A stretch of 64,000 nt of DNA from Alphaproteobacteria bacterium (GTDB taxonomy: Bacteria > Pseudomonadota > Alphaproteobacteria > Micavibrionales > UBA2020): the NCBI GenBank assembly GCA_004297545.1, contig SCTB01000118.1, positions 1 to 64,000 of the forward strand, given 5' to 3'. Made by a program: the position numbers and the translations under genes. Shown piece by piece: positions 1 to 64,000 of this stretch (position 1 is the first letter of the stretch; the number at the start of each line of letters is the position of its first letter). The notes beneath the pieces were generated by a model, which worked only from the letters and a program-made list of their open reading frames with translations, was not told the origin of the DNA and searched no databases.

Positions 1-2611
<2,611 letters not shown>

Positions 2612-2639
2612 CTCACACCTCTATATCTTTCCCCATTTT

Positions 2640-2721
2640 GTCATCCTGAGCCCGAAGGGCGAAGGATCTCCCTTGCAAAAAGAGGGATTCTTCCCCCGGC
2701 TTTCGCCGGGGTCAGAATGAC
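2640..2721. repeat. Intergenic palindromic repeat, family B copy 1
   Basis: The element begins GTCATCCTGAGC and ends with TCAGAATGAC, so its ends are near-complementary, and it has an internal CCCCGGCTTTCGCCGGGG hairpin. A second copy with the same GTCATYCTGAG and CTCAGAATGAC-type ends lies at 7560-7640. It sits between alaS and hisN and has no coding capacity. Such elements are known in many proteobacterial genomes as dispersed palindromes. Confidence 0.7.
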
Positions 2722-2771
2722 AGAGTTAGCAAAACAGCCCCTTGTGTAATCGTCATGTAAGCTGTTTTATA

Positions 2772-2808
2772 AACAACGGTACTGGATTCCCGCTTTCGCG
2801 GGAATGAC
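2772..2808. repeat. Left arm of inverted repeat flanking hisN (family C)
   Basis: The segment reads aacggtactggattcccg and then ctttcgcgggaatgac; its second half is a small hairpin (ATTCCCGCTTTCGCGGGAAT). The same sequence recurs in inverted orientation at 3657-3692, just past the hisN stop codon. There are a few mismatches over about 36 nt. The two arms enclose hisN exactly. Confidence 0.7.
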
Positions 2809-2848
2809 GAATAGTTTTATAGTATTCCATAAAATATGGAGTTTTTAA

Positions 2849-3655
2849 ATGCCAAAAACAGCCGCCGCCCCCGCCCTTTCCACCGATTTCGTGACTTTGG
2901 CCCATAGACTGGCCGATGAAAGCGGCAAGGTCATCCGCAAGTACTTTCGCTCAAGTTTTCATATGGAAGGCAAGGCGGATTCCAGCCCCGTCACCATCGC
3001 GGATAAAGAGGCCGAACAGGCCATCCGCGCCATCCTGGCCAGGGAACGCCCCGGCGATGGCATCCACGGGGAGGAATTCGGGTCGGACAAGGGCAAGACC
3101 GGCTATCTCTGGGTGCTCGACCCCATCGACGGCACCAAGTCTTTCGTCACCGGCCGCCCGATTTTCGCGACCCTGATCGCGCTGGTGCATCAGGGGGAGG
3201 CGGTGCTCGGCATCATCAACCAGCCCATCTCGGGCGAGCGCTGGATCGGCGTGAAGGGACAGGGGACCAGTTTCAACGGCAAGCCCGTCAAGGCGCGCAA
3301 ATGCCCGAGCATTAAAGAAGCCCGCGTCAGCACCACGGGGCCGGACCTGTTCGAGCTGGATGATTACCTGAAGCTTTACACGATGCTGAAGGACAACATC
3401 GCCTTCACCCAATACGGCGGCGACTGCTATTCCTACGGCACGCTGGCCTCCGGCTGGCTCGACGGCGTCGTCGAAGGCCATATGAAGCTGCACGACTACG
3501 CAGCCCTTATCCCTATCGTCGAGGAAGCCGGCGGCATCATCACCGACTGGCTGGGCCAGAAACTGCCCCTCGAACCCTCCTTCGAAAACCACGAAGTGGT
3601 GGCGGCGGGAGACAAGACGCTGCATGACTGGCTGAGGAAGGTTCTCTCCACCTGA
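2849..3655 (+). CDS. hisN: Inositol-monophosphatase-family phosphatase, probable histidinol-phosphatase
   Basis: The 268-residue protein belongs to the Mg2+-dependent inositol monophosphatase superfamily. Motif 1 appears as a GEEFG segment near residue 75 followed by WVLDPIDGTKSF (metal ligands Asp-Pro-Ile-Asp), and the C-terminal motif 2 region has a KLHDYAALIPIVEEAGG segment, in which the usual WD is HD. The GTKSFVTGRP and GGDCY-type sequences are typical of the HisN-like branch that dephosphorylates L-histidinol phosphate in actinobacteria and alphaproteobacteria. Inositol-1-phosphatase or CysQ-like activity is the alternative. A GGAG lies 7 nt before the ATG. The gene stands alone, flanked by inverted repeats. 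Confidence 0.8.
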   Translation: MPKTAAAPALSTDFVTLAHRLADESGKVIRKYFRSSFHMEGKADSSPVTIADKEAEQAIRAILARERPGDGIHGEEFGSDKGKTGYLWVLDPIDGTKSFVTGRPIFATLIALVHQGEAVLGIINQPISGERWIGVKGQGTSFNGKPVKARKCPSIKEARVSTTGPDLFELDDYLKLYTMLKDNIAFTQYGGDCYSYGTLASGWLDGVVEGHMKLHDYAALIPIVEEAGGIITDWLGQKLPLEPSFENHEVVAAGDKTLHDWLRKVLST

Positions 3656-3656
3656 T

Positions 3657-3692
3657 GTCATTCCCGCGAAAGCGAAATCCAGTACCGCGGTT
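3657..3692. repeat. Right arm of inverted repeat flanking hisN (family C)
   Basis: The segment gtcattcccgcgaaagcg followed by aaatccagtaccgcggtt is the near-perfect reverse complement of 2772-2808. It begins 2 nt after the hisN stop codon, so it may also act as the transcript end. Confidence 0.7.
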
Positions 3693-3704
3693 AGAAAAAC
3701 AGCG

Positions 3705-4235
3705 ATGATGACCACAAGCATGAAGAGATGTTTTCTTTGCGCCAGTTTCGCGGCTGCGATTATCCTCACGTATATTTCCGCAGCATGGGCATTTGGAAGG
3801 ATGGATTCGGGAGATCACGAGTTTCGGTACTTCAACTATATTTTTTCCCCGCTCATAATCTTTTCTGTCTTTGTTGTCCTCATCAAAGCCCTCGCTTATC
3901 AACTCAAACTCCGCCCTGTCATTTGGTTCTGCTTGCATTTTTTACTTTGTTTTCTCTGGGCTATGATTTTTAAGTTTGAAAAGCCAAATGGAAGTATCAT
4001 CGCTATGCTTTTATGGTTTCCAAATCACGCCGTTCCCTGGCATTCCTATTTTGCAATGGCTGCCTTGACTATCTTTTCGTTTATCGTGATTGGAGCGTTC
4101 GAGTGGAAGTCATTCCAAAAAGCGAGTGATGGAAAAATCACAACTTACATGAAAATCGCGATTATCTTGGCAAATATCCTGTACTCTACTGGACTGGCGG
4201 TCATCACAGATATTGTTGGTCCGGTGTACGACTAA
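3705..4235 (+). CDS. Small integral membrane protein of unknown function
   Basis: The 176-residue product has four to five predicted hydrophobic helices: around residues 9-29 (possibly a signal anchor), 47-63, 73-90, 108-132 and 149-170. It has short charged loops and no motif I recognise. The coding sequence is clearly richer in A+T than its neighbours and uses AT-ending codons freely, which suggests recent acquisition or weak codon selection. The start could also be the ATG at 3720 (MKRCFLC). It lies between hisN and a 41-codon small reading frame. Function unknown. Confidence 0.6.
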   Translation: MMTTSMKRCFLCASFAAAIILTYISAAWAFGRMDSGDHEFRYFNYIFSPLIIFSVFVVLIKALAYQLKLRPVIWFCLHFLLCFLWAMIFKFEKPNGSIIAMLLWFPNHAVPWHSYFAMAALTIFSFIVIGAFEWKSFQKASDGKITTYMKIAIILANILYSTGLAVITDIVGPVYD

Positions 4236-4251
4236 ACATGTTAATATTAAA

Positions 4252-4377
4252 ATGACCCTCGAATCCCGCATCGCCAGCATCGAACGGCGCAACGGCAAGG
4301 TGCCGCAGGACAAGGCCTGGGAAGCCAGCCGCACGCGCCGCAAGTGGGATGAGAAATGTGTCGTCCCGGACAAGTGA
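4252..4377 (+). pseudogene. Small ORF, possible truncated remnant running into a dispersed repeat
   Basis: The reading frame gives 41 residues beginning MTLESRIASIERRNGKVPQD and containing KAWEASRTRR. From memory, an N..KV...KAWE-S-TRR pattern followed by two membrane helices is found in small alphaproteobacterial membrane proteins; that recall was not checked. Here the membrane part is missing: after TRRKWDEKC the frame enters repeat family A (GTCGTCCCGGACAAGTGA), which supplies the last codons and the stop. I read it as a gene whose 3' half was replaced by the repeat. It could still be a real short protein. Confidence 0.4.
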
Positions 4378-4521
4378 CGGCGAAGCCGGAACGCTGAGCC
4401 GGGATCCAGCATTCATTCGCGCCGTCAGGCGCTCATTAGAGACGAACCGCTGCGCGGTTCGGAATCAGTCCTGTGTCCCGGCTCTCGCGATACGGCTTCG
4501 CCGTACGCGGTCCGGGATGAC
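4360..4521. repeat. Dispersed palindromic repeat family A, copy 1
   Basis: The element starts GTCGTCCCGGACAAGTGA and ends TCCGGGATGAC, so its ends are inverted repeats of each other. The interior contains GAACGCTGAGCCGGGATCCA, a GGCGCTCATTA motif, and the hairpin GAACCGCTGCGCGGTTC. Copy 2 at 5004-5161 matches it over nearly the full length with scattered changes. Confidence 0.8.
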
Positions 4522-4639
4522 ACCGTTTATCTATTTGAAATACAACAATAAAAAAATCGTGTGTACCGTAACCAATTGTTAAGATTCTTTCCATATACTC
4601 CGAGTTAAGAGCAACAACAAAGACCGGAGGCCCCTACAG

Positions 4640-4999
4640 ATGATCAGATTTTCCCACACCGCCACGTTTGAGACTGACGGCATGGAAAAAGAAGTCCGCG
4701 CCGTTTTCACGACGAAGCCGGCCACCAGCGCGCTGGCCACGCTGTTCAACGTGAAAACCGCAGGGACCCGCCGCAAGCCGGGCGACATCGACATGACGCT
4801 CGAACAGGTCGAGCAGAACATCGCAACCTCCGGCATCGGCCCCGAGGCCGACCAGTTAAAGCTGGGCCGCACCGCGATCATCCAGCACCAGCGCTATGAA
4901 GAACAATTCGCCAACCGCGTCTCCAAAGCCTTCGCGGCGGCGGTGGGGTTGGGCCGTGTGACACCGGCTGTCAAACAGTCTGCGGGGGTTTCTCTCTAA
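4640..4999 (+). CDS. Conserved-looking hypothetical protein, 119 aa
   Basis: A strong GGAGG lies 10 nt before the ATG, so the frame is very probably translated. The protein is soluble, without a signal peptide or membrane segment. It has a basic middle region (KTAGTRRKPGDIDMTLEQVE) and a helical C-terminal half. It belongs to no family I recognise. It sits alone between the two full copies of repeat family A, on the plus strand. Function unknown. Confidence 0.65.
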   Translation: MIRFSHTATFETDGMEKEVRAVFTTKPATSALATLFNVKTAGTRRKPGDIDMTLEQVEQNIATSGIGPEADQLKLGRTAIIQHQRYEEQFANRVSKAFAAAVGLGRVTPAVKQSAGVSL

Positions 5000-5003
5000 C
5001 TTT

Positions 5004-5161
5004 GTCATCCCGGACAAGTGACCGCGCAGCGGGAACGCTGAGCCGGGACCCAGCATTTACTCGCGCCGTGAGGCGCTCATTAAAGACAAACCGCTTCGCG
5101 GTTCGGATTCGCTCCTGGGTCCCGGGTCAGGCGCTCGCGTTGCTCGCTGGCCCGGGACGAC
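5004..5161. repeat. Dispersed palindromic repeat family A, copy 2
   Basis: It begins GTCATCCCGGACAAGTGA and ends CCCGGGACGAC, with the same internal order as copy 1: GAACGCTGAGCCGGGACCCA, GGCGCTCATTAAAGAC, then the hairpin AACCGCTTCGCGGTT. The changes relative to copy 1 are largely compensatory across stems (GCTGCGCGGT versus GCTTCGCGGT), as expected of a structured element. Confidence 0.8.
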
Positions 5162-5168
5162 AATAACG

Positions 5169-5357
5169 TCACCCCATCTCCATCGCGACCATGCTTGAAA
5201 AAGGCCCCTGCACCTCGAAGACCGTGGCCGCGGGCAATTCGTCGGCGTTGTAATCGAGCGCCTTTTTCGCCGCGTCGTGCTCCGACAGGGCATAGGTGAC
5301 CACCGGGGTCTTGAAGCCCCTGCTCTCGAGATAAACCCTGTAAAAACCGCGCGCCAT
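5169..5357 (-). CDS. Small hypothetical protein, 62 aa
   Basis: The 62-residue frame begins MARGFYRVYLESRGFKTPVV and is preceded by an excellent GGGAGG about 8 nt upstream on the reverse strand, which supports translation. The sequence looks like a small mixed alpha/beta domain with no signal peptide. No known family is recognised. It lies downstream of the sensor kinase on the same strand, 136 nt away, but probably has its own promoter. Confidence 0.6.
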   Translation of the reverse strand: MARGFYRVYLESRGFKTPVVTYALSEHDAAKKALDYNADELPAATVFEVQGPFSSMVAMEMG

Positions 5358-5493
5358 GTGAAACCTCCCCGTTGAACCCTATGCCTGTAATACGGCGCAA
5401 ACGGGGCAGTCCCTGCGCGGAATCGCGGTTTTTATTCAAGGGGATTTGTCTAAAATGCCGCAGGATTTTCATGCCCCGCGCCGGTGGTGAAAG

Positions 5494-7002
5494 CTACTTC
5501 AGCGTAAAGTAAAACGTCGTCCCCTGGCCGGGAGTCGATTCCAGCCAGATCCGCCCGCCGCTGCGCTCGATGATTTTCTTGACGAAGGTCAGGCCCGCGC
5601 CGCTACCCTCTTCGTCCATCGCGGAGGGCAGGCGCCGGAACATGCGGAAGATGTCTTCGTGATGTTCGGGCGCGATGCCGGTGCCGTTATCCCTGACATA
5701 GAAGATATCCCGGGCGCGGCCGTGCGGCGCGTCCATGCCCTTGATGAAGCCGATCTCGACAATTTTTTCGGGCTTGTCGTTGTATTTGACCGCGTTGGTG
5801 ATCAGGTTGCGGAAAACTTCCGCCACCCTGACCTTGTCGCAGGTGACGACCGGCAAGGGCTCCGGCACGAAAATACCTGCGTGTTTCTTTTTGAGGAACG
5901 AATCCATCATCAACCGGATGTCGGCGATCAGGGCGTTGGGGTCGGTTTCCTGCACCGCCATCTGGGAATAGCCGAGCTGGGAGAAATACAGAAGGCTCGT
6001 GATCAGCTGCTCCATGCGCTGCACGAGTGCGGTCATGCGGTTCAGGCGTTCCACGCCTTTTTCATCCAGCTTGTCCCCATAGTCTTCCTTCAGGAAGGTC
6101 GCCAGCGTCTGCACCCCCCGCAGCGGCTCTTTCAGGTCGTGAGAGGCGATATGCGCGAATTCGTCCAGGTCCTGGTTGCTGCGCTCCAGCGCCCTGGTGT
6201 ACTGCAGCAGCTGCTTTTCGGCCTCCTTGCGGCCGGTGATGTCGCGGATAATGCCCGAAAAAAACTGCTGGTCGCCCAGACGGAACGCGCTGATGGAAAG
6301 GTCGATGGGGCAAAGGCTGCCGTCCTTGCGCTTCGCGGTCAGCTCGCGCCCGGCCGTGCCGATGATCTTCTTCTCGCCGGTTTCCATGTAGTGCCGGAGA
6401 TAGCCGTCGTGCTGGCCCTGATGCGGCTCCGGCATCAGCATCCTGATGTTCTGCCCCAGCACTTCAGCCGCCTTGTAACCGAAAATGCGCTCGCAGGCGG
6501 GGTTGTAGGTCTCGACGATGCCTTCGGCATTGATGGTGATGAGTCCGTCCAGCGTGTGTTCCACCACCGACGACAGCATCGCCTCGCTGCGCTGAAGCTG
6601 CGCGGCCAGTTTCAGGCGCGCGAGTTCCGCCGGGTTGGCGAATTGCAGCGCCAGCGGCAGCAGCCGGATGGTGACAAGGCAGGCGATGATCGAGACGATC
6701 GCGGTGAAAGCCTTGATGACGCCGTCCGCCGCGTAATCGGGATGCCAGATCACCCATATGCCCATCAGGTGCGTCGTGCCGCAGAGCCAGATGAAGGCGC
6801 TGAACAGCACGAACAGCGCCTTGTACGGCAGGTCCTGGCGGTTGCGCACGAAATACAGCAGCGCCAGGGGAATGGCGTAATAGGCTCCCGCGATGCCCGC
6901 ATCCGACAGGACATGCAGCCACAAAAGTTCCGGCTTCCACAGGAAGCAATGCCCGTGGGGCATGAATTCGTCGGATCTGAAAAAGTCCAGAAGGGCCTGC
7001 AA
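5494..7002 (-). CDS. Ethylene-receptor-like membrane sensor histidine kinase with FixL-like PAS domain
   Basis: The 502-residue kinase has three N-terminal helices (about 27-52, 62-83, 94-117) matching the plant ETR1 ethylene-binding domain: Asp34, Tyr41, Pro45, Cys74 and His78 keep the ETR1 spacing of Asp25, Tyr32, Pro36, Cys65 and His69, with Cys and His being the copper(I) ligands there. A PAS domain (about 137-258) carries QHDGYLRHY with His198 and IIGTAGRE with Arg219, resembling FixL haem-ligand positions, with one extra residue. A HisKA H-box follows (His288 in HIASHDLKEP), then HATPase N box (about 399-409), DNGTG and GSGAGL. The start is a TTG; an in-frame stop lies two codons upstream, and the next ATG would cut the conserved N terminus. 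No partner response regulator is adjacent. Confidence 0.93.
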   Translation of the reverse strand: MQALLDFFRSDEFMPHGHCFLWKPELLWLHVLSDAGIAGAYYAIPLALLYFVRNRQDLPYKALFVLFSAFIWLCGTTHLMGIWVIWHPDYAADGVIKAFTAIVSIIACLVTIRLLPLALQFANPAELARLKLAAQLQRSEAMLSSVVEHTLDGLITINAEGIVETYNPACERIFGYKAAEVLGQNIRMLMPEPHQGQHDGYLRHYMETGEKKIIGTAGRELTAKRKDGSLCPIDLSISAFRLGDQQFFSGIIRDITGRKEAEKQLLQYTRALERSNQDLDEFAHIASHDLKEPLRGVQTLATFLKEDYGDKLDEKGVERLNRMTALVQRMEQLITSLLYFSQLGYSQMAVQETDPNALIADIRLMMDSFLKKKHAGIFVPEPLPVVTCDKVRVAEVFRNLITNAVKYNDKPEKIVEIGFIKGMDAPHGRARDIFYVRDNGTGIAPEHHEDIFRMFRRLPSAMDEEGSGAGLTFVKKIIERSGGRIWLESTPGQGTTFYFTLK

Positions 7003-7107
7003 TATCTACCGCTGTTTAGAATGAATACGATGTCCGTCAATGTCCGGATGATACCGCGCCATTCAGGCTGTGTAAATTTGGACGTAATTTCCGGAAAACC
7101 AATTACT

Positions 7108-7159
7108 GTCATCCCGGATCGGCGTTCGCGCTCAAGCGCGCTCACTTGTCCGGGATGAC
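7108..7159. repeat. Short member of repeat family A
   Basis: The ends are GTCATCCCGG and CACTTGTCCGGGATGAC. The right end is the reverse complement of the left end of the long copies (GTCATCCCGGACAAGTGA), so this is a shortened 52-nt palindromic version. It lies between the sensor kinase promoter region and the next gene. Confidence 0.65.
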
Positions 7160-7166
7160 AACGGAA

Positions 7167-7538
7167 TTAAATCAGCTTCATCACCTTGTCGCAGGCCTGC
7201 GAGAAACGCTCGAAGCGACAGGCTTCCTGCGCGTAGAGGCCGAAGCAGCTTTCGAGGAAGTCGACCGGCGCGTTGCGGCAATCGGATGATACCGCGTCGA
7301 AACCGGCCTTCATGCCCTGCAGCTGCGCCGTGGCGGCGGGCTTGTCTTCTTTCGTGACGAGTTCCGCTACGGCGACCGCTTGCTGCGCATAGCCCGCGAA
7401 TTCTTCCGCGCGCGCTTTCGGGTCGGTGTAGTGGCGCAGCCATTTCCAGCGGCGGCCGTCTTCCTGCGCGTCTTTCACGGCTGCGTCGAATTCGGCCTTG
7501 AGGGATGTCAGGGTTTGCAGCGCTTCTTCCTTGGACAT
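7167..7538 (-). CDS. Hypothetical helical protein, 123 aa
   Basis: I place the start at the ATG at 7538 (MSKEEALQTLTSLKAEFDAA), preceded by GAAAGG. The longer frame upstream would run through repeat family B and is rejected. The product is soluble, mostly helical and acidic to neutral, with three cysteines in the C-terminal third (CRNAP, SCFG, QACDK). No family is recognised. It is the last of three consecutive reverse-strand orphan genes (8842 to 7167). Confidence 0.6.
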   Translation of the reverse strand: MSKEEALQTLTSLKAEFDAAVKDAQEDGRRWKWLRHYTDPKARAEEFAGYAQQAVAVAELVTKEDKPAATAQLQGMKAGFDAVSSDCRNAPVDFLESCFGLYAQEACRFERFSQACDKVMKLI

Positions 7539-7559
7539 GTAATATAACCTTTCAAAATT

Positions 7560-7640
7560 GTCATTCTGAGCGAAGCGAAGAATCCCTCTTCTGTCCGCCC
7601 GGAGGGAGATTCTTCGGTCGCAGCGCTCCCTCAGAATGAC
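7560..7640. repeat. Intergenic palindromic repeat, family B copy 2
   Basis: It starts GTCATTCTGAGCGAAGCG and ends CCCTCAGAATGAC; the ends are inverted repeats and the middle folds on AATCCCTCTT and GGAGGGAGATT. It matches the ends and AGGGATTCTTC-type centre of the copy at 2640-2721, and lies between two orphan genes. Confidence 0.75.
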
Positions 7641-7651
7641 ATCGGTGCAGA

Positions 7652-8572
7652 CTACGGTTTTGGCCCTTTGTTTGCCGGCTTTTTCGGATCCAGCGCCGCC
7701 GCGATTTCCGCCGTCAATTTGGCATCCACCTCGTTCTGGCGCGCACGGTCCCAGGCAAAGCCGAGGGCGGTCAGCTCCTGCGCGATTGTTGCGGGTGACG
7801 GGGCAAGCGTGGGGAAGGTCCAGCCGCCCACCACGCATTCGTCATACTCCGCGCCCCCGGGCAGCCGCGCGGGCAGGGATTCATCGTCGTCCCAAGGGCG
7901 GAAATTCGCGATGACGCCGAAGTCGGAATCCCTGTGCAGCGTGAAGGTCATCGGCGCCTTTGCCGCGGCGGGTTCGTTGCTCCAGGTCATACCGGCGCTT
8001 TTCAGTTTTGCCGCGAGTTCCTGTTCGGTCTCCACGCCCGGGAACTGCCAGAGGCCCAGCACGCAGTCATCCACGTATTCGGCATCGGGGAAAAGATGGT
8101 TCATGACAGTCATGGATTTTTTCGAGTCTTCATCGTCGCAGCCCTTGGGCGTCACGATGGCCATGACGCCGCCCATATCCGGATCGTTGATGACGGTAAA
8201 GGAGAAGCGGCCGGCCAGTTTTGCGGGATCGGCCTTTGCGAGCAGATCTTCCGGCGCGTCGCGGCCCTGCAGGATCGCATCCATGATTTTGTCTTCGGGC
8301 GCGGGCGCGTCGTTGGCGGCGGGCTTTTGAAAGGCGCCCATGGTTTTTTGCAGCAGCCGCCGGTTTTCCTCCGCGGAGACCTCGGCGCGCAGCTTGCCTT
8401 CCTGGTCCTCGATGACATCGACACGGCGGTCGAGCACGGCGTTTTCGAACGCGCGCACAATTTCACCGTCGTCATTGGTCTTCTTCGAAAGGCGTTTCCA
8501 GTCTTTTTTCGCGCCGCCGAACATCTCAGTCAGCGCGACCTTGATGTCGTCGCTGCTTGCTTTCTTTTTCAT
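7652..8572 (-). CDS. Hypothetical protein with an internal tandem duplication, 306 aa
   Basis: The ATG is preceded by GGAAG at good spacing. After a charged N-terminal part (1-110) there are two copies of one 75-85 residue unit, at about 123-198 and 209-275. Each runs from an F-T-V/L segment through an AEY-(V)DDC/DEC-V-G-W-FP core to a helical ELAAKLKSAGMTW or ELTALGFAW end. No signal peptide or membrane helix is seen, so it is cytosolic. The tail ends NKGPKP, like the malate dehydrogenase in this window. Family and function are unknown. Confidence 0.7.
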   Translation of the reverse strand: MKKKASSDDIKVALTEMFGGAKKDWKRLSKKTNDDGEIVRAFENAVLDRRVDVIEDQEGKLRAEVSAEENRRLLQKTMGAFQKPAANDAPAPEDKIMDAILQGRDAPEDLLAKADPAKLAGRFSFTVINDPDMGGVMAIVTPKGCDDEDSKKSMTVMNHLFPDAEYVDDCVLGLWQFPGVETEQELAAKLKSAGMTWSNEPAAAKAPMTFTLHRDSDFGVIANFRPWDDDESLPARLPGGAEYDECVVGGWTFPTLAPSPATIAQELTALGFAWDRARQNEVDAKLTAEIAAALDPKKPANKGPKP

Positions 8573-8602
8573 GGCTGTCTTCCGTCTTTAAATTCAGAGA
8601 GA

Positions 8603-8842
8603 TTAGTTGAGGCCGCAGAATTCCTTGCCCTTTTTGACGCCTCTTTCCGTGCAGTTCGACAGCACGGAGAAACCTTTCTGCTCGCCGGTCAGGCCGATGG
8701 CGGAATCGCTGAACTTGATCGTGTAGCTGGAGGTGAGCAGGCCCTTGCGGGTGGTGACTTCGGCTTTCTTGGTGCCGTTTTCGAAGCTCTGTTGCTGGGC
8801 GGCGCCGGTGAAGACTTCCTTGAGGCTTTTGAAGGAGGGCAT
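8603..8842 (-). CDS. Small hypothetical protein, 79 aa
   Basis: The frame begins MPSFKSLKEVFTGAAQQQSF with a plausible upstream purine run. It encodes a small soluble protein with two cysteines in the last 20 residues and a beta-rich middle (TSSYTIKFSDSAIGLTG). It precedes two other orphan genes on the same strand; the 30-nt gap to the 306-aa gene suggests co-transcription. Nothing in it is diagnostic of function. Confidence 0.55.
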   Translation of the reverse strand: MPSFKSLKEVFTGAAQQQSFENGTKKAEVTTRKGLLTSSYTIKFSDSAIGLTGEQKGFSVLSNCTERGVKKGKEFCGLN

Positions 8843-9009
8843 TGCTGGGGATCCTTTGTTTGGGGTTATGCGAAATCTGTACGGTTATAGCCGCCCCGCT
8901 TGTTTATGTCAAATATTAGAACGCCTGTCCCGAAAAAAACACTCCCCCTCGCACATACCTCGCCTGCCCTGAAAAGAACGACCGTCTAAAAACATTCAGA
9001 TTATGTAAA

Positions 9010-9155
9010 ATATATACACCGCGGCCCCGGACATGATCTTCTTATGCGCATGAGTGTGCGCGGAGTATGTGCGGAGTATGCGCTTTTGAGGGGCTCCCTG
9101 CAGGCCGAAAACACGCTGTTTGCAGGGGTTTCTGCATGTTTCAGGCCCCTTTTTA
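9010..9155 (+). ncRNA. Candidate structured small RNA with terminator-like 3' end
   Basis: In the 370-nt gap 8843-9212, the plus strand carries a nested fold: outer stem AGGGGC (9089-9094) with GCCCCT (9145-9150), inner stem CCCTGCA (9096-9102) with TGCAGGG (9121-9127), then a T run at 9150-9154. Upstream is an AT-rich stretch (TTATGTAAAATATATAC) that could hold a promoter, and a repeated GCGGAGTATG. Both flanking genes are on the minus strand, so this terminator would serve an unannotated plus-strand transcript. Support is structural only. Confidence 0.3.
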
Positions 9156-9212
9156 CGCGCATGAAATCACGCACGCTGCGCTGTTTTGATGCTCTTGAGA
9201 GGCTTGTTGTCG

Positions 9213-11312
9213 CTAGCGCGAGAAGATGTTCCCGGCCGCTGCGAAGACGGCGCCACGGCGGTCGTCCTGCGCGGTATAGACCGGCCATTCGCCTTCCGCG
9301 ACCTTGTCCAGCGACGTCGTGTCCTGCTGGAACTTGATGCGGTAGATCCAGTAGTTCGTCAGCACGCGCTCCACGAAGATGCGCGTTTCGGCCACCGGAA
9401 TGGACTCGATGAACAGCAGCGGATCGTCGGCGTAATGCGCGTTTGATTCCCATCGCGCGAGCTTGCCGGGGCCCGCGTTATAGGCGACTGCGAGCTTGAA
9501 GAGGTTGTTTTCGACGTATTCGTTCTTGAGCAGTTCGGAGAGGTATTTCTGGCCGAGATCGATGTTGACCATCGGGTCCTGCAGCTTCGCCTTCTCGATG
9601 TCGAGGCCGTGGAGCTTCGCGACATGCTTCGCCGTTTTCGGCATCAGCTGCATCAGGCCCATCGCGCCTGAGGAGCGGTTGTTCCAGTCGGGGCGGAAGC
9701 GCGACTCCTGGCGGATGAAAGCATAGACCAGCGCCTTGTCGACGGAGAAGCCGTGACGCGGCTCCCAGGGCGCGTCGGGATAAAGCGCGGCGTCATAGAG
9801 TTTTCCGCCCTGGCCCTTGAAGCTCGACCCCATGCGCAGCGACAGGCCCGGCATGCCGTTGCGGGTGGACAGCGCGATCATCGCTTCCTGCAGCACCGCG
9901 TCGTCGCCCGGATTCATCTGGCTGAGTTCCTTCTCGGCCAGATCGGGACGCTCCGCATCGACCAGCGCGAGCGCGCGGCGGCCGGCGGGGACGGTGGACA
10001 GCGCCTTGGCGTGCCTGTCCGAAAGGTCGGGCACGTCCCAGTTGAATTTCACTTCTTCCATGCCGAGCGCCTTCATGGAAATGATGCCGTAGAAAGTGCG
10101 CGGGTATTCGGCCGCGCGGTGCAGCCAGTAGCTGACCTTCTGCGGCTGGTGGCTGCGCAGATACGCGCGCGCGGCCCAGTGCGCGCCGGCGGCCGACATC
10201 CAGGCCGATGTGCGCTGCGAATTCGCGGTGGCCTCGAAATATCCCGCGGCCGTGGCGTAATCGCCCTGCTTCCAGGCGGAAAGCCCGCTGATCCAGTTCG
10301 CCAGCGGCACATCGCGGCCCGAACGCCCGGCGCTGGCGGTCGCAAGATCGCGCGCCTTTTCGGGCTTGTCGTTGTAGAAGTAGGAGGCCGCGATATTCGC
10401 GCGCAGGGAATCGTATTGCGTGTCGTTCAGCAGTTCCTTTTTATTGTCGAGGCGTTTGAGCGCCAGCGTCGGGCTGCCGGAGACGGCGTTGTCGACCGCG
10501 CGCACGACGTCGCGCTGCTTCGGGTTCTGGCGGCGCTCTCCCAGGTAAGGCGTGGCGAGCTGGCCGACGTCGAAGTCATAGAGCGCATAGACGCCGCGGC
10601 CCGCCTTGGGGGCGGCGACGGAAACGCCCCTGGGCTGGCGCTTGCGCGCGAGATCGTAAATCTTCTGCGCGCCGGCATGGTCGGCGTAGGATTTCATCCA
10701 GTCCGCAAGCTCCCGGCCGGTCGCCTTGTATTTCGCGCTCAAATAACGCTGCGCCAGCACATGGCCCAGCAGGCGGTCGTCGGTCAGTTTTTCGATTTCA
10801 GTATTCGCGCGTGCGAAGTCGCCGGTATCCTGGAAGGCGAAGATATGCGCGTAGCGCGCCGCGTCGTCGCCGGACAGGCGGTTATGCGAGCCGAAGCTGA
10901 TCACCCGGGAGAACAGGGAGGGCTGCTTGTTGATGACGATGTTCGCAGGCAGCTTCGCGGGATCGTCCTTTTCCTCCACGAGGGCCGCGACCTTTTCCGC
11001 CTCCGCCCCGGCGCTGATGGGCTTTGCCGCCGGTTTCTTTTTCTTCCCGACCTTGGGCCCGATTTTGGATTTGACCGCCGCCGTCTTCACCGGTTTCGTT
11101 TCCTTTTTGGCGGCTTCCTTCTTGATTTCCTTTATGGGCTCCCCGGTCTTGCGCACCAGCAGCTCTTTGAGGAAGATCGGCATCTTCGCGTCCTGCACCT
11201 GCGCCCCATCCTGGATCGGGGACGCAGTTCCAGCGACAGCCGCCCCCGCGAAGATCAGGGCCACAGCGATAATCAGGATGCCAAAGAGATGTCTTCGAGT
11301 TCTTATTTTCAA
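9213..11312 (-). CDS. slt: Soluble lytic murein transglycosylase, Slt family
   Basis: This periplasmic enzyme cleaves peptidoglycan to 1,6-anhydro products. The C-terminal SLT domain carries the catalytic Glu in AFIRQESRF, then GAMGLMQLMPKTA and AVAYNAGPG, all diagnostic. The middle is a long helical superhelix as in Slt70. The N terminus has RTRRHLFGILIIAVALIFAG, an export signal ending AVAG. I prefer a TTG start at 11312, which has AAAAAAGG about 9 nt upstream and puts the signal at the very N terminus (699 residues). A GTG at 11429 would add 39 residues before it. The nearest upstream same-strand gene is the uracil-DNA glycosylase. Confidence 0.92.
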   Translation of the reverse strand: MKIRTRRHLFGILIIAVALIFAGAAVAGTASPIQDGAQVQDAKMPIFLKELLVRKTGEPIKEIKKEAAKKETKPVKTAAVKSKIGPKVGKKKKPAAKPISAGAEAEKVAALVEEKDDPAKLPANIVINKQPSLFSRVISFGSHNRLSGDDAARYAHIFAFQDTGDFARANTEIEKLTDDRLLGHVLAQRYLSAKYKATGRELADWMKSYADHAGAQKIYDLARKRQPRGVSVAAPKAGRGVYALYDFDVGQLATPYLGERRQNPKQRDVVRAVDNAVSGSPTLALKRLDNKKELLNDTQYDSLRANIAASYFYNDKPEKARDLATASAGRSGRDVPLANWISGLSAWKQGDYATAAGYFEATANSQRTSAWMSAAGAHWAARAYLRSHQPQKVSYWLHRAAEYPRTFYGIISMKALGMEEVKFNWDVPDLSDRHAKALSTVPAGRRALALVDAERPDLAEKELSQMNPGDDAVLQEAMIALSTRNGMPGLSLRMGSSFKGQGGKLYDAALYPDAPWEPRHGFSVDKALVYAFIRQESRFRPDWNNRSSGAMGLMQLMPKTAKHVAKLHGLDIEKAKLQDPMVNIDLGQKYLSELLKNEYVENNLFKLAVAYNAGPGKLARWESNAHYADDPLLFIESIPVAETRIFVERVLTNYWIYRIKFQQDTTSLDKVAEGEWPVYTAQDDRRGAVFAAAGNIFSR

Positions 11313-11589
11313 AATTATTAACCTTTTTTCAGGCTTCGAAGATTTAAGAGACGTAACCCAAAAACCGCCGCTTGGCAAATATTTACATAATTTTTGAAAT
11401 ACGCGGTTTAAAAACAGTATCTTATCCACAAGCTCAAAAATAATATTATGGAAATATGTTGCCGTTTTTCATGCTTTCGGCCGTTTGAGAGATTCGCAAT
11501 AGAGAGCCGCGCAACAGTGAAATTCGTTGCGCAGAGTAAAGCCTGGGGGAGACTTCAGTTCACCAATTTCTTATGTGAAGAAAAAGTTC

Positions 11590-12402
11590 CTAAAGGATTC
11601 CAAGCTCTTTCAGGCGCGCCTGGAGTTTCAACAAGTCCGCCCAAGCAAGGCGTTTCTCCTGCGGGGAGCGCAGAAGATAGGCCGGATGAAAGATCGGCAG
11701 CACGGGGATGGGCTGATTCAGCCCGTCAGATTTGTGCTCCGCCCATTTGCCGCGCAGGCGCGTGATGCCTTGCTGCGTCTGCATCAGCGCCTTCGCCGCA
11801 ACCCCGCCGGCGAAAATCAGCACGGTCGGGTTCACAAGTTCGATATGCCGCTGGATGAACGGGAGGCTGAGCGCGATCTCTGCGTCGGAGGGCGAGCGGT
11901 TGCCGGGCGGGCGCCAGTTGATGACGTTACTTATATATATGTTGGACTCTCTCGAAAGGCCGATGCTTGCCAGCATCCGGTCGAGCAACTGGCCGCTTAA
12001 GCCCACGAAGGGCCGCCCCAGCCGGTCCTCGTCCGCGCCGGGCGCCTCCCCCACCAACATAACTCTGGCCTGAGGGTTGCCGTCGGCAAAGACCATCTGG
12101 GTCGCGGTGCGCTTGAGGGACAGGCCCTGAAAGCCATCGAGGGCGGATTTAAGCTCCTCTATCGTTTTTGCCGCCGCCGCCAGCTGCCGGGCATCGGTCA
12201 GGGATTCGATCGTCCCAAGGGGGGCGTCGGCTGACGGCTTTGCCGCCGCCGGAACCGAAGCAGCCGGAGACGGAAACAGGGCAACCCTTTCCGGCAGCCG
12301 GGTCCGGTCGACAGGAGTATCCCCCATCGCCTCGTCCGCGCCCATATCGGCGTAAAACTGCAGCAGCGCCGCCGGATCGTGATTTTCCATGCCCAATGTC
12401 AT
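11590..12402 (-). CDS. Uracil-DNA glycosylase, family 4-like, without Fe-S cysteines
   Basis: The protein removes uracil from DNA as the first step of base excision repair. Family 4 motifs are clear: GEAPGADED with [12 protein letters not shown] (motif A), [13 protein letters not shown], and HPAYLLR (motif B). The 270-residue chain starts with a variable 70-residue extension. Canonical family 4 enzymes use four cysteines for a [4Fe-4S] cluster; this protein contains no cysteine at all, so it cannot hold that cluster. It lies 51 nt downstream of the large AAA+ gene on the same strand and may be co-transcribed with it. ATGs at 12402 or 12390 are both possible starts. Confidence 0.88.
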
Positions 12403-12453
12403 TGTCAGGCGACTCTATATGAGTCGCGGGGGAATATCAAACCGGGGAGGGTT

Positions 12454-15400
12454 TCAGGCCTTTTCGCCGACGCGGAAGCCGATTCCGGACTTTTCCTCGG
12501 TCACCGTTTTCCGGGCCTCGTCATAGGCCTCGTGCAGGTCCGCCGCCTCGATGACGGTCAGCGCTTCCATGCTGAAGGACGCACCTTTTTCCGGCGCCTT
12601 CGACGCCACGCGGCTGGCGAGGTTTTTCAGGGTGTCCTCGAAGAGGTTGCGGACGAACCGCCCGTTCGGGAAGTTCACTTTGAAGGTCTCCGGCGCGTCC
12701 GCCATGATTTCCTTCAGGGCCTGCCCGGCGCCAGGTGACAGAACATACTTAAAGTCCTTCGCCAGCTTCTGGTAGATTTTTTCAAGGTCGGCAGGGGTGT
12801 AGTCTTCAAACGTGATGAAATCGGTGAAGCGCGACTTGAGGCCCGGGTTGGAATCGACGAAATCGGTCATTTCCTTGGGGTAGCCTGCGACGATCACGAC
12901 AAACTTGTCGCGGTAATCTTCCATGAGCTTCAGGAGCGTCGCGATGGCATCCTGGCCGAAATTCGCGCCGGAGGCCGTCGGATGGTCGGTGATGGTATAG
13001 GCTTCGTCGATAAACAGGATGCCACCCATGGAATCCGCGACGCGGCTCGCCATCTGCGGACCGGTGTGCCCGACATACTGGCCGATCAGGTCATAGCCCG
13101 TCGTTTCAATGACGTGCCCCTGTTCGAGATACCCAACTTCCTTGAGAATGCGCCCGAAGATGCGCGCGATAGTCGTCTTGCCCGTGCCTGGATTGCCCGT
13201 GAAGACGAAATGACGCGCCGAGCGCGCAACGGGCAGCCCCGCCGTGACGCGGCTCTTGAAGAATTGCATCTCGTGCGCCGTCTTGCGGACGGCGGTCTTG
13301 ACATTCGGAAGCCCGATCAGCCCCTCAAGCTCCTCGAAGGCGGAAATGGCCGGCGCCGTCGGCGGCTTGGCCCCGGCCGAAACGGGCGGAAGGTCGAGGG
13401 TCGTGCCGTCCCTGCCCTTCAGCTTCGTTTTTTGGGGTTCCACCCAGATGGCCTCAAAAGCCTTCTGCACGTCGGCGGCTGTCAGGATCATGACGTCCTC
13501 GCGGGTTGGGTCCGCTTTCGCCGCGACGCGGCCGCTCAGCATCTTCAGCGTCTCGTCGAAGAGATTTTTCACATAGCGCGCATTCCCGAACGTCCGGGAA
13601 TATTTTTCCGGCGCCATCGGCATGATGCGCTCTAGCACTTTGTCGCATCCGTCAGCCAGCATGTAATCCGCTTCATGCGCCATTTTCACGTAAATAGCGG
13701 CGAGTTCCTCCGCGGAATAGCTGTCGAAGTTGATATAAGTCTGGAAGCGCGATTTCAGGCCGGGATTCTGGTTGAGGAAGTTCTTCATTTCATCTTCATA
13801 TCCCGCCACGATCATCATGAACTCCTGCGCGGGATCTTCCATGGCGCGCAATATGACGTCCACCGCTTCCGCCGAAACGTCGGACCTTGAGCCTTTGTAT
13901 TCGGTGAAGTTATAGGCCTCGTCGATAAACAGGATCCCGCCCTGGGCTTCCTTCAGCTTCGCCGTCATCCTCTGGGCGGACTCTCCCACGTAGCGGACGC
14001 CCAGGATATCGGCCGGCGAGGTTTCGACGAGCTGCCCCTTCGAGAGCACACCCGCTTCCCTGAACATGCCGCCCAGGATGCGCGCAACGGTCGTTTTCCC
14101 GGTGCCGGGGCTGCCGGTGAAAACCGTGTGCAGGTTGAGCTTCTTGGACGGCAGGCCGAATTTCGCGCGGGCGCGGTCAAGCTCGATGCGATCGAGGAAA
14201 TTCCCGATCCGGGCCTTGACGTCCTTCTGGCCGATCAGAATATCCAGCTTCTTGAGTATCTTTTCGCGCCGCCTGACGGCATTCTGGGCGGCTCGGTGAA
14301 GGTCCTGCAGGTCCTCGGCGCCGGGGCCGACATGGGCGATATCGCCGTCTCCAAGCTCTGCGCCCGCGTCGATCAGCATCTGCACGACTTTCTGACGCCC
14401 GTTGGATGCGGCGCAGACAAGAGCCGTGTACCCCTTGACGTTGCGCTCGTCGACGGCCGCGCCCGCGTTCAGGAGCAGAGTGACGATTTCCGCATGTCCC
14501 TGCCACGCCGCAAAGATAAGCGCCGTATTCCCGAGGTTGTCTTTCTTGTCGAGCGGCGCCTTCGCGCGGGCGAGCGCCTGCGCGATAGCCTCATGGCCGC
14601 GCCAGGCGGCGAGGATCAGCGGCGTGCGGCCCTTTTCGTCCCGCCCGTCGAGAGCGGCGCCGGCCGCAATCAGCGCCAGCGCCTTCTTAACGTCGGGCTC
14701 GCGCTTGTCGACTTCCAGCAGCAATTCGACCCCTTGCGGGTTCGAGGCGCCGGAGACGACAGGCTTCGTGACGCCGGACAAGTTGGCTTTCTGGTCCGTG
14801 CCGTAGGTGACATTATATTTCTGGCTGGTCACGGCGCTGCTTTTGCCCAGCGCCTCGAGCGCCGCCTTCGCGCCGGCATAGCCTTTTTTCGCCGCCTTGT
14901 CGTACCAGATCATGGCCTCCGCGGTATTGGCGACAACACCCTTGCCGTTCTGATAGCACCAGCCCAGGAAAAACTGCGCGCCGGCGTCACCTTGCTCGGC
15001 CGACTTCATGAACCAGCCGACGGCCTCGGTGAAGTTCTGCTCCACCCCTTCGCCGCGCAGATACATGTCCGCAAGGTTGTGCTGGCCGCTGGGATCGCCT
15101 TTATCGGCGGACTTGCGGAACCAGTAAAGGGCTTCGGATGAGCTCTTGATCACGCCGTTGCCGTAGCGGTAGCAAAGCCCGAGATTGTTCTGCGCCGCCG
15201 CATGCCCCTTGCCGGCGGCCATGCGGTACCACATGACGGCGTCGGCGAGGTTTTTTTTGACGCCCACGCCTGTCTCATAGCAGCGGCCGAGGTTGAACTG
15301 GGCATCGGAATGCCCCTGATCGGCGGCGCGGCGATACCACTCGGCCGCCTTCACCGGGTCTTTCGGAACGCCGGCTTCGCCGAAAAAATAGATATCTCCC

Positions 15401-15459
15401 AGCTGCCGCTGCGCTTCCGCGTCACCGCCTTCTGCTTTTTTGAGCAGCGCCTGATCCAT
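12454..15459 (-). CDS. Sel1-ankyrin-tandem CbxX-type AAA+ ATPase, 1001 aa
   Basis: The domain order is unusual. Five to six Sel1 repeats span about residues 1-205 (each with A-WYRRAA/G-A-Q-NLG-CY-G-GV). Three to four ankyrin repeats span about 245-375 (GRTPLILAAWRGH, GNTALIFAAWQGH, GYTALVCAASNG). Two CbxX/CfqX-type AAA+ modules follow. Walker A motifs are GSPGTGKTT (about 447) and GNPGTGKTT (about 753); both Walker B motifs read ILFIDEAY. CbbX activates Rubisco and SpoVK/EccA-type relatives remodel protein complexes, so a remodelling ATPase recruited through Sel1/ankyrin adaptors is inferred. No signal peptide or membrane helix is seen. The substrate is unknown. Confidence 0.92.
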   Translation of the reverse strand: MDQALLKKAEGGDAEAQRQLGDIYFFGEAGVPKDPVKAAEWYRRAADQGHSDAQFNLGRCYETGVGVKKNLADAVMWYRMAAGKGHAAAQNNLGLCYRYGNGVIKSSSEALYWFRKSADKGDPSGQHNLADMYLRGEGVEQNFTEAVGWFMKSAEQGDAGAQFFLGWCYQNGKGVVANTAEAMIWYDKAAKKGYAGAKAALEALGKSSAVTSQKYNVTYGTDQKANLSGVTKPVVSGASNPQGVELLLEVDKREPDVKKALALIAAGAALDGRDEKGRTPLILAAWRGHEAIAQALARAKAPLDKKDNLGNTALIFAAWQGHAEIVTLLLNAGAAVDERNVKGYTALVCAASNGRQKVVQMLIDAGAELGDGDIAHVGPGAEDLQDLHRAAQNAVRRREKILKKLDILIGQKDVKARIGNFLDRIELDRARAKFGLPSKKLNLHTVFTGSPGTGKTTVARILGGMFREAGVLSKGQLVETSPADILGVRYVGESAQRMTAKLKEAQGGILFIDEAYNFTEYKGSRSDVSAEAVDVILRAMEDPAQEFMMIVAGYEDEMKNFLNQNPGLKSRFQTYINFDSYSAEELAAIYVKMAHEADYMLADGCDKVLERIMPMAPEKYSRTFGNARYVKNLFDETLKMLSGRVAAKADPTREDVMILTAADVQKAFEAIWVEPQKTKLKGRDGTTLDLPPVSAGAKPPTAPAISAFEELEGLIGLPNVKTAVRKTAHEMQFFKSRVTAGLPVARSARHFVFTGNPGTGKTTIARIFGRILKEVGYLEQGHVIETTGYDLIGQYVGHTGPQMASRVADSMGGILFIDEAYTITDHPTASGANFGQDAIATLLKLMEDYRDKFVVIVAGYPKEMTDFVDSNPGLKSRFTDFITFEDYTPADLEKIYQKLAKDFKYVLSPGAGQALKEIMADAPETFKVNFPNGRFVRNLFEDTLKNLASRVASKAPEKGASFSMEALTVIEAADLHEAYDEARKTVTEEKSGIGFRVGEKA

Positions 15460-15583
15460 GAAAATCCCAACCCCGGAATACCGCCCGCAACACCAAATGC
15501 CCGTCTTAATATTATAATAAATTCGTTAAGAATTATTACCGCGCGCGGAAGACCCTGAGAACAAAAGACGCTTCCCGATTCGC

Positions 15584-17215
15584 CTACATGTTCGGATAAT
15601 TGGGGCCCCCGCCGCCCTGCGGCACGGTCCAGTCGATGTTCTGGCTGGGGTCCTTGATGTCGCAGGTTTTACAGTGCACGCAGTTCTGCGCGTTTATCTG
15701 GAATTTCGGCTGTCCGTCCGGGCCCGGCACCACCTCGTAGACGCCGGCCGGGCAGTAGCGCTGCGCCGGCTCGTCATATTCCGGAAGATTGACGCCGATC
15801 GGAATTTTTGTATCGCGCAGTTTTAGGTGGCAGGGCTGGTCTTCCTCGTGGTTGGTGTTGGAAATGAAGACGGACGACAGGCGGTCGAAAGTCAGCACGC
15901 CGTCGGGCTTCGGATATTCTATTTTCTTGCAGTCTTTCGCCTTTTTCAGCTGGGCGCTGTCGGCATGGTTTTTAAAAGTCCAGGGCGCTTTGCCACGCAG
16001 CAGGACGGTATCTATCGCGGAATAGATAAAGCCGGGAATGAAACCCTTGTGGAAGCTAGGCCGGATATTGCGCACGCGGTAGAGCTCCTCATGCAGCCAG
16101 CTTTTATCGAACTTCTCCCGGTATGCGGCGCATTCCTTCGCCGCAGGATCGCCTGCCGCAAACATTTCCGCCAAAGCCTCGGCCGCAAGCATGCCTGATT
16201 TCATCGCCGCATGCGTGCCCTTGATCTTCGGTACGTTCAGGAAGCCTGCCGTGTCGCCGATCAGCACACCGCCCGGGAATGACAGTTTGGGGAGCGACTG
16301 GAAGCCGCCCTCGACCAGCGCCCTTGCGCCATAGCCGATGCGCTTTCCGCCCTCAAGATATTTACGGATTTCAGGATGCGTCTTGAACCTCTGGAATTCA
16401 TTGAAAGGCGACATGTACGGGTTCTCGTAATCAAGCCCCGTGACGAAGCCGATAGAAACGATATTGTTTTCCCAATGGTACATCCAGGAGCCGCCGTAAG
16501 TTTTTGAATCCATCGGCCAGCCCGCCGTATGCACCACGAGGCCTTGGCGGTGCTTTTCCTTCGGCACTTCCCAGAGTTCCTTGATGCCAAGACCATAGGT
16601 CTGGGGGCATGAATCCTTGCGCAGGTCGAATTTCTTGATGAGCGCCTTGGTCAGGGAGCCATGGCAGCCTTCGGCGAAAACCGTCTGCTTCGCATGCAGC
16701 TCCATGCCGGCGGCGTAAGCGGCGGTTTTCTGCCCATGCTTGTTGATGCCCATGTCGCCCGTCGCAACCCCTTTGACGGAGCCGTCGGCGTTGTAAAGCA
16801 CTTCGGCCGCGGCGAAGCCCGCGTAAATCTCGACGCCCGCGCTTTGAGCCTGCTCGGCAAGCCAGCGCCCGAAAATACCGAGGCTGGCGATGTAATTGCC
16901 ATGATTGTTCATTTGCGGCGGCGTCGGCAGGCGGAAGGCCCTTTTCTCGGTCAGGAAATAGAAACGGTCGTCTGTCGCCGCCACTTTCAGGGGCGCCCCT
17001 TTCTCCTTCCAGTCGGGAATGAGTTCATTCAGGGCGCGCGGTTCAATGACCGCGCCCGACATCAGGTGCGCCCCGACCTCGGAGCCCTTTTCAAGAATAC
17101 AAACGGTCAGTTCCGGTTTCAGCTGCTTCAGGCGGATGGACGCGGCAAGACCCGCCGGGCCTGCCCCCACGATCACGACATCGTAGTTCATCACATCGCG
17201 CGCAATGTTATCCAT
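15584..17215 (-). CDS. Electron transfer flavoprotein-ubiquinone oxidoreductase
   Basis: ETF-QO passes electrons from reduced ETF (from acyl-CoA and other dehydrogenases) to ubiquinone at the inner membrane. The 543-residue chain starts with the FAD Rossmann motif DVVIVGAGPAGLAASIRL. It carries the typical MSGAVIEPRAL and GVLIGDTAGFLNVPKIKGTH segments. It ends with a ferredoxin-like [4Fe-4S] site, QNCVHCKTCDIKDP plus an upstream Cys, followed by NIDWTVPQGGGGP. Length and motifs match mitochondrial and bacterial ETFDH. The etfAB genes are not in this window. It is divergent from the cytochrome P450 gene. Confidence 0.95.
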   Translation of the reverse strand: MDNIARDVMNYDVVIVGAGPAGLAASIRLKQLKPELTVCILEKGSEVGAHLMSGAVIEPRALNELIPDWKEKGAPLKVAATDDRFYFLTEKRAFRLPTPPQMNNHGNYIASLGIFGRWLAEQAQSAGVEIYAGFAAAEVLYNADGSVKGVATGDMGINKHGQKTAAYAAGMELHAKQTVFAEGCHGSLTKALIKKFDLRKDSCPQTYGLGIKELWEVPKEKHRQGLVVHTAGWPMDSKTYGGSWMYHWENNIVSIGFVTGLDYENPYMSPFNEFQRFKTHPEIRKYLEGGKRIGYGARALVEGGFQSLPKLSFPGGVLIGDTAGFLNVPKIKGTHAAMKSGMLAAEALAEMFAAGDPAAKECAAYREKFDKSWLHEELYRVRNIRPSFHKGFIPGFIYSAIDTVLLRGKAPWTFKNHADSAQLKKAKDCKKIEYPKPDGVLTFDRLSSVFISNTNHEEDQPCHLKLRDTKIPIGVNLPEYDEPAQRYCPAGVYEVVPGPDGQPKFQINAQNCVHCKTCDIKDPSQNIDWTVPQGGGGPNYPNM

Positions 17216-17276
17216 AACCGAAATATCCTCTGCCGTTATTCCGTAAGGCTATAATAAACGCATCGCCAAAGCGATA

Positions 17277-18758
17277 GTGAAAACGGTTATCAGGTTGACT
17301 TTGTTGCCCCCCGTCCATAGCATTTTTAAAGTATTCCAAAAATCGGGTTTTTGCATGGCATCGGACCAGAAAAAGGAAGGCCTCTTCAAGCGCCTTCTGC
17401 ACGTCTTTTATGATAAAAAGGAAAGCGAGCGCTATTCCTTCAGCAAAATCGGAAAAATGCGCATCCACGACGTGACGGATGCAAAAACCATGCGTGCCAT
17501 CTACCGCGACATGGATCATTTCAGCGGCGTCGAATTCGTGCGCAAGACTTTCAAGAAGCTTATCGGTTCGGGCCTTATCATGGACGAAGGCGAAAGCTGG
17601 GAGGCCATGCACAAGATACTGATGCCAAGCTTCACGCCCACAGCCGTCGAGAAGAACATCGCACCCATCGCGCTCGAGGAATGCAACAAGATGCTCGACC
17701 GCTGGGAAAAGCAGGGCAGGGTCGCCGACATCGAGAAAGAGATGAAGGACATGACCGGCCGCGTCATCATGCGCGCCCTGTTCAGCGACACGGTCAACGA
17801 GAAGGACGGGCAGGAGATTATCGACAGCATCGCCCATGCCATGGGCGGCGCGAAACAGCCCAAGGGGTTCGACAGGATCAAGCGCAAGCTGAACATCCCC
17901 TATGACCATGCCGGATTCCTGCCGCCGTTCATCATGCGCATTTTGGGCACGGGCTATGAGCGCGCGGCTTCTGTGCCGAAACGCTTCACCGACGCGACGG
18001 AGAAGGTCGACAAGATCATCTATCGCATCATCGAGGAGCGCAAGAAGCTGGCTACACAGCCCGACGATATTCTGGGGCGCCTGATTAATGCGCGCCGCGA
18101 CGGCAAGCCGCTGCCCGACAGCGAAATCCGCGACCAGGCGCTGATGGTCGTGGTGACTGGCCATGAAACGACGGCGGAAGGCATGACTTTTTCCCTGCTT
18201 GAGCTGATGAAAAACCCCGACAAGCAGACGTCGCTCCGCAACGAGTTCAATACGGTCGCGAAGGACAACAAGCTGGCAGGCAAGGATTTCAGCCGCCTGC
18301 CCAAGGCCCAGAACGCCTTCAAGGAGGCGCTGCGGATGCACCCGACGGTTTTCATGTCGACCCGCGAAGTGGCCGAAGACACGGAACTGAACGGCGTGTC
18401 GTACAAGAAACATGACCTTGTGCGCATGGACCTGCGCAAGGTCCACAAGGACCCGGAATACTGGCCGGAACCCGATGCCTACAAGCCCGAGCGCTTCGAG
18501 AAAGACAAATTCCCGCAGGCCTTCATGCCCTTCGGCACCGGCCCGCGCGTCTGCCTGGGCATGAACATGTCGCTGATGGAGGGCGCCCTCATGCTGTCGC
18601 AGATTTTCAACCGCCTCGACATCAAGGCGGAAAAATTTCCCGACGGCGAAGAATATTTCTTCACCACGCGTCCCAAGGGAACATTCGACATTTCAGTGAC
18701 CGCGCGCCCGCAGCCGGAAGTAAAACCCGGCCCCGGCATCGTGCCGCCCGCGCCCTGA
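17277..18758 (+). CDS. Cytochrome P450
   Basis: This haem-thiolate monooxygenase has the three diagnostic elements: I-helix TGHETTAEG, K-helix ExxR in FKEALRMHP, and the haem loop FGTGPRVCLG, with the ligand Cys at about residue 400 counted from the ATG at 17355. The GTG at 17277 would give 493 residues; the ATG at 17355 (MASDQKKEGLF) gives 467, nearer a usual soluble bacterial P450. Neither has a strong ribosome site. Substrate cannot be told, and no ferredoxin or reductase gene is adjacent. Its stop codon abuts the stop of the convergent hydrolase with no gap. Confidence 0.93.
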   Translation: MKTVIRLTLLPPVHSIFKVFQKSGFCMASDQKKEGLFKRLLHVFYDKKESERYSFSKIGKMRIHDVTDAKTMRAIYRDMDHFSGVEFVRKTFKKLIGSGLIMDEGESWEAMHKILMPSFTPTAVEKNIAPIALEECNKMLDRWEKQGRVADIEKEMKDMTGRVIMRALFSDTVNEKDGQEIIDSIAHAMGGAKQPKGFDRIKRKLNIPYDHAGFLPPFIMRILGTGYERAASVPKRFTDATEKVDKIIYRIIEERKKLATQPDDILGRLINARRDGKPLPDSEIRDQALMVVVTGHETTAEGMTFSLLELMKNPDKQTSLRNEFNTVAKDNKLAGKDFSRLPKAQNAFKEALRMHPTVFMSTREVAEDTELNGVSYKKHDLVRMDLRKVHKDPEYWPEPDAYKPERFEKDKFPQAFMPFGTGPRVCLGMNMSLMEGALMLSQIFNRLDIKAEKFPDGEEYFFTTRPKGTFDISVTARPQPEVKPGPGIVPPAP

Positions 18759-19616
18759 TTAAGGCTTCGGCTTGTCCCCGAACATGGATTTCTTCTTCGG
18801 GTCCTTCTGCCACTTCGGATTCTCAGGGAGCGGCCCTTCGGTATCGTTCGCAGGATAGAAAAACGACCGGTAGGCCGCAGGATCAAAGGGCTTCCAGTCG
18901 CCCTCGGCCTGCGCAAGCCGGTCGATGACCGCCGCAATCGTCATCGGGTTGCAGGCCATGCCGAGATGGCTGCCGTGCACTTCGATGTTTTCGGACTGGG
19001 GGCCAGAGGGATTGAGCGCGCCCTTCCAGTCCACGATGCCGTCCTCCTTGGAATAGAGCGACGTCGTCGGCACCGGCGGCGGCGTCAGCATGCGCTCGCG
19101 GATGTCCTCGAACTTCAGCTTGTCGCTGCCGGGGTTGAAAAAGTCGTAGAGGCGGCTCAAACGCCGGGAGGTCGCGGCCGCGGGGTCGTCCATCATGCCG
19201 AAGGGCGTTCCCATCGTCACGACGCCGCGCACCATCTCCGGGAATTCGCGGGCCAGCTCGCGCGCGTAGATGCCGCCAAGGCTATGGCCGACCAGGGTCA
19301 CTTTTTTCCCGCCGTTTTCATCGAAAACCTCTTTCAGGCGTTTCTTCAGGTGCTCCGCCGAGGCTTCATCCAGGCCGAAATTCACGCCATTATCCCAGCC
19401 ATAGGTCTTGTATCCCTTTTCCTCCACGCATTTGCGCAGGGGAGCTGTGAAGCTGTCACCTGTGAGGAAGCCGGGGAAAATCAGCACCGGATGACCATCG
19501 CCTTCGGGCAGCTTGTCCTTCAGGGAAGCCCATGACATCTGGAGCGCCGTATACTCCCAGGCGGCGCGCTGCAGCTCGGTTGTGGAGTTGAATATCTGCT
19601 TCAGCTTGCGGAACAT
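18759..19616 (-). CDS. Alpha/beta-hydrolase, lipase/esterase-like
   Basis: The 285-residue protein has an oxyanion/entry segment HPVLIFPGFLTG near residue 42, then the nucleophile elbow VGHSLGGIYAREL and a later His in HGSHLGM. This gives a Ser-Asp-His hydrolase of the lipase/PGAP1-like type that acts on an ester or acyl substrate. No clear signal peptide is present (MFRKLKQIFNSTTELQRAA), so it is probably cytosolic. The tail KKKSMFGDKPKP is lysine/proline-rich. It converges on the P450 gene with zero bases between stop codons. True substrate unknown. Confidence 0.85.
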   Translation of the reverse strand: MFRKLKQIFNSTTELQRAAWEYTALQMSWASLKDKLPEGDGHPVLIFPGFLTGDSFTAPLRKCVEEKGYKTYGWDNGVNFGLDEASAEHLKKRLKEVFDENGGKKVTLVGHSLGGIYARELAREFPEMVRGVVTMGTPFGMMDDPAAATSRRLSRLYDFFNPGSDKLKFEDIRERMLTPPPVPTTSLYSKEDGIVDWKGALNPSGPQSENIEVHGSHLGMACNPMTIAAVIDRLAQAEGDWKPFDPAAYRSFFYPANDTEGPLPENPKWQKDPKKKSMFGDKPKP

Positions 19617-19927
19617 GCGCCTGGGGAGCCCTGATTCTTAATTTTTGAAATCCGGGCGATGGTGCTCCTGCGTTAAGAACATTGCAAGGACGTCGAGTTA
19701 TTGTTCACATAATGTTGCACTGCCGTTCTGTATTTTGAAAGTTAATTACGCTGGATAGAAATATAAATACAGGCTGGCGCATGAAAATTCTCTTCAAAAT
19801 TAACTCATCAAAAAACCGCGCCGGTCATTAGTTGTTAACCAGTGTATGCGAGAGTGTAGTTAGGGGAAAAGCCCTTGGCGGCGGGCGGCCGTTGATAGTA
19901 TTATGGTATGTAAAGGAAGAGCGGGTC
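19617..19927. other. Intergenic region, divergent promoters likely
   Basis: These 311 nt separate the hydrolase (reverse) from the TPR gene (forward). They are AT-rich (GTTCACATAATGTTGCAC and similar) and probably contain promoters for both genes. A 16-codon frame beginning at 19780 (MKILFKINSS) lies inside but has no support. No repeat, tRNA or convincing hairpin was seen. Confidence 0.4.
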
Positions 19928-21655
19928 GTGAAGTTGTTCAAATTTTTCGGTTCTCTGGTTGCTGCCGCCGCTATCGTCGTCTCCCTGAATTCCTGCGCCC
20001 ACGCAGATGAAACCGCCCAGAAATTTGTTATGCCTCACCGCAGTTCGCTGATCGCGGACAACACGCTGTCCGGCAATTACCTTGCCGGGCGTTTCGCCCA
20101 GCGCCAGCAGGACTGGGATTCCGCCCAGCGCTTCATGAACGAAGTCATGGCTTTCGACGCCAACAACACCCTTTTGCGCCAGCGCGCTTTCCTGCTCACG
20201 CTGGGCGCCCAGCAGTATGACCGCGCGAAGGAGCTGGCGCGCCAGGTAGCAAGCGACAAGGACGGCGCCGAGCTCGCCGATATTTACCTCGCCTGCGATG
20301 CGCTGGCCCACAATGATTTCAAGGGCGCCATCGAGCTGGTGAACAAGCTGCCGGACGACGGTTTCGGCCAGTACACCAAGCCGCTGCTGACCGCCTGGTC
20401 GCTGGTCGGCATGGGCAAGAAAGCCGAAGGCCTCAAGCTGCTGCAAAAGGGCTCCGACCCCGCCGATCCGACATACAATATGCATGCCGGCCTGATGGAA
20501 GAACTTTCGGGCGACATGAAAGCCGCAGGCGTGCACTACAAGACCGCGATGGAGAACGGCCTGACGATGCATACGGCCATCATCGTCGGCAACTACTACC
20601 TGCGCAACGGCCAGCCAGATACGGCGCGGACGATTTATGAGACGCTGGGCAAGCTTTACGCCTTCAACCCCTTCATGGGCGTCGCGGCTTCCGCCGGCGC
20701 GGCCCGCCCCAATGTCGAGCGCGCCGCGGACGGCGCCGCCGTCGCCCTGTTCGACCTTGCCACGCTGCTGTTCGAGCGCCGCGCCTATGACAGCGCGCAG
20801 ATTTACGGCAGCATGGTGCTGCTGCTGTCGCCCAAGTCGCCTTTTGCCGCCATGATGATGGGCGATATCGCCGCGCTGAACGACCAGCACCAGAAGGCCG
20901 TCGAGGACTATAACAGCATCGCGCGCGACAGCCCGCTCTACTGGCTGTCCCGCACCCGCGTCGCGGAAGTCTATGAGGCCGAAGGCGACCTTGACCAGGC
21001 GATCGCGCTCCTGACCGAGCTCTCGCAGACGAAAGAGACGCATCTCCAGGCGCTGGTCAGCCTCGGCGACATGTATCGCCGCCACGACAAATACCAGGAC
21101 GCTTTCAATGCCTATGACTCCGCCCTGGCGTCGGTTGCAAAGATTTCCGAAGAGCACTGGCCGATCGTTTATGCCCGCGGCATGTCGCTGGAGCGGCTCA
21201 ACAACTGGCAGCTGGCGGAAAAAGACCTGCTGACAGCGCTGCAGTTCCAGCCCGACAACCCGATGATCCTCAACTTCATCGGCTACAGCTGGGCAGACAA
21301 GGGCGTGCATCTCGACCAGGCGCTGGATTTCATCCGCCGCGCGGTCGCGCAGCGCCCTGACGACGGCTATATCCTCGACAGCTACGGCTGGGCCCTTTAC
21401 CGCACGGGCGACTACAAGGAATCCGTGGTCTGGATGGAGAAAGCCATCGGCATCATCCCGGATGATTCCACGATGCTGGACCACCTCGGCGACGCCTACT
21501 GGCAGGTCGGACGGAAAAACGAAGCGAAATTCAAGTGGCACCGCGCGCATGAGCTTTCCAAGGACGCTTCGTTCCGCGCGGGCGTCGAGCACAAGCTCAT
21601 GAACGGGGTCGTCCCCCCGCCCTCTCAAGTCGCGCACAAAGAAACCAGCCTTTGA
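19928..21655 (+). CDS. TPR-repeat protein, probable exported lipoprotein
   Basis: I start this at GTG 19928, which follows AAAGGAAG at proper spacing. The product then begins MKLFKFFGSLVAAAAIVVSL with NSC next, a signal peptide with a possible lipobox cysteine (LNSC). The remaining roughly 550 residues are TPR helices. The clearest are near the C terminus, including NPMILNFIGYSWADKG, DGYILDSYGWALYRTGDY and STMLDHLGDAYWQVGR, resembling the BamD/Tgt-like TPR proteins found upstream of ispE in alphaproteobacteria. A scaffold role in the envelope is inferred. Function is not established. Confidence 0.85.
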   Translation: MKLFKFFGSLVAAAAIVVSLNSCAHADETAQKFVMPHRSSLIADNTLSGNYLAGRFAQRQQDWDSAQRFMNEVMAFDANNTLLRQRAFLLTLGAQQYDRAKELARQVASDKDGAELADIYLACDALAHNDFKGAIELVNKLPDDGFGQYTKPLLTAWSLVGMGKKAEGLKLLQKGSDPADPTYNMHAGLMEELSGDMKAAGVHYKTAMENGLTMHTAIIVGNYYLRNGQPDTARTIYETLGKLYAFNPFMGVAASAGAARPNVERAADGAAVALFDLATLLFERRAYDSAQIYGSMVLLLSPKSPFAAMMMGDIAALNDQHQKAVEDYNSIARDSPLYWLSRTRVAEVYEAEGDLDQAIALLTELSQTKETHLQALVSLGDMYRRHDKYQDAFNAYDSALASVAKISEEHWPIVYARGMSLERLNNWQLAEKDLLTALQFQPDNPMILNFIGYSWADKGVHLDQALDFIRRAVAQRPDDGYILDSYGWALYRTGDYKESVVWMEKAIGIIPDDSTMLDHLGDAYWQVGRKNEAKFKWHRAHELSKDASFRAGVEHKLMNGVVPPPSQVAHKETSL

Positions 21656-21715
21656 AAACTCAGGCGTTTTCGTCTATAAAATGAGTTGCGTCTTCCTTGT
21701 CTTCAGGAGGTCCCC

Positions 21716-22339
21716 GTGACTGCGTTTTTCAGGGCGGCTCTGCTCATACTCATCATGATACCGCTAGCGGCCGCGCCGGCCGGGGGCACGCGTTACAAGC
21801 CGCACAGCAAGCCCAACCTCGCCGACCCCTCCTATACGGCCTGCAAGACGGATAACGAATGCCTGATCGTCCGCCCCGCCTGCAGCGCGCCGCTCGCCGT
21901 CAACGCGCACCGGTTCAAGGAAGTCGATGCGTGGTTCGAGTACATGCGGCCCTTTTACAAATGCGCCGACTGGCTGTCGCAGCTGGACGTGAAGAAAAAG
22001 GCCTGCGTCAAAAACCGCTGCACGGTCGAGCTCGCGCAGGCCGTACCGCCCGAGCCCGACAATTCCCCCCAGGCGAAAGACCCTAATTATTGCGATACGG
22101 ACAGCGAATGCACGGTCGTGCTGGGAGATTGTTGCGTGAAAAGCTTCGTCAACACGAAGAACGCGCCCCGCATGCGCGCGGAAATCAAGGCGAAGGAGCA
22201 CCTCGCCAACTGCTTTTTTCCCGACCGCCGCCATGTGCAAAACCTGCGCTGCGAGAACCACAAGTGCACGGCGGAGCTCGAAGTGCCCTCCGAGCTTCCC
22301 GACCCGACGCATAGCCTGAAGGATAAGTGCGAACAATAA
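21716..22339 (+). CDS. Small exported protein with two cysteine-rich repeats
   Basis: The GTG start at 21716 follows a near-perfect AGGAGGT, so I prefer it to the upstream frame opening. A signal peptide (MTAFFRAALLILIMIPLAAA) leads into two tandem units. Unit 1 has TACKTDNECLIVRPAC...CVKNRCTVEL; unit 2 has YCDTDSECTVVLGDCC...LRCENHKCTAEL. Each has a C-x-D-x-EC opening and a K/NHKCT-x-EL end, consistent with a duplicated disulfide-bonded domain in the periplasm. Family not recognised with certainty. It lies 60 nt after the TPR gene. Confidence 0.75.
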   Translation: MTAFFRAALLILIMIPLAAAPAGGTRYKPHSKPNLADPSYTACKTDNECLIVRPACSAPLAVNAHRFKEVDAWFEYMRPFYKCADWLSQLDVKKKACVKNRCTVELAQAVPPEPDNSPQAKDPNYCDTDSECTVVLGDCCVKSFVNTKNAPRMRAEIKAKEHLANCFFPDRRHVQNLRCENHKCTAELEVPSELPDPTHSLKDKCEQ

Positions 22340-22407
22340 CCTGCCTTCAGGGAACGCGCCCTGACATCCCGCGTTAGCTATAACGGAAAATAATCCGGTA
22401 TTGCGGG

Positions 22408-22740
22408 GTGTCCAAAATGCGCCTCCTTGTTTTCACAGCGATTTTCGCCGCTCTCGCCGCAGACATGGCGGCGGCAGAGATGCCGTCGATATTGATGCGG
22501 TGCAGCGGACCCGACAGATGCACGGTCGTCAACAACGGCCCCTGCGGCAGCGTCCTGGTGGTCGAGAACGGCGTCATGACGCCGATGATGCCCGGCGACC
22601 CCCGCCTGCCCGCCAGCGTCCGCGGCGTCTGCGGGTTTGTCGATTCCGAATATTATACCCCTCCTCCACCCCCTGCCCCGGCATATTGCGAAGGCTCCTC
22701 CTGCAATGTAACATCGGACAATTACGTCAACCGCCCATAA
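22408..22740 (+). CDS. Small exported hypothetical protein with four or more cysteines
   Basis: The protein starts at GTG 22408 or ATG 22417, with MRLLVFTAIFAALAADMAAA as a signal peptide. The mature part of about 85 residues has paired cysteines (RCSGPDRC, GPCGS, GVCG, YCEGSSC) and a PPPPPAP stretch near the C terminus. It is probably periplasmic with disulfides. It follows the other cysteine-rich secreted gene and precedes ispE by 19 nt, so co-transcription is likely. No family assignment. Confidence 0.65.
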   Translation: MSKMRLLVFTAIFAALAADMAAAEMPSILMRCSGPDRCTVVNNGPCGSVLVVENGVMTPMMPGDPRLPASVRGVCGFVDSEYYTPPPPPAPAYCEGSSCNVTSDNYVNRP

Positions 22741-22759
22741 ACCCAAGACGGTACCACGA

Positions 22760-23626
22760 TTGTCCCTGAATACCTTCAAATTGCTGGCGCCTGCCAAGAT
22801 CAATCTTTTCCTGCACATCACGGGAAAGCGCGAGGACGGCTATCACCTGCTGCAGAGCCTGATGGCTTTCCTCGATGTCGGCGACGAGATGGAATTCTCG
22901 CGGCATGACAGCCTGTTCATCGACGTCGACGGCCCTTTTGCCGGCGACATGCCCTCGCCCCACGACAACCTCGTCTACAAGGCGGCGCAGCTGCTGGCCG
23001 CGGAATACAAGATGACAGCGCACGGACGCGTGACCCTGAACAAAAAGCTGCCCGTCGCCTCAGGAATCGCCGGCGGCTCCTCCGACGCCGCAACCGCTCT
23101 CTCCGGGCTGGCGAAGCTCTGGGGACTGCCGGAAGAGCAGAACCGGTTGCAAAAACTGGCGCAGAAGCTGGGCGCCGACGTGCCCGCCTGCCTGTCCCGC
23201 AAGCCTGTCTGGGCGGAAGGGATCGGGGAGAAAATCACGCTGCTGCCGGAAATGCCGCCGATGCATTTCGTGCTGGCCAACCCCATGGTGGCGACGCCGA
23301 CGCCGGAGGTCTTCCGCCGCTTCCGCGCCAAATTCAGCGCGCCCCTTCAGTTCAGCGGTCGGCGCAAGAACGCCAGCGAATGGATTGCCGCGCTTAAAAT
23401 CTACCGCAACGACCTGCTGGACGCCGCGCTCGAAGTCACGCCGAAAATCCGCGATGTACTGAACGCCCTGCAGGAAACGCCGAATTGCCACTTCGCGCGG
23501 CTCTCGGGGAGCGGCGCGACGTGCTTTGGCGTCTATGACCATGCCGAGACGGCCATGGCCGCCGTGAACAAGCTCAAGCAGCAATACCCCCGCTGGTGGG
23601 TGGCGCCCGCCGCCTTGCTCAAATAA
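22760..23626 (+). CDS. ispE: 4-diphosphocytidyl-2-C-methyl-D-erythritol kinase
   Basis: IspE phosphorylates CDP-methylerythritol in the MEP route to isoprenoids. The N-terminal APAKINLFLHITGKREDGYH segment and the GHMP ATP-binding motif PVASGIAGGSSDAATAL are diagnostic. The C-terminal LSGSGATCFGVY completes the fold. Length (288) is normal. No ATG or GTG fits, so the start is the TTG at 22760 (MSLNTFKLLAPAK), with a weak ribosome site; this may mean low expression or coupling to the upstream small gene 19 nt away. It converges with the Sel1 gene after 16 nt. Confidence 0.95.
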   Translation: MSLNTFKLLAPAKINLFLHITGKREDGYHLLQSLMAFLDVGDEMEFSRHDSLFIDVDGPFAGDMPSPHDNLVYKAAQLLAAEYKMTAHGRVTLNKKLPVASGIAGGSSDAATALSGLAKLWGLPEEQNRLQKLAQKLGADVPACLSRKPVWAEGIGEKITLLPEMPPMHFVLANPMVATPTPEVFRRFRAKFSAPLQFSGRRKNASEWIAALKIYRNDLLDAALEVTPKIRDVLNALQETPNCHFARLSGSGATCFGVYDHAETAMAAVNKLKQQYPRWWVAPAALLK

Positions 23627-23642
23627 AATTTTTGCCTGAAGA

Positions 23643-25328
23643 TTACTTCTGCGCCGAAGCCGCGCGGATGCCTTCCACCAGCTCCGGCGTCGGCAGACCC
23701 GTTTCCACGAAGCCCAGTTTTTTCTGCCAGGCGCGGATGGCGTCGACCGTCCTTTCGTCCAGCATGCCGGAGGCGTTGCCGGAAATATCGCCGCGCGCGA
23801 TCAGCGCGGACTGCAGTTTTATCACCAGGTCGTGGTTGCCTTCATTGGCTGGCGACGAATCCCCCTGGCCGGTCTTTTCTTCCTTAGGCCCCGTGGCGGG
23901 CTCGACGGTCGCAGCCGCCTGCGCCGCCTGATCGGAGGTTTTTTCGGCATCGGCAATCTGCTGGTGCAGGCGCGACACGGCTTCTTTCGCCGTCGCATGC
24001 CCCTGCTCGGCGGCCACCTGGTACCATTCGGCAGCTTTCGCAAGGTTGATAGGCCCCACGAAATTGCTTTCATACAGAACGCCGAGGTTGTAGGCAGCCT
24101 GCGCAACGCCGGCATTGGCAGCCTTCTTGAAATAGGAAACGCCACGGTCGATGTTGCGGAGCGTGCCGACGCCTTCGACATAGGCGATGCCAAGGTTATA
24201 CATGGCCTCCGGATGGCCGAGCTGGGCCGCCTTTTCGTACCAGCCGAGCGCCTTGTGCACGTCTTTCTTCACGCCCATGCCCTGCTGGAACATGACGCCC
24301 AGGTTGTAATCGGCATTCGCGATGCCGCCGTCCGCCGCCTTGTAGAACCAGTAGGCGGCGCGCTTGTAATCCTGCGCGACACCCTTGCCGGAGGCGTAAA
24401 TGATCGCAAGGTCATGCTGCGCTTCCGGCGCGCCGGTGAAGGCGCGCTTTTCAAGCTCCGCCAGCTTTTGCGGCAAGGCGGGGTCGGGCCCGATCTCGAT
24501 GGAGGCGACTTTCTCGTCCTGCCTGTCGGCTGCCGGTTTGGGAGGCGCATTTTCCGGGATGGCCGTTTCGGGCGTGGTCACCGGCGGCGCAGGGGTTTCG
24601 GCGACTTTGACTTCCGGCTTTGGCGCTTCGGCAGCGGGTGCCGGCAGCGCCTCCTCCGCAATAGCTGTGTCTGCAATCGGCTGAGGTTCTGAAGCCGGTA
24701 CCTCTTTCGGCGCTTCAGCCACGCGCCAGCCTTCCGTCGCTTCCGCGGAAGGCGGCTTCGGCGGCCCAAATGCATCGGGCCACAGATGCGCATTGGTTTC
24801 CGCGGTCTGCAGGGTTTCGGATGCCTGCGCCGCCGGCGCTGTCACGGGCGCGCTCGCCGAGGCTTCTGTCCCGGGCATGAGGCCTTCGGATTCATCTACT
24901 TTTTTCCAGCGGTTTTCATGGCCGACAAATTGCATAGGGCCCGCCAGCGCATTCAAGGCCGCCAGCTGCCGCGGCGTCAGGGAAGGTTCTGCCGGCTCCC
25001 GGTACAGGGACAGGCCCAGAGCAAAAACAGCCAGCACGCTGCTCATCAGCGAGATGCCGACGACCCACCCGGGAGTAGAAGAGCCCGGAACGGGGGTTCC
25101 CGGTTCCATGACGACGGGGAGATACAGCTTGCCGGTCTTTTCGTCGAGGGTCGCAGAGGATTCGATCAGCGCCAGGCGCTCTGCCAGCTGGTCGCGCTGG
25201 TTCTCCGTGCGCTCGAGGCGGCGGCCGATCATCTCGATGGCTTTCATCATCTCGAGGTTGACGCGCTCCTGCGGCGTCACCGACGGTGACGTGTCATAAA
25301 GACGTGCAGTGCCGAACTTGTTCACCAT
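23643..25328 (-). CDS. PodJ-like protein: coiled coil, TM helix, Sel1 repeats, peptidoglycan-binding domain
   Basis: From the ATG at 25328 (MVNKFGTARLYD) the 561-residue chain has a cytosolic coiled coil (about 20-62), one membrane helix (GWVVGISLMSSVLAVFALGL, about 84-107), and an Ala/Pro-rich stalk. Four Sel1 repeats follow (AIIYASGKGVAQDYKRAAYW and similar), then a C-terminal PG_binding_1 domain (LQSALIARGDISGNASGMLD ... AIRAWQKKLGF). Caulobacter PodJ, a polar organiser, has the same periplasmic arrangement but a far longer cytosolic coil. A cell-envelope or polarity role is inferred. The longer frame upstream of this ATG is not supported. Confidence 0.85.
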   Translation of the reverse strand: MVNKFGTARLYDTSPSVTPQERVNLEMMKAIEMIGRRLERTENQRDQLAERLALIESSATLDEKTGKLYLPVVMEPGTPVPGSSTPGWVVGISLMSSVLAVFALGLSLYREPAEPSLTPRQLAALNALAGPMQFVGHENRWKKVDESEGLMPGTEASASAPVTAPAAQASETLQTAETNAHLWPDAFGPPKPPSAEATEGWRVAEAPKEVPASEPQPIADTAIAEEALPAPAAEAPKPEVKVAETPAPPVTTPETAIPENAPPKPAADRQDEKVASIEIGPDPALPQKLAELEKRAFTGAPEAQHDLAIIYASGKGVAQDYKRAAYWFYKAADGGIANADYNLGVMFQQGMGVKKDVHKALGWYEKAAQLGHPEAMYNLGIAYVEGVGTLRNIDRGVSYFKKAANAGVAQAAYNLGVLYESNFVGPINLAKAAEWYQVAAEQGHATAKEAVSRLHQQIADAEKTSDQAAQAAATVEPATGPKEEKTGQGDSSPANEGNHDLVIKLQSALIARGDISGNASGMLDERTVDAIRAWQKKLGFVETGLPTPELVEGIRAASAQK

Positions 25329-25490
25329 GCCAAACCTAAGCCTTGGGCGCCTTCGCGGGGAGCGAAAGCCGGGGACGGATAAATTTTCCTTATACTGTCC
25401 GCACCGTACCAGATTCTCTGCCCCAAGCACAGGGGAACGGTATGGGAACCCGCTCATAATTTTTCATAATTACAGGCGGATAGCCGATGC

Positions 25491-25520
25491 TTGTTGCGGA
25501 ATCGGGGAAATTTATATATT
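25491..25520 (+). promoter_or_regulatory. Probable sigma70 promoter of tRNA-Gln
   Basis: TTGTTG (25491-25496) and TATATT (25515-25520) are separated by 18 nt, placing transcription start about 15 nt before the tRNA 5' end. No other gene needs a plus-strand promoter here. Confidence 0.5.
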
Positions 25521-25541
25521 GTCCGTCAATCTTTGAACCGC

Positions 25542-25616
25542 TGGGGTGTAGCCAAGCGGTAAGGCAGCGGTTTTTGGTACCGCCATTCCTAGGTTCGATC
25601 CCTAGCACCCCAACCA
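25542..25616 (+). tRNA. tRNA-Gln (anticodon TTG)
   Basis: The cloverleaf is complete. The acceptor stem TGGGGTG pairs with CACCCCA, the D-arm is GCCAAGCGGTAAGGC, and the anticodon stem GCGGT/ACCGC encloses loop TTTTGGT with anticodon TTG. The T-arm is CTAGG-TTCGATC-CCTAG, followed by discriminator A. The 3' CCA is encoded (25614-25616). It reads CAA, and by wobble CAG, codons. A reverse-strand reading frame across it is spurious. Confidence 0.97.
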
Positions 25617-25737
25617 CCCTGCTCCGCTAAAGCTACGCAGGGCGGAGCCCTGCAAATCATAAACCGCAGGGTGTCCTGCGAAGCTCCGAAGGAGCGAAGC
25701 AGGACGAAGCGGGCCCAACAAGTACAAGTCCTCTTTC
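25617..25737. repeat. Tandem structured hairpins downstream of tRNA-Gln
   Basis: Two related stem-loops follow the tRNA. The first (about 25618-25643) has arms CCCTGC and GCAGGG around an inner GCT/AGC stem. The second (25674-25704) has TCCTGC/GCAGGA and GCTCC/GGAGC stems separated by a symmetrical GAA/GAA internal loop and closed by a GAA loop. An overlapping GGGCGGAGCCC lies between them. They probably mark the 3' trailer of the tRNA transcript or a dispersed element; no poly-T tract follows. Confidence 0.5.
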
Positions 25738-25980
25738 ATGTTCTACGTATATCTTCTTAAAAGCCTGTCAGCTCCCGATGAACGATATGTCGGTTCCACC
25801 GACGACCTGAAAGAAAGATTGAAGCAGCATAACAACGGCGAGTCTTCTCATACGAGGAAATTCACGCCTTGGGCGCTGGTCACATATACCGCATTCACCA
25901 CGCGGAAGAAGGCCGAAGATTTTGAGCGTTATCTGAAACACGGTTCTGGCCATGCTTTTGCCAAACGGCACTTTTGGTAA
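25738..25980 (+). CDS. GIY-YIG endonuclease-domain protein
   Basis: The 80-residue protein is a single minimal GIY-YIG domain of the UPF0213/YhbQ-like type. It starts MFYVYLLKS and has RYVGSTDDLKERLKQHNNGE, with the Tyr-Val-Gly-Ser motif, the catalytic-helix Arg (LKERLKQH) and the KFTPWALVTYTAF strand. The end is the usual E-YLKHGSGHAFAKRHFW tail. The family is linked to DNA repair and recombination, but cellular roles of these small members are poorly known. It stands alone 121 nt after tRNA-Gln. Confidence 0.88.
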   Translation: MFYVYLLKSLSAPDERYVGSTDDLKERLKQHNNGESSHTRKFTPWALVTYTAFTTRKKAEDFERYLKHGSGHAFAKRHFW

Positions 25981-26034
25981 AAATCTGGACAAACACGATC
26001 CGCGGTTTTTTCTTCCGCCATCAAGATAGCTGCC

Positions 26035-26664
26035 CTAAAACCCAAACTCCCTATGCGCCAGTTCGCGTTCTTTTTTCTGGAGGGCGTCGAAGTCGGTCTT
26101 GGTGGTCTTGATTGCCGCATAGGCCTTTTCATCCGTGAGGGAGAAACCAGCCTCTTTCAGGTAATACTGCGCGGATTCAAGAGCGGAGACTTTCGACTTG
26201 TGGTCCCGGTTGGGCTGCTCGACCATGTCGAAGCATCTTTTGGCTTCATCCGTCAGGCGCGTGCGCTTTACAGTCATGTACTCTTCGCGGCTGGCGCCGA
26301 TGGCCGCCGGCCAGGATTCATCTTTGGCCGGGTCCAGCCCGCCCAGCGCCATATAGGCGGGAACGAGATGAAGGTCGGAGAGCGCATCCTGAATCTGGCG
26401 GTTGGCGCCCAGAAAATTGGCGTCGATGGAATCTTCATAGTTTTCCCGCGCCGCCCGCAGGTATTTCGCGCGCAGCAGGCTGGTGAAGGTTTCCTTCGTG
26501 GTGCCGATGGCCTTGTAGGCCTCCTCCGATGCCGGGTCCATCCCCGAGAGGCGCAGATTGGACTGCGCCCCGAGCAGTTTGGCAAAGGAGTCCCGCCCGC
26601 GCAGGGTGCCCGCGCTGACTTCATTGAAGGCGGAGCGCGCATCTTCCAGATTGGTGGGGCGCAT
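26035..26664 (-). CDS. Hypothetical protein with three internal helical repeats
   Basis: The 209-residue protein contains three copies of a short unit: EAYKAIGTTKETFTSLLRAK, ESWPAAIGASREEYMTVKR and KAYAAIKTTKTDFDALQKK. Each is preceded by a GMDPAS-, GGLDPAK- or GFSLTD-type turn and by a helix, giving repeats spaced roughly 60 residues apart. It is soluble and highly charged, with no signal peptide. I do not recognise the family; the repeats suggest a helical scaffold or binding protein. Confidence 0.65.
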   Translation of the reverse strand: MRPTNLEDARSAFNEVSAGTLRGRDSFAKLLGAQSNLRLSGMDPASEEAYKAIGTTKETFTSLLRAKYLRAARENYEDSIDANFLGANRQIQDALSDLHLVPAYMALGGLDPAKDESWPAAIGASREEYMTVKRTRLTDEAKRCFDMVEQPNRDHKSKVSALESAQYYLKEAGFSLTDEKAYAAIKTTKTDFDALQKKERELAHREFGF

Positions 26665-26772
26665 ATTTTCAATTCCTTTGGGACTTGATGATGTTATGCC
26701 ACTATGAAGGGTTTGTCTTATTATGTCAATTAAATCCTTTCGCGCCGCTCCTCAGCACTTTCACATCCCCAT

Positions 26773-26801
26773 TTGACATATTATGAAAAATAGTCTATAT
26801 T
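26773..26801 (+). promoter_or_regulatory. Near-consensus sigma70 promoter for the M20-like gene
   Basis: TTGACA (26773-26778), a 17-nt spacer, and TATATT (26796-26801) form a strong promoter. The start codon at 26822 would leave only about a 14-nt leader with a weak AAAAAAG ribosome site. Confidence 0.75.
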
Positions 26802-26821
26802 AGCATGCCCTTTAAAAAAGT

Positions 26822-27997
26822 ATGGCCATGAGCGCAGACGTAAAATCCATTGTCGAGTTCGCCCAAAAACTGGTGCAGATCCCCAGCCAGGGCGGAATAG
26901 ATTCACCTGGAAATGTGGTGGAGGAAGCTTATGCCTTCGCCGAAAGCCTCGGCCTTCCCGCCATCAAGCTGGTGGACGACCAGGGCAAGCCGATCGCGCT
27001 CGTCGCGGAAATCAAGGGCGCCTTTCCCGGCAAAATCTGGGCGGTGAATGCCACGCTCGACACCGCGCCCGCGGGCGATGCCGCATTGTGGAAGGATAAT
27101 CCATTTTCCGGCAAGGTGCAGAATGACGTGCTCTACGGCCGGGGCGCCGGGGATTCAAAGCTTGCCGCTTCCATGTTCATGCACCTGACCAAAGAGATGA
27201 TGGCGGAACAGGCGAACATGCACGGCAACCTGCTGCTTATTCTCGATGGCGACGAACACACGGGGAATTTCGGCGGCATCAAGGCGGCGTTCATGGCGGG
27301 TTATCAGCCGGATGGCATCATGATCGGTTACCCGGGCGACGATAAATTCGTCGTCGGCTCGCGCGGCTTCGCGCGTTACGAAATCGCACTGACCGGCAAG
27401 GGTGCGCATAGCGGCGCCACCCTGCCCGCCGAAGATAACGCGCTGGTGCGCGCGGCCGATATCGTCCAGTCGTTAACCACGCGCCCGCTGCCGCAGAAAA
27501 CGGAGCCGGATTTCCCGCGTCCGCCCAAGGTAACGGTGACGCAGGTCGAAGGCGGCGACGGATATTCCGTCGTACCGGCGACCGCAAAGGTCCGCGTCGA
27601 CGTGCGCCTGACGCCCGTATTCAATGAAGCGGCGGCAGATGCCCATATCCGGCAGATCGTGGCCGGGCACGATTCCCGCCATCAGGTCCCCGAAAACCGC
27701 GCGACGAAGGTCGGTAAAGTCTCGTCAGAACCAGCCTTTTTGACGCCGGAAACATCGGAATTGCGCCAGGCCCTGCGCGCGGCGGTGGTCGAGATTACCG
27801 GCCAGACGCTGCCGGAAGTTATCTCCGGCCCGTCAAATATCGGCAATTTCCTCGCCACGCAGGGCATTGACGTCATTGCCGGATACGGCGTTCCGGCGCA
27901 CGGCGTGCACGCTGTGGGCGAAAACGCATCACTCAAGCCGCTGGGCAAAGTGTACGACGTCTATCGAAAAACGCTGCAAAACCTGCTGAAAACGTAA
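26822..27997 (+). CDS. M20-family peptidase/deacylase homologue with altered metal ligands
   Basis: The 391-residue chain has the M20 layout: catalytic domain, a lid domain at about 178-290 (RGFARYEIALTGKGAHSG), then a C-terminal GVHAVGENASLKPL motif. Relatives include DapE, ArgE and YgeY-type hydrolases that cut amide bonds with two zinc ions. Compared with DapE, the first His ligand is Thr78 (ATLDTAP for GHxDxVP), Asp111 is kept, the base Glu145 is kept, the next metal Glu is His146 (GDEHTGN), the EP-type Glu is Tyr170 (IGYPG), and His363 is kept. It may be catalytically altered or a pseudoenzyme. It has its own strong promoter. Confidence 0.82.
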   Translation: MAMSADVKSIVEFAQKLVQIPSQGGIDSPGNVVEEAYAFAESLGLPAIKLVDDQGKPIALVAEIKGAFPGKIWAVNATLDTAPAGDAALWKDNPFSGKVQNDVLYGRGAGDSKLAASMFMHLTKEMMAEQANMHGNLLLILDGDEHTGNFGGIKAAFMAGYQPDGIMIGYPGDDKFVVGSRGFARYEIALTGKGAHSGATLPAEDNALVRAADIVQSLTTRPLPQKTEPDFPRPPKVTVTQVEGGDGYSVVPATAKVRVDVRLTPVFNEAAADAHIRQIVAGHDSRHQVPENRATKVGKVSSEPAFLTPETSELRQALRAAVVEITGQTLPEVISGPSNIGNFLATQGIDVIAGYGVPAHGVHAVGENASLKPLGKVYDVYRKTLQNLLKT

Positions 27998-28192
27998 TAT
28001 CCCGCGTGAAGCGCAAACCTCGATTCCCCGGGGCTTGAGAGTATTATGCCAATATCGCGGGACTTATCCCCGTCACCGCCGAAATGCGGAAGTACAGGCA
28101 TTTCCCGCGTGAAATGAACTAGTCAGCGCCATAAAAACAGCATACAATCCCAAATTACCTAGCAAACCCTTAAACAAGAGAGATGCAAAACA

Positions 28193-28555
28193 ATGGCTAA
28201 GAAGAAATCTGCAAAAAAAGCACCCGCGGCTGTCACGCCCGTCAAGCAAACGCTGACGAAGTCCGGCCTCGTCACCCTTCTCGCTGAGCAAAACGAACTG
28301 TCCCGCAAGCAAGCGGCCAGCGTTCTTGCCACGCTGGAAAACACCATCATGGGCTCGGTCCATCCGAAAGGCGCAGGCATGTTCGTCCTGCCCGGCCTGA
28401 TGAAAGTCACGCTGCGCAAGGTTCCCGCCCGCAAGGCCGGCACCCTGATCCGCAACCCGGCGACCGGCGAAATGATGAAGGCCGCTGCGAAGCCCGCTTC
28501 CGTCCGCGTCAAGATCCGCCCTCTGAAAAAACTGAAGTCGGCCGCTCTTTCCTAA
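28193..28555 (+). CDS. HU/IHF-like DNA-binding protein
   Basis: The 120-residue basic protein begins MAKKKSAKKAPAAVTPVKQT, a lysine/alanine tail, followed by an HU-like fold. It has the helices LTKSGLVTLLAEQNELSRKQ AASVLATLE, a beta region with VLPGLMKVTLRKVPARKAGT, and the RNPATGE arm motif (usually RNPxTGE/RNPRTGE) that inserts in the DNA minor groove. It probably compacts DNA as a nucleoid protein. Its gene ends at a clear intrinsic terminator and seems monocistronic. The tail region resembles histone-like extensions. Confidence 0.88.
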   Translation: MAKKKSAKKAPAAVTPVKQTLTKSGLVTLLAEQNELSRKQAASVLATLENTIMGSVHPKGAGMFVLPGLMKVTLRKVPARKAGTLIRNPATGEMMKAAAKPASVRVKIRPLKKLKSAALS

Positions 28556-28571
28556 GAGCTCCGCTTTAGAC

Positions 28572-28604
28572 AAAAAACCCCGCAAGAAATTGCGGGGTTT
28601 TTTT
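28572..28604. terminator. Bidirectional intrinsic terminator between HU-like gene and ackA
   Basis: The stem AACCCCGCAA pairs with TTGCGGGGTT around a GAAA loop, with a run of A before and seven or more T after it. It therefore can end both the plus-strand HU-like transcript and the minus-strand ackA transcript. Confidence 0.92.
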
Positions 28605-28619
28605 GTGCCTGATAAATCT

Positions 28620-29762
28620 TCAGGGTGCGAACTTGATGTCCGGCTTCGCTGCCGGCGCGGACGGCTGCATCAGCTTTTTTACGTGCTGCGCCATCATCAG
28701 CTCTTCATCCGTTTTGATGACATAGACCTTCACGGCGCTGTCTGCCGAGTGGATAGCGGCCTGATCGGCGTTGTTGAGCGCGGGGTCAAGCTTGACGCCC
28801 AGATGCGACAGGCGCGAGAGGATGTTGTTGCGGATATCTTCGGAATTCTCGCCGATGCCGCCCGTGAAGACGATGGCGTCGACGCCGCCGAGATCGACGG
28901 TCAGCGACGCCGCCTGCCGCGCGGCGTACAGGCAGAACAGGTCGATCGCCTCTTTTGCCTCGGGCTTGCTGCTGGCCAGCAGCTCGCGCACGTCTTCGGT
29001 AAGGCCCGAGACTCCTTTCAGTCCCGACTGCTTCTGGAAGATGTCGGAAAGGCTCTGCGCCGTTTCGCCCTTTTCGAGCAGATACAAGAGAATGCCGGGG
29101 TCGGTCGCGCCCGCGCGCGTGCCCATCATCAACCCGTCAAGAGGCGTAAAGCCCATGGTAGTGGCGACGCTTTTGCCGTCCTTGAGCGCGGCCATCGACG
29201 CGCCGTTGCCAAGGTGCGCGACGATCACGCGGCCTTTCGCGGTTTCGGCGCCGGCCACGGCGGGGAGGACGGAAGCGATATACTCATACGACAACCCGTG
29301 GAAGCCATAGCGCACAATGCCTTCGTCTTCCGTCAATTTACGGGGAAGCGCGTACATCTGGCTCAGTTTCGACTGGGTCCGGTGAAAGGCGGTATCGAAA
29401 GACGCGACCTGCGGCAGTTCGGGGAAGCGCTCGGCGATCATCTTGATGGTCTTCAGGTTATGCGGCTGGTGCAGGGGCGCCAGCGGCGATAGCTTTTCGA
29501 GATCGGCCAGCACCTTGTCGTCAACTTTCACGGGCGCCGCATAATCCTTGCCGCCGTGCACGACGCGATGGCCGATCGCAACGACGTTATGCGCCTTGAC
29601 AAGCTTCAAGATTTCCTCGATGGCCGGCGCATAGCCGCCCGCCTTCTTCGTTTCGATGGTCTTGTGCTCGATGGGCGTCAGGTCGTCGGCGCGATAGAGG
29701 CCGTATTTGATCGACGACGAACCCGCGTTGATGACAAGGTATGTCTTCGGCTGGTCGCTCAA
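28620..29762 (-). CDS. ackA: Acetate kinase
   Basis: AckA interconverts acetyl phosphate plus ADP with acetate plus ATP. The N-terminal VINAGSSSIKYGLY phosphate-binding motif, RVVHGGKDY, FDTAFHRTQ, RYGFHGLSYEYIA, and VAHLGNGASM are all present, and the C terminus has FTGGIGENSEDIR. The length of 380 is slightly short of the usual 395-400. It lies 10 nt downstream of the phosphotransacetylase gene on the same strand, forming the classical pta-ackA unit, and ends at the bidirectional terminator. Confidence 0.96.
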   Translation of the reverse strand: MSDQPKTYLVINAGSSSIKYGLYRADDLTPIEHKTIETKKAGGYAPAIEEILKLVKAHNVVAIGHRVVHGGKDYAAPVKVDDKVLADLEKLSPLAPLHQPHNLKTIKMIAERFPELPQVASFDTAFHRTQSKLSQMYALPRKLTEDEGIVRYGFHGLSYEYIASVLPAVAGAETAKGRVIVAHLGNGASMAALKDGKSVATTMGFTPLDGLMMGTRAGATDPGILLYLLEKGETAQSLSDIFQKQSGLKGVSGLTEDVRELLASSKPEAKEAIDLFCLYAARQAASLTVDLGGVDAIVFTGGIGENSEDIRNNILSRLSHLGVKLDPALNNADQAAIHSADSAVKVYVIKTDEELMMAQHVKKLMQPSAPAAKPDIKFAP

Positions 29763-29772
29763 GGTTAAACCC

Positions 29773-30687
29773 TCACTTCTTGGGGCGCGGGGTGGTGCTG
29801 CGGCTGGCCACCAGCGCGATGGCGGCGGAAGCCTTGCGCTCCTCCGGCTCGGCCGAGCGGCTGTTGAGGATGATCGGCACGCGCGCGCCTACGACGACTC
29901 CCCCTAAGGGGGCCTGGGACATCAGCACGCGTGACTTGAAATAGATGTTGCCGGACTCGAGGTCGGGGAAGACGAGAATATCCGGGTCGCCGGCGACTTC
30001 GGAGAAGATGCCCTTGAGGTTGGCGGATTTTTTTGAAATGGCGTTATCCATCCCGAAGGGGCCTTCCACTTTCGCGCCCTGTATCTGGCCGCGCATCGAC
30101 ATGACGGTCAGCGCCGCGGCATCGAGCGTCGCCTGCTGCCTGGGCTCCACATGCTCGGAGGCCGCAAGGATTGCGACTTTCGGCTCGCGCCCCTCGATCT
30201 TCCAGAAAAGATCGACGGCGTTCTGGATGATGTCTTTTTTCATCATCAGGTCGGGCGCCTCGTTGACAGCGGCGTCGGTGATGTAGAGCGGCTTGTGATA
30301 ACCGGGATCCTGCATGATGAAAACATGGCTCATGCGCTTGTCGGTGCGCAGGTTGCCTTCCTTGGCGACGATGGGGCCTAAGAATTCGGCGGTGTCGAGC
30401 TTGCCTTTCATAATCGCCTCGGCCTTGCCCTCTTTCACGAGTTCGACGGCTTTTTCGGCGGCGGCGTGGCTGTGCTCCGTATTCACGATCTCAAAGCCCG
30501 TGATGTCAATCTTGGCGTCCGCGGCGGCTTTTTTGATTTTATCCTCGGGGCCGACCAGAATCGGCGTCATCAGTTTCGCAGCAGCGGCCTCGAAGGCGCC
30601 GCGCAGGGTGTTTTCATCGGTCGGGTGAACAACAGCGGTTTTGAGGGGCGGCGTTTCCGGCGTGATTTTGTCGTAGATGTATTTCAT
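29773..30687 (-). CDS. Phosphate acetyl/butyryltransferase
   Basis: The 304-residue enzyme is the short catalytic form of the PTA/PTB family, which converts acyl-CoA and phosphate to acyl phosphate. Recognisable segments include KLMTPILVGPEDKI near residue 40, AIMKGKLDTAEFLGP, an YITDAAVN loop, and VEGPFGMDNAIS. The length and sequence fit Ptb-like enzymes (phosphate butyryltransferase) at least as well as Pta, so substrate length is uncertain. Pairing with ackA 10 nt away argues for acetyl phosphate or a related acyl phosphate. It ends TTPRPKK. Confidence 0.88.
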   Translation of the reverse strand: MKYIYDKITPETPPLKTAVVHPTDENTLRGAFEAAAAKLMTPILVGPEDKIKKAAADAKIDITGFEIVNTEHSHAAAEKAVELVKEGKAEAIMKGKLDTAEFLGPIVAKEGNLRTDKRMSHVFIMQDPGYHKPLYITDAAVNEAPDLMMKKDIIQNAVDLFWKIEGREPKVAILAASEHVEPRQQATLDAAALTVMSMRGQIQGAKVEGPFGMDNAISKKSANLKGIFSEVAGDPDILVFPDLESGNIYFKSRVLMSQAPLGGVVVGARVPIILNSRSAEPEERKASAAIALVASRSTTPRPKK

Positions 30688-30790
30688 GTCAATTTTCGCC
30701 TCTGATTGGTTGTCTATTTGTTAACATAATATACCAAATTTTGTCAAGTAAGGTTCCGGTTCTGTTGTAAACACTGGGGTTTTTCGTATA

Positions 30791-31897
30791 TCACTGCCGC
30801 CGGCACCAGTCCAGAACTTCGGCGCGATTGCCGCGAAAAACAACGCGGCCTTCTTTGTGGGACAGCTGGTATTCATACATCGGATCGTAATAGCGGAGGA
30901 GCAGCTCCTCGATCCAGACCCGGTGAAGGGATTCATCCTGCGTCTCCTTCTGCACGGCCAGGGCGCTGTCCATGAGGGAGGCGATTTTTTCGTACTGCAA
31001 ACCGCCGAGGCGTTTGCGGATGTGGTGAAGACGGTCTTTCAGGAAGGCCGCAAATTTCGGGAAGCCCCCCTCGCCATAGGCAGCCTGATATTCCGCCAGC
31101 AGGTCCGTTATATAGTCTTTCTGCACATTCGATATCCGGCTTTCCAGCGGTTCCTCCAGTATGACGACCGGCCAGCGGTTGAGCCCTGCCAGCAGGCTGG
31201 GGGGCATCGCGCATCTTCCCACCAGCCGCCCCTCGTCTTCGATGAAGATCGGCTTGTCCGAGGCATGGAACAACTTCAGCAGGCGAACCGCAAGCGCGTT
31301 TTCGAAATCAATCTGGCCGGGCTGCGGCGTCAGCCGCCGCCCGAAGGTCGAGCCGCGATGGTTGGCCAGTTGCTCGATATCGACGGAATTCTTCATTTCG
31401 CGAATGACGAGCGTCTTGCCGATGCCCGTCTGTCCGCCGATAACAATGAAATTTTTCGTCGCCGCCAGATTGTCGAGGGCTTCAATCAAAAATCGGCGCA
31501 GCGCCTTGTAGCCGCCTTTGACGAGCGGATACGGCGTTCCAGCCTCCACCATCCATTGCTGCACGATGTGGGAGCGCATGCCGCCCCTGAAGCAGAAGAG
31601 GCAACCTTCCGGATGCCGCTTTGCAAAATCGAGCCATTGCGCGACCCGCTGCGACTTGACGTTGCCGCTGACGAGCTGGCGCCCCAGCCGGACGGCGGCG
31701 TCCTGGCCTTCGGCTTTGTACATCGTGCCGACTGCATGCCGCTCCTCGTCATTGAGCAATGGCAAGTTGACGGTACCGGGAAAGGAGCCCTTGGCGAACT
31801 CCACCGGCGCGCGGACATCCAGCAACGGTATGTCGTTCAGGAACAGCGGGAGAAAATCGCTGACGTCGCTTCTCACATTGACCTTGTGCGCGAACAC
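30791..31897 (-). CDS. mnmH: tRNA 2-selenouridine synthase
   Basis: MnmH (SelU/YbbB) replaces sulfur of 2-thiouridine at the tRNA wobble base with selenium using selenophosphate. The N-terminal rhodanese domain (about 15-135) has PLLDVRAPVEFAKGSFPG and the active-site cysteine in FCFRGGMRS. The C-terminal P-loop domain has GGQTGIGKT and the HRGSTFGR motif. The start is a GTG at 31897, 3 nt after the selD stop codon, so it is translated with selD as a unit. The 368-residue length is normal. Confidence 0.94.
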   Translation of the reverse strand: MFAHKVNVRSDVSDFLPLFLNDIPLLDVRAPVEFAKGSFPGTVNLPLLNDEERHAVGTMYKAEGQDAAVRLGRQLVSGNVKSQRVAQWLDFAKRHPEGCLFCFRGGMRSHIVQQWMVEAGTPYPLVKGGYKALRRFLIEALDNLAATKNFIVIGGQTGIGKTLVIREMKNSVDIEQLANHRGSTFGRRLTPQPGQIDFENALAVRLLKLFHASDKPIFIEDEGRLVGRCAMPPSLLAGLNRWPVVILEEPLESRISNVQKDYITDLLAEYQAAYGEGGFPKFAAFLKDRLHHIRKRLGGLQYEKIASLMDSALAVQKETQDESLHRVWIEELLLRYYDPMYEYQLSHKEGRVVFRGNRAEVLDWCRRQ

Positions 31898-31900
31898 CGG

Positions 31901-32911
31901 CTACCGGATGAAAATCGGCTTGTTGCCGCGCGCGCGGACGGTACCGATACGGTAAGCCTGCGGCAGTTTTTTCAGCAGCTTCGCGGCATCGGCCTCGGGC
32001 ACCGAAATCAGCAGGCCGCCGGAGGTCTGCGGATCGTAGAACAGGTCGTCGAATTCTGAACTGCCCTCGACGCATGAGGCGACAAAATCGCGGTTATTGG
32101 CCAGCCCGCCGGGAAGCGCGCCGGCCTTGGCATATTCCACCGCGCCGTCCAGAAACTGGACTTTGGCGGAGTCGATTTCGAGTGTCACCTTGCTGGCAAT
32201 CGCCATCTCGCGCGCATGGCCGAGAAGCCCGAAGCCGGTCACATCGGTGACGCCGTGGACATCGAATTCGGCCATCGCCTCGGCTGCTGCGCGGTTCAGC
32301 GTTGTCATGGACGCGACGGCACCGTCGACATGCTTTGCTTCCGCCATATCGCGTTTCAATGCCGTCGTAATGACGCCCGTACCGATCTTTTTCGTCAAAA
32401 CGAGGGCATCGCCCGCCTTTGCGCCCGCGTTCGGCTTGTATTTGTCAGGATGCACGGTGCCCGTGATCGCATAGCCGAACTTGATCTCCGGGTCGTTAAC
32501 GCTGTGCCCGCCCAGAATAACGCAGCCCGCTTCCTGCAGCTTGGCCGCGCCGCCTTTCAGGATCTGCTCAAGAACGGCAGGGTCTTCCGCGGCTGGCCAG
32601 GCGAGGATCGTCAACGCGGACAGGGGCTTTCCGCCCATCGCGTATACATCGCTGACGGCATTGGCGGCGGCAATCGCGCCGAAGGTGAAGGGGTCGTCCA
32701 CCATGGGCGTAAAAAAGTCCACCGTCTGCACCAGCGCGAGGTCGGGACTGAGGCGATAAATGCCGGCATCATCCGAGGTGTCGAAGCCGACAAGCACATT
32801 CTCGTTCGCCTGGCGGGGAATGCCCGCCAGCGCACGGTCCAGGATTTTCGGGCTGAGCTTGGAGGCGCAGCCCCCGGCTTTGACTTTTGCGGTGAGTTTG
32901 CAGGCGGTCAT
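31901..32911 (-). CDS. selD: Selenide, water dikinase
   Basis: SelD makes selenophosphate from selenide and ATP. The catalytic motif is KAGGCASKLSP, with Cys encoded by TGC, not selenocysteine. It also has LVGFDTSDDAGIYRLS, VQTVDFFTPMVDDPF, and AANAVSDVYAMGGKPLSAL, all conserved. The gene follows mdh with the ATG directly after the mdh TAA (TAAATG) and precedes mnmH. With mnmH as the only selenium gene nearby and no selA/selB in view, selenophosphate here probably feeds tRNA selenouridine. Length is normal. Confidence 0.96.
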   Translation of the reverse strand: MTACKLTAKVKAGGCASKLSPKILDRALAGIPRQANENVLVGFDTSDDAGIYRLSPDLALVQTVDFFTPMVDDPFTFGAIAAANAVSDVYAMGGKPLSALTILAWPAAEDPAVLEQILKGGAAKLQEAGCVILGGHSVNDPEIKFGYAITGTVHPDKYKPNAGAKAGDALVLTKKIGTGVITTALKRDMAEAKHVDGAVASMTTLNRAAAEAMAEFDVHGVTDVTGFGLLGHAREMAIASKVTLEIDSAKVQFLDGAVEYAKAGALPGGLANNRDFVASCVEGSSEFDDLFYDPQTSGGLLISVPEADAAKLLKKLPQAYRIGTVRARGNKPIFIR

Positions 32912-34003
<1,092 letters not shown>

Positions 34004-34212
34004 TTACGGACAAGAGTAATAGGGCCAAAGGGGGAGATATCGTTTTACAGAGCGCTTTTCCTTAATGTTAAGTCACGCCTATTCCCGGCTCGGCCGGTCC
34101 TGGCTCCGCCTTTACCCTCCCTGGCCCCTATGATAACAAGGTACGTCTATATTAAACGCATTTATGCGGTTGATTCCGCGTCCTTAAAAAATTGCCCGAA
34201 AGGATTCGCCAT

Positions 34213-36201
34213 ATGTTCTTCGCCCGCCTGTTTCTCGCCGTATTCCTCCTGTCCTTCTGCATGCCCTTCGTACCGGCAGCCCATGCGGATACGAATGTGC
34301 TGTTTATCGTCGACGCCTCCGGCTCGATGAAGAAGCTGGTCGACGGCAAGCAGCGGATGGTCGTGGCGAAGAAGGTGCTGGGCGAAACCTTAAGCAACAT
34401 GCCCAAGGACGCGCACCTCGGGCTGTTCGTTTATGGCCACCGCAAGTCCAAGGACTGCAGCGACATGGAGCTTGTCGCTCCCATCGGCGGCGAGGATGCC
34501 GCATCTATCCGCAAGACGATTGCCGGCCTTGCGCCGAAGGGCGAAACGCCGATTGCGGATTCCCTGCGCCAGGCAGCAAAATCCTTCAACGCTTTCAAGG
34601 GTCAGCAGAACAGCATCATTCTCGTGACCGACGGCATCGAGGAATGCAAGGGCGACCCCTGCGCAGCCGCGCAGGAACTGAAAGACGCCGGGCTTGACGT
34701 AAAGGTCAATATTGTCGGCTTCACCTTGACCGAGCAGGAAGGCCAGGCTCTCAAGTGCGTGTCGGATATTACCGGCGGCCAGTATTACAGCGCCAGCAAC
34801 GCCGCGGGCCTCACCGACGCGCTGAAACAGGTGCAGCAGCAGGTACAGGAAACGGCCGTCGTCCAGACCGCCAAGCCAGCTGCGAAAAGCGACGATATCC
34901 TTGCGGCGAAAAATGGCGGCACGCTTATTTTCGGCCCCAATGACAACTGGGCCACGATGAACACCGAAACCCTGAAGACCGCCACCTACTCCGGCGAGGG
35001 CGTATGGCAGTTCAAGGACGGCAAGCCCGGGACATTCGACCGTGTCGAACTGCTGATCCCCGACGCAAGCGAATACAACCTCAAGAACTTCGAAGTCCTT
35101 GCCGGCGATGAGAGCCCGACCGGGCAGTTCAGGTCGCTGGGCGAATTTTCGACGATGAACGCCAAGATGCAGCCCGAAGGCTGGCAGGCTTTCAAGTTTG
35201 AACCGACCACCGCAAAATATCTCAAAATCATCTTTAAAAACGCCCATAGCGACAGCTATGTTCGCGGCCATCGCATCCGCGTGCCCGGCAAGATCGATGA
35301 AACCGCAACAGCGGCTGCAAAGCCTGTTCAGGACGGCATCGACATTCTTTCCGCCAAACATGGCGGCACGCTGGTGATGGCGCCGAATGACAAGTGGGAA
35401 ACGATCAACACGGAGGCCTTTTCGGGCCCCACGTACGGCGGCGACGGCATCTGGAGCTTCAAGGACGGCAAGCCCGCCACTTTCAGCAGCATTGAAGTGC
35501 ATATCCCCGATGCGAGCGAGTATAACCTCAAGGACTTCGAGGTTTTTGCAGGGAATGAAGGCCCCGCCGGGCAGTTCCAGTCTCTGGGCGCCTTTACGAC
35601 GCAAAACACGAAAGTCATGCCCGACGGCTGGCAGGCCTTTACCTTTGCGCCCACGACGGCGAAATACGTGAAGGTCAGCTTTAAAACCGCTCATAGCAAC
35701 AGTTATATCCGGGGGCACCGCATACGCCTTTTCGGGAAGATTGACGACGCTGCGCCCGCTGCGGAAAAGGCTCCCGCGATTGCCGGCACGGATATCCTGA
35801 AACAATCGAACGGAGGCATGCTGCTGGTATCGCCCAACGACGAGTGGACCAAGCTGAACGACGGCAAAGGCGACCGCGCCACCACCTATAGCGGCCAGGG
35901 CATCTGGGCGTTCAAAGGTGAAAAGCCCGCGACGTTTGAAGCTGTGGACGTTCTTGTCCCTCATACGGACAGCTACAATCTGAAGGAATTTGAAGTACTT
36001 GTAGGCGACGACGGCCCGACCGGCAATTTCAAATCCATCGGCACCTTCACCGCCGAGAACATCAAGGTCATGCCCAACGGCTACCAGCGGTTCACCTTCC
36101 CGAAAGTGAAAGCGAAGTATATCAAATTCGATTTCAAGACGGGCTGGGGCAGCTATATCGCCGCCTATGAGCTGGGCGTTATCGGCACCGTGGAAGAATA
36201 A
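34213..36201 (+). CDS. Exported VWA-domain protein with three tandem discoidin-like repeats
   Basis: The ATG at 34213 (MFFARLFLAVFLLSFCMPFV) follows AAAGGA and opens a signal peptide ending PAAHA. A von Willebrand A domain (about 27-215) has the MIDAS motif FIVDASGSM (Asp34, Ser36, Ser38) and later TPIADSL and VTDGIEEC. Three repeats of about 130 residues follow, starting near residues 227, 375 and 526. Each contains GGTL/ML-x-PND-W, Y-G-G-W-FKDGKPATF, DASEYNLK-FEV, and W/YQ-F-F-KYLK, resembling F5/8C (discoidin) folds that bind sugars or surfaces. An adhesion or envelope-sensing role is inferred. The next gene starts 3 nt later. Confidence 0.88.
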   Translation: MFFARLFLAVFLLSFCMPFVPAAHADTNVLFIVDASGSMKKLVDGKQRMVVAKKVLGETLSNMPKDAHLGLFVYGHRKSKDCSDMELVAPIGGEDAASIRKTIAGLAPKGETPIADSLRQAAKSFNAFKGQQNSIILVTDGIEECKGDPCAAAQELKDAGLDVKVNIVGFTLTEQEGQALKCVSDITGGQYYSASNAAGLTDALKQVQQQVQETAVVQTAKPAAKSDDILAAKNGGTLIFGPNDNWATMNTETLKTATYSGEGVWQFKDGKPGTFDRVELLIPDASEYNLKNFEVLAGDESPTGQFRSLGEFSTMNAKMQPEGWQAFKFEPTTAKYLKIIFKNAHSDSYVRGHRIRVPGKIDETATAAAKPVQDGIDILSAKHGGTLVMAPNDKWETINTEAFSGPTYGGDGIWSFKDGKPATFSSIEVHIPDASEYNLKDFEVFAGNEGPAGQFQSLGAFTTQNTKVMPDGWQAFTFAPTTAKYVKVSFKTAHSNSYIRGHRIRLFGKIDDAAPAAEKAPAIAGTDILKQSNGGMLLVSPNDEWTKLNDGKGDRATTYSGQGIWAFKGEKPATFEAVDVLVPHTDSYNLKEFEVLVGDDGPTGNFKSIGTFTAENIKVMPNGYQRFTFPKVKAKYIKFDFKTGWGSYIAAYELGVIGTVEE

Positions 36202-36203
36202 AC

Positions 36204-37337
36204 ATGCGCCCGCTATTCCGCGCCCTGGCATGCGCACTGCCCCTCATGGCGGCACCTGCCGGTGCCGGATTTGCAACGGCTGCCGATATCACGGCGGAGC
36301 AATCCGCGCTTGTATACGACCTCCTGAAACCGGTCATGACGGCGGTGCCCCCCTCCGGCACCGATCCTGCGATCTTCGGAAAAGCCATTTCGATTTTGAA
36401 GGAAGAACATCTTGCGGGTCAGGGCAGCAGGCCCCACTTTACCGAAAAAGGCATTCTCGACCGGTACGGAAAAGCCTTGTTCCTGGGGGCGCGCACGCCA
36501 CAATTTGCAGGCGACATCGGACATATCCGTGATCTCGTCGAAAAAGGCGACCGCCCGGCGCTGGAGCAGTCCTTGCGCGACCTTTGGGCGAAAGCAGACC
36601 GGGCGCCGCCGGATACAAAAGCGCTCGACCCTGTCATCAAGTCGCTCTACGGCGCCAAGGGCGAAGAACCGGAAGAAACCGTGCACCGCAGCATCGACAA
36701 GCCGGGTTACCGGGTGGAGATCGCCCATGCGCGCGCCGGCGGCAAAATGCAGGTGGATGTCACGACCAAGAACCCCGACGGCACCGACCGGGACCGCACG
36801 TCATTTCAGGGCGTCACCGAAACGGCGCCGACTCCCGACGGGCAGGAGTTGCAGCGGCGCATCCGGCTGGATCAGACCTGCACAAGCACGCCGGAAACCG
36901 ACGCCGCGACGGTGGAAGGCCTGAACGGCGACTGGACGTCCGGCGCAGGAGAAACATGGACCGTCACCCAGCAGGACGGGAAAATCACCCTGACCGAAAA
37001 ACGCGCACATGGCAGGCCTCTCGAATACACCGGCACATACCGCCTGGGGCAAGTGGCCGCCGCCCACCCCATCACCGAAGCCGGTGACATGGGCGAGAAC
37101 CTGCCGATGCAGGTCAGGCAGCAATTGACGACAAAACATATAAGCTTCCGTATCGCTCTTGACTTCTGTTCCAGCGCGCCTTCCGCACTGAAAGGCACAT
37201 GGTCGTCGCAGCACGTTACCTATGACGGAATGTTTTTCCAGGTAAGCCGTATTCACGACCCTTATGATCTTTCCCTGAACCTCTCGCGTGCAGGAGAGAA
37301 AGTGGCGCAGGGTGCCGCGCAGGATGAAATCCCCTGA
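36204..37337 (+). CDS. Exported hypothetical protein in the VWA operon
   Basis: The 377-residue protein starts MRPLFRALACALPLMAAPAG, a signal peptide with cleavage near ATA-AD. The N-terminal 170 residues are helical. The C-terminal half is beta-rich (TWTVTQQDGKITLTEKR, EYTGTYRLGQ), suggesting a lipocalin-like or calycin-like barrel. Two or three cysteines (TCTSTP, DFCSS) could pair. It starts 3 nt after the VWA gene and its TGA overlaps the ATG of the aminotransferase gene, so all three are one operon. Family unknown. Confidence 0.75.
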   Translation: MRPLFRALACALPLMAAPAGAGFATAADITAEQSALVYDLLKPVMTAVPPSGTDPAIFGKAISILKEEHLAGQGSRPHFTEKGILDRYGKALFLGARTPQFAGDIGHIRDLVEKGDRPALEQSLRDLWAKADRAPPDTKALDPVIKSLYGAKGEEPEETVHRSIDKPGYRVEIAHARAGGKMQVDVTTKNPDGTDRDRTSFQGVTETAPTPDGQELQRRIRLDQTCTSTPETDAATVEGLNGDWTSGAGETWTVTQQDGKITLTEKRAHGRPLEYTGTYRLGQVAAAHPITEAGDMGENLPMQVRQQLTTKHISFRIALDFCSSAPSALKGTWSSQHVTYDGMFFQVSRIHDPYDLSLNLSRAGEKVAQGAAQDEIP

Positions 37338-38605
37338 TGCCGCCGTATTCTTCCGCAAAAGCAGTTCCCGCGCCGTTTCGCTCGGACATAGACAGGGCCG
37401 CCGCAGCCCGGCAATGGGAATTCGGCGGCGCCGATTATATGAATCACGGATCCTTCGGGGCCTGCCCGCGACGTGTGCGGGACTTTTTGCAGCAGCAGCG
37501 CGAAGATTTTCTGACGAACCCAATGGATTATTTCGGCAACGAAAATCCACGCCGCATGACGGAGGGCCGCCTGTTCTGGGCGGAGTTCCTGAAGGCGGAC
37601 TCCGAAGGAGTCGTGCATGTGGAATGCGCCACGCTCGGCGTGAACACCGTCATGAAGTCGCTGGCGCTGCGCGGATACTTCAGGCCGGATGATGAAATTC
37701 TGCTGACCAGCCACGGTTATAACGCCTGCAACAATGTGACGCGGGAAATTGCCGCGTTGACAGGAGCCAGAGCCGTCGTCGCCTCGGTGCCCTTTCCCAT
37801 CGAAAACCGCGATCAGGTCACGCAGGCAATATTCGCCGCCGTGACCCCGCAGACGCGTCTTGCGCTGATCGACCATATCACCAGCGAAACCGGACTGATT
37901 TTCCCCATCGAGGAAATCGTCGCCGGCCTGAAAGAACGCGGCGTCGAGACGCTGGTGGACGGCGCTCATGCGCCCGCGCATGTCCCACTCGACCTCGCAA
38001 AACTTGGCGCGGCATTTTATACAGGTAACGGCCATAAATGGCTCTGCGCAGCGCCCGGCGCAGCATTCCTTTATGTTCGGGAAGATTTCCGTGACAGCAT
38101 CCGCCCGATGAGCACCAGCCATGGCGCAAACGACCCGAACCCGAACCTGTCCGCCTTCCAGAAGACCTTCGCCTGGACAGGCACACGCGACAATACGCCC
38201 TATTTCACGCCCAAGATTGCCTTCGAGACTCTTTCCGCACTGCACCGCGACGGACTTCCCGCCCTGATTGCCGATAACCGCCGCCTCGTCCGGTATGGAT
38301 GCCAGCTTGTGCTGGATTCTCTTGGCCTCAAGCCTCATGCCCCCGATGACATGCTTGGGATGATGACGACTATTATTCTGCCTCCGGGAGATGCTGCGCG
38401 CCTGCGCCACGACCTGCGGCAGCGCGAAAACTTCTCCATGCAGCTGGGGCAGCTTTCTCCCCAGTTCGGAGCCGGGCGCTTTCTGCGACTGTCGGCACAG
38501 GCCTATAACCAGCCCGGACAATACGAGCGGCTGGCGCGCGTGCTTGTTGAAGCTCTCGAGAGGGAAAAGCGCGGCGATCTGTTGCCCTTGCCGCAGCAGG
38601 CGTGA
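37337..38605 (+). CDS. Class V aminotransferase, isopenicillin-N-epimerase-like
   Basis: This fold-type-I PLP enzyme has the MNHGSFGACPRRV N-terminal segment typical of isopenicillin N epimerase/cysteine desulfurase relatives. It also has LLTSHGYNACNN, the aspartate motif VDGAHAPAH, the PLP lysine in FYTGNGHKWLCAAPGAAFLY, and RDNTPYF. The 422-residue length is typical. Family members racemise or desulfurate amino acid substrates, and the real one cannot be read from sequence. The ATG overlaps the previous stop codon, so it is translationally coupled to an exported orphan, an unusual partner. Confidence 0.88.
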   Translation: MPPYSSAKAVPAPFRSDIDRAAAARQWEFGGADYMNHGSFGACPRRVRDFLQQQREDFLTNPMDYFGNENPRRMTEGRLFWAEFLKADSEGVVHVECATLGVNTVMKSLALRGYFRPDDEILLTSHGYNACNNVTREIAALTGARAVVASVPFPIENRDQVTQAIFAAVTPQTRLALIDHITSETGLIFPIEEIVAGLKERGVETLVDGAHAPAHVPLDLAKLGAAFYTGNGHKWLCAAPGAAFLYVREDFRDSIRPMSTSHGANDPNPNLSAFQKTFAWTGTRDNTPYFTPKIAFETLSALHRDGLPALIADNRRLVRYGCQLVLDSLGLKPHAPDDMLGMMTTIILPPGDAARLRHDLRQRENFSMQLGQLSPQFGAGRFLRLSAQAYNQPGQYERLARVLVEALEREKRGDLLPLPQQA

Positions 38606-38606
38606 T

Positions 38607-39590
38607 TTACACCGCGTTGCCGACCTTGCGGGCGCGTTCAGGCTTATCGAGATTGACGCCTGCAGCAATACCCGCTGCCACAAGCACATTCCAGCCCGCC
38701 ATCAACTGAAGGTAACCATTAAAGCCGTCCAGCGCCGGAATTTTTATGGTGGGGAACGGCGTGTCAAAAGACGCGATAGCCACGACATTCAGCCCAACCC
38801 CTTCTTTCAGGATAGCTTTGTACTTCTCCACCTCTTCCCGAAAAGGCTCTATCAGCACCAGCGCTTCGCCCTTCCGCATGACTTCCTCGATGCCGTGAAG
38901 GGCGTAGGTGCCCTCCAGATACGCGCTCTTCTTTCTGGCGATTTCATTCGCCTTCAACGTAAGTTCTTCGGCAACGCCGTTGTTGCGACCGGAAAAATAG
39001 ACAAGGGGCGCGGACTGGATAAAGCCGGTGATTTCGGGCGCGACCGTTATGCCCAGCACTTCTTCGCAATACCCAGCGGCGCGGCTCTGGTTCTTCCATT
39101 CGTCCCCGCCGAGCAGAGACTGGCAAAACAGCGCCTGCTCCAGCACCGTCTTTGAGGAGGCGACAGCCCTTTCGACACCACAGGACAGCACACGGCACTC
39201 ATCGACAAGCTCGGTCAGCCGGCTGCCGGCCGTGGCGGTAATCCCGAAGCGAGGGATTTTGGCCGCCGCCAGTTTCTCGAACAGCCCGATGAGTTCCCGG
39301 GTACGCCCGCTGTTGCTGGCGGCAACAACCACATATTTGCTCAAGTCATATTCTGCCGCCTGCCGCGCGCCTTCGGTGCAGATATGCAGAGCAGACCCCG
39401 ACCGCATCGCAAGATCGATGGCGTTTTTGGCGGGGAATATCCGGCTGGACCCCTCTCCCGTGATCATCAGCCGCCCCTTCGCAGCAATCGTCTTCGTCCA
39501 GCCTGCCACCGCGTTGCTGTCAAACCGGCGCAGGACGCCCGGGGCTTCCAGCATTTCGTTAACGAGCGAAAAAGGCGAACCTGATAACAT
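38607..39590 (-). CDS. SIS-domain sugar isomerase / GlmS isomerase-like protein
   Basis: The 327-residue protein has two SIS domains and no glutaminase domain. The first has ITGEGSSRIFPAKNAIDLAM and VVVAASNSGRTRELIGLFEKL; the second has LVYFSGRNNGVAEELTLKANE, then YLEGTYALHGIEEVMRKGEA. The C terminus NLDKPERARKV resembles the end of GlmS isomerase domains (NPDRPRGLxKV). It probably isomerises or deaminates an amino-sugar phosphate, similar to AgaS or GlmS-like proteins. It converges with the aminotransferase gene with a 1-nt gap. The PIG-L deacetylase gene starts on the opposite strand 105 nt upstream. Confidence 0.85.
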   Translation of the reverse strand: MLSGSPFSLVNEMLEAPGVLRRFDSNAVAGWTKTIAAKGRLMITGEGSSRIFPAKNAIDLAMRSGSALHICTEGARQAAEYDLSKYVVVAASNSGRTRELIGLFEKLAAAKIPRFGITATAGSRLTELVDECRVLSCGVERAVASSKTVLEQALFCQSLLGGDEWKNQSRAAGYCEEVLGITVAPEITGFIQSAPLVYFSGRNNGVAEELTLKANEIARKKSAYLEGTYALHGIEEVMRKGEALVLIEPFREEVEKYKAILKEGVGLNVVAIASFDTPFPTIKIPALDGFNGYLQLMAGWNVLVAAGIAAGVNLDKPERARKVGNAV

Positions 39591-39694
39591 ATTGATGAAC
39601 CCCTTGCCTTCCGATGTTACAGGGAATTAATGCCGCCGGTAAAGGCCCATAAGGTGTCTTTGCGCTCGCCCTGACGCGCGGTATAATAAGCGCC

Positions 39695-40540
39695 ATGAGA
39701 ATATGTATTGTCTCCCCCCATCTCGACGACGCTATTTTGTCCTGCGGCATCCTGATGCAACGCCGGATCGCCTCCGGCGATGCCGTGTTGTCGCTGAACA
39801 TCTTTTCCTCCGGCACCAATTCCCAAAACCGCAAGAAGGAAGACCAGTGCGCGCAGGGAGAAATTGGCGCGGGCGCCTTCTTTCTCGATGAACTTGATGC
39901 GCCCGACCGGGACCCGCAATACAACTCGCTGGTGAAACTGTTCTTCGGAGCGCTCGACAAGTCCCACGATCCTTATATCGACAAGGTCGCCGGACGGATC
40001 GAGGAGTTTCTGAAGCACAACAAGATCGACATGGCCTGGTTTCCGCTGGCTGCAGGGACGCATATCGACCACCGCATCGCCTATGAGGCCGGGCGGCGCA
40101 TAAAATCCGTTCCTGTCCGGTTCTACGAAGACCGCCCGTATATCCTGTGGCCGGGCGTACTGCAGGGGCGCATGAACCAAATCGGCAGCGATGCGGCACT
40201 CCCGCGGGTCACCGAGAAAATGATGCGCGATACGCTTCATTCCTATCACTACCTCAAGCATTTCGTGCCCGAAGGTTCCTACCAGAAGGAAACCCTGCCG
40301 CTTTATTTTACGGCAGCGACGCAAGGGTCGTCGAAGGCGCTGAGGGCCAAAGTCGAGTCGCTGACGGCGACGGAAAAGGAGCTGGAAAAGCTTTACCGGA
40401 GCCTGGCCATGTACGACAGCCAGATGCCGCTGATCTATTCAGGGTACGACAATTTCATCAGCGACAGCTATGCCCATGAGAAGGCGATGTCCGGGCAGAC
40501 GGCATATATCGAGCGCGCCTGGACGCTGGAGCCTGCCTGA
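39695..40540 (+). CDS. PIG-L/LmbE-family deacetylase
   Basis: The 281-residue protein has the zinc motif at the start (MRICIVSPHLDDAILSCGI; His-x-Asp-Asp) and the third ligand in GTHIDHRIAYEAGRR. The family removes acetyl groups from N-acetylglucosamine-type sugars in cell-wall glycans, GPI and mycothiol-type molecules. The nearby SIS isomerase suggests a shared amino-sugar route, an inference. No signal peptide is seen. The C-terminal 60 residues extend beyond the core with a long charged helix. It converges with the next gene after 7 nt. Confidence 0.87.
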   Translation: MRICIVSPHLDDAILSCGILMQRRIASGDAVLSLNIFSSGTNSQNRKKEDQCAQGEIGAGAFFLDELDAPDRDPQYNSLVKLFFGALDKSHDPYIDKVAGRIEEFLKHNKIDMAWFPLAAGTHIDHRIAYEAGRRIKSVPVRFYEDRPYILWPGVLQGRMNQIGSDAALPRVTEKMMRDTLHSYHYLKHFVPEGSYQKETLPLYFTAATQGSSKALRAKVESLTATEKELEKLYRSLAMYDSQMPLIYSGYDNFISDSYAHEKAMSGQTAYIERAWTLEPA

Positions 40541-40547
40541 AAACAGT

Positions 40548-42218
40548 TCAGGGGCTGATGTCCTTGTATTTCTTGATCCACTTCTCGCGTTTTGCAGGAT
40601 CGTCCTGGACACCGTCAGCATTATCGTTACCGGCTTTCTGTGTCTCTTCGGCGGGCTTCCTAGGCTCCGGCAGCGGCGGGGAGACGTCAACGCCGGTCGG
40701 AGGCTTCGGCGTCCAGTTCCAGCCGGGCGCCTTTTCAGGCGCCGGCGGCGGCTCCGGCTCTGTTTTTACGATTGGCGCCTGCTGCTCGGGCTGGCGTGTC
40801 CATGACGTTTCTGAACGCCGGTTGAAATCTGCATCGACATCGCGCTTCAGGCGATCGCCGTCCTCACTGTCATCGTTATCATACCACTCGCGGCGGCGCG
40901 CGTTCAGGAGGCGATCCACGCCAAAACCGGCGGCGCCCCCGGCGGCCATGCAGAGCATCGTCAGTAAAATGACCTCAAGCCACTTGAAGGGCTGGACGTC
41001 AAAGCCATTTTCGTAGTTCTGCCAGTATATTTCGCGCGCGGTCTTCATGATATCGGAACGCAACTGATCCGCGTCGCCGGGCTTGTGGTCCAGCACGACA
41101 CCGACATATTCCTTGATCTTGTCGTTCAGGGCCGTCGCCTGCGCCTGTGTAAAGCGGATGCCGTCGACGATATGATGTGAAGATTCAATGATCGCCCCGC
41201 CGTGCCCCTTGGCCGATTCCGCCAGACGGTACTCATAGGGCCCGCTGTCAGCATGGGAATTGGTGCGCTTTCTGACATCCTGCGCGGTTCCCAGCGCCTT
41301 GTTCCAGCGGCTGACAAGACCCGAAAGCTCGGCGTATTCGGACGTAATTCCGGGCTGGTATTTCGCAAAGTTCGAGCCCGACGCCCAGGTATTGGCGAGC
41401 TTCTTGTATTCCTCTTCCGTCGGCGTCTTGCCGTCCAGCTGGCGCTTCATGCTTTTGGCGATGGCTTCCTCATTTTCAGCATGGGTTTCGCGGGCAAGAT
41501 ACAGCCTTTCCTCAACCGTCAGGTCCGGGTTCCTGGCGACGAAATCATTCAGCAGCAGCGCCGCCCGCCGGGCGTGGTCGGGGTGAAAGGTATAGGTATG
41601 GATGGTGTAATCGTAAACCTGCTTGGAATGCGAAACGGTGCGGCAGTTCTTGCCTTCAGAATTGCATTCCCGCGTCGTCCAGCGCTTTGTTTTGGTATGA
41701 TCCACGTGGCTTTCGGTCCAGGCGTCTTCAAACGCCTGGCGGATGGCGGGCATTTCCTTTGTCGCACCGACCAGCTTGTGCATGGACTGCAGCGCATCGG
41801 CAGCGGCCTGCGGCATTTCCTCTGCATAAGTGCTGAGCAACGGATGCTTCTGATAGCTGGCATTGACGCGGGTCTGGAGTTCCTTGGCGAATACAAAGTG
41901 ACTGTTCCCCAGCGTAAAGGCAATGTTGCTGGATTCAAAGACCTTGGCCGGGATGTCATTGGCGTAGGAATAGTATTTCGTGTTCGGCGGAACGGGCTTG
42001 CCCTGACGCGCAAAATCCTTCGTCGTCTGTTCGATCTCGGAAAAAGCAGTGGGAATTTCGCCTGCCCTTGCCGCGCGGTTGCGGTAGATCAGCGGCCCGG
42101 AGATTGCCCCGACCAGCAGCACGCCAATCATCACTTCAACGGGCGTTTCGAACAACAGCCGCTTGATGGCTTTCTTCCAGGGGTAGCGCTTTGCTTTTGT
42201 GAAAATCGACTCTGACAT
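40548..42218 (-). CDS. Two-TM hypothetical protein with large periplasmic domain
   Basis: The 556-residue protein has a first membrane helix near 27-45 (VEVMIGVLLVGAISGPLIYR) and a second near 417-436 (WLEVILLTMLCMAAGGAAGF), so residues 46-415 probably sit in the periplasm. The C-terminal cytosolic tail is proline-rich (PEPPPAPEKAP, PKPPTGVDVSPPLPEP). The middle is helical with one CNSEGKNC pair. The tail contains QKAGNDN, as in malate dehydrogenase. No family is recognised. Divergent from dusB. Confidence 0.72.
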   Translation of the reverse strand: MSESIFTKAKRYPWKKAIKRLLFETPVEVMIGVLLVGAISGPLIYRNRAARAGEIPTAFSEIEQTTKDFARQGKPVPPNTKYYSYANDIPAKVFESSNIAFTLGNSHFVFAKELQTRVNASYQKHPLLSTYAEEMPQAAADALQSMHKLVGATKEMPAIRQAFEDAWTESHVDHTKTKRWTTRECNSEGKNCRTVSHSKQVYDYTIHTYTFHPDHARRAALLLNDFVARNPDLTVEERLYLARETHAENEEAIAKSMKRQLDGKTPTEEEYKKLANTWASGSNFAKYQPGITSEYAELSGLVSRWNKALGTAQDVRKRTNSHADSGPYEYRLAESAKGHGGAIIESSHHIVDGIRFTQAQATALNDKIKEYVGVVLDHKPGDADQLRSDIMKTAREIYWQNYENGFDVQPFKWLEVILLTMLCMAAGGAAGFGVDRLLNARRREWYDNDDSEDGDRLKRDVDADFNRRSETSWTRQPEQQAPIVKTEPEPPPAPEKAPGWNWTPKPPTGVDVSPPLPEPRKPAEETQKAGNDNADGVQDDPAKREKWIKKYKDISP

Positions 42219-42294
42219 AAACCCTCTTCAGTTATCGGGATAAAATACCAGATTGTGGATATTATGGCAATTAAATTTTCATAATTTTCCCTCT

Positions 42295-42324
42295 TTGAAT
42301 AGCTTTATAAATCAACCATATAGA
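42295..42324 (+). promoter_or_regulatory. Probable dusB promoter
   Basis: TTGAAT (42295-42300) and TATAGA (42319-42324) are separated by 18 nt, some 45 nt before the dusB start. The 154-nt gap to the divergent gene is AT-rich. Confidence 0.4.
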
Positions 42325-42372
42325 AATGGATTAAAAGATTTCGGTGGCTGAATAGCGCGGACTTCTGACAGA

Positions 42373-43356
42373 ATGCGCGCCATGAGCTTTTCCATTGGCC
42401 CCGTTAAAATTGAAGACCCCGTCTTCCTTGCCCCCATGTCGGGCGTGACAGACCTGCCGTTCCGGCGGGTGGTCAAGCGCTATGGCGCGGGCCTTGTCTT
42501 CTCCGAGATGATCGCGAGCCGCGCCATGATCGAGAAATGGCACAGTTCTGTGCAGACGGAAACCGACTATGCCGATGAATTCCCGATGGTCGTGCAGCTG
42601 GCCGGCTGCGAGCCGGAAATCATGGCGCAGGCCGCCCGCATGAACGAAGACCGCGGCGCCGCCATCATCGACATCAACTTCGGCTGTCCGGTCAAGAAAA
42701 TCGTCAATACGCTGGGCGGTTCCGCCCTGATGAGGGACGAAATGCTGGCCGCCCGCATCATGGAAGAAACCGTCAAGGCCGTCAAAGTTCCGGTAACGGT
42801 CAAGATGCGCCTCGGCTGGGATGAAAACAGTCTGAATGCGCCCAATCTTGCGAAAATCGCCGAAAATGTGGGCGTTCAGATGATTACTGTGCACGGCCGT
42901 ACGCGGGAGCAAATGTTTAAAGGCAGCGCCAACTGGGAATATGTACGCGAGGTCAAAGAAAGCGTCAGCATCCCCGTCATCGTCAACGGTGACATCCTAA
43001 CGCCGCAGGACGCCGCACGGGCGAAGGAAATTTCCGGCGCAGACGGCGTCATGATCGGCCGCGCCTGCTACGGCAAGCCCTGGCTTCCGCAGCAGACGAT
43101 CAGTTACCTGAAATGCGGCACCGTAGCCGAAGAACCCTCGTTGTCAGACCGGCTCGCGCTGATCCTTGAGCATTACGATGCCATGCTTGGCCATTACGGC
43201 AGTCATCAGGGCGTCGCCATCGCGCGTAAACACCTCACCTGGTACTGCCAGGACCTGCCCGGCGCTGAAGTGTTCCGCGCGGAGGTGAACCGCATTCCGA
43301 ATGCCGCGCTGGTGGTGGAAAAACTACAGGGTTATTTCGGGCGGTTGGCGCACTAA
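42373..43356 (+). CDS. dusB: tRNA-dihydrouridine synthase DusB
   Basis: DusB reduces U17-type uridines in the D-loop of tRNA with FMN and NADPH. The TIM-barrel motifs are FLAPMSGVTDLPFRRVVKRY, DINFGCPVKKIVNTLGGSAL with the catalytic Cys, KMRLGWDE, VHGRTREQMFKG, VNGDI and DGVMIGRACYGKPWL. The order and length (327) fit DusB. The ntrBC genes often found next to it in alphaproteobacteria are absent; instead a large penicillin-binding protein gene follows after 173 nt with its own promoter. ATGs at 42373 and 42382 are both possible starts. Confidence 0.95.
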   Translation: MRAMSFSIGPVKIEDPVFLAPMSGVTDLPFRRVVKRYGAGLVFSEMIASRAMIEKWHSSVQTETDYADEFPMVVQLAGCEPEIMAQAARMNEDRGAAIIDINFGCPVKKIVNTLGGSALMRDEMLAARIMEETVKAVKVPVTVKMRLGWDENSLNAPNLAKIAENVGVQMITVHGRTREQMFKGSANWEYVREVKESVSIPVIVNGDILTPQDAARAKEISGADGVMIGRACYGKPWLPQQTISYLKCGTVAEEPSLSDRLALILEHYDAMLGHYGSHQGVAIARKHLTWYCQDLPGAEVFRAEVNRIPNAALVVEKLQGYFGRLAH

Positions 43357-43416
43357 AATTCAAAGACATTGGATAAAAAATAAATCATTGTTTTAAAATG
43401 ATATTTTATAATTTAT

Positions 43417-43445
43417 TTGACATATAGTTCCACCCCGGTTATAAC
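43417..43445 (+). promoter_or_regulatory. Near-consensus sigma70 promoter of the penicillin-binding protein gene
   Basis: TTGACA (43417-43422), a 17-nt spacer, and TATAAC (43440-43445) make a strong promoter. The leader to the ATG at 43530 would be about 78 nt. Confidence 0.78.
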
Positions 43446-43529
43446 TTTCAGACAGCTGCAACCGCGGCAGTCTTAGACCTCATCCGCCAGGTTCCGGTGC
43501 CAGCTCATTCCTTAGGAGATGCTGTAGCA

Positions 43530-46500
43530 ATGACTACAGACGACAAAAAGAACGGCGAGAATAACCCGGCAGCCGTCACAAAAGGCAACTCCAGGCGTTT
43601 CAAAAAATTGATGTTCGCCCTCGGCGCCACCACGGCAATCGCGACCGGCGTGTTCATCGAAGCCAAGACATCCTATCTTCAGTCAAAACTGTTCCACAGC
43701 ATCGCCGAGGGCACCACGTTCACGGACAAGGAATGCAAGGTTGTGCCGCCGGCAGCCGGGCCTTATGACCAGCAACTGGGCTATACCGAAACGCAGCGCC
43801 TGCGCGAAGCCCTGAAAGCCAAGGGCTATGATGTCTCCTGCGGATCGTGGCAGGATCGCAAGGTTCTGGGGCTCCATCTCTTCCCCATTTACAACGAAAA
43901 GGCCCAGGCCGGACTGCAGATCAATGACGCCTCCAGCCAGCCGATGTTTCAGGCGCGCTTCCCCCAGCAGGTGTATGCGGATTTTAACTCCATTCCGCCG
44001 CTGCTGGTCAGCAGCCTGTTGTTTGTCGAGAACCGCGAATTGCTGGAAGATCATCCCTCTTCGTGGAACCCCGCGATCGAGTGGGACCGTTTCGCCTATG
44101 CGACCGTCGGACAGGGCCTGAAGAAAGTCGGCATGAAAAGCGACCGCGGCGCGGGCGGATCGACGCTGGCGACGCAGCTTGAGAAATTCCGCCATTCGCC
44201 GGAAGGCGTCACCTCGTCGCCGAAGGAAAAACTGCGGCAGATGCTCACCGCCTCGGTACGCGCCTATGCGGATGAGTCCAATACGCTGCAGAGCCGCCGC
44301 CAGATTGTCGTGGACTACCTCAATTCCATGCCGCTGTCCCGCGTGAGCGGCTATGCCGACGGCATGAAACTGTGGTTCGACACTGATTTTGAAAAGGCCA
44401 ACCGGCTCCTGAGCAAGCCGGAAGCACAGATGAACGACGCCGAGCTCAAAGAGGCCGCGAAAGTCTATCGCCAGTCCCTGAGCCTTGTCATGGCGGTGAA
44501 AAAGCCCTCCGCCTACCTGCTGAAGGAACGCGCCGAGCTCGAAGCCCGTATCGACAGGTTCCTGCCGAAAATGGCGGAGGCCGGCATTATTTCCCCGCGC
44601 ATGAAGGACGCCGTTATGGCGGAGCGCGTGCAGTACGCCGATGTCACAAGCGTCAGCAAGCTGGAATTGCCCCCGGCGCCGAAATCCGTGCAGGGGTTGC
44701 AGACGGACCTGCTGCGCGTTCTGGGCATCCGGGGAATTTACGAGCTCAACCGCATGGACATTACGGCGCGCACGACGCTGGACCTGAAGGCGGATGCCGC
44801 CGTGTCCCAGACCCTGCGCAGCCTGGCCGACCCTGCTGTCGCCACAGCCAAAGGCATGACCGGCCACCAGCTGCTGCGCGTTGAGGGCGTCGGCGATGTC
44901 ATCTATTCATACGCCCTTTACGAGAAAACGCCTGACGGGCGCAACGTGCTGCGCGTCCAGACCGACAATTTCGACGGGCCCCTGAACCTGAACGAAGGCA
45001 CCAAGCTCGAGCTCGGCTCGACCGCCAAGCTGCGTACGCTGATTTCGTACCTGGAGGCGGTCAGCAATCTGCACACGCAGTACATCGGCCGCGATCCTTC
45101 GGAACTGAAGGCGATGAAAGTCAACCCCAACGACCACATCACGCGCTGGGCGCTTGATTATCTTTCCGCGCCGGGGAACGACAAATCGCTGAACGCCATG
45201 CTGGAGGCCGCTCTTAACCGTCAATACTCGGGTAACCCGGGCGAAACCTTCTTCACGGCCGGGGGCTCCCATCGTTTCGAGAACTTTGAGAGAAACGAAA
45301 GCGGCATGTATACCGTCAAGGATGCCTTCCATCATTCGGTCAACCTGTCCTTCATCCGCATCATGCGCGATGTCGTGAACTACACGCTTTCGCAGAAGAT
45401 GCACGTAGACCCCGCCATCTACGAAGACCCCGCGAACCCTGTACGCATCGAATACCTGAAGAAATTCGCCGATGCCGAAGGCCGCGGCTTCGAATGGAAG
45501 TTCTGGAACGAGCAGAAAGGCAAGATCCCGGAAGAACTCGCGACGCTGCTTGCCGGCAAAACGCATCGCTCCCCGGTTCATCTGGCTGTCGTCTACCGTT
45601 CGCTGTTCCCCGACGCGTCGCTGGCGGACATGGAGTCCTTCATCCGCAAGGAATGCAAGGACTGCGGCGACAAGACCGATTTCGCCGCGCTCTACGACAA
45701 GTACGGCAAGGACAAATTCGACCTGAACGATCGCGGCTACATCACCGGCATCCACCCCCTCGCCCTCTGGCTGGCCGAATACAATATCAAAACGCCGGGC
45801 GCCACCTGGGAACAGGCCGCGGAGGCCTCGACGAACGTGCGCCAGGAAACCTACAAATGGCTGTTCAAGGACGGCAAGGAACACGGCCAGAACCTGCGCA
45901 TCCAGACCATGCTGGAGAAGGAAGCCTTCACACATATCCATGCCACCTGGAAAAACCTCGGCTATCCCTTCGCCTCCATGGTGCCGTCTTATGCCTCCTC
46001 TATCGGCGTCTCCGGCGATACGCCCGCGGCGCTGGCCGAGCTTGCCGGCATCATCCAGAACGACGGCGTCCGCAAGCCTTCCATCAAGTTCACGCAGATC
46101 GAGATCGGCAAGGATACGCCCTATGGTACAAACGCAAGCCCGCAGGCTTCCACCGGCGTACGCGTACTGCCTGAGGAATTGACGAAGCTCGTGCGGCGCG
46201 AGATGCAGGGCGTCGTTGCCGAAGGAACGGCAAAACGCGCATCGCACTCCATCACCTTGAGCGACGGCCGCGAGCTGGCCGTCGGCGGCAAGACCGGCAC
46301 CGGCGACAACCGGTTGCAGACCTTCAGCGCGCGGGGAGGCGTAAGGTCGTCGGAGGCGAAAAGCCGCACAGCGACTTTCGTCTTCACCATCGACGACAAA
46401 TTCTTCGGCTGCGTGACAGCCTATGTCACGGGGCCTGAAGCCGGCCAGTACAAATTCACCAGCGCCTTAGCAGCGCAGGTATTCAAGACCGTCGCCCCCG

Positions 46501-46607
46501 ACATTCGCCCGGTTCTCGACCGCGCTTACGGCGTCACCCCGTCGGCGAAGCCCGCGCCGCAGAAAACCGTCAAGGCCGAAGCACCCCCGCCGGCAAAACC
46601 TTCGTAA
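43530..46607 (+). CDS. Bifunctional class A penicillin-binding protein, 1025 aa
   Basis: This membrane-anchored peptidoglycan synthase starts at ATG 43530, after TTAGGAG (11 nt). One helix (about 24-42) precedes the glycosyltransferase domain, which has a diverged FVENRELLEDH (for EDxxFxxH) and GAGGSTLATQLEKF. The transpeptidase has Ser497-T-A-Lys500, Ser603-V-Asn605 and KTGTG at 921. About 300 residues separate SxN from KTG, far more than normal, and a CKDCG lies within. The GT motif is nearest PBP1C-type sequences. The tail is Pro/Lys-rich. It may serve a specialised or stress-related wall function. Confidence 0.9.
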   Translation: MTTDDKKNGENNPAAVTKGNSRRFKKLMFALGATTAIATGVFIEAKTSYLQSKLFHSIAEGTTFTDKECKVVPPAAGPYDQQLGYTETQRLREALKAKGYDVSCGSWQDRKVLGLHLFPIYNEKAQAGLQINDASSQPMFQARFPQQVYADFNSIPPLLVSSLLFVENRELLEDHPSSWNPAIEWDRFAYATVGQGLKKVGMKSDRGAGGSTLATQLEKFRHSPEGVTSSPKEKLRQMLTASVRAYADESNTLQSRRQIVVDYLNSMPLSRVSGYADGMKLWFDTDFEKANRLLSKPEAQMNDAELKEAAKVYRQSLSLVMAVKKPSAYLLKERAELEARIDRFLPKMAEAGIISPRMKDAVMAERVQYADVTSVSKLELPPAPKSVQGLQTDLLRVLGIRGIYELNRMDITARTTLDLKADAAVSQTLRSLADPAVATAKGMTGHQLLRVEGVGDVIYSYALYEKTPDGRNVLRVQTDNFDGPLNLNEGTKLELGSTAKLRTLISYLEAVSNLHTQYIGRDPSELKAMKVNPNDHITRWALDYLSAPGNDKSLNAMLEAALNRQYSGNPGETFFTAGGSHRFENFERNESGMYTVKDAFHHSVNLSFIRIMRDVVNYTLSQKMHVDPAIYEDPANPVRIEYLKKFADAEGRGFEWKFWNEQKGKIPEELATLLAGKTHRSPVHLAVVYRSLFPDASLADMESFIRKECKDCGDKTDFAALYDKYGKDKFDLNDRGYITGIHPLALWLAEYNIKTPGATWEQAAEASTNVRQETYKWLFKDGKEHGQNLRIQTMLEKEAFTHIHATWKNLGYPFASMVPSYASSIGVSGDTPAALAELAGIIQNDGVRKPSIKFTQIEIGKDTPYGTNASPQASTGVRVLPEELTKLVRREMQGVVAEGTAKRASHSITLSDGRELAVGGKTGTGDNRLQTFSARGGVRSSEAKSRTATFVFTIDDKFFGCVTAYVTGPEAGQYKFTSALAAQVFKTVAPDIRPVLDRAYGVTPSAKPAPQKTVKAEAPPPAKPS

Positions 46608-46624
46608 ATTGCCCGGGACATTCC

Positions 46625-47059
46625 ATGAAGAAAGCTCCTGTTTTTACGGTTTCTGCGTCCGACAGCGATCCCGGCTTCCGTGATTTGTGGCAGAACCTCG
46701 TCGACTACAACAACTTGCATTTCGGGCCGATGAATATAACCCCCCTGCTCATCGGCCTTCGCGACGGCGAAGGCCCGCTGCAATGCGGGCTTGCCGGGAA
46801 AACCTTTTACAATTGGCTGACCATCGACCTGTTATGGGTCCGGGAGCACCTCCGTGGAAAAGGCTATGGACGCGCACTGATGCAGCGCGCGGAAAAGGAA
46901 GCGCTGGAGCGCGGCTGCACGGATGCCTGGGTGGATACCATCGGGCTGGAAGCCCCGGGGTTCTACGAGAAATGCGGTTATTCCCTTTGGGGCGAGCTAC
47001 CTGATTACCCGCACGGCCATAAGCGGAGCTTTTTCCGCAAACGCCTTGGTTCCGGATAG
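46625..47059 (+). CDS. GNAT-family N-acetyltransferase
   Basis: The 144-residue protein is a single GNAT fold. Motif A with the acetyl-CoA pyrophosphate loop reads LLWVREHLRGKGYGRALMQRAEKEA; motif B is DTIGLEAPGFYEKCGYSLWGEL. The substrate cannot be told. It lies 17 nt after the penicillin-binding protein gene and may be co-transcribed with it. It converges with the HxlR gene with no gap between stop codons. Confidence 0.9.
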   Translation: MKKAPVFTVSASDSDPGFRDLWQNLVDYNNLHFGPMNITPLLIGLRDGEGPLQCGLAGKTFYNWLTIDLLWVREHLRGKGYGRALMQRAEKEALERGCTDAWVDTIGLEAPGFYEKCGYSLWGELPDYPHGHKRSFFRKRLGSG

Positions 47060-47455
47060 TTAAGCCGCCGTGTCCCTCTTCTTCAGCGCGGCGTCGAAGG
47101 TGGCGCGGGCGGCGCTGATCTCGCCCCAGTTCGCCTCCACCCAGACCATCAGCGCCTGAACGGGTCCCAGCAGGCTCTTGCCGAGTGCGGTCAGCTCGTA
47201 CTCGACGCGCGGCGGCACCTCGGGGAAGTAGTGGCGTCTGACCGCCCCGTCGCGCTCCAGATTGCGCAATGTCGTCGTCAGCATGCGCTGGGATATGCCC
47301 TGGATGCCCTTCAGAAGGGCGGAAAAGCGCAGGCGTTGTCCCGGTGCCTGCGCGAGCGTATGAATGGTCAGAATGCTCCATTTATCGCCCAAGCGCGTCA
47401 GCATCTCCCGGATCGGACATTTGCTAAAGTCATGATTTTGACAGGAATTTTTCAT
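47060..47455 (-). CDS. HxlR-family transcriptional regulator
   Basis: The 131-residue winged-helix protein starts at ATG 47455 (MKNSCQNHDFSKCPIREMLT) after GGAAAG. It has the HxlR core: GDKWSILTIHTLAQ, RFSALLKGIQGISQRMLTTTLRNLERDG and a YELTALG segment. Cys5 and Cys13 are in the N-terminal position used by YodB, CatR and QorR to sense quinones, diamide and other electrophiles. It is divergent from the azoreductase gene, and an inverted repeat lies between them, so it probably represses that operon and itself until modified. Confidence 0.92.
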   Translation of the reverse strand: MKNSCQNHDFSKCPIREMLTRLGDKWSILTIHTLAQAPGQRLRFSALLKGIQGISQRMLTTTLRNLERDGAVRRHYFPEVPPRVEYELTALGKSLLGPVQALMVWVEANWGEISAARATFDAALKKRDTAA

Positions 47456-47510
47456 GGTTACTTTCCGATAACTGGATGATATCAAAGTGCCTTCTTTTTT
47501 TATACAGAGC

Positions 47511-47530
47511 ATACTTATATTATCAAGTAT
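47511..47530. promoter_or_regulatory. Probable HxlR operator
   Basis: ATACTT and AAGTAT form an inverted repeat around ATATTATC, midway in the 105-nt region between the HxlR and azoreductase genes. TACT...AGTA half-sites are characteristic of HxlR family operators such as that of YodB, though the spacing here is wider. Confidence 0.55.
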
Positions 47531-47560
47531 AAAATAGTAACTAACAAAGGAATATATACC

Positions 47561-48181
47561 ATGGCAAAGCAAATTCTAGTGGTCGACAGCAGCCCCCGCG
47601 CCCAGTCCGTCAGCCGGAAGCTCACCCGGGGCATTGCAGACAAGCTGCTCAAACAGCATCCGGAGGCCACGCTGAAGCGCCGTGACCTCTCCGCAGCCCC
47701 TCTCCCGCACCTCACCGAAGATGTGATTACCTCTTTCTATACCCGCCCGGACCGGCGCGATGACAAGCTGAAGAACGCCATCGCCCTGTCGGATGCGGCG
47801 GTGGACGAATTGCTGGCATCGGATATTATCGTTATCGGCGCGCCGATGTGGAATTTCAACGTGCCCTCCGTGCTCAAGGCCTGGATCGATCATGTGGTAC
47901 GGGCCGGACGCACCTTCACCTATGGCGCAAACGGCGCCGAAGGCCTGGCGGGAGGGAGAAAGGCGATTGTCGCGCTCTCGAGCGGCGGTGTTTACTCGGA
48001 AGGCCCGGCGCAGGCGATGGACTTCCAGACCACATACCTGCGCTCGCTCTTAAGCTTTATCGGCATCACGGATGTGAGCTTCGTGCGCGCCGAAGGGGTT
48101 TCGATGGGCGAGGCAGGCTACCAGAAAGCGCTGGCCGCCGCTGAAACCCAGATGTCGCAGGTATTGGGCACTGTCGCCTGA
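47561..48181 (+). CDS. azoR: FMN-dependent NADH-azoreductase / quinone reductase
   Basis: AzoR makes a two-electron reduction of azo dyes and quinones, avoiding semiquinone radicals. The flavodoxin-like fold has LVVDSSPRAQSVSRKLT at the FMN phosphate site, GAPMWNFNVPSVLKAWIDHV and VALSSGGVYSEGPAQAMDFQ, all diagnostic. The 206-residue length is normal. The ATG follows AAAGGA. It is the first gene of a forward operon with a quinone reductase-like protein and a dioxygenase, next to a divergent HxlR regulator. Confidence 0.93.
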   Translation: MAKQILVVDSSPRAQSVSRKLTRGIADKLLKQHPEATLKRRDLSAAPLPHLTEDVITSFYTRPDRRDDKLKNAIALSDAAVDELLASDIIVIGAPMWNFNVPSVLKAWIDHVVRAGRTFTYGANGAEGLAGGRKAIVALSSGGVYSEGPAQAMDFQTTYLRSLLSFIGITDVSFVRAEGVSMGEAGYQKALAAAETQMSQVLGTVA

Positions 48182-48203
48182 AAAAATGATTAAGGAGCAC
48201 ACC

Positions 48204-49085
48204 ATGACCAAACCAGCCCTTCTCGTCACCGGCGCCTCCGGCCAGCTGGGCCGCCGCGTCGTCGAGCTGCTGCTTGAAAAAGGCGCCACCAGCATCATTG
48301 CGGCAACGCGCGATCCTGAAAAACTGTCGCCTCTTGCCCGGAAAGGCGCGATTGCGAGAAAGGCGGATTTCGACGATCCCGCGAGCCTCGAAAAGGCCTT
48401 CCACGGCGCCGACCGGCTGTTGCTCATCAGCACGGACGCCATCGGGCGGCGCGTCGGGCAGCACAAGAACGCGATCGATGCCGCCAAAAAGGCGGGCGTG
48501 AAGCATATCGTCTATACGTCTCTCATCAACCCGGAGAATTCTCCCGCCGTTTTCGCCCCGGAACATATCGTGACCGAGAAGATGCTGAAGGACAGCGGCA
48601 TCGGCCATACCATCCTGCGCAATAATATCTATACCGACATGCTGCTCATGAAACTGCCGCATGTCATTTCTTCCGGCACGCTGGGTGCGCTCGCCGGAAA
48701 CGGCGGCGTCGGCTATGTAACGCGCGAGGATTGCGCCCGGGCGGCCGCAGCTGCGCTCTCCGCATCGGGTAATGAATCGCTCACCTACGAGATTACGGGA
48801 CCCGCCGTCGTCACCTATACGGATCTTGCCGCGATAGCCTCCGCCATCGGGGGCAAGCCGGTCGCCTATGTCGCCGTCGCGCCTGAAATATTGAGGAAGG
48901 CGTTTTCGCCCGCCTATGCGGAATTGCTGGTGTCGCTGGAATATACCATCGCGCAGGGAAAACTCGCCGTTTCGACGAACGACGTCAAAAAACTGACCGG
49001 CCGCGATCCGCAGGCGGCAGCGGACTTTCTTGCACAGCATCGCGCCGCGCTTCTCGAAGCGCCACAGAAAAAGGCCGTCTCATGA
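48204..49085 (+). CDS. NmrA-type NAD(P)H quinone oxidoreductase (QOR2-like)
   Basis: The ATG at 48204 follows TAAGGAG; the frame opening 18 nt earlier is less likely. The protein (293 residues) is an atypical SDR: VTGASGQLGRRVVELLLEKG for NAD(P), then DRLLLISTDAIGRRVGQHKN, IVYTSLINP and YVTREDCARAAAAAL. The pattern matches YtfG/QorB, which reduces quinones with NADPH and also resembles NmrA redox sensors. It is the second gene of the azoR operon; its stop overlaps the next start by 4 nt (ATGA). Confidence 0.88.
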   Translation: MTKPALLVTGASGQLGRRVVELLLEKGATSIIAATRDPEKLSPLARKGAIARKADFDDPASLEKAFHGADRLLLISTDAIGRRVGQHKNAIDAAKKAGVKHIVYTSLINPENSPAVFAPEHIVTEKMLKDSGIGHTILRNNIYTDMLLMKLPHVISSGTLGALAGNGGVGYVTREDCARAAAAALSASGNESLTYEITGPAVVTYTDLAAIASAIGGKPVAYVAVAPEILRKAFSPAYAELLVSLEYTIAQGKLAVSTNDVKKLTGRDPQAAADFLAQHRAALLEAPQKKAVS

Positions 49086-49876
49086 AGTCTCTTCCCGCCT
49101 ATTTCATCCCCCATGGCGGCGGTCCCTGCTTCTTCATGGACTGGGACCCGCCGGACACCTGGAAGAAAATGGGCGACTGGCTGAAGTCACTTCCGTCGTC
49201 AATGCCGGAAAAACCCAAAGCCATTCTCGTCATTTCGGCGCATTGGGAGGAAGACGCCTTCACCGTCATGTCGAACCCCGCGCCGCCGCTGATCTACGAC
49301 TATTACGGCTTTCCGCCGGAAACCTACGAGCTGAAATACCCGGCGCCGGGCGCGCCGGATCTCGCCAAAAAAGTCGCCGGCCTTCTCGAGAACGCCGGGC
49401 TGCCCGCCCGCCTGAACGATGCGCGCGGCTATGACCACGGCGTTTTTGTTCCCTTGAAGCTGATTTACCCGGATGCCGAGATCCCGGTTGTTCAGCTGTC
49501 GCTGCGGCGGAACCTCGACCCCGCACAGCATCTGGCGGCAGGCCGCGCGCTTGCCTCCCTGCGTGACGAAGGCGTGCTGATTGTGGGCAGTGGCATGAGC
49601 TATCACAACCTCGAAAAATTCTTCCGTGGCGACCGGCAGGGGGATTCGCAGAAATTCGATGCCTGGCTGACGCAGGCTGCCACCTCTGCCCCGCAGCAGC
49701 GCGATGATATGCTTGTCCATTGGGCAGAAGCTCCTTCCGCGCGACAGGCTCATCCAAGGGAAGAGCACCTGCTTCCCCTGATGGTCGTGGCGGGCGCCGC
49801 CGGCGGCGATGCCGGCCATCAAACGCTTTCAGATACTGTCATGGGCTGCGCGATTTCAGGCTATCGGTTCGGCTAA
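49082..49876 (+). CDS. DODA-type extradiol aromatic-ring dioxygenase
   Basis: The 264-residue protein is a class III extradiol dioxygenase like YgiD/DODA. It has YFIPHGGGPCFFMDW with metal His, VISAHWEEDAFTV with a second His, the YDHGVFVPLKLIYPDA motif and GSGMSYHNL. The first and third sites bind Fe2+ (or zinc in DODA-like enzymes) and open catechol-type rings. The four-base overlap with the quinone reductase gene shows translational coupling, which supports a role in clearing catechols or quinones. Confidence 0.9.
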   Translation: MKSLPAYFIPHGGGPCFFMDWDPPDTWKKMGDWLKSLPSSMPEKPKAILVISAHWEEDAFTVMSNPAPPLIYDYYGFPPETYELKYPAPGAPDLAKKVAGLLENAGLPARLNDARGYDHGVFVPLKLIYPDAEIPVVQLSLRRNLDPAQHLAAGRALASLRDEGVLIVGSGMSYHNLEKFFRGDRQGDSQKFDAWLTQAATSAPQQRDDMLVHWAEAPSARQAHPREEHLLPLMVVAGAAGGDAGHQTLSDTVMGCAISGYRFG

Positions 49877-49980
49877 GTCTCTATTTTTATGGATTTCCCT
49901 GCCCTGGATTTTTTCCGAGAAAGCCGTTGTCTTTTCCTACCAAATCAGTATGATTACCTCCTATGAAACCGGAGAAAGAC

Positions 49981-50262
49981 ATGTCAACGCAACAAACCTC
50001 GGCCGCGCCGGCGCCCGACGACTTCGCTCACCAGTTTACAAAGAGGGCTCACGCCACTCCCGCGCGGTCTTTGGCCAAAACCATCAGCTGGCGCATGCTG
50101 GGCTCTTTCGATACCTTTTTGATCGCCTATATCACGACAGGCCAGGCAAAAATCGGCATTACGATCGCCAGCGCCGAAGTGCTGACCAAAATCGCCCTTT
50201 ATTATCTCCATGAGCGCGGCTGGTCGCATGTCCGCTGGGGCCTGAAAGAAGCCCCCTTTTAA
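49981..50262 (+). CDS. DUF2061 small membrane protein
   Basis: I choose the ATG at 49981 (MSTQQTSAAPAPD), preceded by GGAGAAAG, over 49963. The 93-residue protein has the DUF2061 signature RSLAKTISWRMLGSFDTFLI then TGQAKIGITIASAEVLTKIALYYLHERGW. It holds two short hydrophobic helices and ends with KEAPF. DUF2061 proteins are inner-membrane proteins of unknown role, and some are fused to or located near sulfate-assimilation enzymes. It lies 104 nt after the dioxygenase. Confidence 0.9.
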   Translation: MSTQQTSAAPAPDDFAHQFTKRAHATPARSLAKTISWRMLGSFDTFLIAYITTGQAKIGITIASAEVLTKIALYYLHERGWSHVRWGLKEAPF

Positions 50263-50308
50263 CCCTTGAAATAACGAAGCGCAGGATTTCCGTCTAAAAA
50301 CCGCTTGC

Positions 50309-50338
50309 TCTTTATTTAACCATATGGTTAAATAAAGA
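50309..50338. promoter_or_regulatory. 30-bp perfect palindrome, probable ArsR operator at the start codon
   Basis: The left arm TCTTTATTTAACCAT is followed immediately by its exact reverse complement. It ends 1 nt before the ArsR gene ATG (50340), so it covers the place where a ribosome site would be and no Shine-Dalgarno is present. This strongly suggests an autoregulatory operator, with a leaderless or very short leader transcript. Confidence 0.82.
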
Positions 50339-50339
50339 T

Positions 50340-50705
50340 ATGACCCTGCAGACTCACAGCGACGCCTTAAGTCTTACCCTCTCCGCTCTTGCGGACCCGA
50401 CGCGGCGCGCCATTCTCGCAAAGCTTGCAGATGGCGAAACCTCGGTCACGGAACTGGCAGAACCGTTCCGCATGAGTCTGCCCGCCGTCACCAAGCATCT
50501 GAAAGTGCTCGAGCGCGCCGGCCTCATCACGCGCGGCAAACAGGCGCAGTGGCGTCCCTGCAAACTGAAGCCGCAGCCGCTGAAGGACGTCGCAGACTGG
50601 GTTGAGAAATACCGCCAGTTCTGGGAGCAGAGCTTCGACCGGCTTGAGGAATATCTGCAGCAAATACAAGCGAAGGAGAAAAAAGATGGCCCCCGCAAAA
50701 AATAA
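50340..50705 (+). CDS. ArsR-family transcriptional regulator
   Basis: The 121-residue winged-helix protein has LSALADPTRRAILAKLADGE, the recognition helix MSLPAVTKHLKVLERAGLI, and the wing GKQAQWRPCKLKP, typical of the ArsR subfamily that is paired with SRPBCC genes. It has no canonical CVC metal site. The start codon sits 1 nt after a 30-bp palindrome, implying self-repression. The next gene begins 20 nt before this one ends, so the two are translationally coupled. Confidence 0.93.
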   Translation: MTLQTHSDALSLTLSALADPTRRAILAKLADGETSVTELAEPFRMSLPAVTKHLKVLERAGLITRGKQAQWRPCKLKPQPLKDVADWVEKYRQFWEQSFDRLEEYLQQIQAKEKKDGPRKK

Positions 50706-51654
50706 CCTTGCCGAAGACATCTCCGCCCGCGAGCTCGTCATCAGCCGCGTGGTCAGCGCGCCCCGTGAACTGGTCTTTAAAATGATGTCGGAGCCGGAAC
50801 ACGTCGCAAAATGGTGGGGTCCGAACGGCTTCTCCACATCCGTCGAAAAGATGGACTTCCGCGTCGGCGGGCAATGGAAGCACGTCATGCACGGCTCAGA
50901 CGGAACCGATTACCCGAACCAGAGCACCTTCACCGAAATCGTCAAAAATGAACGCATTTGTTATTCCCACATAGGCGGCAAGGAAGATTCTCCCTGCAAG
51001 GACTTCATCTGGACGTTCGAGGATGCGGGACCCGGCAAGACGAAAATCACCATGCGCATCCTGTTTGAAACGCCGTCTGTTCGCGACAGCATGGTCAAGG
51101 ATTTCGGTATTCTCGACGGCGGCAACCAGACCCTCGCGCGTCTGGACGATTACCTGGCCGCCGCCCACAACAAGCCCTTCGTCATATCCCGCGTGTTCAA
51201 GGCGAAGCGCAGCCTTGTCTTCAAGGTCTGGACGCAGCAGACACACCTGGTCAAATGGTTCGGGCCCAAAGGTTTCACGATGAGAATCGGTACGCTCGAC
51301 CTGAAGCCCGGCGGCACGTTTCATTATTGCCTGAAAACGCCGCAGGGGCAGGATGTGTGGGGCAAATGGTATTTCCGCGATGTGGTGCAGGACAGGCGCA
51401 TTACTTTCGTCAGCACGTTTTCCGACGCAAGCGGAGGCCTCACCCGCCATCCCTTTGCGCCCGACTGGCCGCGGGAATTGCTGACCGTCTCGACCTTCGA
51501 AGATCACCCGGAGGGCACCCTGCTCACCATCAACTGGACGACGATGAACGCGACGGAGACCGAACAGAAAACCTTCGATGCCGGTCACGACAGCATGCGC
51601 GGCGGCTGGGGCGGCACGTTCAGCGTCCTGGAGGAATATCTCGCCGGATTTTAA
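50686..51654 (+). CDS. Tandem SRPBCC (AHSA1-like) domain protein
   Basis: The ATG at 50686 has CGAAGGAG upstream and lies inside the end of the ArsR gene. The 322-residue protein has two full SRPBCC/AHSA1 domains. Unit 1 (about 12-155) starts LVISRVVSAPRELVFKMMSE, with HVAKWWGPNGFS; unit 2 (about 168-320) starts FVISRVFKAKRSLVFKVWTQ, with HLVKWFGPKGFT. Each ends with a GGWGG or GGNQTLARL helix. ArsR-linked SRPBCC proteins usually have a single domain; the tandem fusion is less common. It probably binds a small hydrophobic ligand. Confidence 0.9.
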   Translation: MAPAKNNLAEDISARELVISRVVSAPRELVFKMMSEPEHVAKWWGPNGFSTSVEKMDFRVGGQWKHVMHGSDGTDYPNQSTFTEIVKNERICYSHIGGKEDSPCKDFIWTFEDAGPGKTKITMRILFETPSVRDSMVKDFGILDGGNQTLARLDDYLAAAHNKPFVISRVFKAKRSLVFKVWTQQTHLVKWFGPKGFTMRIGTLDLKPGGTFHYCLKTPQGQDVWGKWYFRDVVQDRRITFVSTFSDASGGLTRHPFAPDWPRELLTVSTFEDHPEGTLLTINWTTMNATETEQKTFDAGHDSMRGGWGGTFSVLEEYLAGF

Positions 51655-51970
51655 CCCCCGAAGCCCGAATCAGTCCGGCAAGCGCGGGACTTTCGCGTTT
51701 GATCCGTTCATGCAACTGGGATTGCTGGGCTTTATGCACTGCGGGACACCGCTGCAGATGCCCACCTGAAACAGCCCTATGACTCATCGAAATTTCGATT
51801 TGTTAGCGAAAAGTTAACGGCTTTGCCATTTTCTTGAACACACTTAACGATCTGATATTAAACAAAATTCTTTGCCAGTTTGCCGCTCTGGTTAAGCTTT
51901 CATTAAGGGTTTATTAAACATATTTTAACATAATACTAACATCGGGACATGCAGCAGAAGAGGGGTTACG
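51655..51970. other. Intergenic region with promoter-like AT-rich end
   Basis: The 316-nt gap holds no supported gene. The right half (51790-51950) is AT-rich with several TTAAC and TTATTAAAC motifs and probably has the promoter of the M15 peptidase gene, for example around ATATTTTAACATAATACT. A 19-codon frame at 51710 is not convincing. Confidence 0.4.
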
Positions 51971-52669
51971 ATGCCGCAGACAACGACACCAGAATATATC
52001 AGGCAGAGACTGGAGCAGGCGGGTTTCAATGAACTGTCGGTCAACAAGCTGATGAACGTGAATCCCGAGCTGGCCCTCACCGCCATCAAGGCCAAGCAGC
52101 TTTACGAGGCCGCGCATCCCGGAAAAAGCTTTCAGGTCGAACAGGGCTTCCGCAGCAAGATTCAACAGCAGAATATCGCGGCGCTGGGCTCGGCATATAC
52201 TAACGCCTCGGGCAAGAAGGGCCATGAATCGCCCCATCAGTTCGGCCAGGCGATCGATTTTCACATCCTTGAGAAAAACGGCAAAGAATGGGTCCGCCAG
52301 CCCGATAACCGCGAAAATCCCAACGACTATGTCGATGTCGCAAACGCGATGAAACAGGCCGCGCAGGAACTGGGCTATGCCAGCAAGTTCAATTATGGCG
52401 CGCTTGGCGACGTGCATGTCGGCCGCGGCAAGCGCCGCCACAACGACTGGGGCCATATCGAGGAAAAGAAACATTTTTGGAACCAGTGGCGCCCCGGCCA
52501 GGGCGTGCAGATCCCCACCAGCAATTTCGCCAAGCCGCCGCAGCAACAGCAGTGCATACCCTGCGTGCAGAAGCCGCCAAAGCAGCCGCCCAAAGCGCCG
52601 TCGCTGCTGGATATGATCCTCCAGCCGCTGCAGCAGTTTCCCTTCCGGCTGAACCCTCCGCGTTTCTAA
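51971..52669 (+). CDS. M15-type zinc peptidase (endolysin/VanY-like), no signal peptide
   Basis: The protein (232 residues) has a small N-terminal helical part (IRQRLEQAGFNELSVNKLMN), then an M15 core: QGFRSKIQQQ (substrate Arg), SPHQFGQAIDFHI with zinc ligands His89 and Asp96, and NDWGHIE with His162. Such enzymes cut D-Ala or L-Ala-D-Glu bonds in peptidoglycan. The C terminus has a PPKQPPKAP linker and a CIPC pair. There is no signal peptide, as in phage endolysins and some toxin-type effectors. A degenerate paralogue lies at 59893-60783. A terminator follows. Confidence 0.82.
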   Translation: MPQTTTPEYIRQRLEQAGFNELSVNKLMNVNPELALTAIKAKQLYEAAHPGKSFQVEQGFRSKIQQQNIAALGSAYTNASGKKGHESPHQFGQAIDFHILEKNGKEWVRQPDNRENPNDYVDVANAMKQAAQELGYASKFNYGALGDVHVGRGKRRHNDWGHIEEKKHFWNQWRPGQGVQIPTSNFAKPPQQQQCIPCVQKPPKQPPKAPSLLDMILQPLQQFPFRLNPPRF

Positions 52670-52707
52670 CAACCGTTTCTTCCCCCTGGAACTATCCAAC
52701 TCGCACA

Positions 52708-52740
52708 AAGGAGCCTTTAAACCGGCTCCTTCTTTTTTTG
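52708..52740 (+). terminator. Intrinsic terminator after the M15 peptidase gene
   Basis: Stem AAGGAGCC (52708-52715) pairs with GGCTCCTT (52724-52731) around TTTAAACC, then comes a run of T (52733-52739). Confidence 0.88.
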
Positions 52741-53001
52741 GGGGAGGAGCGCAGAATCCGCCGCCTTCCATTGCCCGCGGCAGCGCCATCGTCCCGGCTG
52801 GCTGGAATTCCAGATATTTATGACAATTAAACTTTTTGGGAATTTTGTAAAAAGGGTATTGACTTATACTCCATGAGAGAATAATCATATGCTCTATTAG
52901 AGGATAAAAAAACTCTATTGGAGAATAAAAAACTCTAGTTTGAGCATAATGCCATAACGGCGGCTCTATTTATAAAACAAGGCACAGAGGAGATAAAAAC
53001 A
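52741..53001. other. Promoter region of the VWA gene with tandem CTCTATT repeats
   Basis: This 260-nt region has no gene. At 52892-52944 there are two full repeats CTCTATTrGAGrATAAAAAA (20-21 nt) and a partial third, CTCTAGTTTGAG. Each holds a CTC-N4/5-GAG mini-palindrome. TTGACT at 52859 with an AATAAT about 15 nt later is a possible promoter just before them, so the repeats may be operator sites downstream of the transcription start. Confidence 0.5.
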
Positions 53002-53946
53002 ATGGGCAATTCAAGATGGGACAATAACGACTGGGACCGCTACGCCTCCAGCACCCGCGGCAAGTCGACCAGCCAGATTTTCAACGCCTCCAGCATCAAG
53101 GCGGACATGGACCCGGCGAAGATCAAGGTGCGCGAATCGCGCGACTCGACGGCCAACCCCGATTCAACCCCGATCATTCTGGCGCTCGACGTCACGGGTT
53201 CCATGGGGATGATCGCGGACACGCTGGCCCGCGAAGGCCTCGGTACGCTTGTCGAGGAAATTCTCGAGCGCAAGCCCGTTTCCGACCCGCATATCATGGT
53301 CATGGGCGTGGGCGATGCGTTCTATGACAACGCGCCGCTGCAGGTCTCGCAGTTCGAGGCGGATATTAAAATCGCCAAGCAGCTGAAAGAGATCTTCCTC
53401 GAGCACGGCGGCGGCGGCAACCATAGCGAAAGCTATACCCTGCCGTGGTATTTCGCGTCCGAAAAAACCGATATCGACTGCGTGAAGCACGGCCGCAAGG
53501 GCATGCTGTTCACCTTCGGCGATGAGGAATGCCCGCCCGACCTGCGCGCGGAGCAAATCCGCCGCATCATCGGCGACAAGATCCAGGGCGATATCAACAC
53601 TGCGGATCTGCTGGAGCAGGTCTCGAAAAAATACGACGTTTTCCACGTCGTCATCGAGCAGGGCGACTACGCGCAGCGCAACAAGAAGGCCGTCTATGAC
53701 AGCTGGAGCAAGGTGCTGCCCGCCGACCGCATCATCTCGGTGAAGGATTACAAGCAGCTGCCCGCCATCCTCGTCTCGGTCATGGAAGTCCATGCCGGCA
53801 AGGACAAGGACGATGTGGCGAACAGCTGGCAGGGCAAGACGGTCGACGTCGTGAAGGACGCCATCAAGAACGTCAAGCCCGGCGACAAGCCGCCCGGCGT
53901 CAAGGTTTTCAGCCCTCTCAAGCTGAAAACCCCCAAGGCAGCCTGA
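53002..53946 (+). CDS. Cytosolic VWA-like protein with DxTGSM MIDAS motif
   Basis: The 314-residue protein has no signal peptide (MGNSRWDNNDWDRYASSTRG). The VWA fold starts at PIILALDVTGSMGMIAD, whose D-x-T-G-S keeps Asp, Thr and Ser of a MIDAS metal site, followed by IMVMGVGDAF and GMLFTFGDEECP. A helical C-terminal region ends KVFSPLKLKTPKAA. VWA proteins of this kind often act beside AAA+ chaperones; none is adjacent. AGGAG precedes the ATG. Function unknown. Confidence 0.75.
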   Translation: MGNSRWDNNDWDRYASSTRGKSTSQIFNASSIKADMDPAKIKVRESRDSTANPDSTPIILALDVTGSMGMIADTLAREGLGTLVEEILERKPVSDPHIMVMGVGDAFYDNAPLQVSQFEADIKIAKQLKEIFLEHGGGGNHSESYTLPWYFASEKTDIDCVKHGRKGMLFTFGDEECPPDLRAEQIRRIIGDKIQGDINTADLLEQVSKKYDVFHVVIEQGDYAQRNKKAVYDSWSKVLPADRIISVKDYKQLPAILVSVMEVHAGKDKDDVANSWQGKTVDVVKDAIKNVKPGDKPPGVKVFSPLKLKTPKAA

Positions 53947-53970
53947 TACGACAAGCAACAACAAGCGCGG

Positions 53971-54000
53971 ACAGCCCCTTTTTAAGCAGAAAGGGGCTGT
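53971..54000. terminator. Strong 11-bp hairpin between VWA gene and PurA-like gene
   Basis: ACAGCCCCTTT pairs perfectly with AAAGGGGCTGT around TTAAGCAG. No T run follows on either strand, so it may be an atypical terminator or a 5' structure ahead of the next gene, whose ATG lies 32 nt further on. Confidence 0.5.
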
Positions 54001-54031
54001 TCTGCACGTGCGGCCGAGCTATGATATTTCC

Positions 54032-55231
54032 ATGAAAACAGCGAAAGTGGTCATCGGTGCGAACTTCGGGGATGAGGGCAAGGGCCTGATCACCGATTTT
54101 TACGCGGCCCCGCACGGGGAGAATGCGCTGGTCGTGCGCTATAACGGCGGCGCGCAGGCGGGGCATACGGTCGTGACCCCCGACGGAAAGCGTCATGTCT
54201 ACAGCCATTTCGGCAGCGGCAGCTTTGCGGGTGCGCATACCTTCCTGTCGCATTTCTTCGTCTGCAATCCCATCTTGTTCCTGAAAGAGTATAACCTTCT
54301 GCGCGGCAAGACTGCCGTGCCGCCCGTGCATGTCGACGGGCGCGCGCCCGTCACCACCCCCTATGACATGATGATCAACCAGATCGCCGAGGAGGCGCGC
54401 GGGGATGGCCGCCACGGCAGCTGCGGCATGGGCTTTGGCGAAAGCATCGAGCGTAATGCGAACAGCGGGTTCGCCGTCGTCTACGCTGACCTCAGCGACA
54501 AAGCCGCGCTGAAGAAGAAACTCACGCATACCCGCGACAACTGGGTGCCGCAGCGGCTCAAGGCGCTGGGCATCACCACGCTGCCGGACAAGTGGAAAGA
54601 GCGCCTGTCGTCATCCGCCGTACCGGAAAATTTCATGACCGATATCGCCCACTTCCTGCAAGCGACGCAGCTTGCCGGTCAGGGCTTTCTCGCCGCGACG
54701 AAAAAGCACATCGTTTTCGAGGGCGCGCAGGGACTGCTGCTCGACCAGGAGCGCGGCTGGTTCCCGCATGTGACGCGCTCGCATACTGGCATGAAGAACG
54801 TATTGGTGCTGGCCGGGGAAGCGGGACTGAACGCGCTCGATGTCACCTATATCACGCGCGCTTATGCGACACGGCATGGTGCAGGCCCCTTGCCCCATGA
54901 ATTGCCGCACCTCCCCTATCCGCGTATCAGGGATGAAACGAATGTCGCGAACGACTGGCAGGGCACCCTGCGCTTTGGCTGGCTGGATGCCGACCTGCTG
55001 GCTGTTTCCATCGCAAAGGACCTTGCTGATAACAAATCGGGAATCAGGCTGCGCCCGGGCCTGGCCGTGACCTGCCTCGACCAGCTGGAGCCCAAAGCCA
55101 CCGTCGTTAAAGGCGGCGGGCAGACGGCCACGGACGGCGAGGCGCTGGCCGCCTTGCTGAAAAAGGCCGTCAATGCGGAATTCCTGATCACCAGCCGCGG
55201 GCCCACGCGCAGGGACGTCTCGGCCGCTTGA
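54032..55231 (+). CDS. Divergent adenylosuccinate-synthetase-family enzyme
   Basis: The PurA family couples GTP hydrolysis to joining Asp to IMP. Here the P-loop-like start VVIGANFGDEGKG keeps the catalytic Asp14, and GGAQAGHTVV keeps His45. Later segments TRAYATRHGAGPLPHE and SRGPTRR match PurA. But the central IMP loop reads GSCGMGFGES, not the RGIGPAY-type sequence, and the TGRPRRCGW motif is QGTLRFGWLD. The base or acceptor may therefore differ. PurZ (Z-genome phages) replaces the catalytic Asp, which is kept here. The start is ATG 54032 or GTG 54008. The gene is close to an orphan VWA gene, not to purine genes. Confidence 0.78.
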   Translation: MKTAKVVIGANFGDEGKGLITDFYAAPHGENALVVRYNGGAQAGHTVVTPDGKRHVYSHFGSGSFAGAHTFLSHFFVCNPILFLKEYNLLRGKTAVPPVHVDGRAPVTTPYDMMINQIAEEARGDGRHGSCGMGFGESIERNANSGFAVVYADLSDKAALKKKLTHTRDNWVPQRLKALGITTLPDKWKERLSSSAVPENFMTDIAHFLQATQLAGQGFLAATKKHIVFEGAQGLLLDQERGWFPHVTRSHTGMKNVLVLAGEAGLNALDVTYITRAYATRHGAGPLPHELPHLPYPRIRDETNVANDWQGTLRFGWLDADLLAVSIAKDLADNKSGIRLRPGLAVTCLDQLEPKATVVKGGGQTATDGEALAALLKKAVNAEFLITSRGPTRRDVSAA

Positions 55232-55285
55232 ACCGGGGCTTCCGAGGGGCTAGACTGTCCCATCTTTTCAGAATCACGCCCGGTC

Positions 55286-56137
55286 ATGAAAACCCGTTCC
55301 AAAGCTTTTCTTGTTCTGCCGCTTATCCTGCTGCTCTGCTCCTGCAGCGGGGAGAAGCTTTTGAATGCCTTCGTCCCCAAAACCGGTTATCGGATTTATA
55401 AGGACATCGCCTACGGCAGCGACCCGCGCCAGGAGATGGATATATATGTGCCGGACGGACTGAAGAGGCCCGTTTGTACGGTATTGTTCTTCTACGGCGG
55501 CCGCTGGACGGATGGCGACCGCGGCCTCTACCGCTTCGCGGGCGAGGCCTTGTCGTCGAAGGGCTGCGTGACGGCGATTGCCGATTACCGCGTTTACCCG
55601 AAAATCCGCTATCCCGTCTTTATGGAGGATAGCGCGAAGGCTTTCGTCTTCCTGCACCGGCATGCCGCCGAATATGGCGGCGACCCGGAGCGCCTGTATC
55701 TGGCCGGACATTCGGCCGGCGCCTATAACGCGGTGATGCTGGCCGTGCATCCGACGTTTCTTAAAAACGCAGGCGGGCAGCCGGCATGGGTCAGGGGCGT
55801 GATCGGCATTTCGGGGCCCTACGACTTCCTGCCCTTCACCGACGCCGATGTCATCGACATTTTCAGCACGGAGACGGGCGCGGCGACGCAGCCCATCACC
55901 TATGTGCGCAAAGGCCTGCCGCCGATGCTGCTGGTGACGGGAGACGCCGACACCGAGGTCAAACCGAAGAATACGCGCAATATGGCGGCGAAACTTCAGG
56001 AAGCAGGCAATCCGGTTACGGTGCGCATCTATCCAGGTATATACCACGAGGCCATGGTCCTCTCTCTATTGCACGGTTTCCGCGGCAAGACGCCGCTGCT
56101 GCACGACATCGCAACCTTTATCAAGGAGCATCCTTAA
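55286..56137 (+). CDS. Lipoprotein alpha/beta-hydrolase, carboxylesterase-like
   Basis: The 283-residue protein has a lipoprotein signal peptide (SKAFLVLPLILLLCSC with lipobox LCSC or CSCS). Its alpha/beta-hydrolase fold is of the BD-FAE/carboxylesterase type: VLFFYGGRW (for HGGxW), ADYRVYP, nucleophile LAGHSAGAYNA, the acid in TGDADTEV, and His in GIYHEAM. It is likely anchored in the envelope and hydrolyses an ester. It is followed directly by the glucosidase gene (stop then ATG), so they form an operon; cell-wall or storage-sugar esters are possible substrates. Confidence 0.88.
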   Translation: MKTRSKAFLVLPLILLLCSCSGEKLLNAFVPKTGYRIYKDIAYGSDPRQEMDIYVPDGLKRPVCTVLFFYGGRWTDGDRGLYRFAGEALSSKGCVTAIADYRVYPKIRYPVFMEDSAKAFVFLHRHAAEYGGDPERLYLAGHSAGAYNAVMLAVHPTFLKNAGGQPAWVRGVIGISGPYDFLPFTDADVIDIFSTETGAATQPITYVRKGLPPMLLVTGDADTEVKPKNTRNMAAKLQEAGNPVTVRIYPGIYHEAMVLSLLHGFRGKTPLLHDIATFIKEHP

Positions 56138-58249
56138 ATGTTCGTCCTCAAGCACAACGACAGCTTTGCGATGTTCGACGAAAAAGGAAATATTCGCGGG
56201 TTGAACGAAAAGGAACACGACACGGCCGACGGGCTGATATTCAAGGACACGCGCCTTGTTTCCCGCGCCGTGCTGACCGTGAACGGCCGTGAGCCGGCGG
56301 CGGTAAAGGCGGCAATCGACGACCGGAATGTTGTGTTCACGGCGGACCTGAAAGACGGCGACCTCGCGATTTCGCGCAGCTTCGTGCTCTGGAACGACAA
56401 TATTTACGAGAAAATAAAAGTGACGAATTCGGGCAAATCCCCGGCGACCGCTGAACTGAAGTATGACTTTGACGCAGATTTCCAGGACCTCTTTGAAATT
56501 CGCGGCTGGCAGAGAAAGAAGCAGGGGGAAATGCACGCCCCGGAAGCCGCAACCGACGGCGTCGCATACAGCCATACGGGCGCGGACAATGTAACCCGCT
56601 GCGCGAAGTTTTCGTTCTCAGGCGCAGCAGAAACAGGAAACGACGCAGCCCGTTTCTCCCTTGCATTAAAGCCGGGCGAGACGAAGCAGGTTTTCGTCCG
56701 TATGGGGCACGACAACAACGAACCGCCTGTCACCGCCAGCGACTTCGACCATGCAGAAGCCGCAGCCGCCGCCTTCATCGAGAGCCAGATCGCGCGGCGG
56801 CCGGTCATTACTTCATCCAACCCTGCCTTCGACCGCTGGCTGCAGCAGAACGCGGCGGATATTGCGCTGCTGACGACGGAATTCGAGACCGGCCCTTACC
56901 CCTGCGCCGGTATCCCGTGGTACAGCGTGCCCTTCGGCCGCGACGGCATCATCACCGCGTTCCAGATGCTCTGGCAGGATCCGGAGCTTGCGAAGGGCGT
57001 GCTGACATATCTGGCAAAACACCAGGCGACCGAAGAAAGTAAATTCCACGACAGCGCGCCCGGCAAGATCATGCACGAAATCCGCCAGGGCGAGATGGCG
57101 GGCGCGAAGGAAGTGCCGCATGCACCGTACTACGGCACGGCGGACGCCACGCCCTTGTTCATCAGCCTTGCCGGCGCCTATTTCGAGCGCACGGGAGATG
57201 AAAAGTTTTTAAAACAGCTCTGGCCGCATATCGAGCGCGCGCTGGAATGGATCGACAAGTATGGCGATTTCGACGGCGACGGCTTTGTCGAATACCAGCG
57301 CGGCGCCGACGGCGGGTTGAACAATCAGGGGTGGAAGGATTCGAACGATTCCATATCCCATGCCGACGGCAAACTGGCCGTGGGCTCGATCGCGCTCTGC
57401 GAAGTGCAGGGCTATGTCTATGACGCGAAGCAAAGCGCCGCGAAGATCGCCGCGATTCTTGGCAAAACGGACGTATCCAAAAGGCTGGCGGCCGAAGCGA
57501 AGAAGCTGCAGGAAAATTTCGACAAGGCTTTCTGGTCGGACGAGCTCGGCACCTATGCGCTGGCGCTGGATGGCGACAAGAAACCCTGCCTTGTCAATTC
57601 CTCCAACCCCGGGCACCTGCTGTTTTCCGGCATCGTGCCGGAGGACCGCGCCGAAAAGGTCGCAGACAGGCTGATGTCGAAAGACATGTTCACCGGCTGG
57701 GGCATCCGCACGCTGTCCAAAAAGGAGAAGCGCTACGAGCCTTCCAAACCGCCCCACGGCTATCACAACGGGACGGTATGGACGCACGACACGGCCATAA
57801 CCGCTGCCGGCTTCGCACGCTACGGCATGGAAGACAGGGCGGCGCAGCTCCTGACCGCCCTCTTCAACGCCGCCGCGCATTTTCCGCGCATGCGGCTGCC
57901 CGAGCTTTTCGGCGGCCTCGACAGGGAAGACGGAAAACCGCCCGCGCCCTATCCCGTCGCCTGCAACCCGCAGGCCTGGGCAAGCGCGTCGGAATCGCTG
58001 CTGCTGCAGGCGATGCTCGGCATTAAAATCGACGGGCGCACGAAAACCGTGACCGTCGATAACCCGCAGCTGCCGCCGTGGCTGGACGCCCTGTCCATCA
58101 GCGGCCTGAAAATTGGGGATTCATCCATTTCGCTGGAATTCCGCCGCAACGGAAATGAGACGAAAGCCGAATGCGTTGCGAAGTCGGCGGAGATAACATT
58201 CAACACCGGCGCAGCGGCATCCGCGCCAAAACTCAAGCGTCACATCTAG
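56138..58249 (+). CDS. Glycogen-debranching / amylo-alpha-1,6-glucosidase-like glycoside hydrolase
   Basis: The 703-residue cytosolic protein has an N-terminal beta-sandwich (1-220, like GDE_N_bis: GLIFKDTRLVSRAVLTVNG) and a C-terminal (alpha/alpha)6 barrel. The barrel includes CAGIPWYSVPFGRDGIITAF, QGWKDSNDSISHADG and PHGYHNGTVWTHDTAI, typical of GDE_C and mannosylglycerate hydrolase-like enzymes. Acidic residues in GRDG, KDS and ELFGG are candidates for catalysis. Substrate may be glycogen, trehalose-like or glucosylglycerate compounds. It has no gap after the esterase gene and a 7-nt gap to the convergent metallopeptidase gene. Confidence 0.85.
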   Translation: MFVLKHNDSFAMFDEKGNIRGLNEKEHDTADGLIFKDTRLVSRAVLTVNGREPAAVKAAIDDRNVVFTADLKDGDLAISRSFVLWNDNIYEKIKVTNSGKSPATAELKYDFDADFQDLFEIRGWQRKKQGEMHAPEAATDGVAYSHTGADNVTRCAKFSFSGAAETGNDAARFSLALKPGETKQVFVRMGHDNNEPPVTASDFDHAEAAAAAFIESQIARRPVITSSNPAFDRWLQQNAADIALLTTEFETGPYPCAGIPWYSVPFGRDGIITAFQMLWQDPELAKGVLTYLAKHQATEESKFHDSAPGKIMHEIRQGEMAGAKEVPHAPYYGTADATPLFISLAGAYFERTGDEKFLKQLWPHIERALEWIDKYGDFDGDGFVEYQRGADGGLNNQGWKDSNDSISHADGKLAVGSIALCEVQGYVYDAKQSAAKIAAILGKTDVSKRLAAEAKKLQENFDKAFWSDELGTYALALDGDKKPCLVNSSNPGHLLFSGIVPEDRAEKVADRLMSKDMFTGWGIRTLSKKEKRYEPSKPPHGYHNGTVWTHDTAITAAGFARYGMEDRAAQLLTALFNAAAHFPRMRLPELFGGLDREDGKPPAPYPVACNPQAWASASESLLLQAMLGIKIDGRTKTVTVDNPQLPPWLDALSISGLKIGDSSISLEFRRNGNETKAECVAKSAEITFNTGAAASAPKLKRHI

Positions 58250-58256
58250 GGCTGGG

Positions 58257-59777
58257 TCAGAGAGGTTTCGGAACGGTTTTCTTGCCGGTCACGGTAACCG
58301 CTTCTTCCTTCGGCGCGGCCTCTGCCGTTGCGACAGGCGCGACCGGCGCGGCGAACCGGCTTTGCAACGCGGCGGGAAGGTCGGCTTCAACCTCATGGCC
58401 GTGACGGCGGTTCATCGCGACATAATCTGTGTGCCGCACCATGTCGACGAAGGTCTGCTGCAGCTTGGTCATTTCGAGGGGATATAACTCGCTGTCGGGA
58501 AACTTCAGGGTCTTCTGGCGCAATTCTTCGGTCAGCTTGCCGTAGGCGTCGATCAGCGTTTCGGGCGTGATTTTTCCGCCGTCCGTAAAGGCCCGGTTTT
58601 CAAGCGCGCGGGCGGGGTTATAGCGGTCCAGCTCCGCCTTTATCTTTTCCTGCGCCGGCGTCAGCGGAATGTCCGAGTCTTCCTGCGCGGGATCGGCGTT
58701 CTTGAGTTTCAGCAACTGCGCCGCCTTTTTCGAATCCGGGTCCGGTGAAGACGCAAGCTTCGCCCGCATGCCGTCGTCCCCCGACACTTCGCAGTCGGCC
58801 GCCTTTTTGACGGCATTTGCGCTGACGCCGTATTTTTCAACGACCGTATGATAGAACTCGCGCACGTTCTTTTCATCCATCTTGCGGAATTTTTCCACGC
58901 CCATCCTGTCGATTTCCGACTTCAGTCCTTCCAGCACGGGGGAGGAAAGATGCAAAACGTCGAAAGGATCCGCCTGGCGGTAGGCGATGACGTTGTCGAT
59001 GATCGCTGTCGTCTTTTTGTTTTCGCGGATCATGTCGCCGAGCGCCCCGACATCGCCCAGGGCCTCCTTGCGCATCTGCGTGGAGAAAGCCTCGCGCGCT
59101 TCAGCGCCGGCGCCCAGCGTAACGGCATTCCATTCCAGCGCGCCTGCCTGCGCTTTCGGGCTGAAGCGGGACATGTCATACCATGAATCCTTGACGTGCC
59201 AGGTTTCATGGCGGTTGAAAAATTCCACGTTATCCCGGTGCGACAGGCCCGGCACCGGGTTGGGATCGGCGTGGTTCGAATTGGGAACGATAACGCTGAC
59301 CTTGGCCGCGCCCACATTAGGCTGCGTTTCCGCGTCCTGCGTGTAACCTGAGAGGCCGAATTTGGTGTCGTAGCCGTAATTCATATGCGCGGCGATGCCG
59401 GCCAGCATGGGGGCATCAGGCTCTATCCCCTGCCGCTTCAGCATCTGCTGCACGGCGTCCTTCGATGACATGCCCAGCGCCATGGCCACGTCGAACTCAT
59501 CGGGTTTCAGCACCACCACGCGGCTATTGTAAGACGGGTTCCGCTTCAGGTATTCATTGACGCCGTTCTCGAGAACCTGCAGCTGCCGGGAATAGCCGGA
59601 GGCGGCAGGCGGAGCCTCAAGGAATTTCTTCCGCGTCTCCTCGAGAAGCGCATTGCGTATGCCCTCGCGGCGCGCTTTTTCAATTTTGGCGTCTTCGCCC
59701 TGCTGTTTGTTGAGAAAGGAACTCCCGACACCGGCGGTCGTCGCGTCCTGATTTTTTGGTGTCCCCGATCCCGCCAT
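58257..59777 (-). CDS. Putative cytosolic zinc metallopeptidase (HETWH), orphan
   Basis: The 506-residue protein has no signal peptide (MAGSGTPKNQDATTAGVGSS). Residues 190-194 are HETWH, an HExxH zinc motif in FFNRHETWHVKDSWYDM. Downstream AEAREAF (Glu229) followed by EALGDVGAL fits the third zinc ligand helix of a gluzincin-like peptidase. The second half is helical and charged, and the tail is EAVTVTGKKTVPKPL. I do not recognise a family outside the zinc motif, so peptidase activity is inferred. It is upstream of nothing on its strand; the M15-like gene lies 115 nt away on the same strand. Confidence 0.7.
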   Translation of the reverse strand: MAGSGTPKNQDATTAGVGSSFLNKQQGEDAKIEKARREGIRNALLEETRKKFLEAPPAASGYSRQLQVLENGVNEYLKRNPSYNSRVVVLKPDEFDVAMALGMSSKDAVQQMLKRQGIEPDAPMLAGIAAHMNYGYDTKFGLSGYTQDAETQPNVGAAKVSVIVPNSNHADPNPVPGLSHRDNVEFFNRHETWHVKDSWYDMSRFSPKAQAGALEWNAVTLGAGAEAREAFSTQMRKEALGDVGALGDMIRENKKTTAIIDNVIAYRQADPFDVLHLSSPVLEGLKSEIDRMGVEKFRKMDEKNVREFYHTVVEKYGVSANAVKKAADCEVSGDDGMRAKLASSPDPDSKKAAQLLKLKNADPAQEDSDIPLTPAQEKIKAELDRYNPARALENRAFTDGGKITPETLIDAYGKLTEELRQKTLKFPDSELYPLEMTKLQQTFVDMVRHTDYVAMNRRHGHEVEADLPAALQSRFAAPVAPVATAEAAPKEEAVTVTGKKTVPKPL

Positions 59778-59892
59778 TAATTTTGTTCCCGATCCCGCCA
59801 GCTGAAAAACCCTAGTATATTATACTATACATAATATACGCGGGGGTCGTTTTCTTAGATACTCACGATATTTCAATGTCTTATCACAGATA

Positions 59893-60783
59893 CTATACCG
59901 GCTTCGGTTTCTCCTTCGACGGCTCTCTATATGTCCCTGCGCCCGCCTGGGGAGAAAGTTGAGGATAGGACTCGCCCGAGCCGGGCTGAAGCACGCCGTT
60001 ATGCGCCACATGTGCGTTCGGCCCCTCGTTCAGCCATATCTGCCCGTTTGCGCCGCGCTGCCAGTTCTGGCCGCGCGGGTCCATCCAGACAAGCCCCGTC
60101 TTCGGGTCACGTTCCCATTCCTTGTCAAAGCGGTCAGGCAGCTGGATACGACCCCAGTCATAGTTTTCTCCGTTGCCGCCGTTTTCCTGATAGACGCGCA
60201 TGCGCGTATCCGGCTCAAATTTCGAATCCATTTTTTTTCTTTCAGCGCCATCGCCCTGCAAGCCGGACGGAATGCCGTAGTCGCGCTTGCCGATATCCGT
60301 GAAATACCATGCGACATGCTGGAAGTCTTCATGGCTCTCTTTCTTCGTTTCAAGCATCCTGACAGCGCCGTCCTTTTGTTTCACGGGCTCCATGATCCAG
60401 AAATCCAGCGCCTGGCCGCGCTGCTGGCGCGATTCGGCGTTCTGGTCCTCTCCGTCACCTGCGTTCCGCAACTGGAAGCTCTTGTGGCCGACATATGCGC
60501 CGCTGCCATCATAAACGGCATGCCGGGGATCTGTGTCATAGCGGTATTTCGCTTCGGCTGCCATCAGCGCAAGCCGCGGGTTGTCTTCCATCAGCCGACT
60601 GACAGAGGAGTCATTGAAGCCGACCGCAGCAAGGGCGTTCTTTATATTGTCTGATGTGGGTTCTGCTTGCGCGCACTCGACCCATCTCCAGGAATCGGGC
60701 TGGGCCACGGACCCGTTCTCCCAGTCGCAATATTTGACGGGCGGCGTCGCGGCGGCATTGAACTTTTTGGTCGGCCCGGCCAT
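59893..60783 (-). CDS. Degenerate M15-like paralogue (probable pseudoenzyme)
   Basis: The 296-residue protein is similar to the M15 gene at 51971-52669: IKNALAAVGFNDSSVSRLME with NPRLALMAAEAKYRYD matches its N-terminal domain, and AESRQQRGQALDFWI and NYDWGRI match its zinc motifs. The ligand His89 is Gln120, His162 is Arg212, and only the Asp is kept (Asp127), so zinc catalysis is lost or changed. The C terminus is Pro/Gly-rich and ends KEKPKPV, with tryptophan-rich repeats (GQNWQRGANGQIWLNEGP). It is not secreted. It may regulate or bind the same ligand as its paralogue. Confidence 0.72.
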   Translation of the reverse strand: MAGPTKKFNAAATPPVKYCDWENGSVAQPDSWRWVECAQAEPTSDNIKNALAAVGFNDSSVSRLMEDNPRLALMAAEAKYRYDTDPRHAVYDGSGAYVGHKSFQLRNAGDGEDQNAESRQQRGQALDFWIMEPVKQKDGAVRMLETKKESHEDFQHVAWYFTDIGKRDYGIPSGLQGDGAERKKMDSKFEPDTRMRVYQENGGNGENYDWGRIQLPDRFDKEWERDPKTGLVWMDPRGQNWQRGANGQIWLNEGPNAHVAHNGVLQPGSGESYPQLSPQAGAGTYREPSKEKPKPV

Positions 60784-60956
60784 GCCAAGATCTTTCCGTT
60801 AACGGAAAATTTACATTATCCATATTCTATTACGGACTGCTTAACATTCGATTAACCAACAATTAATGCCGCGGGAAATATCCCGCAAAATCAATAAGTT
60901 TCAATATGTTGCTAATATTTTTTGCAACAAAATAGATTTTAAAATCATTAACGATT

Positions 60957-62387
60957 TTAAAGAGAATAGGGAGCGGCCACGGTTTTATCGAGATAGGCCA
61001 GCGAACCGAACAGGAATTCAGAGACCATCTGGTGGACCTTGCGCTGCTCCGGCGTCGCGTCGCGCTTGGCATAGGTGGCGATGACTGTCATGCGGTGCAG
61101 CGCCATCAGCGAGGACAGGGCCACATTCATCTTATTGTCGCGCAGCCAGAAGAGGGCCTTTTGAAAATCCGCCAGCGTGTTGATGAGCACAGGGATTTCC
61201 TCGTACTTCACCACCTCGTCGCCGTCGATGGCGCGCTCTTTCGAAAACGGCACGTCCTCCGCGCGCGTGATGCCCACGAATTCCGGCTTGCCGCAGCGGT
61301 CGATCCAGCGGAAAAATCCGGTCAGCATCGTGTTACCCTTCACCTCCGGCAGGTATTTGACCATCCCTGTTTCCTCGCAGAGCTCGCGCGCCATGGCATG
61401 TGTCACTGCGGCGCGCAGGTCGCCGCCCTGCTTCGCCGCTTCGAGGTCGGCGTAATTCATCGATCCGGAACCGCCCAGGACCACCGTGTGGGAGCCGACC
61501 GCCTTGGTCGAGCCCTGGAACAGCATCGCCACGCGCCGGTTTTCTGTTATCAGCAATGTCGTGATGCCGATATGGCCGGAGATAAGGTTGTGAAAATCCG
61601 GCACGAAACGGACGCCTTCCCTGCCGTCGATGATTTCCTCGGCGACCGGAAAATAGGTGGTGAGGTCGGTATAAACCTCCTTCTCGCCCTGGATGTTGTT
61701 GCGGAAGATGCGGCTGCGGAAAGCCTCCGCCGTCAGCAGCGCATCGAAATAATACGATTTGCGCACTGTGACCGGCCTGTCCGCAACAAGCGCCGCCGCC
61801 GTGTCATGCAGCGCGAGCTTCACGCCGTTCGTCGTATGCTGCAGCTTATCCGCGACGCGGATGTTGATATATCTCAATTGATGGCGGGAGCGGATATAAT
61901 TCGTCTCGGTCGTATCCTCTTTCCAGGGCAGGCTGTCGCGCAGCATCAGCCTGTCATCGACCGATGAGCTGACCAGCGGGCTTTCGCGGCACAGGCCTTT
62001 CCCCGCAATCGGATTATCGAAGCCCAGCTTTTCTTCCGCCGCCGGCGGAAAAACCGACGCCATGAGAAAGCTCAGTTCGTCATAGGAAATATGCGTGCTG
62101 GGCTGCGCCGTGTACTTCACGCCGCCATGCGACGGGCGGTAATCGGAGGGCAGTATCGACATTTCCCCGCCCAGCTGCACGGCGATGATCCCCGCCTCCA
62201 CCAGCATCGCGATAAAATCATAGGGAGAATCCCAGGTCGCGATCGAATAGCCGAACAGGCAGAAAGCCAGCACGGTCACCAGCAGATCCTTGCGGTAATC
62301 CCGGTCCCACTTGCACAGGAACACCATCAGGTCGAAGCGCCCCTTGATATTGCGGTAGAAGTTGAGATATTGAACAGGCAGGGGCAT
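60957..62387 (-). CDS. Membrane-anchored NUDIX-like protein
   Basis: The 476-residue protein begins MPLPVQYLNFYRNIKGRFDL and has two short hydrophobic helices near residues 37-53 and 59-73. The C-terminal half has a NUDIX-like box, GGDLRAAVTHAMARELCEET, with RELxEETG intact but the first Glu replaced by Ala. Upstream, SHTVVLGGSGSMNYADLEAA is an expected beta strand region. NUDIX enzymes hydrolyse nucleoside diphosphate-X compounds; membrane plus NUDIX proteins also occur near SMODS cyclases, none of which is present here. The TTG start at 62414 is possible. Function unknown. Confidence 0.72.
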   Translation of the reverse strand: MPLPVQYLNFYRNIKGRFDLMVFLCKWDRDYRKDLLVTVLAFCLFGYSIATWDSPYDFIAMLVEAGIIAVQLGGEMSILPSDYRPSHGGVKYTAQPSTHISYDELSFLMASVFPPAAEEKLGFDNPIAGKGLCRESPLVSSSVDDRLMLRDSLPWKEDTTETNYIRSRHQLRYINIRVADKLQHTTNGVKLALHDTAAALVADRPVTVRKSYYFDALLTAEAFRSRIFRNNIQGEKEVYTDLTTYFPVAEEIIDGREGVRFVPDFHNLISGHIGITTLLITENRRVAMLFQGSTKAVGSHTVVLGGSGSMNYADLEAAKQGGDLRAAVTHAMARELCEETGMVKYLPEVKGNTMLTGFFRWIDRCGKPEFVGITRAEDVPFSKERAIDGDEVVKYEEIPVLINTLADFQKALFWLRDNKMNVALSSLMALHRMTVIATYAKRDATPEQRKVHQMVSEFLFGSLAYLDKTVAAPYSL

Positions 62388-62517
62388 GCTTTTACCGTCG
62401 GGCGCGCTTGGCAAAGGGGCGGATCAGGGCTTTTTTAGTTCGTCCGTTCATTATATAAGCACGATTCCCGCATCCCATGAACGGAAGTTTCAAAGCACTT
62501 TTAAGGAAATATCAAAG

Positions 62518-63501
62518 ATGACCCCCCTTCCCCCGCTTACCGTCGAAGTCACCCGCGGGCCCGCCGTGGAAAGCAGCCATCTTGTCCATGCCGTGGTGAT
62601 GGACGGAAACGGGAAAATCAAAGCCGCCTATGGCAATGCAAAGCGCCTGACCTATCCGCGCTCTTCCCTCAAGCCGCTGCAGGCGATTGCGCTGGTGGAG
62701 TCGGGCGCGGCGGATGCCTTTAAATTCTCCGATGCCGAAGTCGCGCTTGCCTGCGCCTCCCACAGCGGAGAGGAGATTCACACGACAGCCGTGGCCGCCC
62801 TGCTGAAGCGCATCGACTGCACCGAGAACGATCTTGAATGCGGTGCGCATCCGCCTATCGCGGCGCCCTGCGCGCCTTCCGCCGTGCTGTGCAACAACTG
62901 CTCAGGAAAGCATACGGGGATGCTGACGCTGGGGAGGTTCCTGAAAATTCCGGTCAAGGATTACACAAACCCGACTCACGGCATACAGCAGAAGATTTTG
63001 GGCGCGATTTCAGAAATGTGCGGCAATAACATTACGCCCGCCATCTGCGGCGTCGACGGCTGCTCCGCGCCCAATCCCGGCATGCCGCTGGAAGACCTTG
63101 CGCGCGGCCTGGCGCGCCTGATGAACCCTTCGTCCTTCAGCGATGCACGCCAGAAAGCCTGCCGCCGCATCGTCCGCGCCATGTCTGAAAATCCGGATTA
63201 CGTGGCCGGCACCGGGCGCATCGACACGGTCCTGATGCGCGCGGCGGGAGGAAAGATAATGTCCAAGGGCGGCGCGGAGGCCGTGAACATCGCCGTCATC
63301 CCCGAAAAAGACACCGTCGTCGCCCTGAAAGCCGAAGACGGCAACCACCGCGCCTCGCAGGCGGCGCTGGCGGGATTACTGAAGATGCATGACCTTACGA
63401 CCCCGGACGTGCTCGAAGCCGTCCAGCCCGTCGCCTTCCCCGTGCTCAAGAACCTGCGCAACATCGAGGTGGGGGTGGTGAGGATGGGGAAGACACCGTG
63501 A
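62518..63501 (+). CDS. L-asparaginase, type II of the Rhizobium etli family
   Basis: The 327-residue protein belongs to the Asparaginase_II family (PF06089), unrelated to E. coli AnsA/B. It has YPRSSLKPLQAIALVESGAA, with the Ser-x-x-Lys catalytic pair, CASHSGEEIH, and NCSGKHTGMLTLG with the conserved Lys. GCSAPNPGMPLEDLARGLAR is also family-specific. It converts L-Asn to Asp and ammonia. The ATG at 62518 follows TAAGGAA. The stop codon overlaps the GTG of tag (GTGA). Confidence 0.93.
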   Translation: MTPLPPLTVEVTRGPAVESSHLVHAVVMDGNGKIKAAYGNAKRLTYPRSSLKPLQAIALVESGAADAFKFSDAEVALACASHSGEEIHTTAVAALLKRIDCTENDLECGAHPPIAAPCAPSAVLCNNCSGKHTGMLTLGRFLKIPVKDYTNPTHGIQQKILGAISEMCGNNITPAICGVDGCSAPNPGMPLEDLARGLARLMNPSSFSDARQKACRRIVRAMSENPDYVAGTGRIDTVLMRAAGGKIMSKGGAEAVNIAVIPEKDTVVALKAEDGNHRASQAALAGLLKMHDLTTPDVLEAVQPVAFPVLKNLRNIEVGVVRMGKTP

Positions 63502-64000
63502 CCAAAACCAAAACCCGCTGCGGCTGGGTCGGAACCGGCAAGCCGTTTTACGAGCATTATCACGATACCGAATGGGGCGTGCCGGTGCATGATGACGGCA
63601 AGCACTTCGAATTTCTGGTGCTGGAAGGCGCGCAGGCGGGATTGAGCTGGGAGACGATATTGAAGCGCCGCGAAGGATACCGCAAGGCCTTCTGCGGCTT
63701 CGACCCGAAGAAGGTCGCTAAGCTGACCGACGCGCAGCTGGAGAAAATTCTGAAAGACACCGGCATCATCCGCAACCGGCTCAAGGTTTTCAGCGCGCGC
63801 AAGAACGCCCGCGCGTTTCTGGAGATACAAAAGGAGTTCGGATCGTTCGACGCCTATATCTGGCGCTTCGTCGGCGGAAAGCCAAAGATAAATTCGCCGA
63901 AGACCCTGAAGGACATCCCGCCCCGCTCGGCGGAATCGGACGCCCTGTCAAAGGACCTGAAGAAACGCGGCATGAGTTTCGTGGGCTCCACCATCATCTA
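63498..64000 (+). CDS. tag: DNA-3-methyladenine glycosylase I (3' end cut by window edge)
   Basis: Tag removes 3-methyladenine from alkylated DNA. The GTG at 63498 opens MTKTKTRCGWVGTGKPFYEH followed by YHDTEWGVPVHDD, with the zinc Cys and His and the HhH-type glycosylase fold. Then FEFLVLEGAQAGLSWETIL and GFDPKKVAKL are typical. Reading continues open to 64000 with KRGMSFVGSTIIY, so the C-terminal HxxxC zinc end is outside. It overlaps the asparaginase gene by 4 nt. Confidence 0.95.
   Translation, partial: MTKTKTRCGWVGTGKPFYEHYHDTEWGVPVHDDGKHFEFLVLEGAQAGLSWETILKRREGYRKAFCGFDPKKVAKLTDAQLEKILKDTGIIRNRLKVFSARKNARAFLEIQKEFGSFDAYIWRFVGGKPKINSPKTLKDIPPRSAESDALSKDLKKRGMSFVGSTII

Follow-up and report, generated by a model that had tools for sequence, protein, structure and literature searches.

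A sensor histidine kinase from an alphaproteobacterium pairs an ETR1-like ethylene-binding domain with a FixL-type PAS domain and is a candidate sensor of two gases

The window, by which we mean the whole stretch of 64,000 nucleotides analyzed here, encodes a sensor histidine kinase in which an ethylene-binding domain (EBD) of the ETR1 type is followed immediately by a PAS domain of the FixL type with its His/Arg pair. This arrangement is shared by a supported EBD clade formed by the window protein and its relatives in genomes G013 and G321, and this is what is new here; ethylene receptors as such are already known in Alphaproteobacteria (AzoEtr1). A literature search of partial coverage found no description of an EBD paired with a FixL-type His/Arg PAS. 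The explanation that we favour, with a probability of roughly 0.55, is a dimeric sensor kinase of the inner membrane with two serial gas inputs. It is supported by the homology of the domains, by the predicted fold, by site residues that are conserved and by a layout kept in the relatives.

Layout of the kinase

The earlier note had placed an open reading frame at 5494-7002, and it is real; the strand, which had not been given, is the minus strand. The frame codes for 502 aa from a TTG start (aa 1 = 7002), with a stop codon two codons upstream of it. The TTG is a plausible start, since the homologue in G013 begins at about the same position, and if translation started at the alternative Met14 all the site residues would still be kept. 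The features of the kinase are the following:

5494..7002, minus strand: EBD-PAS-histidine kinase (ORF, and full-length homologues L111 and L116 with the same layout)
6643..6930, minus strand: ethylene-binding domain, aa 25-120 (Pfam ETR1_N, residue alignment, AF2 model)
6205..6585, minus strand: FixL-type PAS, aa 140-266 (phmmer, AF2 PAS model, VIA-align)
5971..6168, minus strand: HisKA dimerisation/phosphoacceptor domain, aa 279-344 (Pfam, alignment)
5497..5838, minus strand: HATPase_c catalytic domain, aa 389-502 (Pfam E 3.6e-23, motifs in the sequence)

The Pfam match to PAS_9/PAS covers aa 142-256, and that to PAS_9 alone aa 152-256. The HisKA domain holds the invariant His288 within ASHDLKEPLRG, and in the HATPase_c domain the N, G1, F and G2 boxes are all intact. 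The full-length AF2 model reached a pTM of only 0.49, so that the arrangement of the domains is uncertain; the alignment behind the structure prediction excluded the AzoEtr1 row of the plasmid collection.

Two kinases have an identical layout and are similar over the full length, L111 of G013 (61% identity) and L116 of G321 (58%), and a chimera or an assembly artefact is thereby ruled out. The flanking UDG and IMPase proteins are 78-83% identical to those of the sister genome G003 and are encoded there in the same order, which makes a contaminant contig (the bin has a contamination of 7.9%) unlikely.

The ethylene-binding domain

The N-terminal part matched Pfam PF25487 (ETR1_N) over aa 25-120 with E 9.6e-37 and 125.6 bits, the cut-off for this family being 27 bits. 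The presence of an intact ethylene-site motif had been proposed from Asp34, Tyr41, Pro45, Cys74 and His78, and our alignment bears this out and extends it. D34, Y41, I44, P45, I71, C74 and H78 correspond to ETR1 D25, Y32, I35, P36, I62, C65 and H69, and K97 corresponds to the output lysine K91. The numbering of the ETR1 N-terminus in this alignment agrees with all seven published positions. In the AF2 model the domain forms three long helices (24-54, 61-86 and 90-119), predicted to be transmembrane and with the topology of ETR1. A sequence search of the PDB with the EBD gave no match, so the helices were examined by alignment and full-length prediction only.

The seven ethylene residues are present in 41 of the 56 EBD frames collected. 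Their conservation is not automatic, since the homologues L131 and L132 carry Gly at the position of the copper-ligand Cys (ETR1 C65) and must for that reason serve another role. These two Gly-for-Cys proteins (L131:3842-5281 and L132:4210-6633) occur next to intact paralogues in the genomes G294 and G372, and are possibly non-binding receptors.

Their existence lends something to a different reading of the window kinase, namely a sensor of O2 or redox state through haem, with a membrane part that responds to a cue other than ethylene, e.g. copper, or only anchors the protein. We identified neither a source of ethylene nor any gene related to it, and the genome has no ACC deaminase above the cut-off (ethylene metabolism was dropped as a context on the latter ground), which points in the same direction. 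However, the window protein retains all seven ethylene residues, several of which a mere anchor would not need, and the homologue AzoEtr1 with the identical set binds ethylene (PMC11819568). We regard this reading as quite unlikely. Homology and site residues point to the binding of copper and ethylene by the window EBD, and we consider ethylene binding likely.

The FixL-type PAS domain

Among solved structures the closest by phmmer were the PAS domains of SmFixL (E 2e-30) and BjFixL (3.6e-28), followed by DosP (1.7e-16). Prediction of the structure had been suggested earlier as a check; besides the three EBD helices, it gave for the PAS domain modelled alone (AF2, mean pLDDT 93.8) a fold for which the haem domains of BjFixL were the best matches in the PDB by VIA-align (1lt0, Z 21.0, rmsd 0.9 Å over 115 residues). 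The values for other folds were about 16 for DosP and about 14 for LOV domains.

The claim that this PAS is FixL-like, based on His198 and Arg219, was upheld at the level of single residues. His198 aligns with H200 of BjFixL and is located on F-alpha (helix 194-208 in the AF2 model), and Arg219, which opens G-beta (strand 219-224), aligns with the distal Arg R220 if one extra residue before it is allowed. The insertion is found in the motif TAGR in the window and in TPGR or KPGR in L003, L147 and L205. A further difference is that the propionate-contacting Arg (R206 in BjFixL, R200 in SmFixL) is replaced by His204; like the insertion, it counts against the reading with two gas inputs. Since SmFixL R200H retains the haem together with its deoxy and CO spectra (PMC10765370), we consider His204 a secondary feature that is not decisive against haem.

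The F-alpha His has been described as the primary determinant of haem binding in the FixL/DosP PAS cluster, where about 60% of the members, over 9,700 in number, have it (PMC10468136). The His/Arg pair in a FixL-type PAS is necessary and common, but it is not proof of haem, because only some 60% of the cluster has the His and many members with the pair are only putative binders. Taking all this into account, haem binding by the window PAS is moderately likely. The kinase as a whole is not FixL proper, which we ruled out because it scores 155.5 bits against NCBIfam NF041777 (FixL), far under the cut-off of 850, and has no FixJ alongside.

Distribution among relatives

The genome has a single EBD locus. 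EBDs were detected in 2 of the 18 genomes of the family, in 8 of 94 in the order and in 28 of 385 in the class. Together with AzoEtr1, which belongs to the same class (PMC11819568), these counts do not support a restriction of bacterial ethylene receptors to cyanobacteria. What had been proposed stands for the domains, the ethylene motif, the haem-type PAS and the lack of an adjacent regulator, and it is the novelty of ethylene receptors in this lineage that has to be given up.

In the EBD tree the window protein grouped, with a support of 100/97, with L111 from the same family (G013) and with L116 from a different family of the class (G321). A FixL-type PAS with His and Arg directly after the EBD was found in these three and in L205 of G848, a genome that shares its genus with G321. 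In L179 both residues are present in a FixL-like PAS that is more distant, L206 (G980) combines a similar EBD with a different PAS without the His, and the PAS of AzoEtr1 (L099) falls outside the FixL type.

The last two cases bear on whether the PAS is an input at all. The kinase might be an ethylene receptor with a single input, in which the EBD binds ethylene and a haem-free PAS serves for dimerisation or signal relay, as is presumably the case in AzoEtr1. This receptor works with the same EBD-PAS-HK plan, and the different PAS of the related L206 indicates that the domain is exchangeable. On the other hand, the His/Arg pair is complete in 4 of 4 proteins with a close FixL-type PAS directly after the EBD, and the modelled PAS of the window superimposes on the FixL fold at 0.9 Å. 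A single input seems to us rather unlikely.

In several relatives the EBD is encoded by a gene of its own, for 139-153 aa, and keeps all seven ethylene residues (L117:4681-5106, L121:4352-4810, L175:4320-4775 and L176:5015-5431). In L117, L121 and L175 a separate kinase gene without EBD comes directly after, and in all four there are receiver genes further along. A stand-alone EBD with a separate kinase is apparently a split ethylene receptor, found here within the taxonomic order and class to which the window belongs.

Genomic surroundings and partner receiver

The sister genome G003 has the genes IMPase, p119, m104, SLT and UDG in the same order as the window, and lacks the kinase and the small ORF next to it. 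At the site of the window kinase, p119 and m104 are there only 162 bp apart. The difference may reflect either a gain in this lineage or a loss in the others. The additional features of this segment are:

5172..5357, minus strand: putative protein of 61 aa without known domains, encoded downstream of the kinase (translation)
5002..5027, plus strand: left arm of a 26-nt inverted repeat (96%) (repeat search)
7136..7161, minus strand: right arm of the same 26-nt inverted repeat (repeat search)

The inverted repeat, which belongs to a larger palindromic element, flanks a segment of 2.1 kb with the kinase and the small ORF; the latter may form one insertion with the kinase. Elements of this kind, with the core TCATCCCGGACAAG, are located at 4354-4489, 4998-5133 and 7107-7161 of the window; two copies of 136 nt agree at 85%, and inverted arms lie on either side of the kinase segment. 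At 12454-15459 the window encodes a protein of 1001 aa with Sel1 repeats, ankyrin repeats and two CbxX-like AAA domains.

No receiver domain was detected within the 64 kb window (E 1e-6), in agreement with the earlier observation that a cognate regulator is not adjacent. In L111 and L116 the kinase gene has a single-domain receiver gene as its direct neighbour, overlapping with it or abutting it. The best homologue of the L111 receiver in the genome of the window is G000:C116:38167-38586, on another contig (48% identical, E 7.5e-37), and the next one is clearly behind (35%, 9.8e-18). We infer that this single-domain CheY/Rcp1-like receiver is most likely the partner of the window kinase. The region around it (L144, G000:C116:34000-38600) codes for a kinase, three receivers, a receiver-kinase and the lone CheY/Rcp1-like receiver, a two-component cluster that resembles the receiver genes adjoining the split EBD genes of relatives.

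These surroundings could also suggest a kinase recently acquired and orphaned, without functional output and heading for loss. The lack of a receiver in the window, the empty site in G003, the palindromic repeats on both sides and the presence of an EBD in only two genomes of the family would all be consistent with it. Yet the ORF is intact with every kinase box conserved, and a close receiver homologue is present elsewhere in the genome, so that we find this possibility highly improbable.

The genome encodes a cbb3 oxidase (ccoN), and sensing of low O2 therefore makes sense. About 10 kb from ccoN, the locus L146:3437-8194 (G000:C194) contains a FixL-type PAS kinase, an OmpR-type regulator, further receivers and a Crp-type protein. 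With such a kinase on the ccoN contig the window kinase is not the sole candidate O2 sensor, and the real one could be that of L146.

Proposed mechanism and its meaning

In the reading that we prefer, in which one gas sensor follows the other, the binding of copper, ethylene and haem, the direction of control and the partner would be as follows. The three N-terminal helices would hold Cu(I) through Cys74 and His78 and so form an ethylene-binding site like that of ETR1, SynEtr1 and AzoEtr1. Helix 3 would run on through a coiled-coil linker to the cytoplasmic PAS. There, haem b would be bound via His198 and would take up O2 (or NO/CO), with Arg219 stabilising the haem-bound O2 in the manner of FixL. 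Ethylene and haem inputs would together control the autophosphorylation of His288, and the phosphate would be transferred to a single-domain CheY/Rcp1-like receiver encoded elsewhere. Dual gas sensing by this kinase is plausible, and the chances that both inputs are integrated in the one protein are about even. We propose more tentatively, at somewhat less than even chances, that a small clade (window, G013 and G321, with G848 by architecture) has fused a copper ethylene receptor with a haem O2 sensor and computes both gases.

If both sites work, a single kinase joins a copper-ethylene sensor and a haem-oxygen sensor. If this is true, it would be, within the papers searched, the first example of a receptor that reads two gases at two different metal sites, and it would offer a compact model for the oxygen gating of ethylene signals. 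Such gating would bear on waterlogged soil and on the surface of roots, where ethylene and oxygen change together. Ethylene receptors outside the cyanobacteria, a growing set, gain another domain pairing with this kinase. The soluble PAS half is easily tested, and for the EBD half there are established assays.

Comparison with known systems

The FixL proteins of Bradyrhizobium and Sinorhizobium share with the window kinase the haem-type PAS, the equivalents of His200 and Arg220 and the order of PAS and kinase. The window kinase differs in its ethylene-type membrane part, in the change of R206 to His, in the residue inserted before the distal Arg and in the lack of FixJ. Arabidopsis ETR1 matches it residue for residue at the N-terminal ethylene site. 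ETR1 has GAF and receiver domains, and its output goes to CTR1/EIN2, unlike that of the window kinase.

The closest known case within the class is AzoEtr1 of Azospirillum brasilense, a functional EBD-PAS-HK receptor that binds ethylene and alters biofilm formation, and whose D35A and C75A mutants do not rescue the biofilm phenotype (PMC11819568). Like the window kinase it has an EBD with all seven residues, one PAS, HisKA and HATPase, in 525 aa compared to 502. However, its PAS (PAS_4) has no match to the FixL PAS profile, its kinase core belongs to a different subfamily (AHEMSQPL versus ASHDLKEPLRG) and the gene of its single-domain response regulator overlaps the kinase gene, whereas no regulator is adjacent in the window. 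SynEtr1 of Synechocystis and GeiEtr2 of Geitlerinema are, like the window protein, bacterial EBD kinases with an additional sensory domain, but their second input is light, through a PAS/PAC/GAF arrangement, in the place of the FixL-type haem PAS. Since SynEtr1 senses both ethylene and light (PMC11819568, PMC6682694), a dual input has a precedent. In Proteobacteria EBD genes are widespread and their outputs varied, and several inputs have been suggested as possible (PMC7700396).
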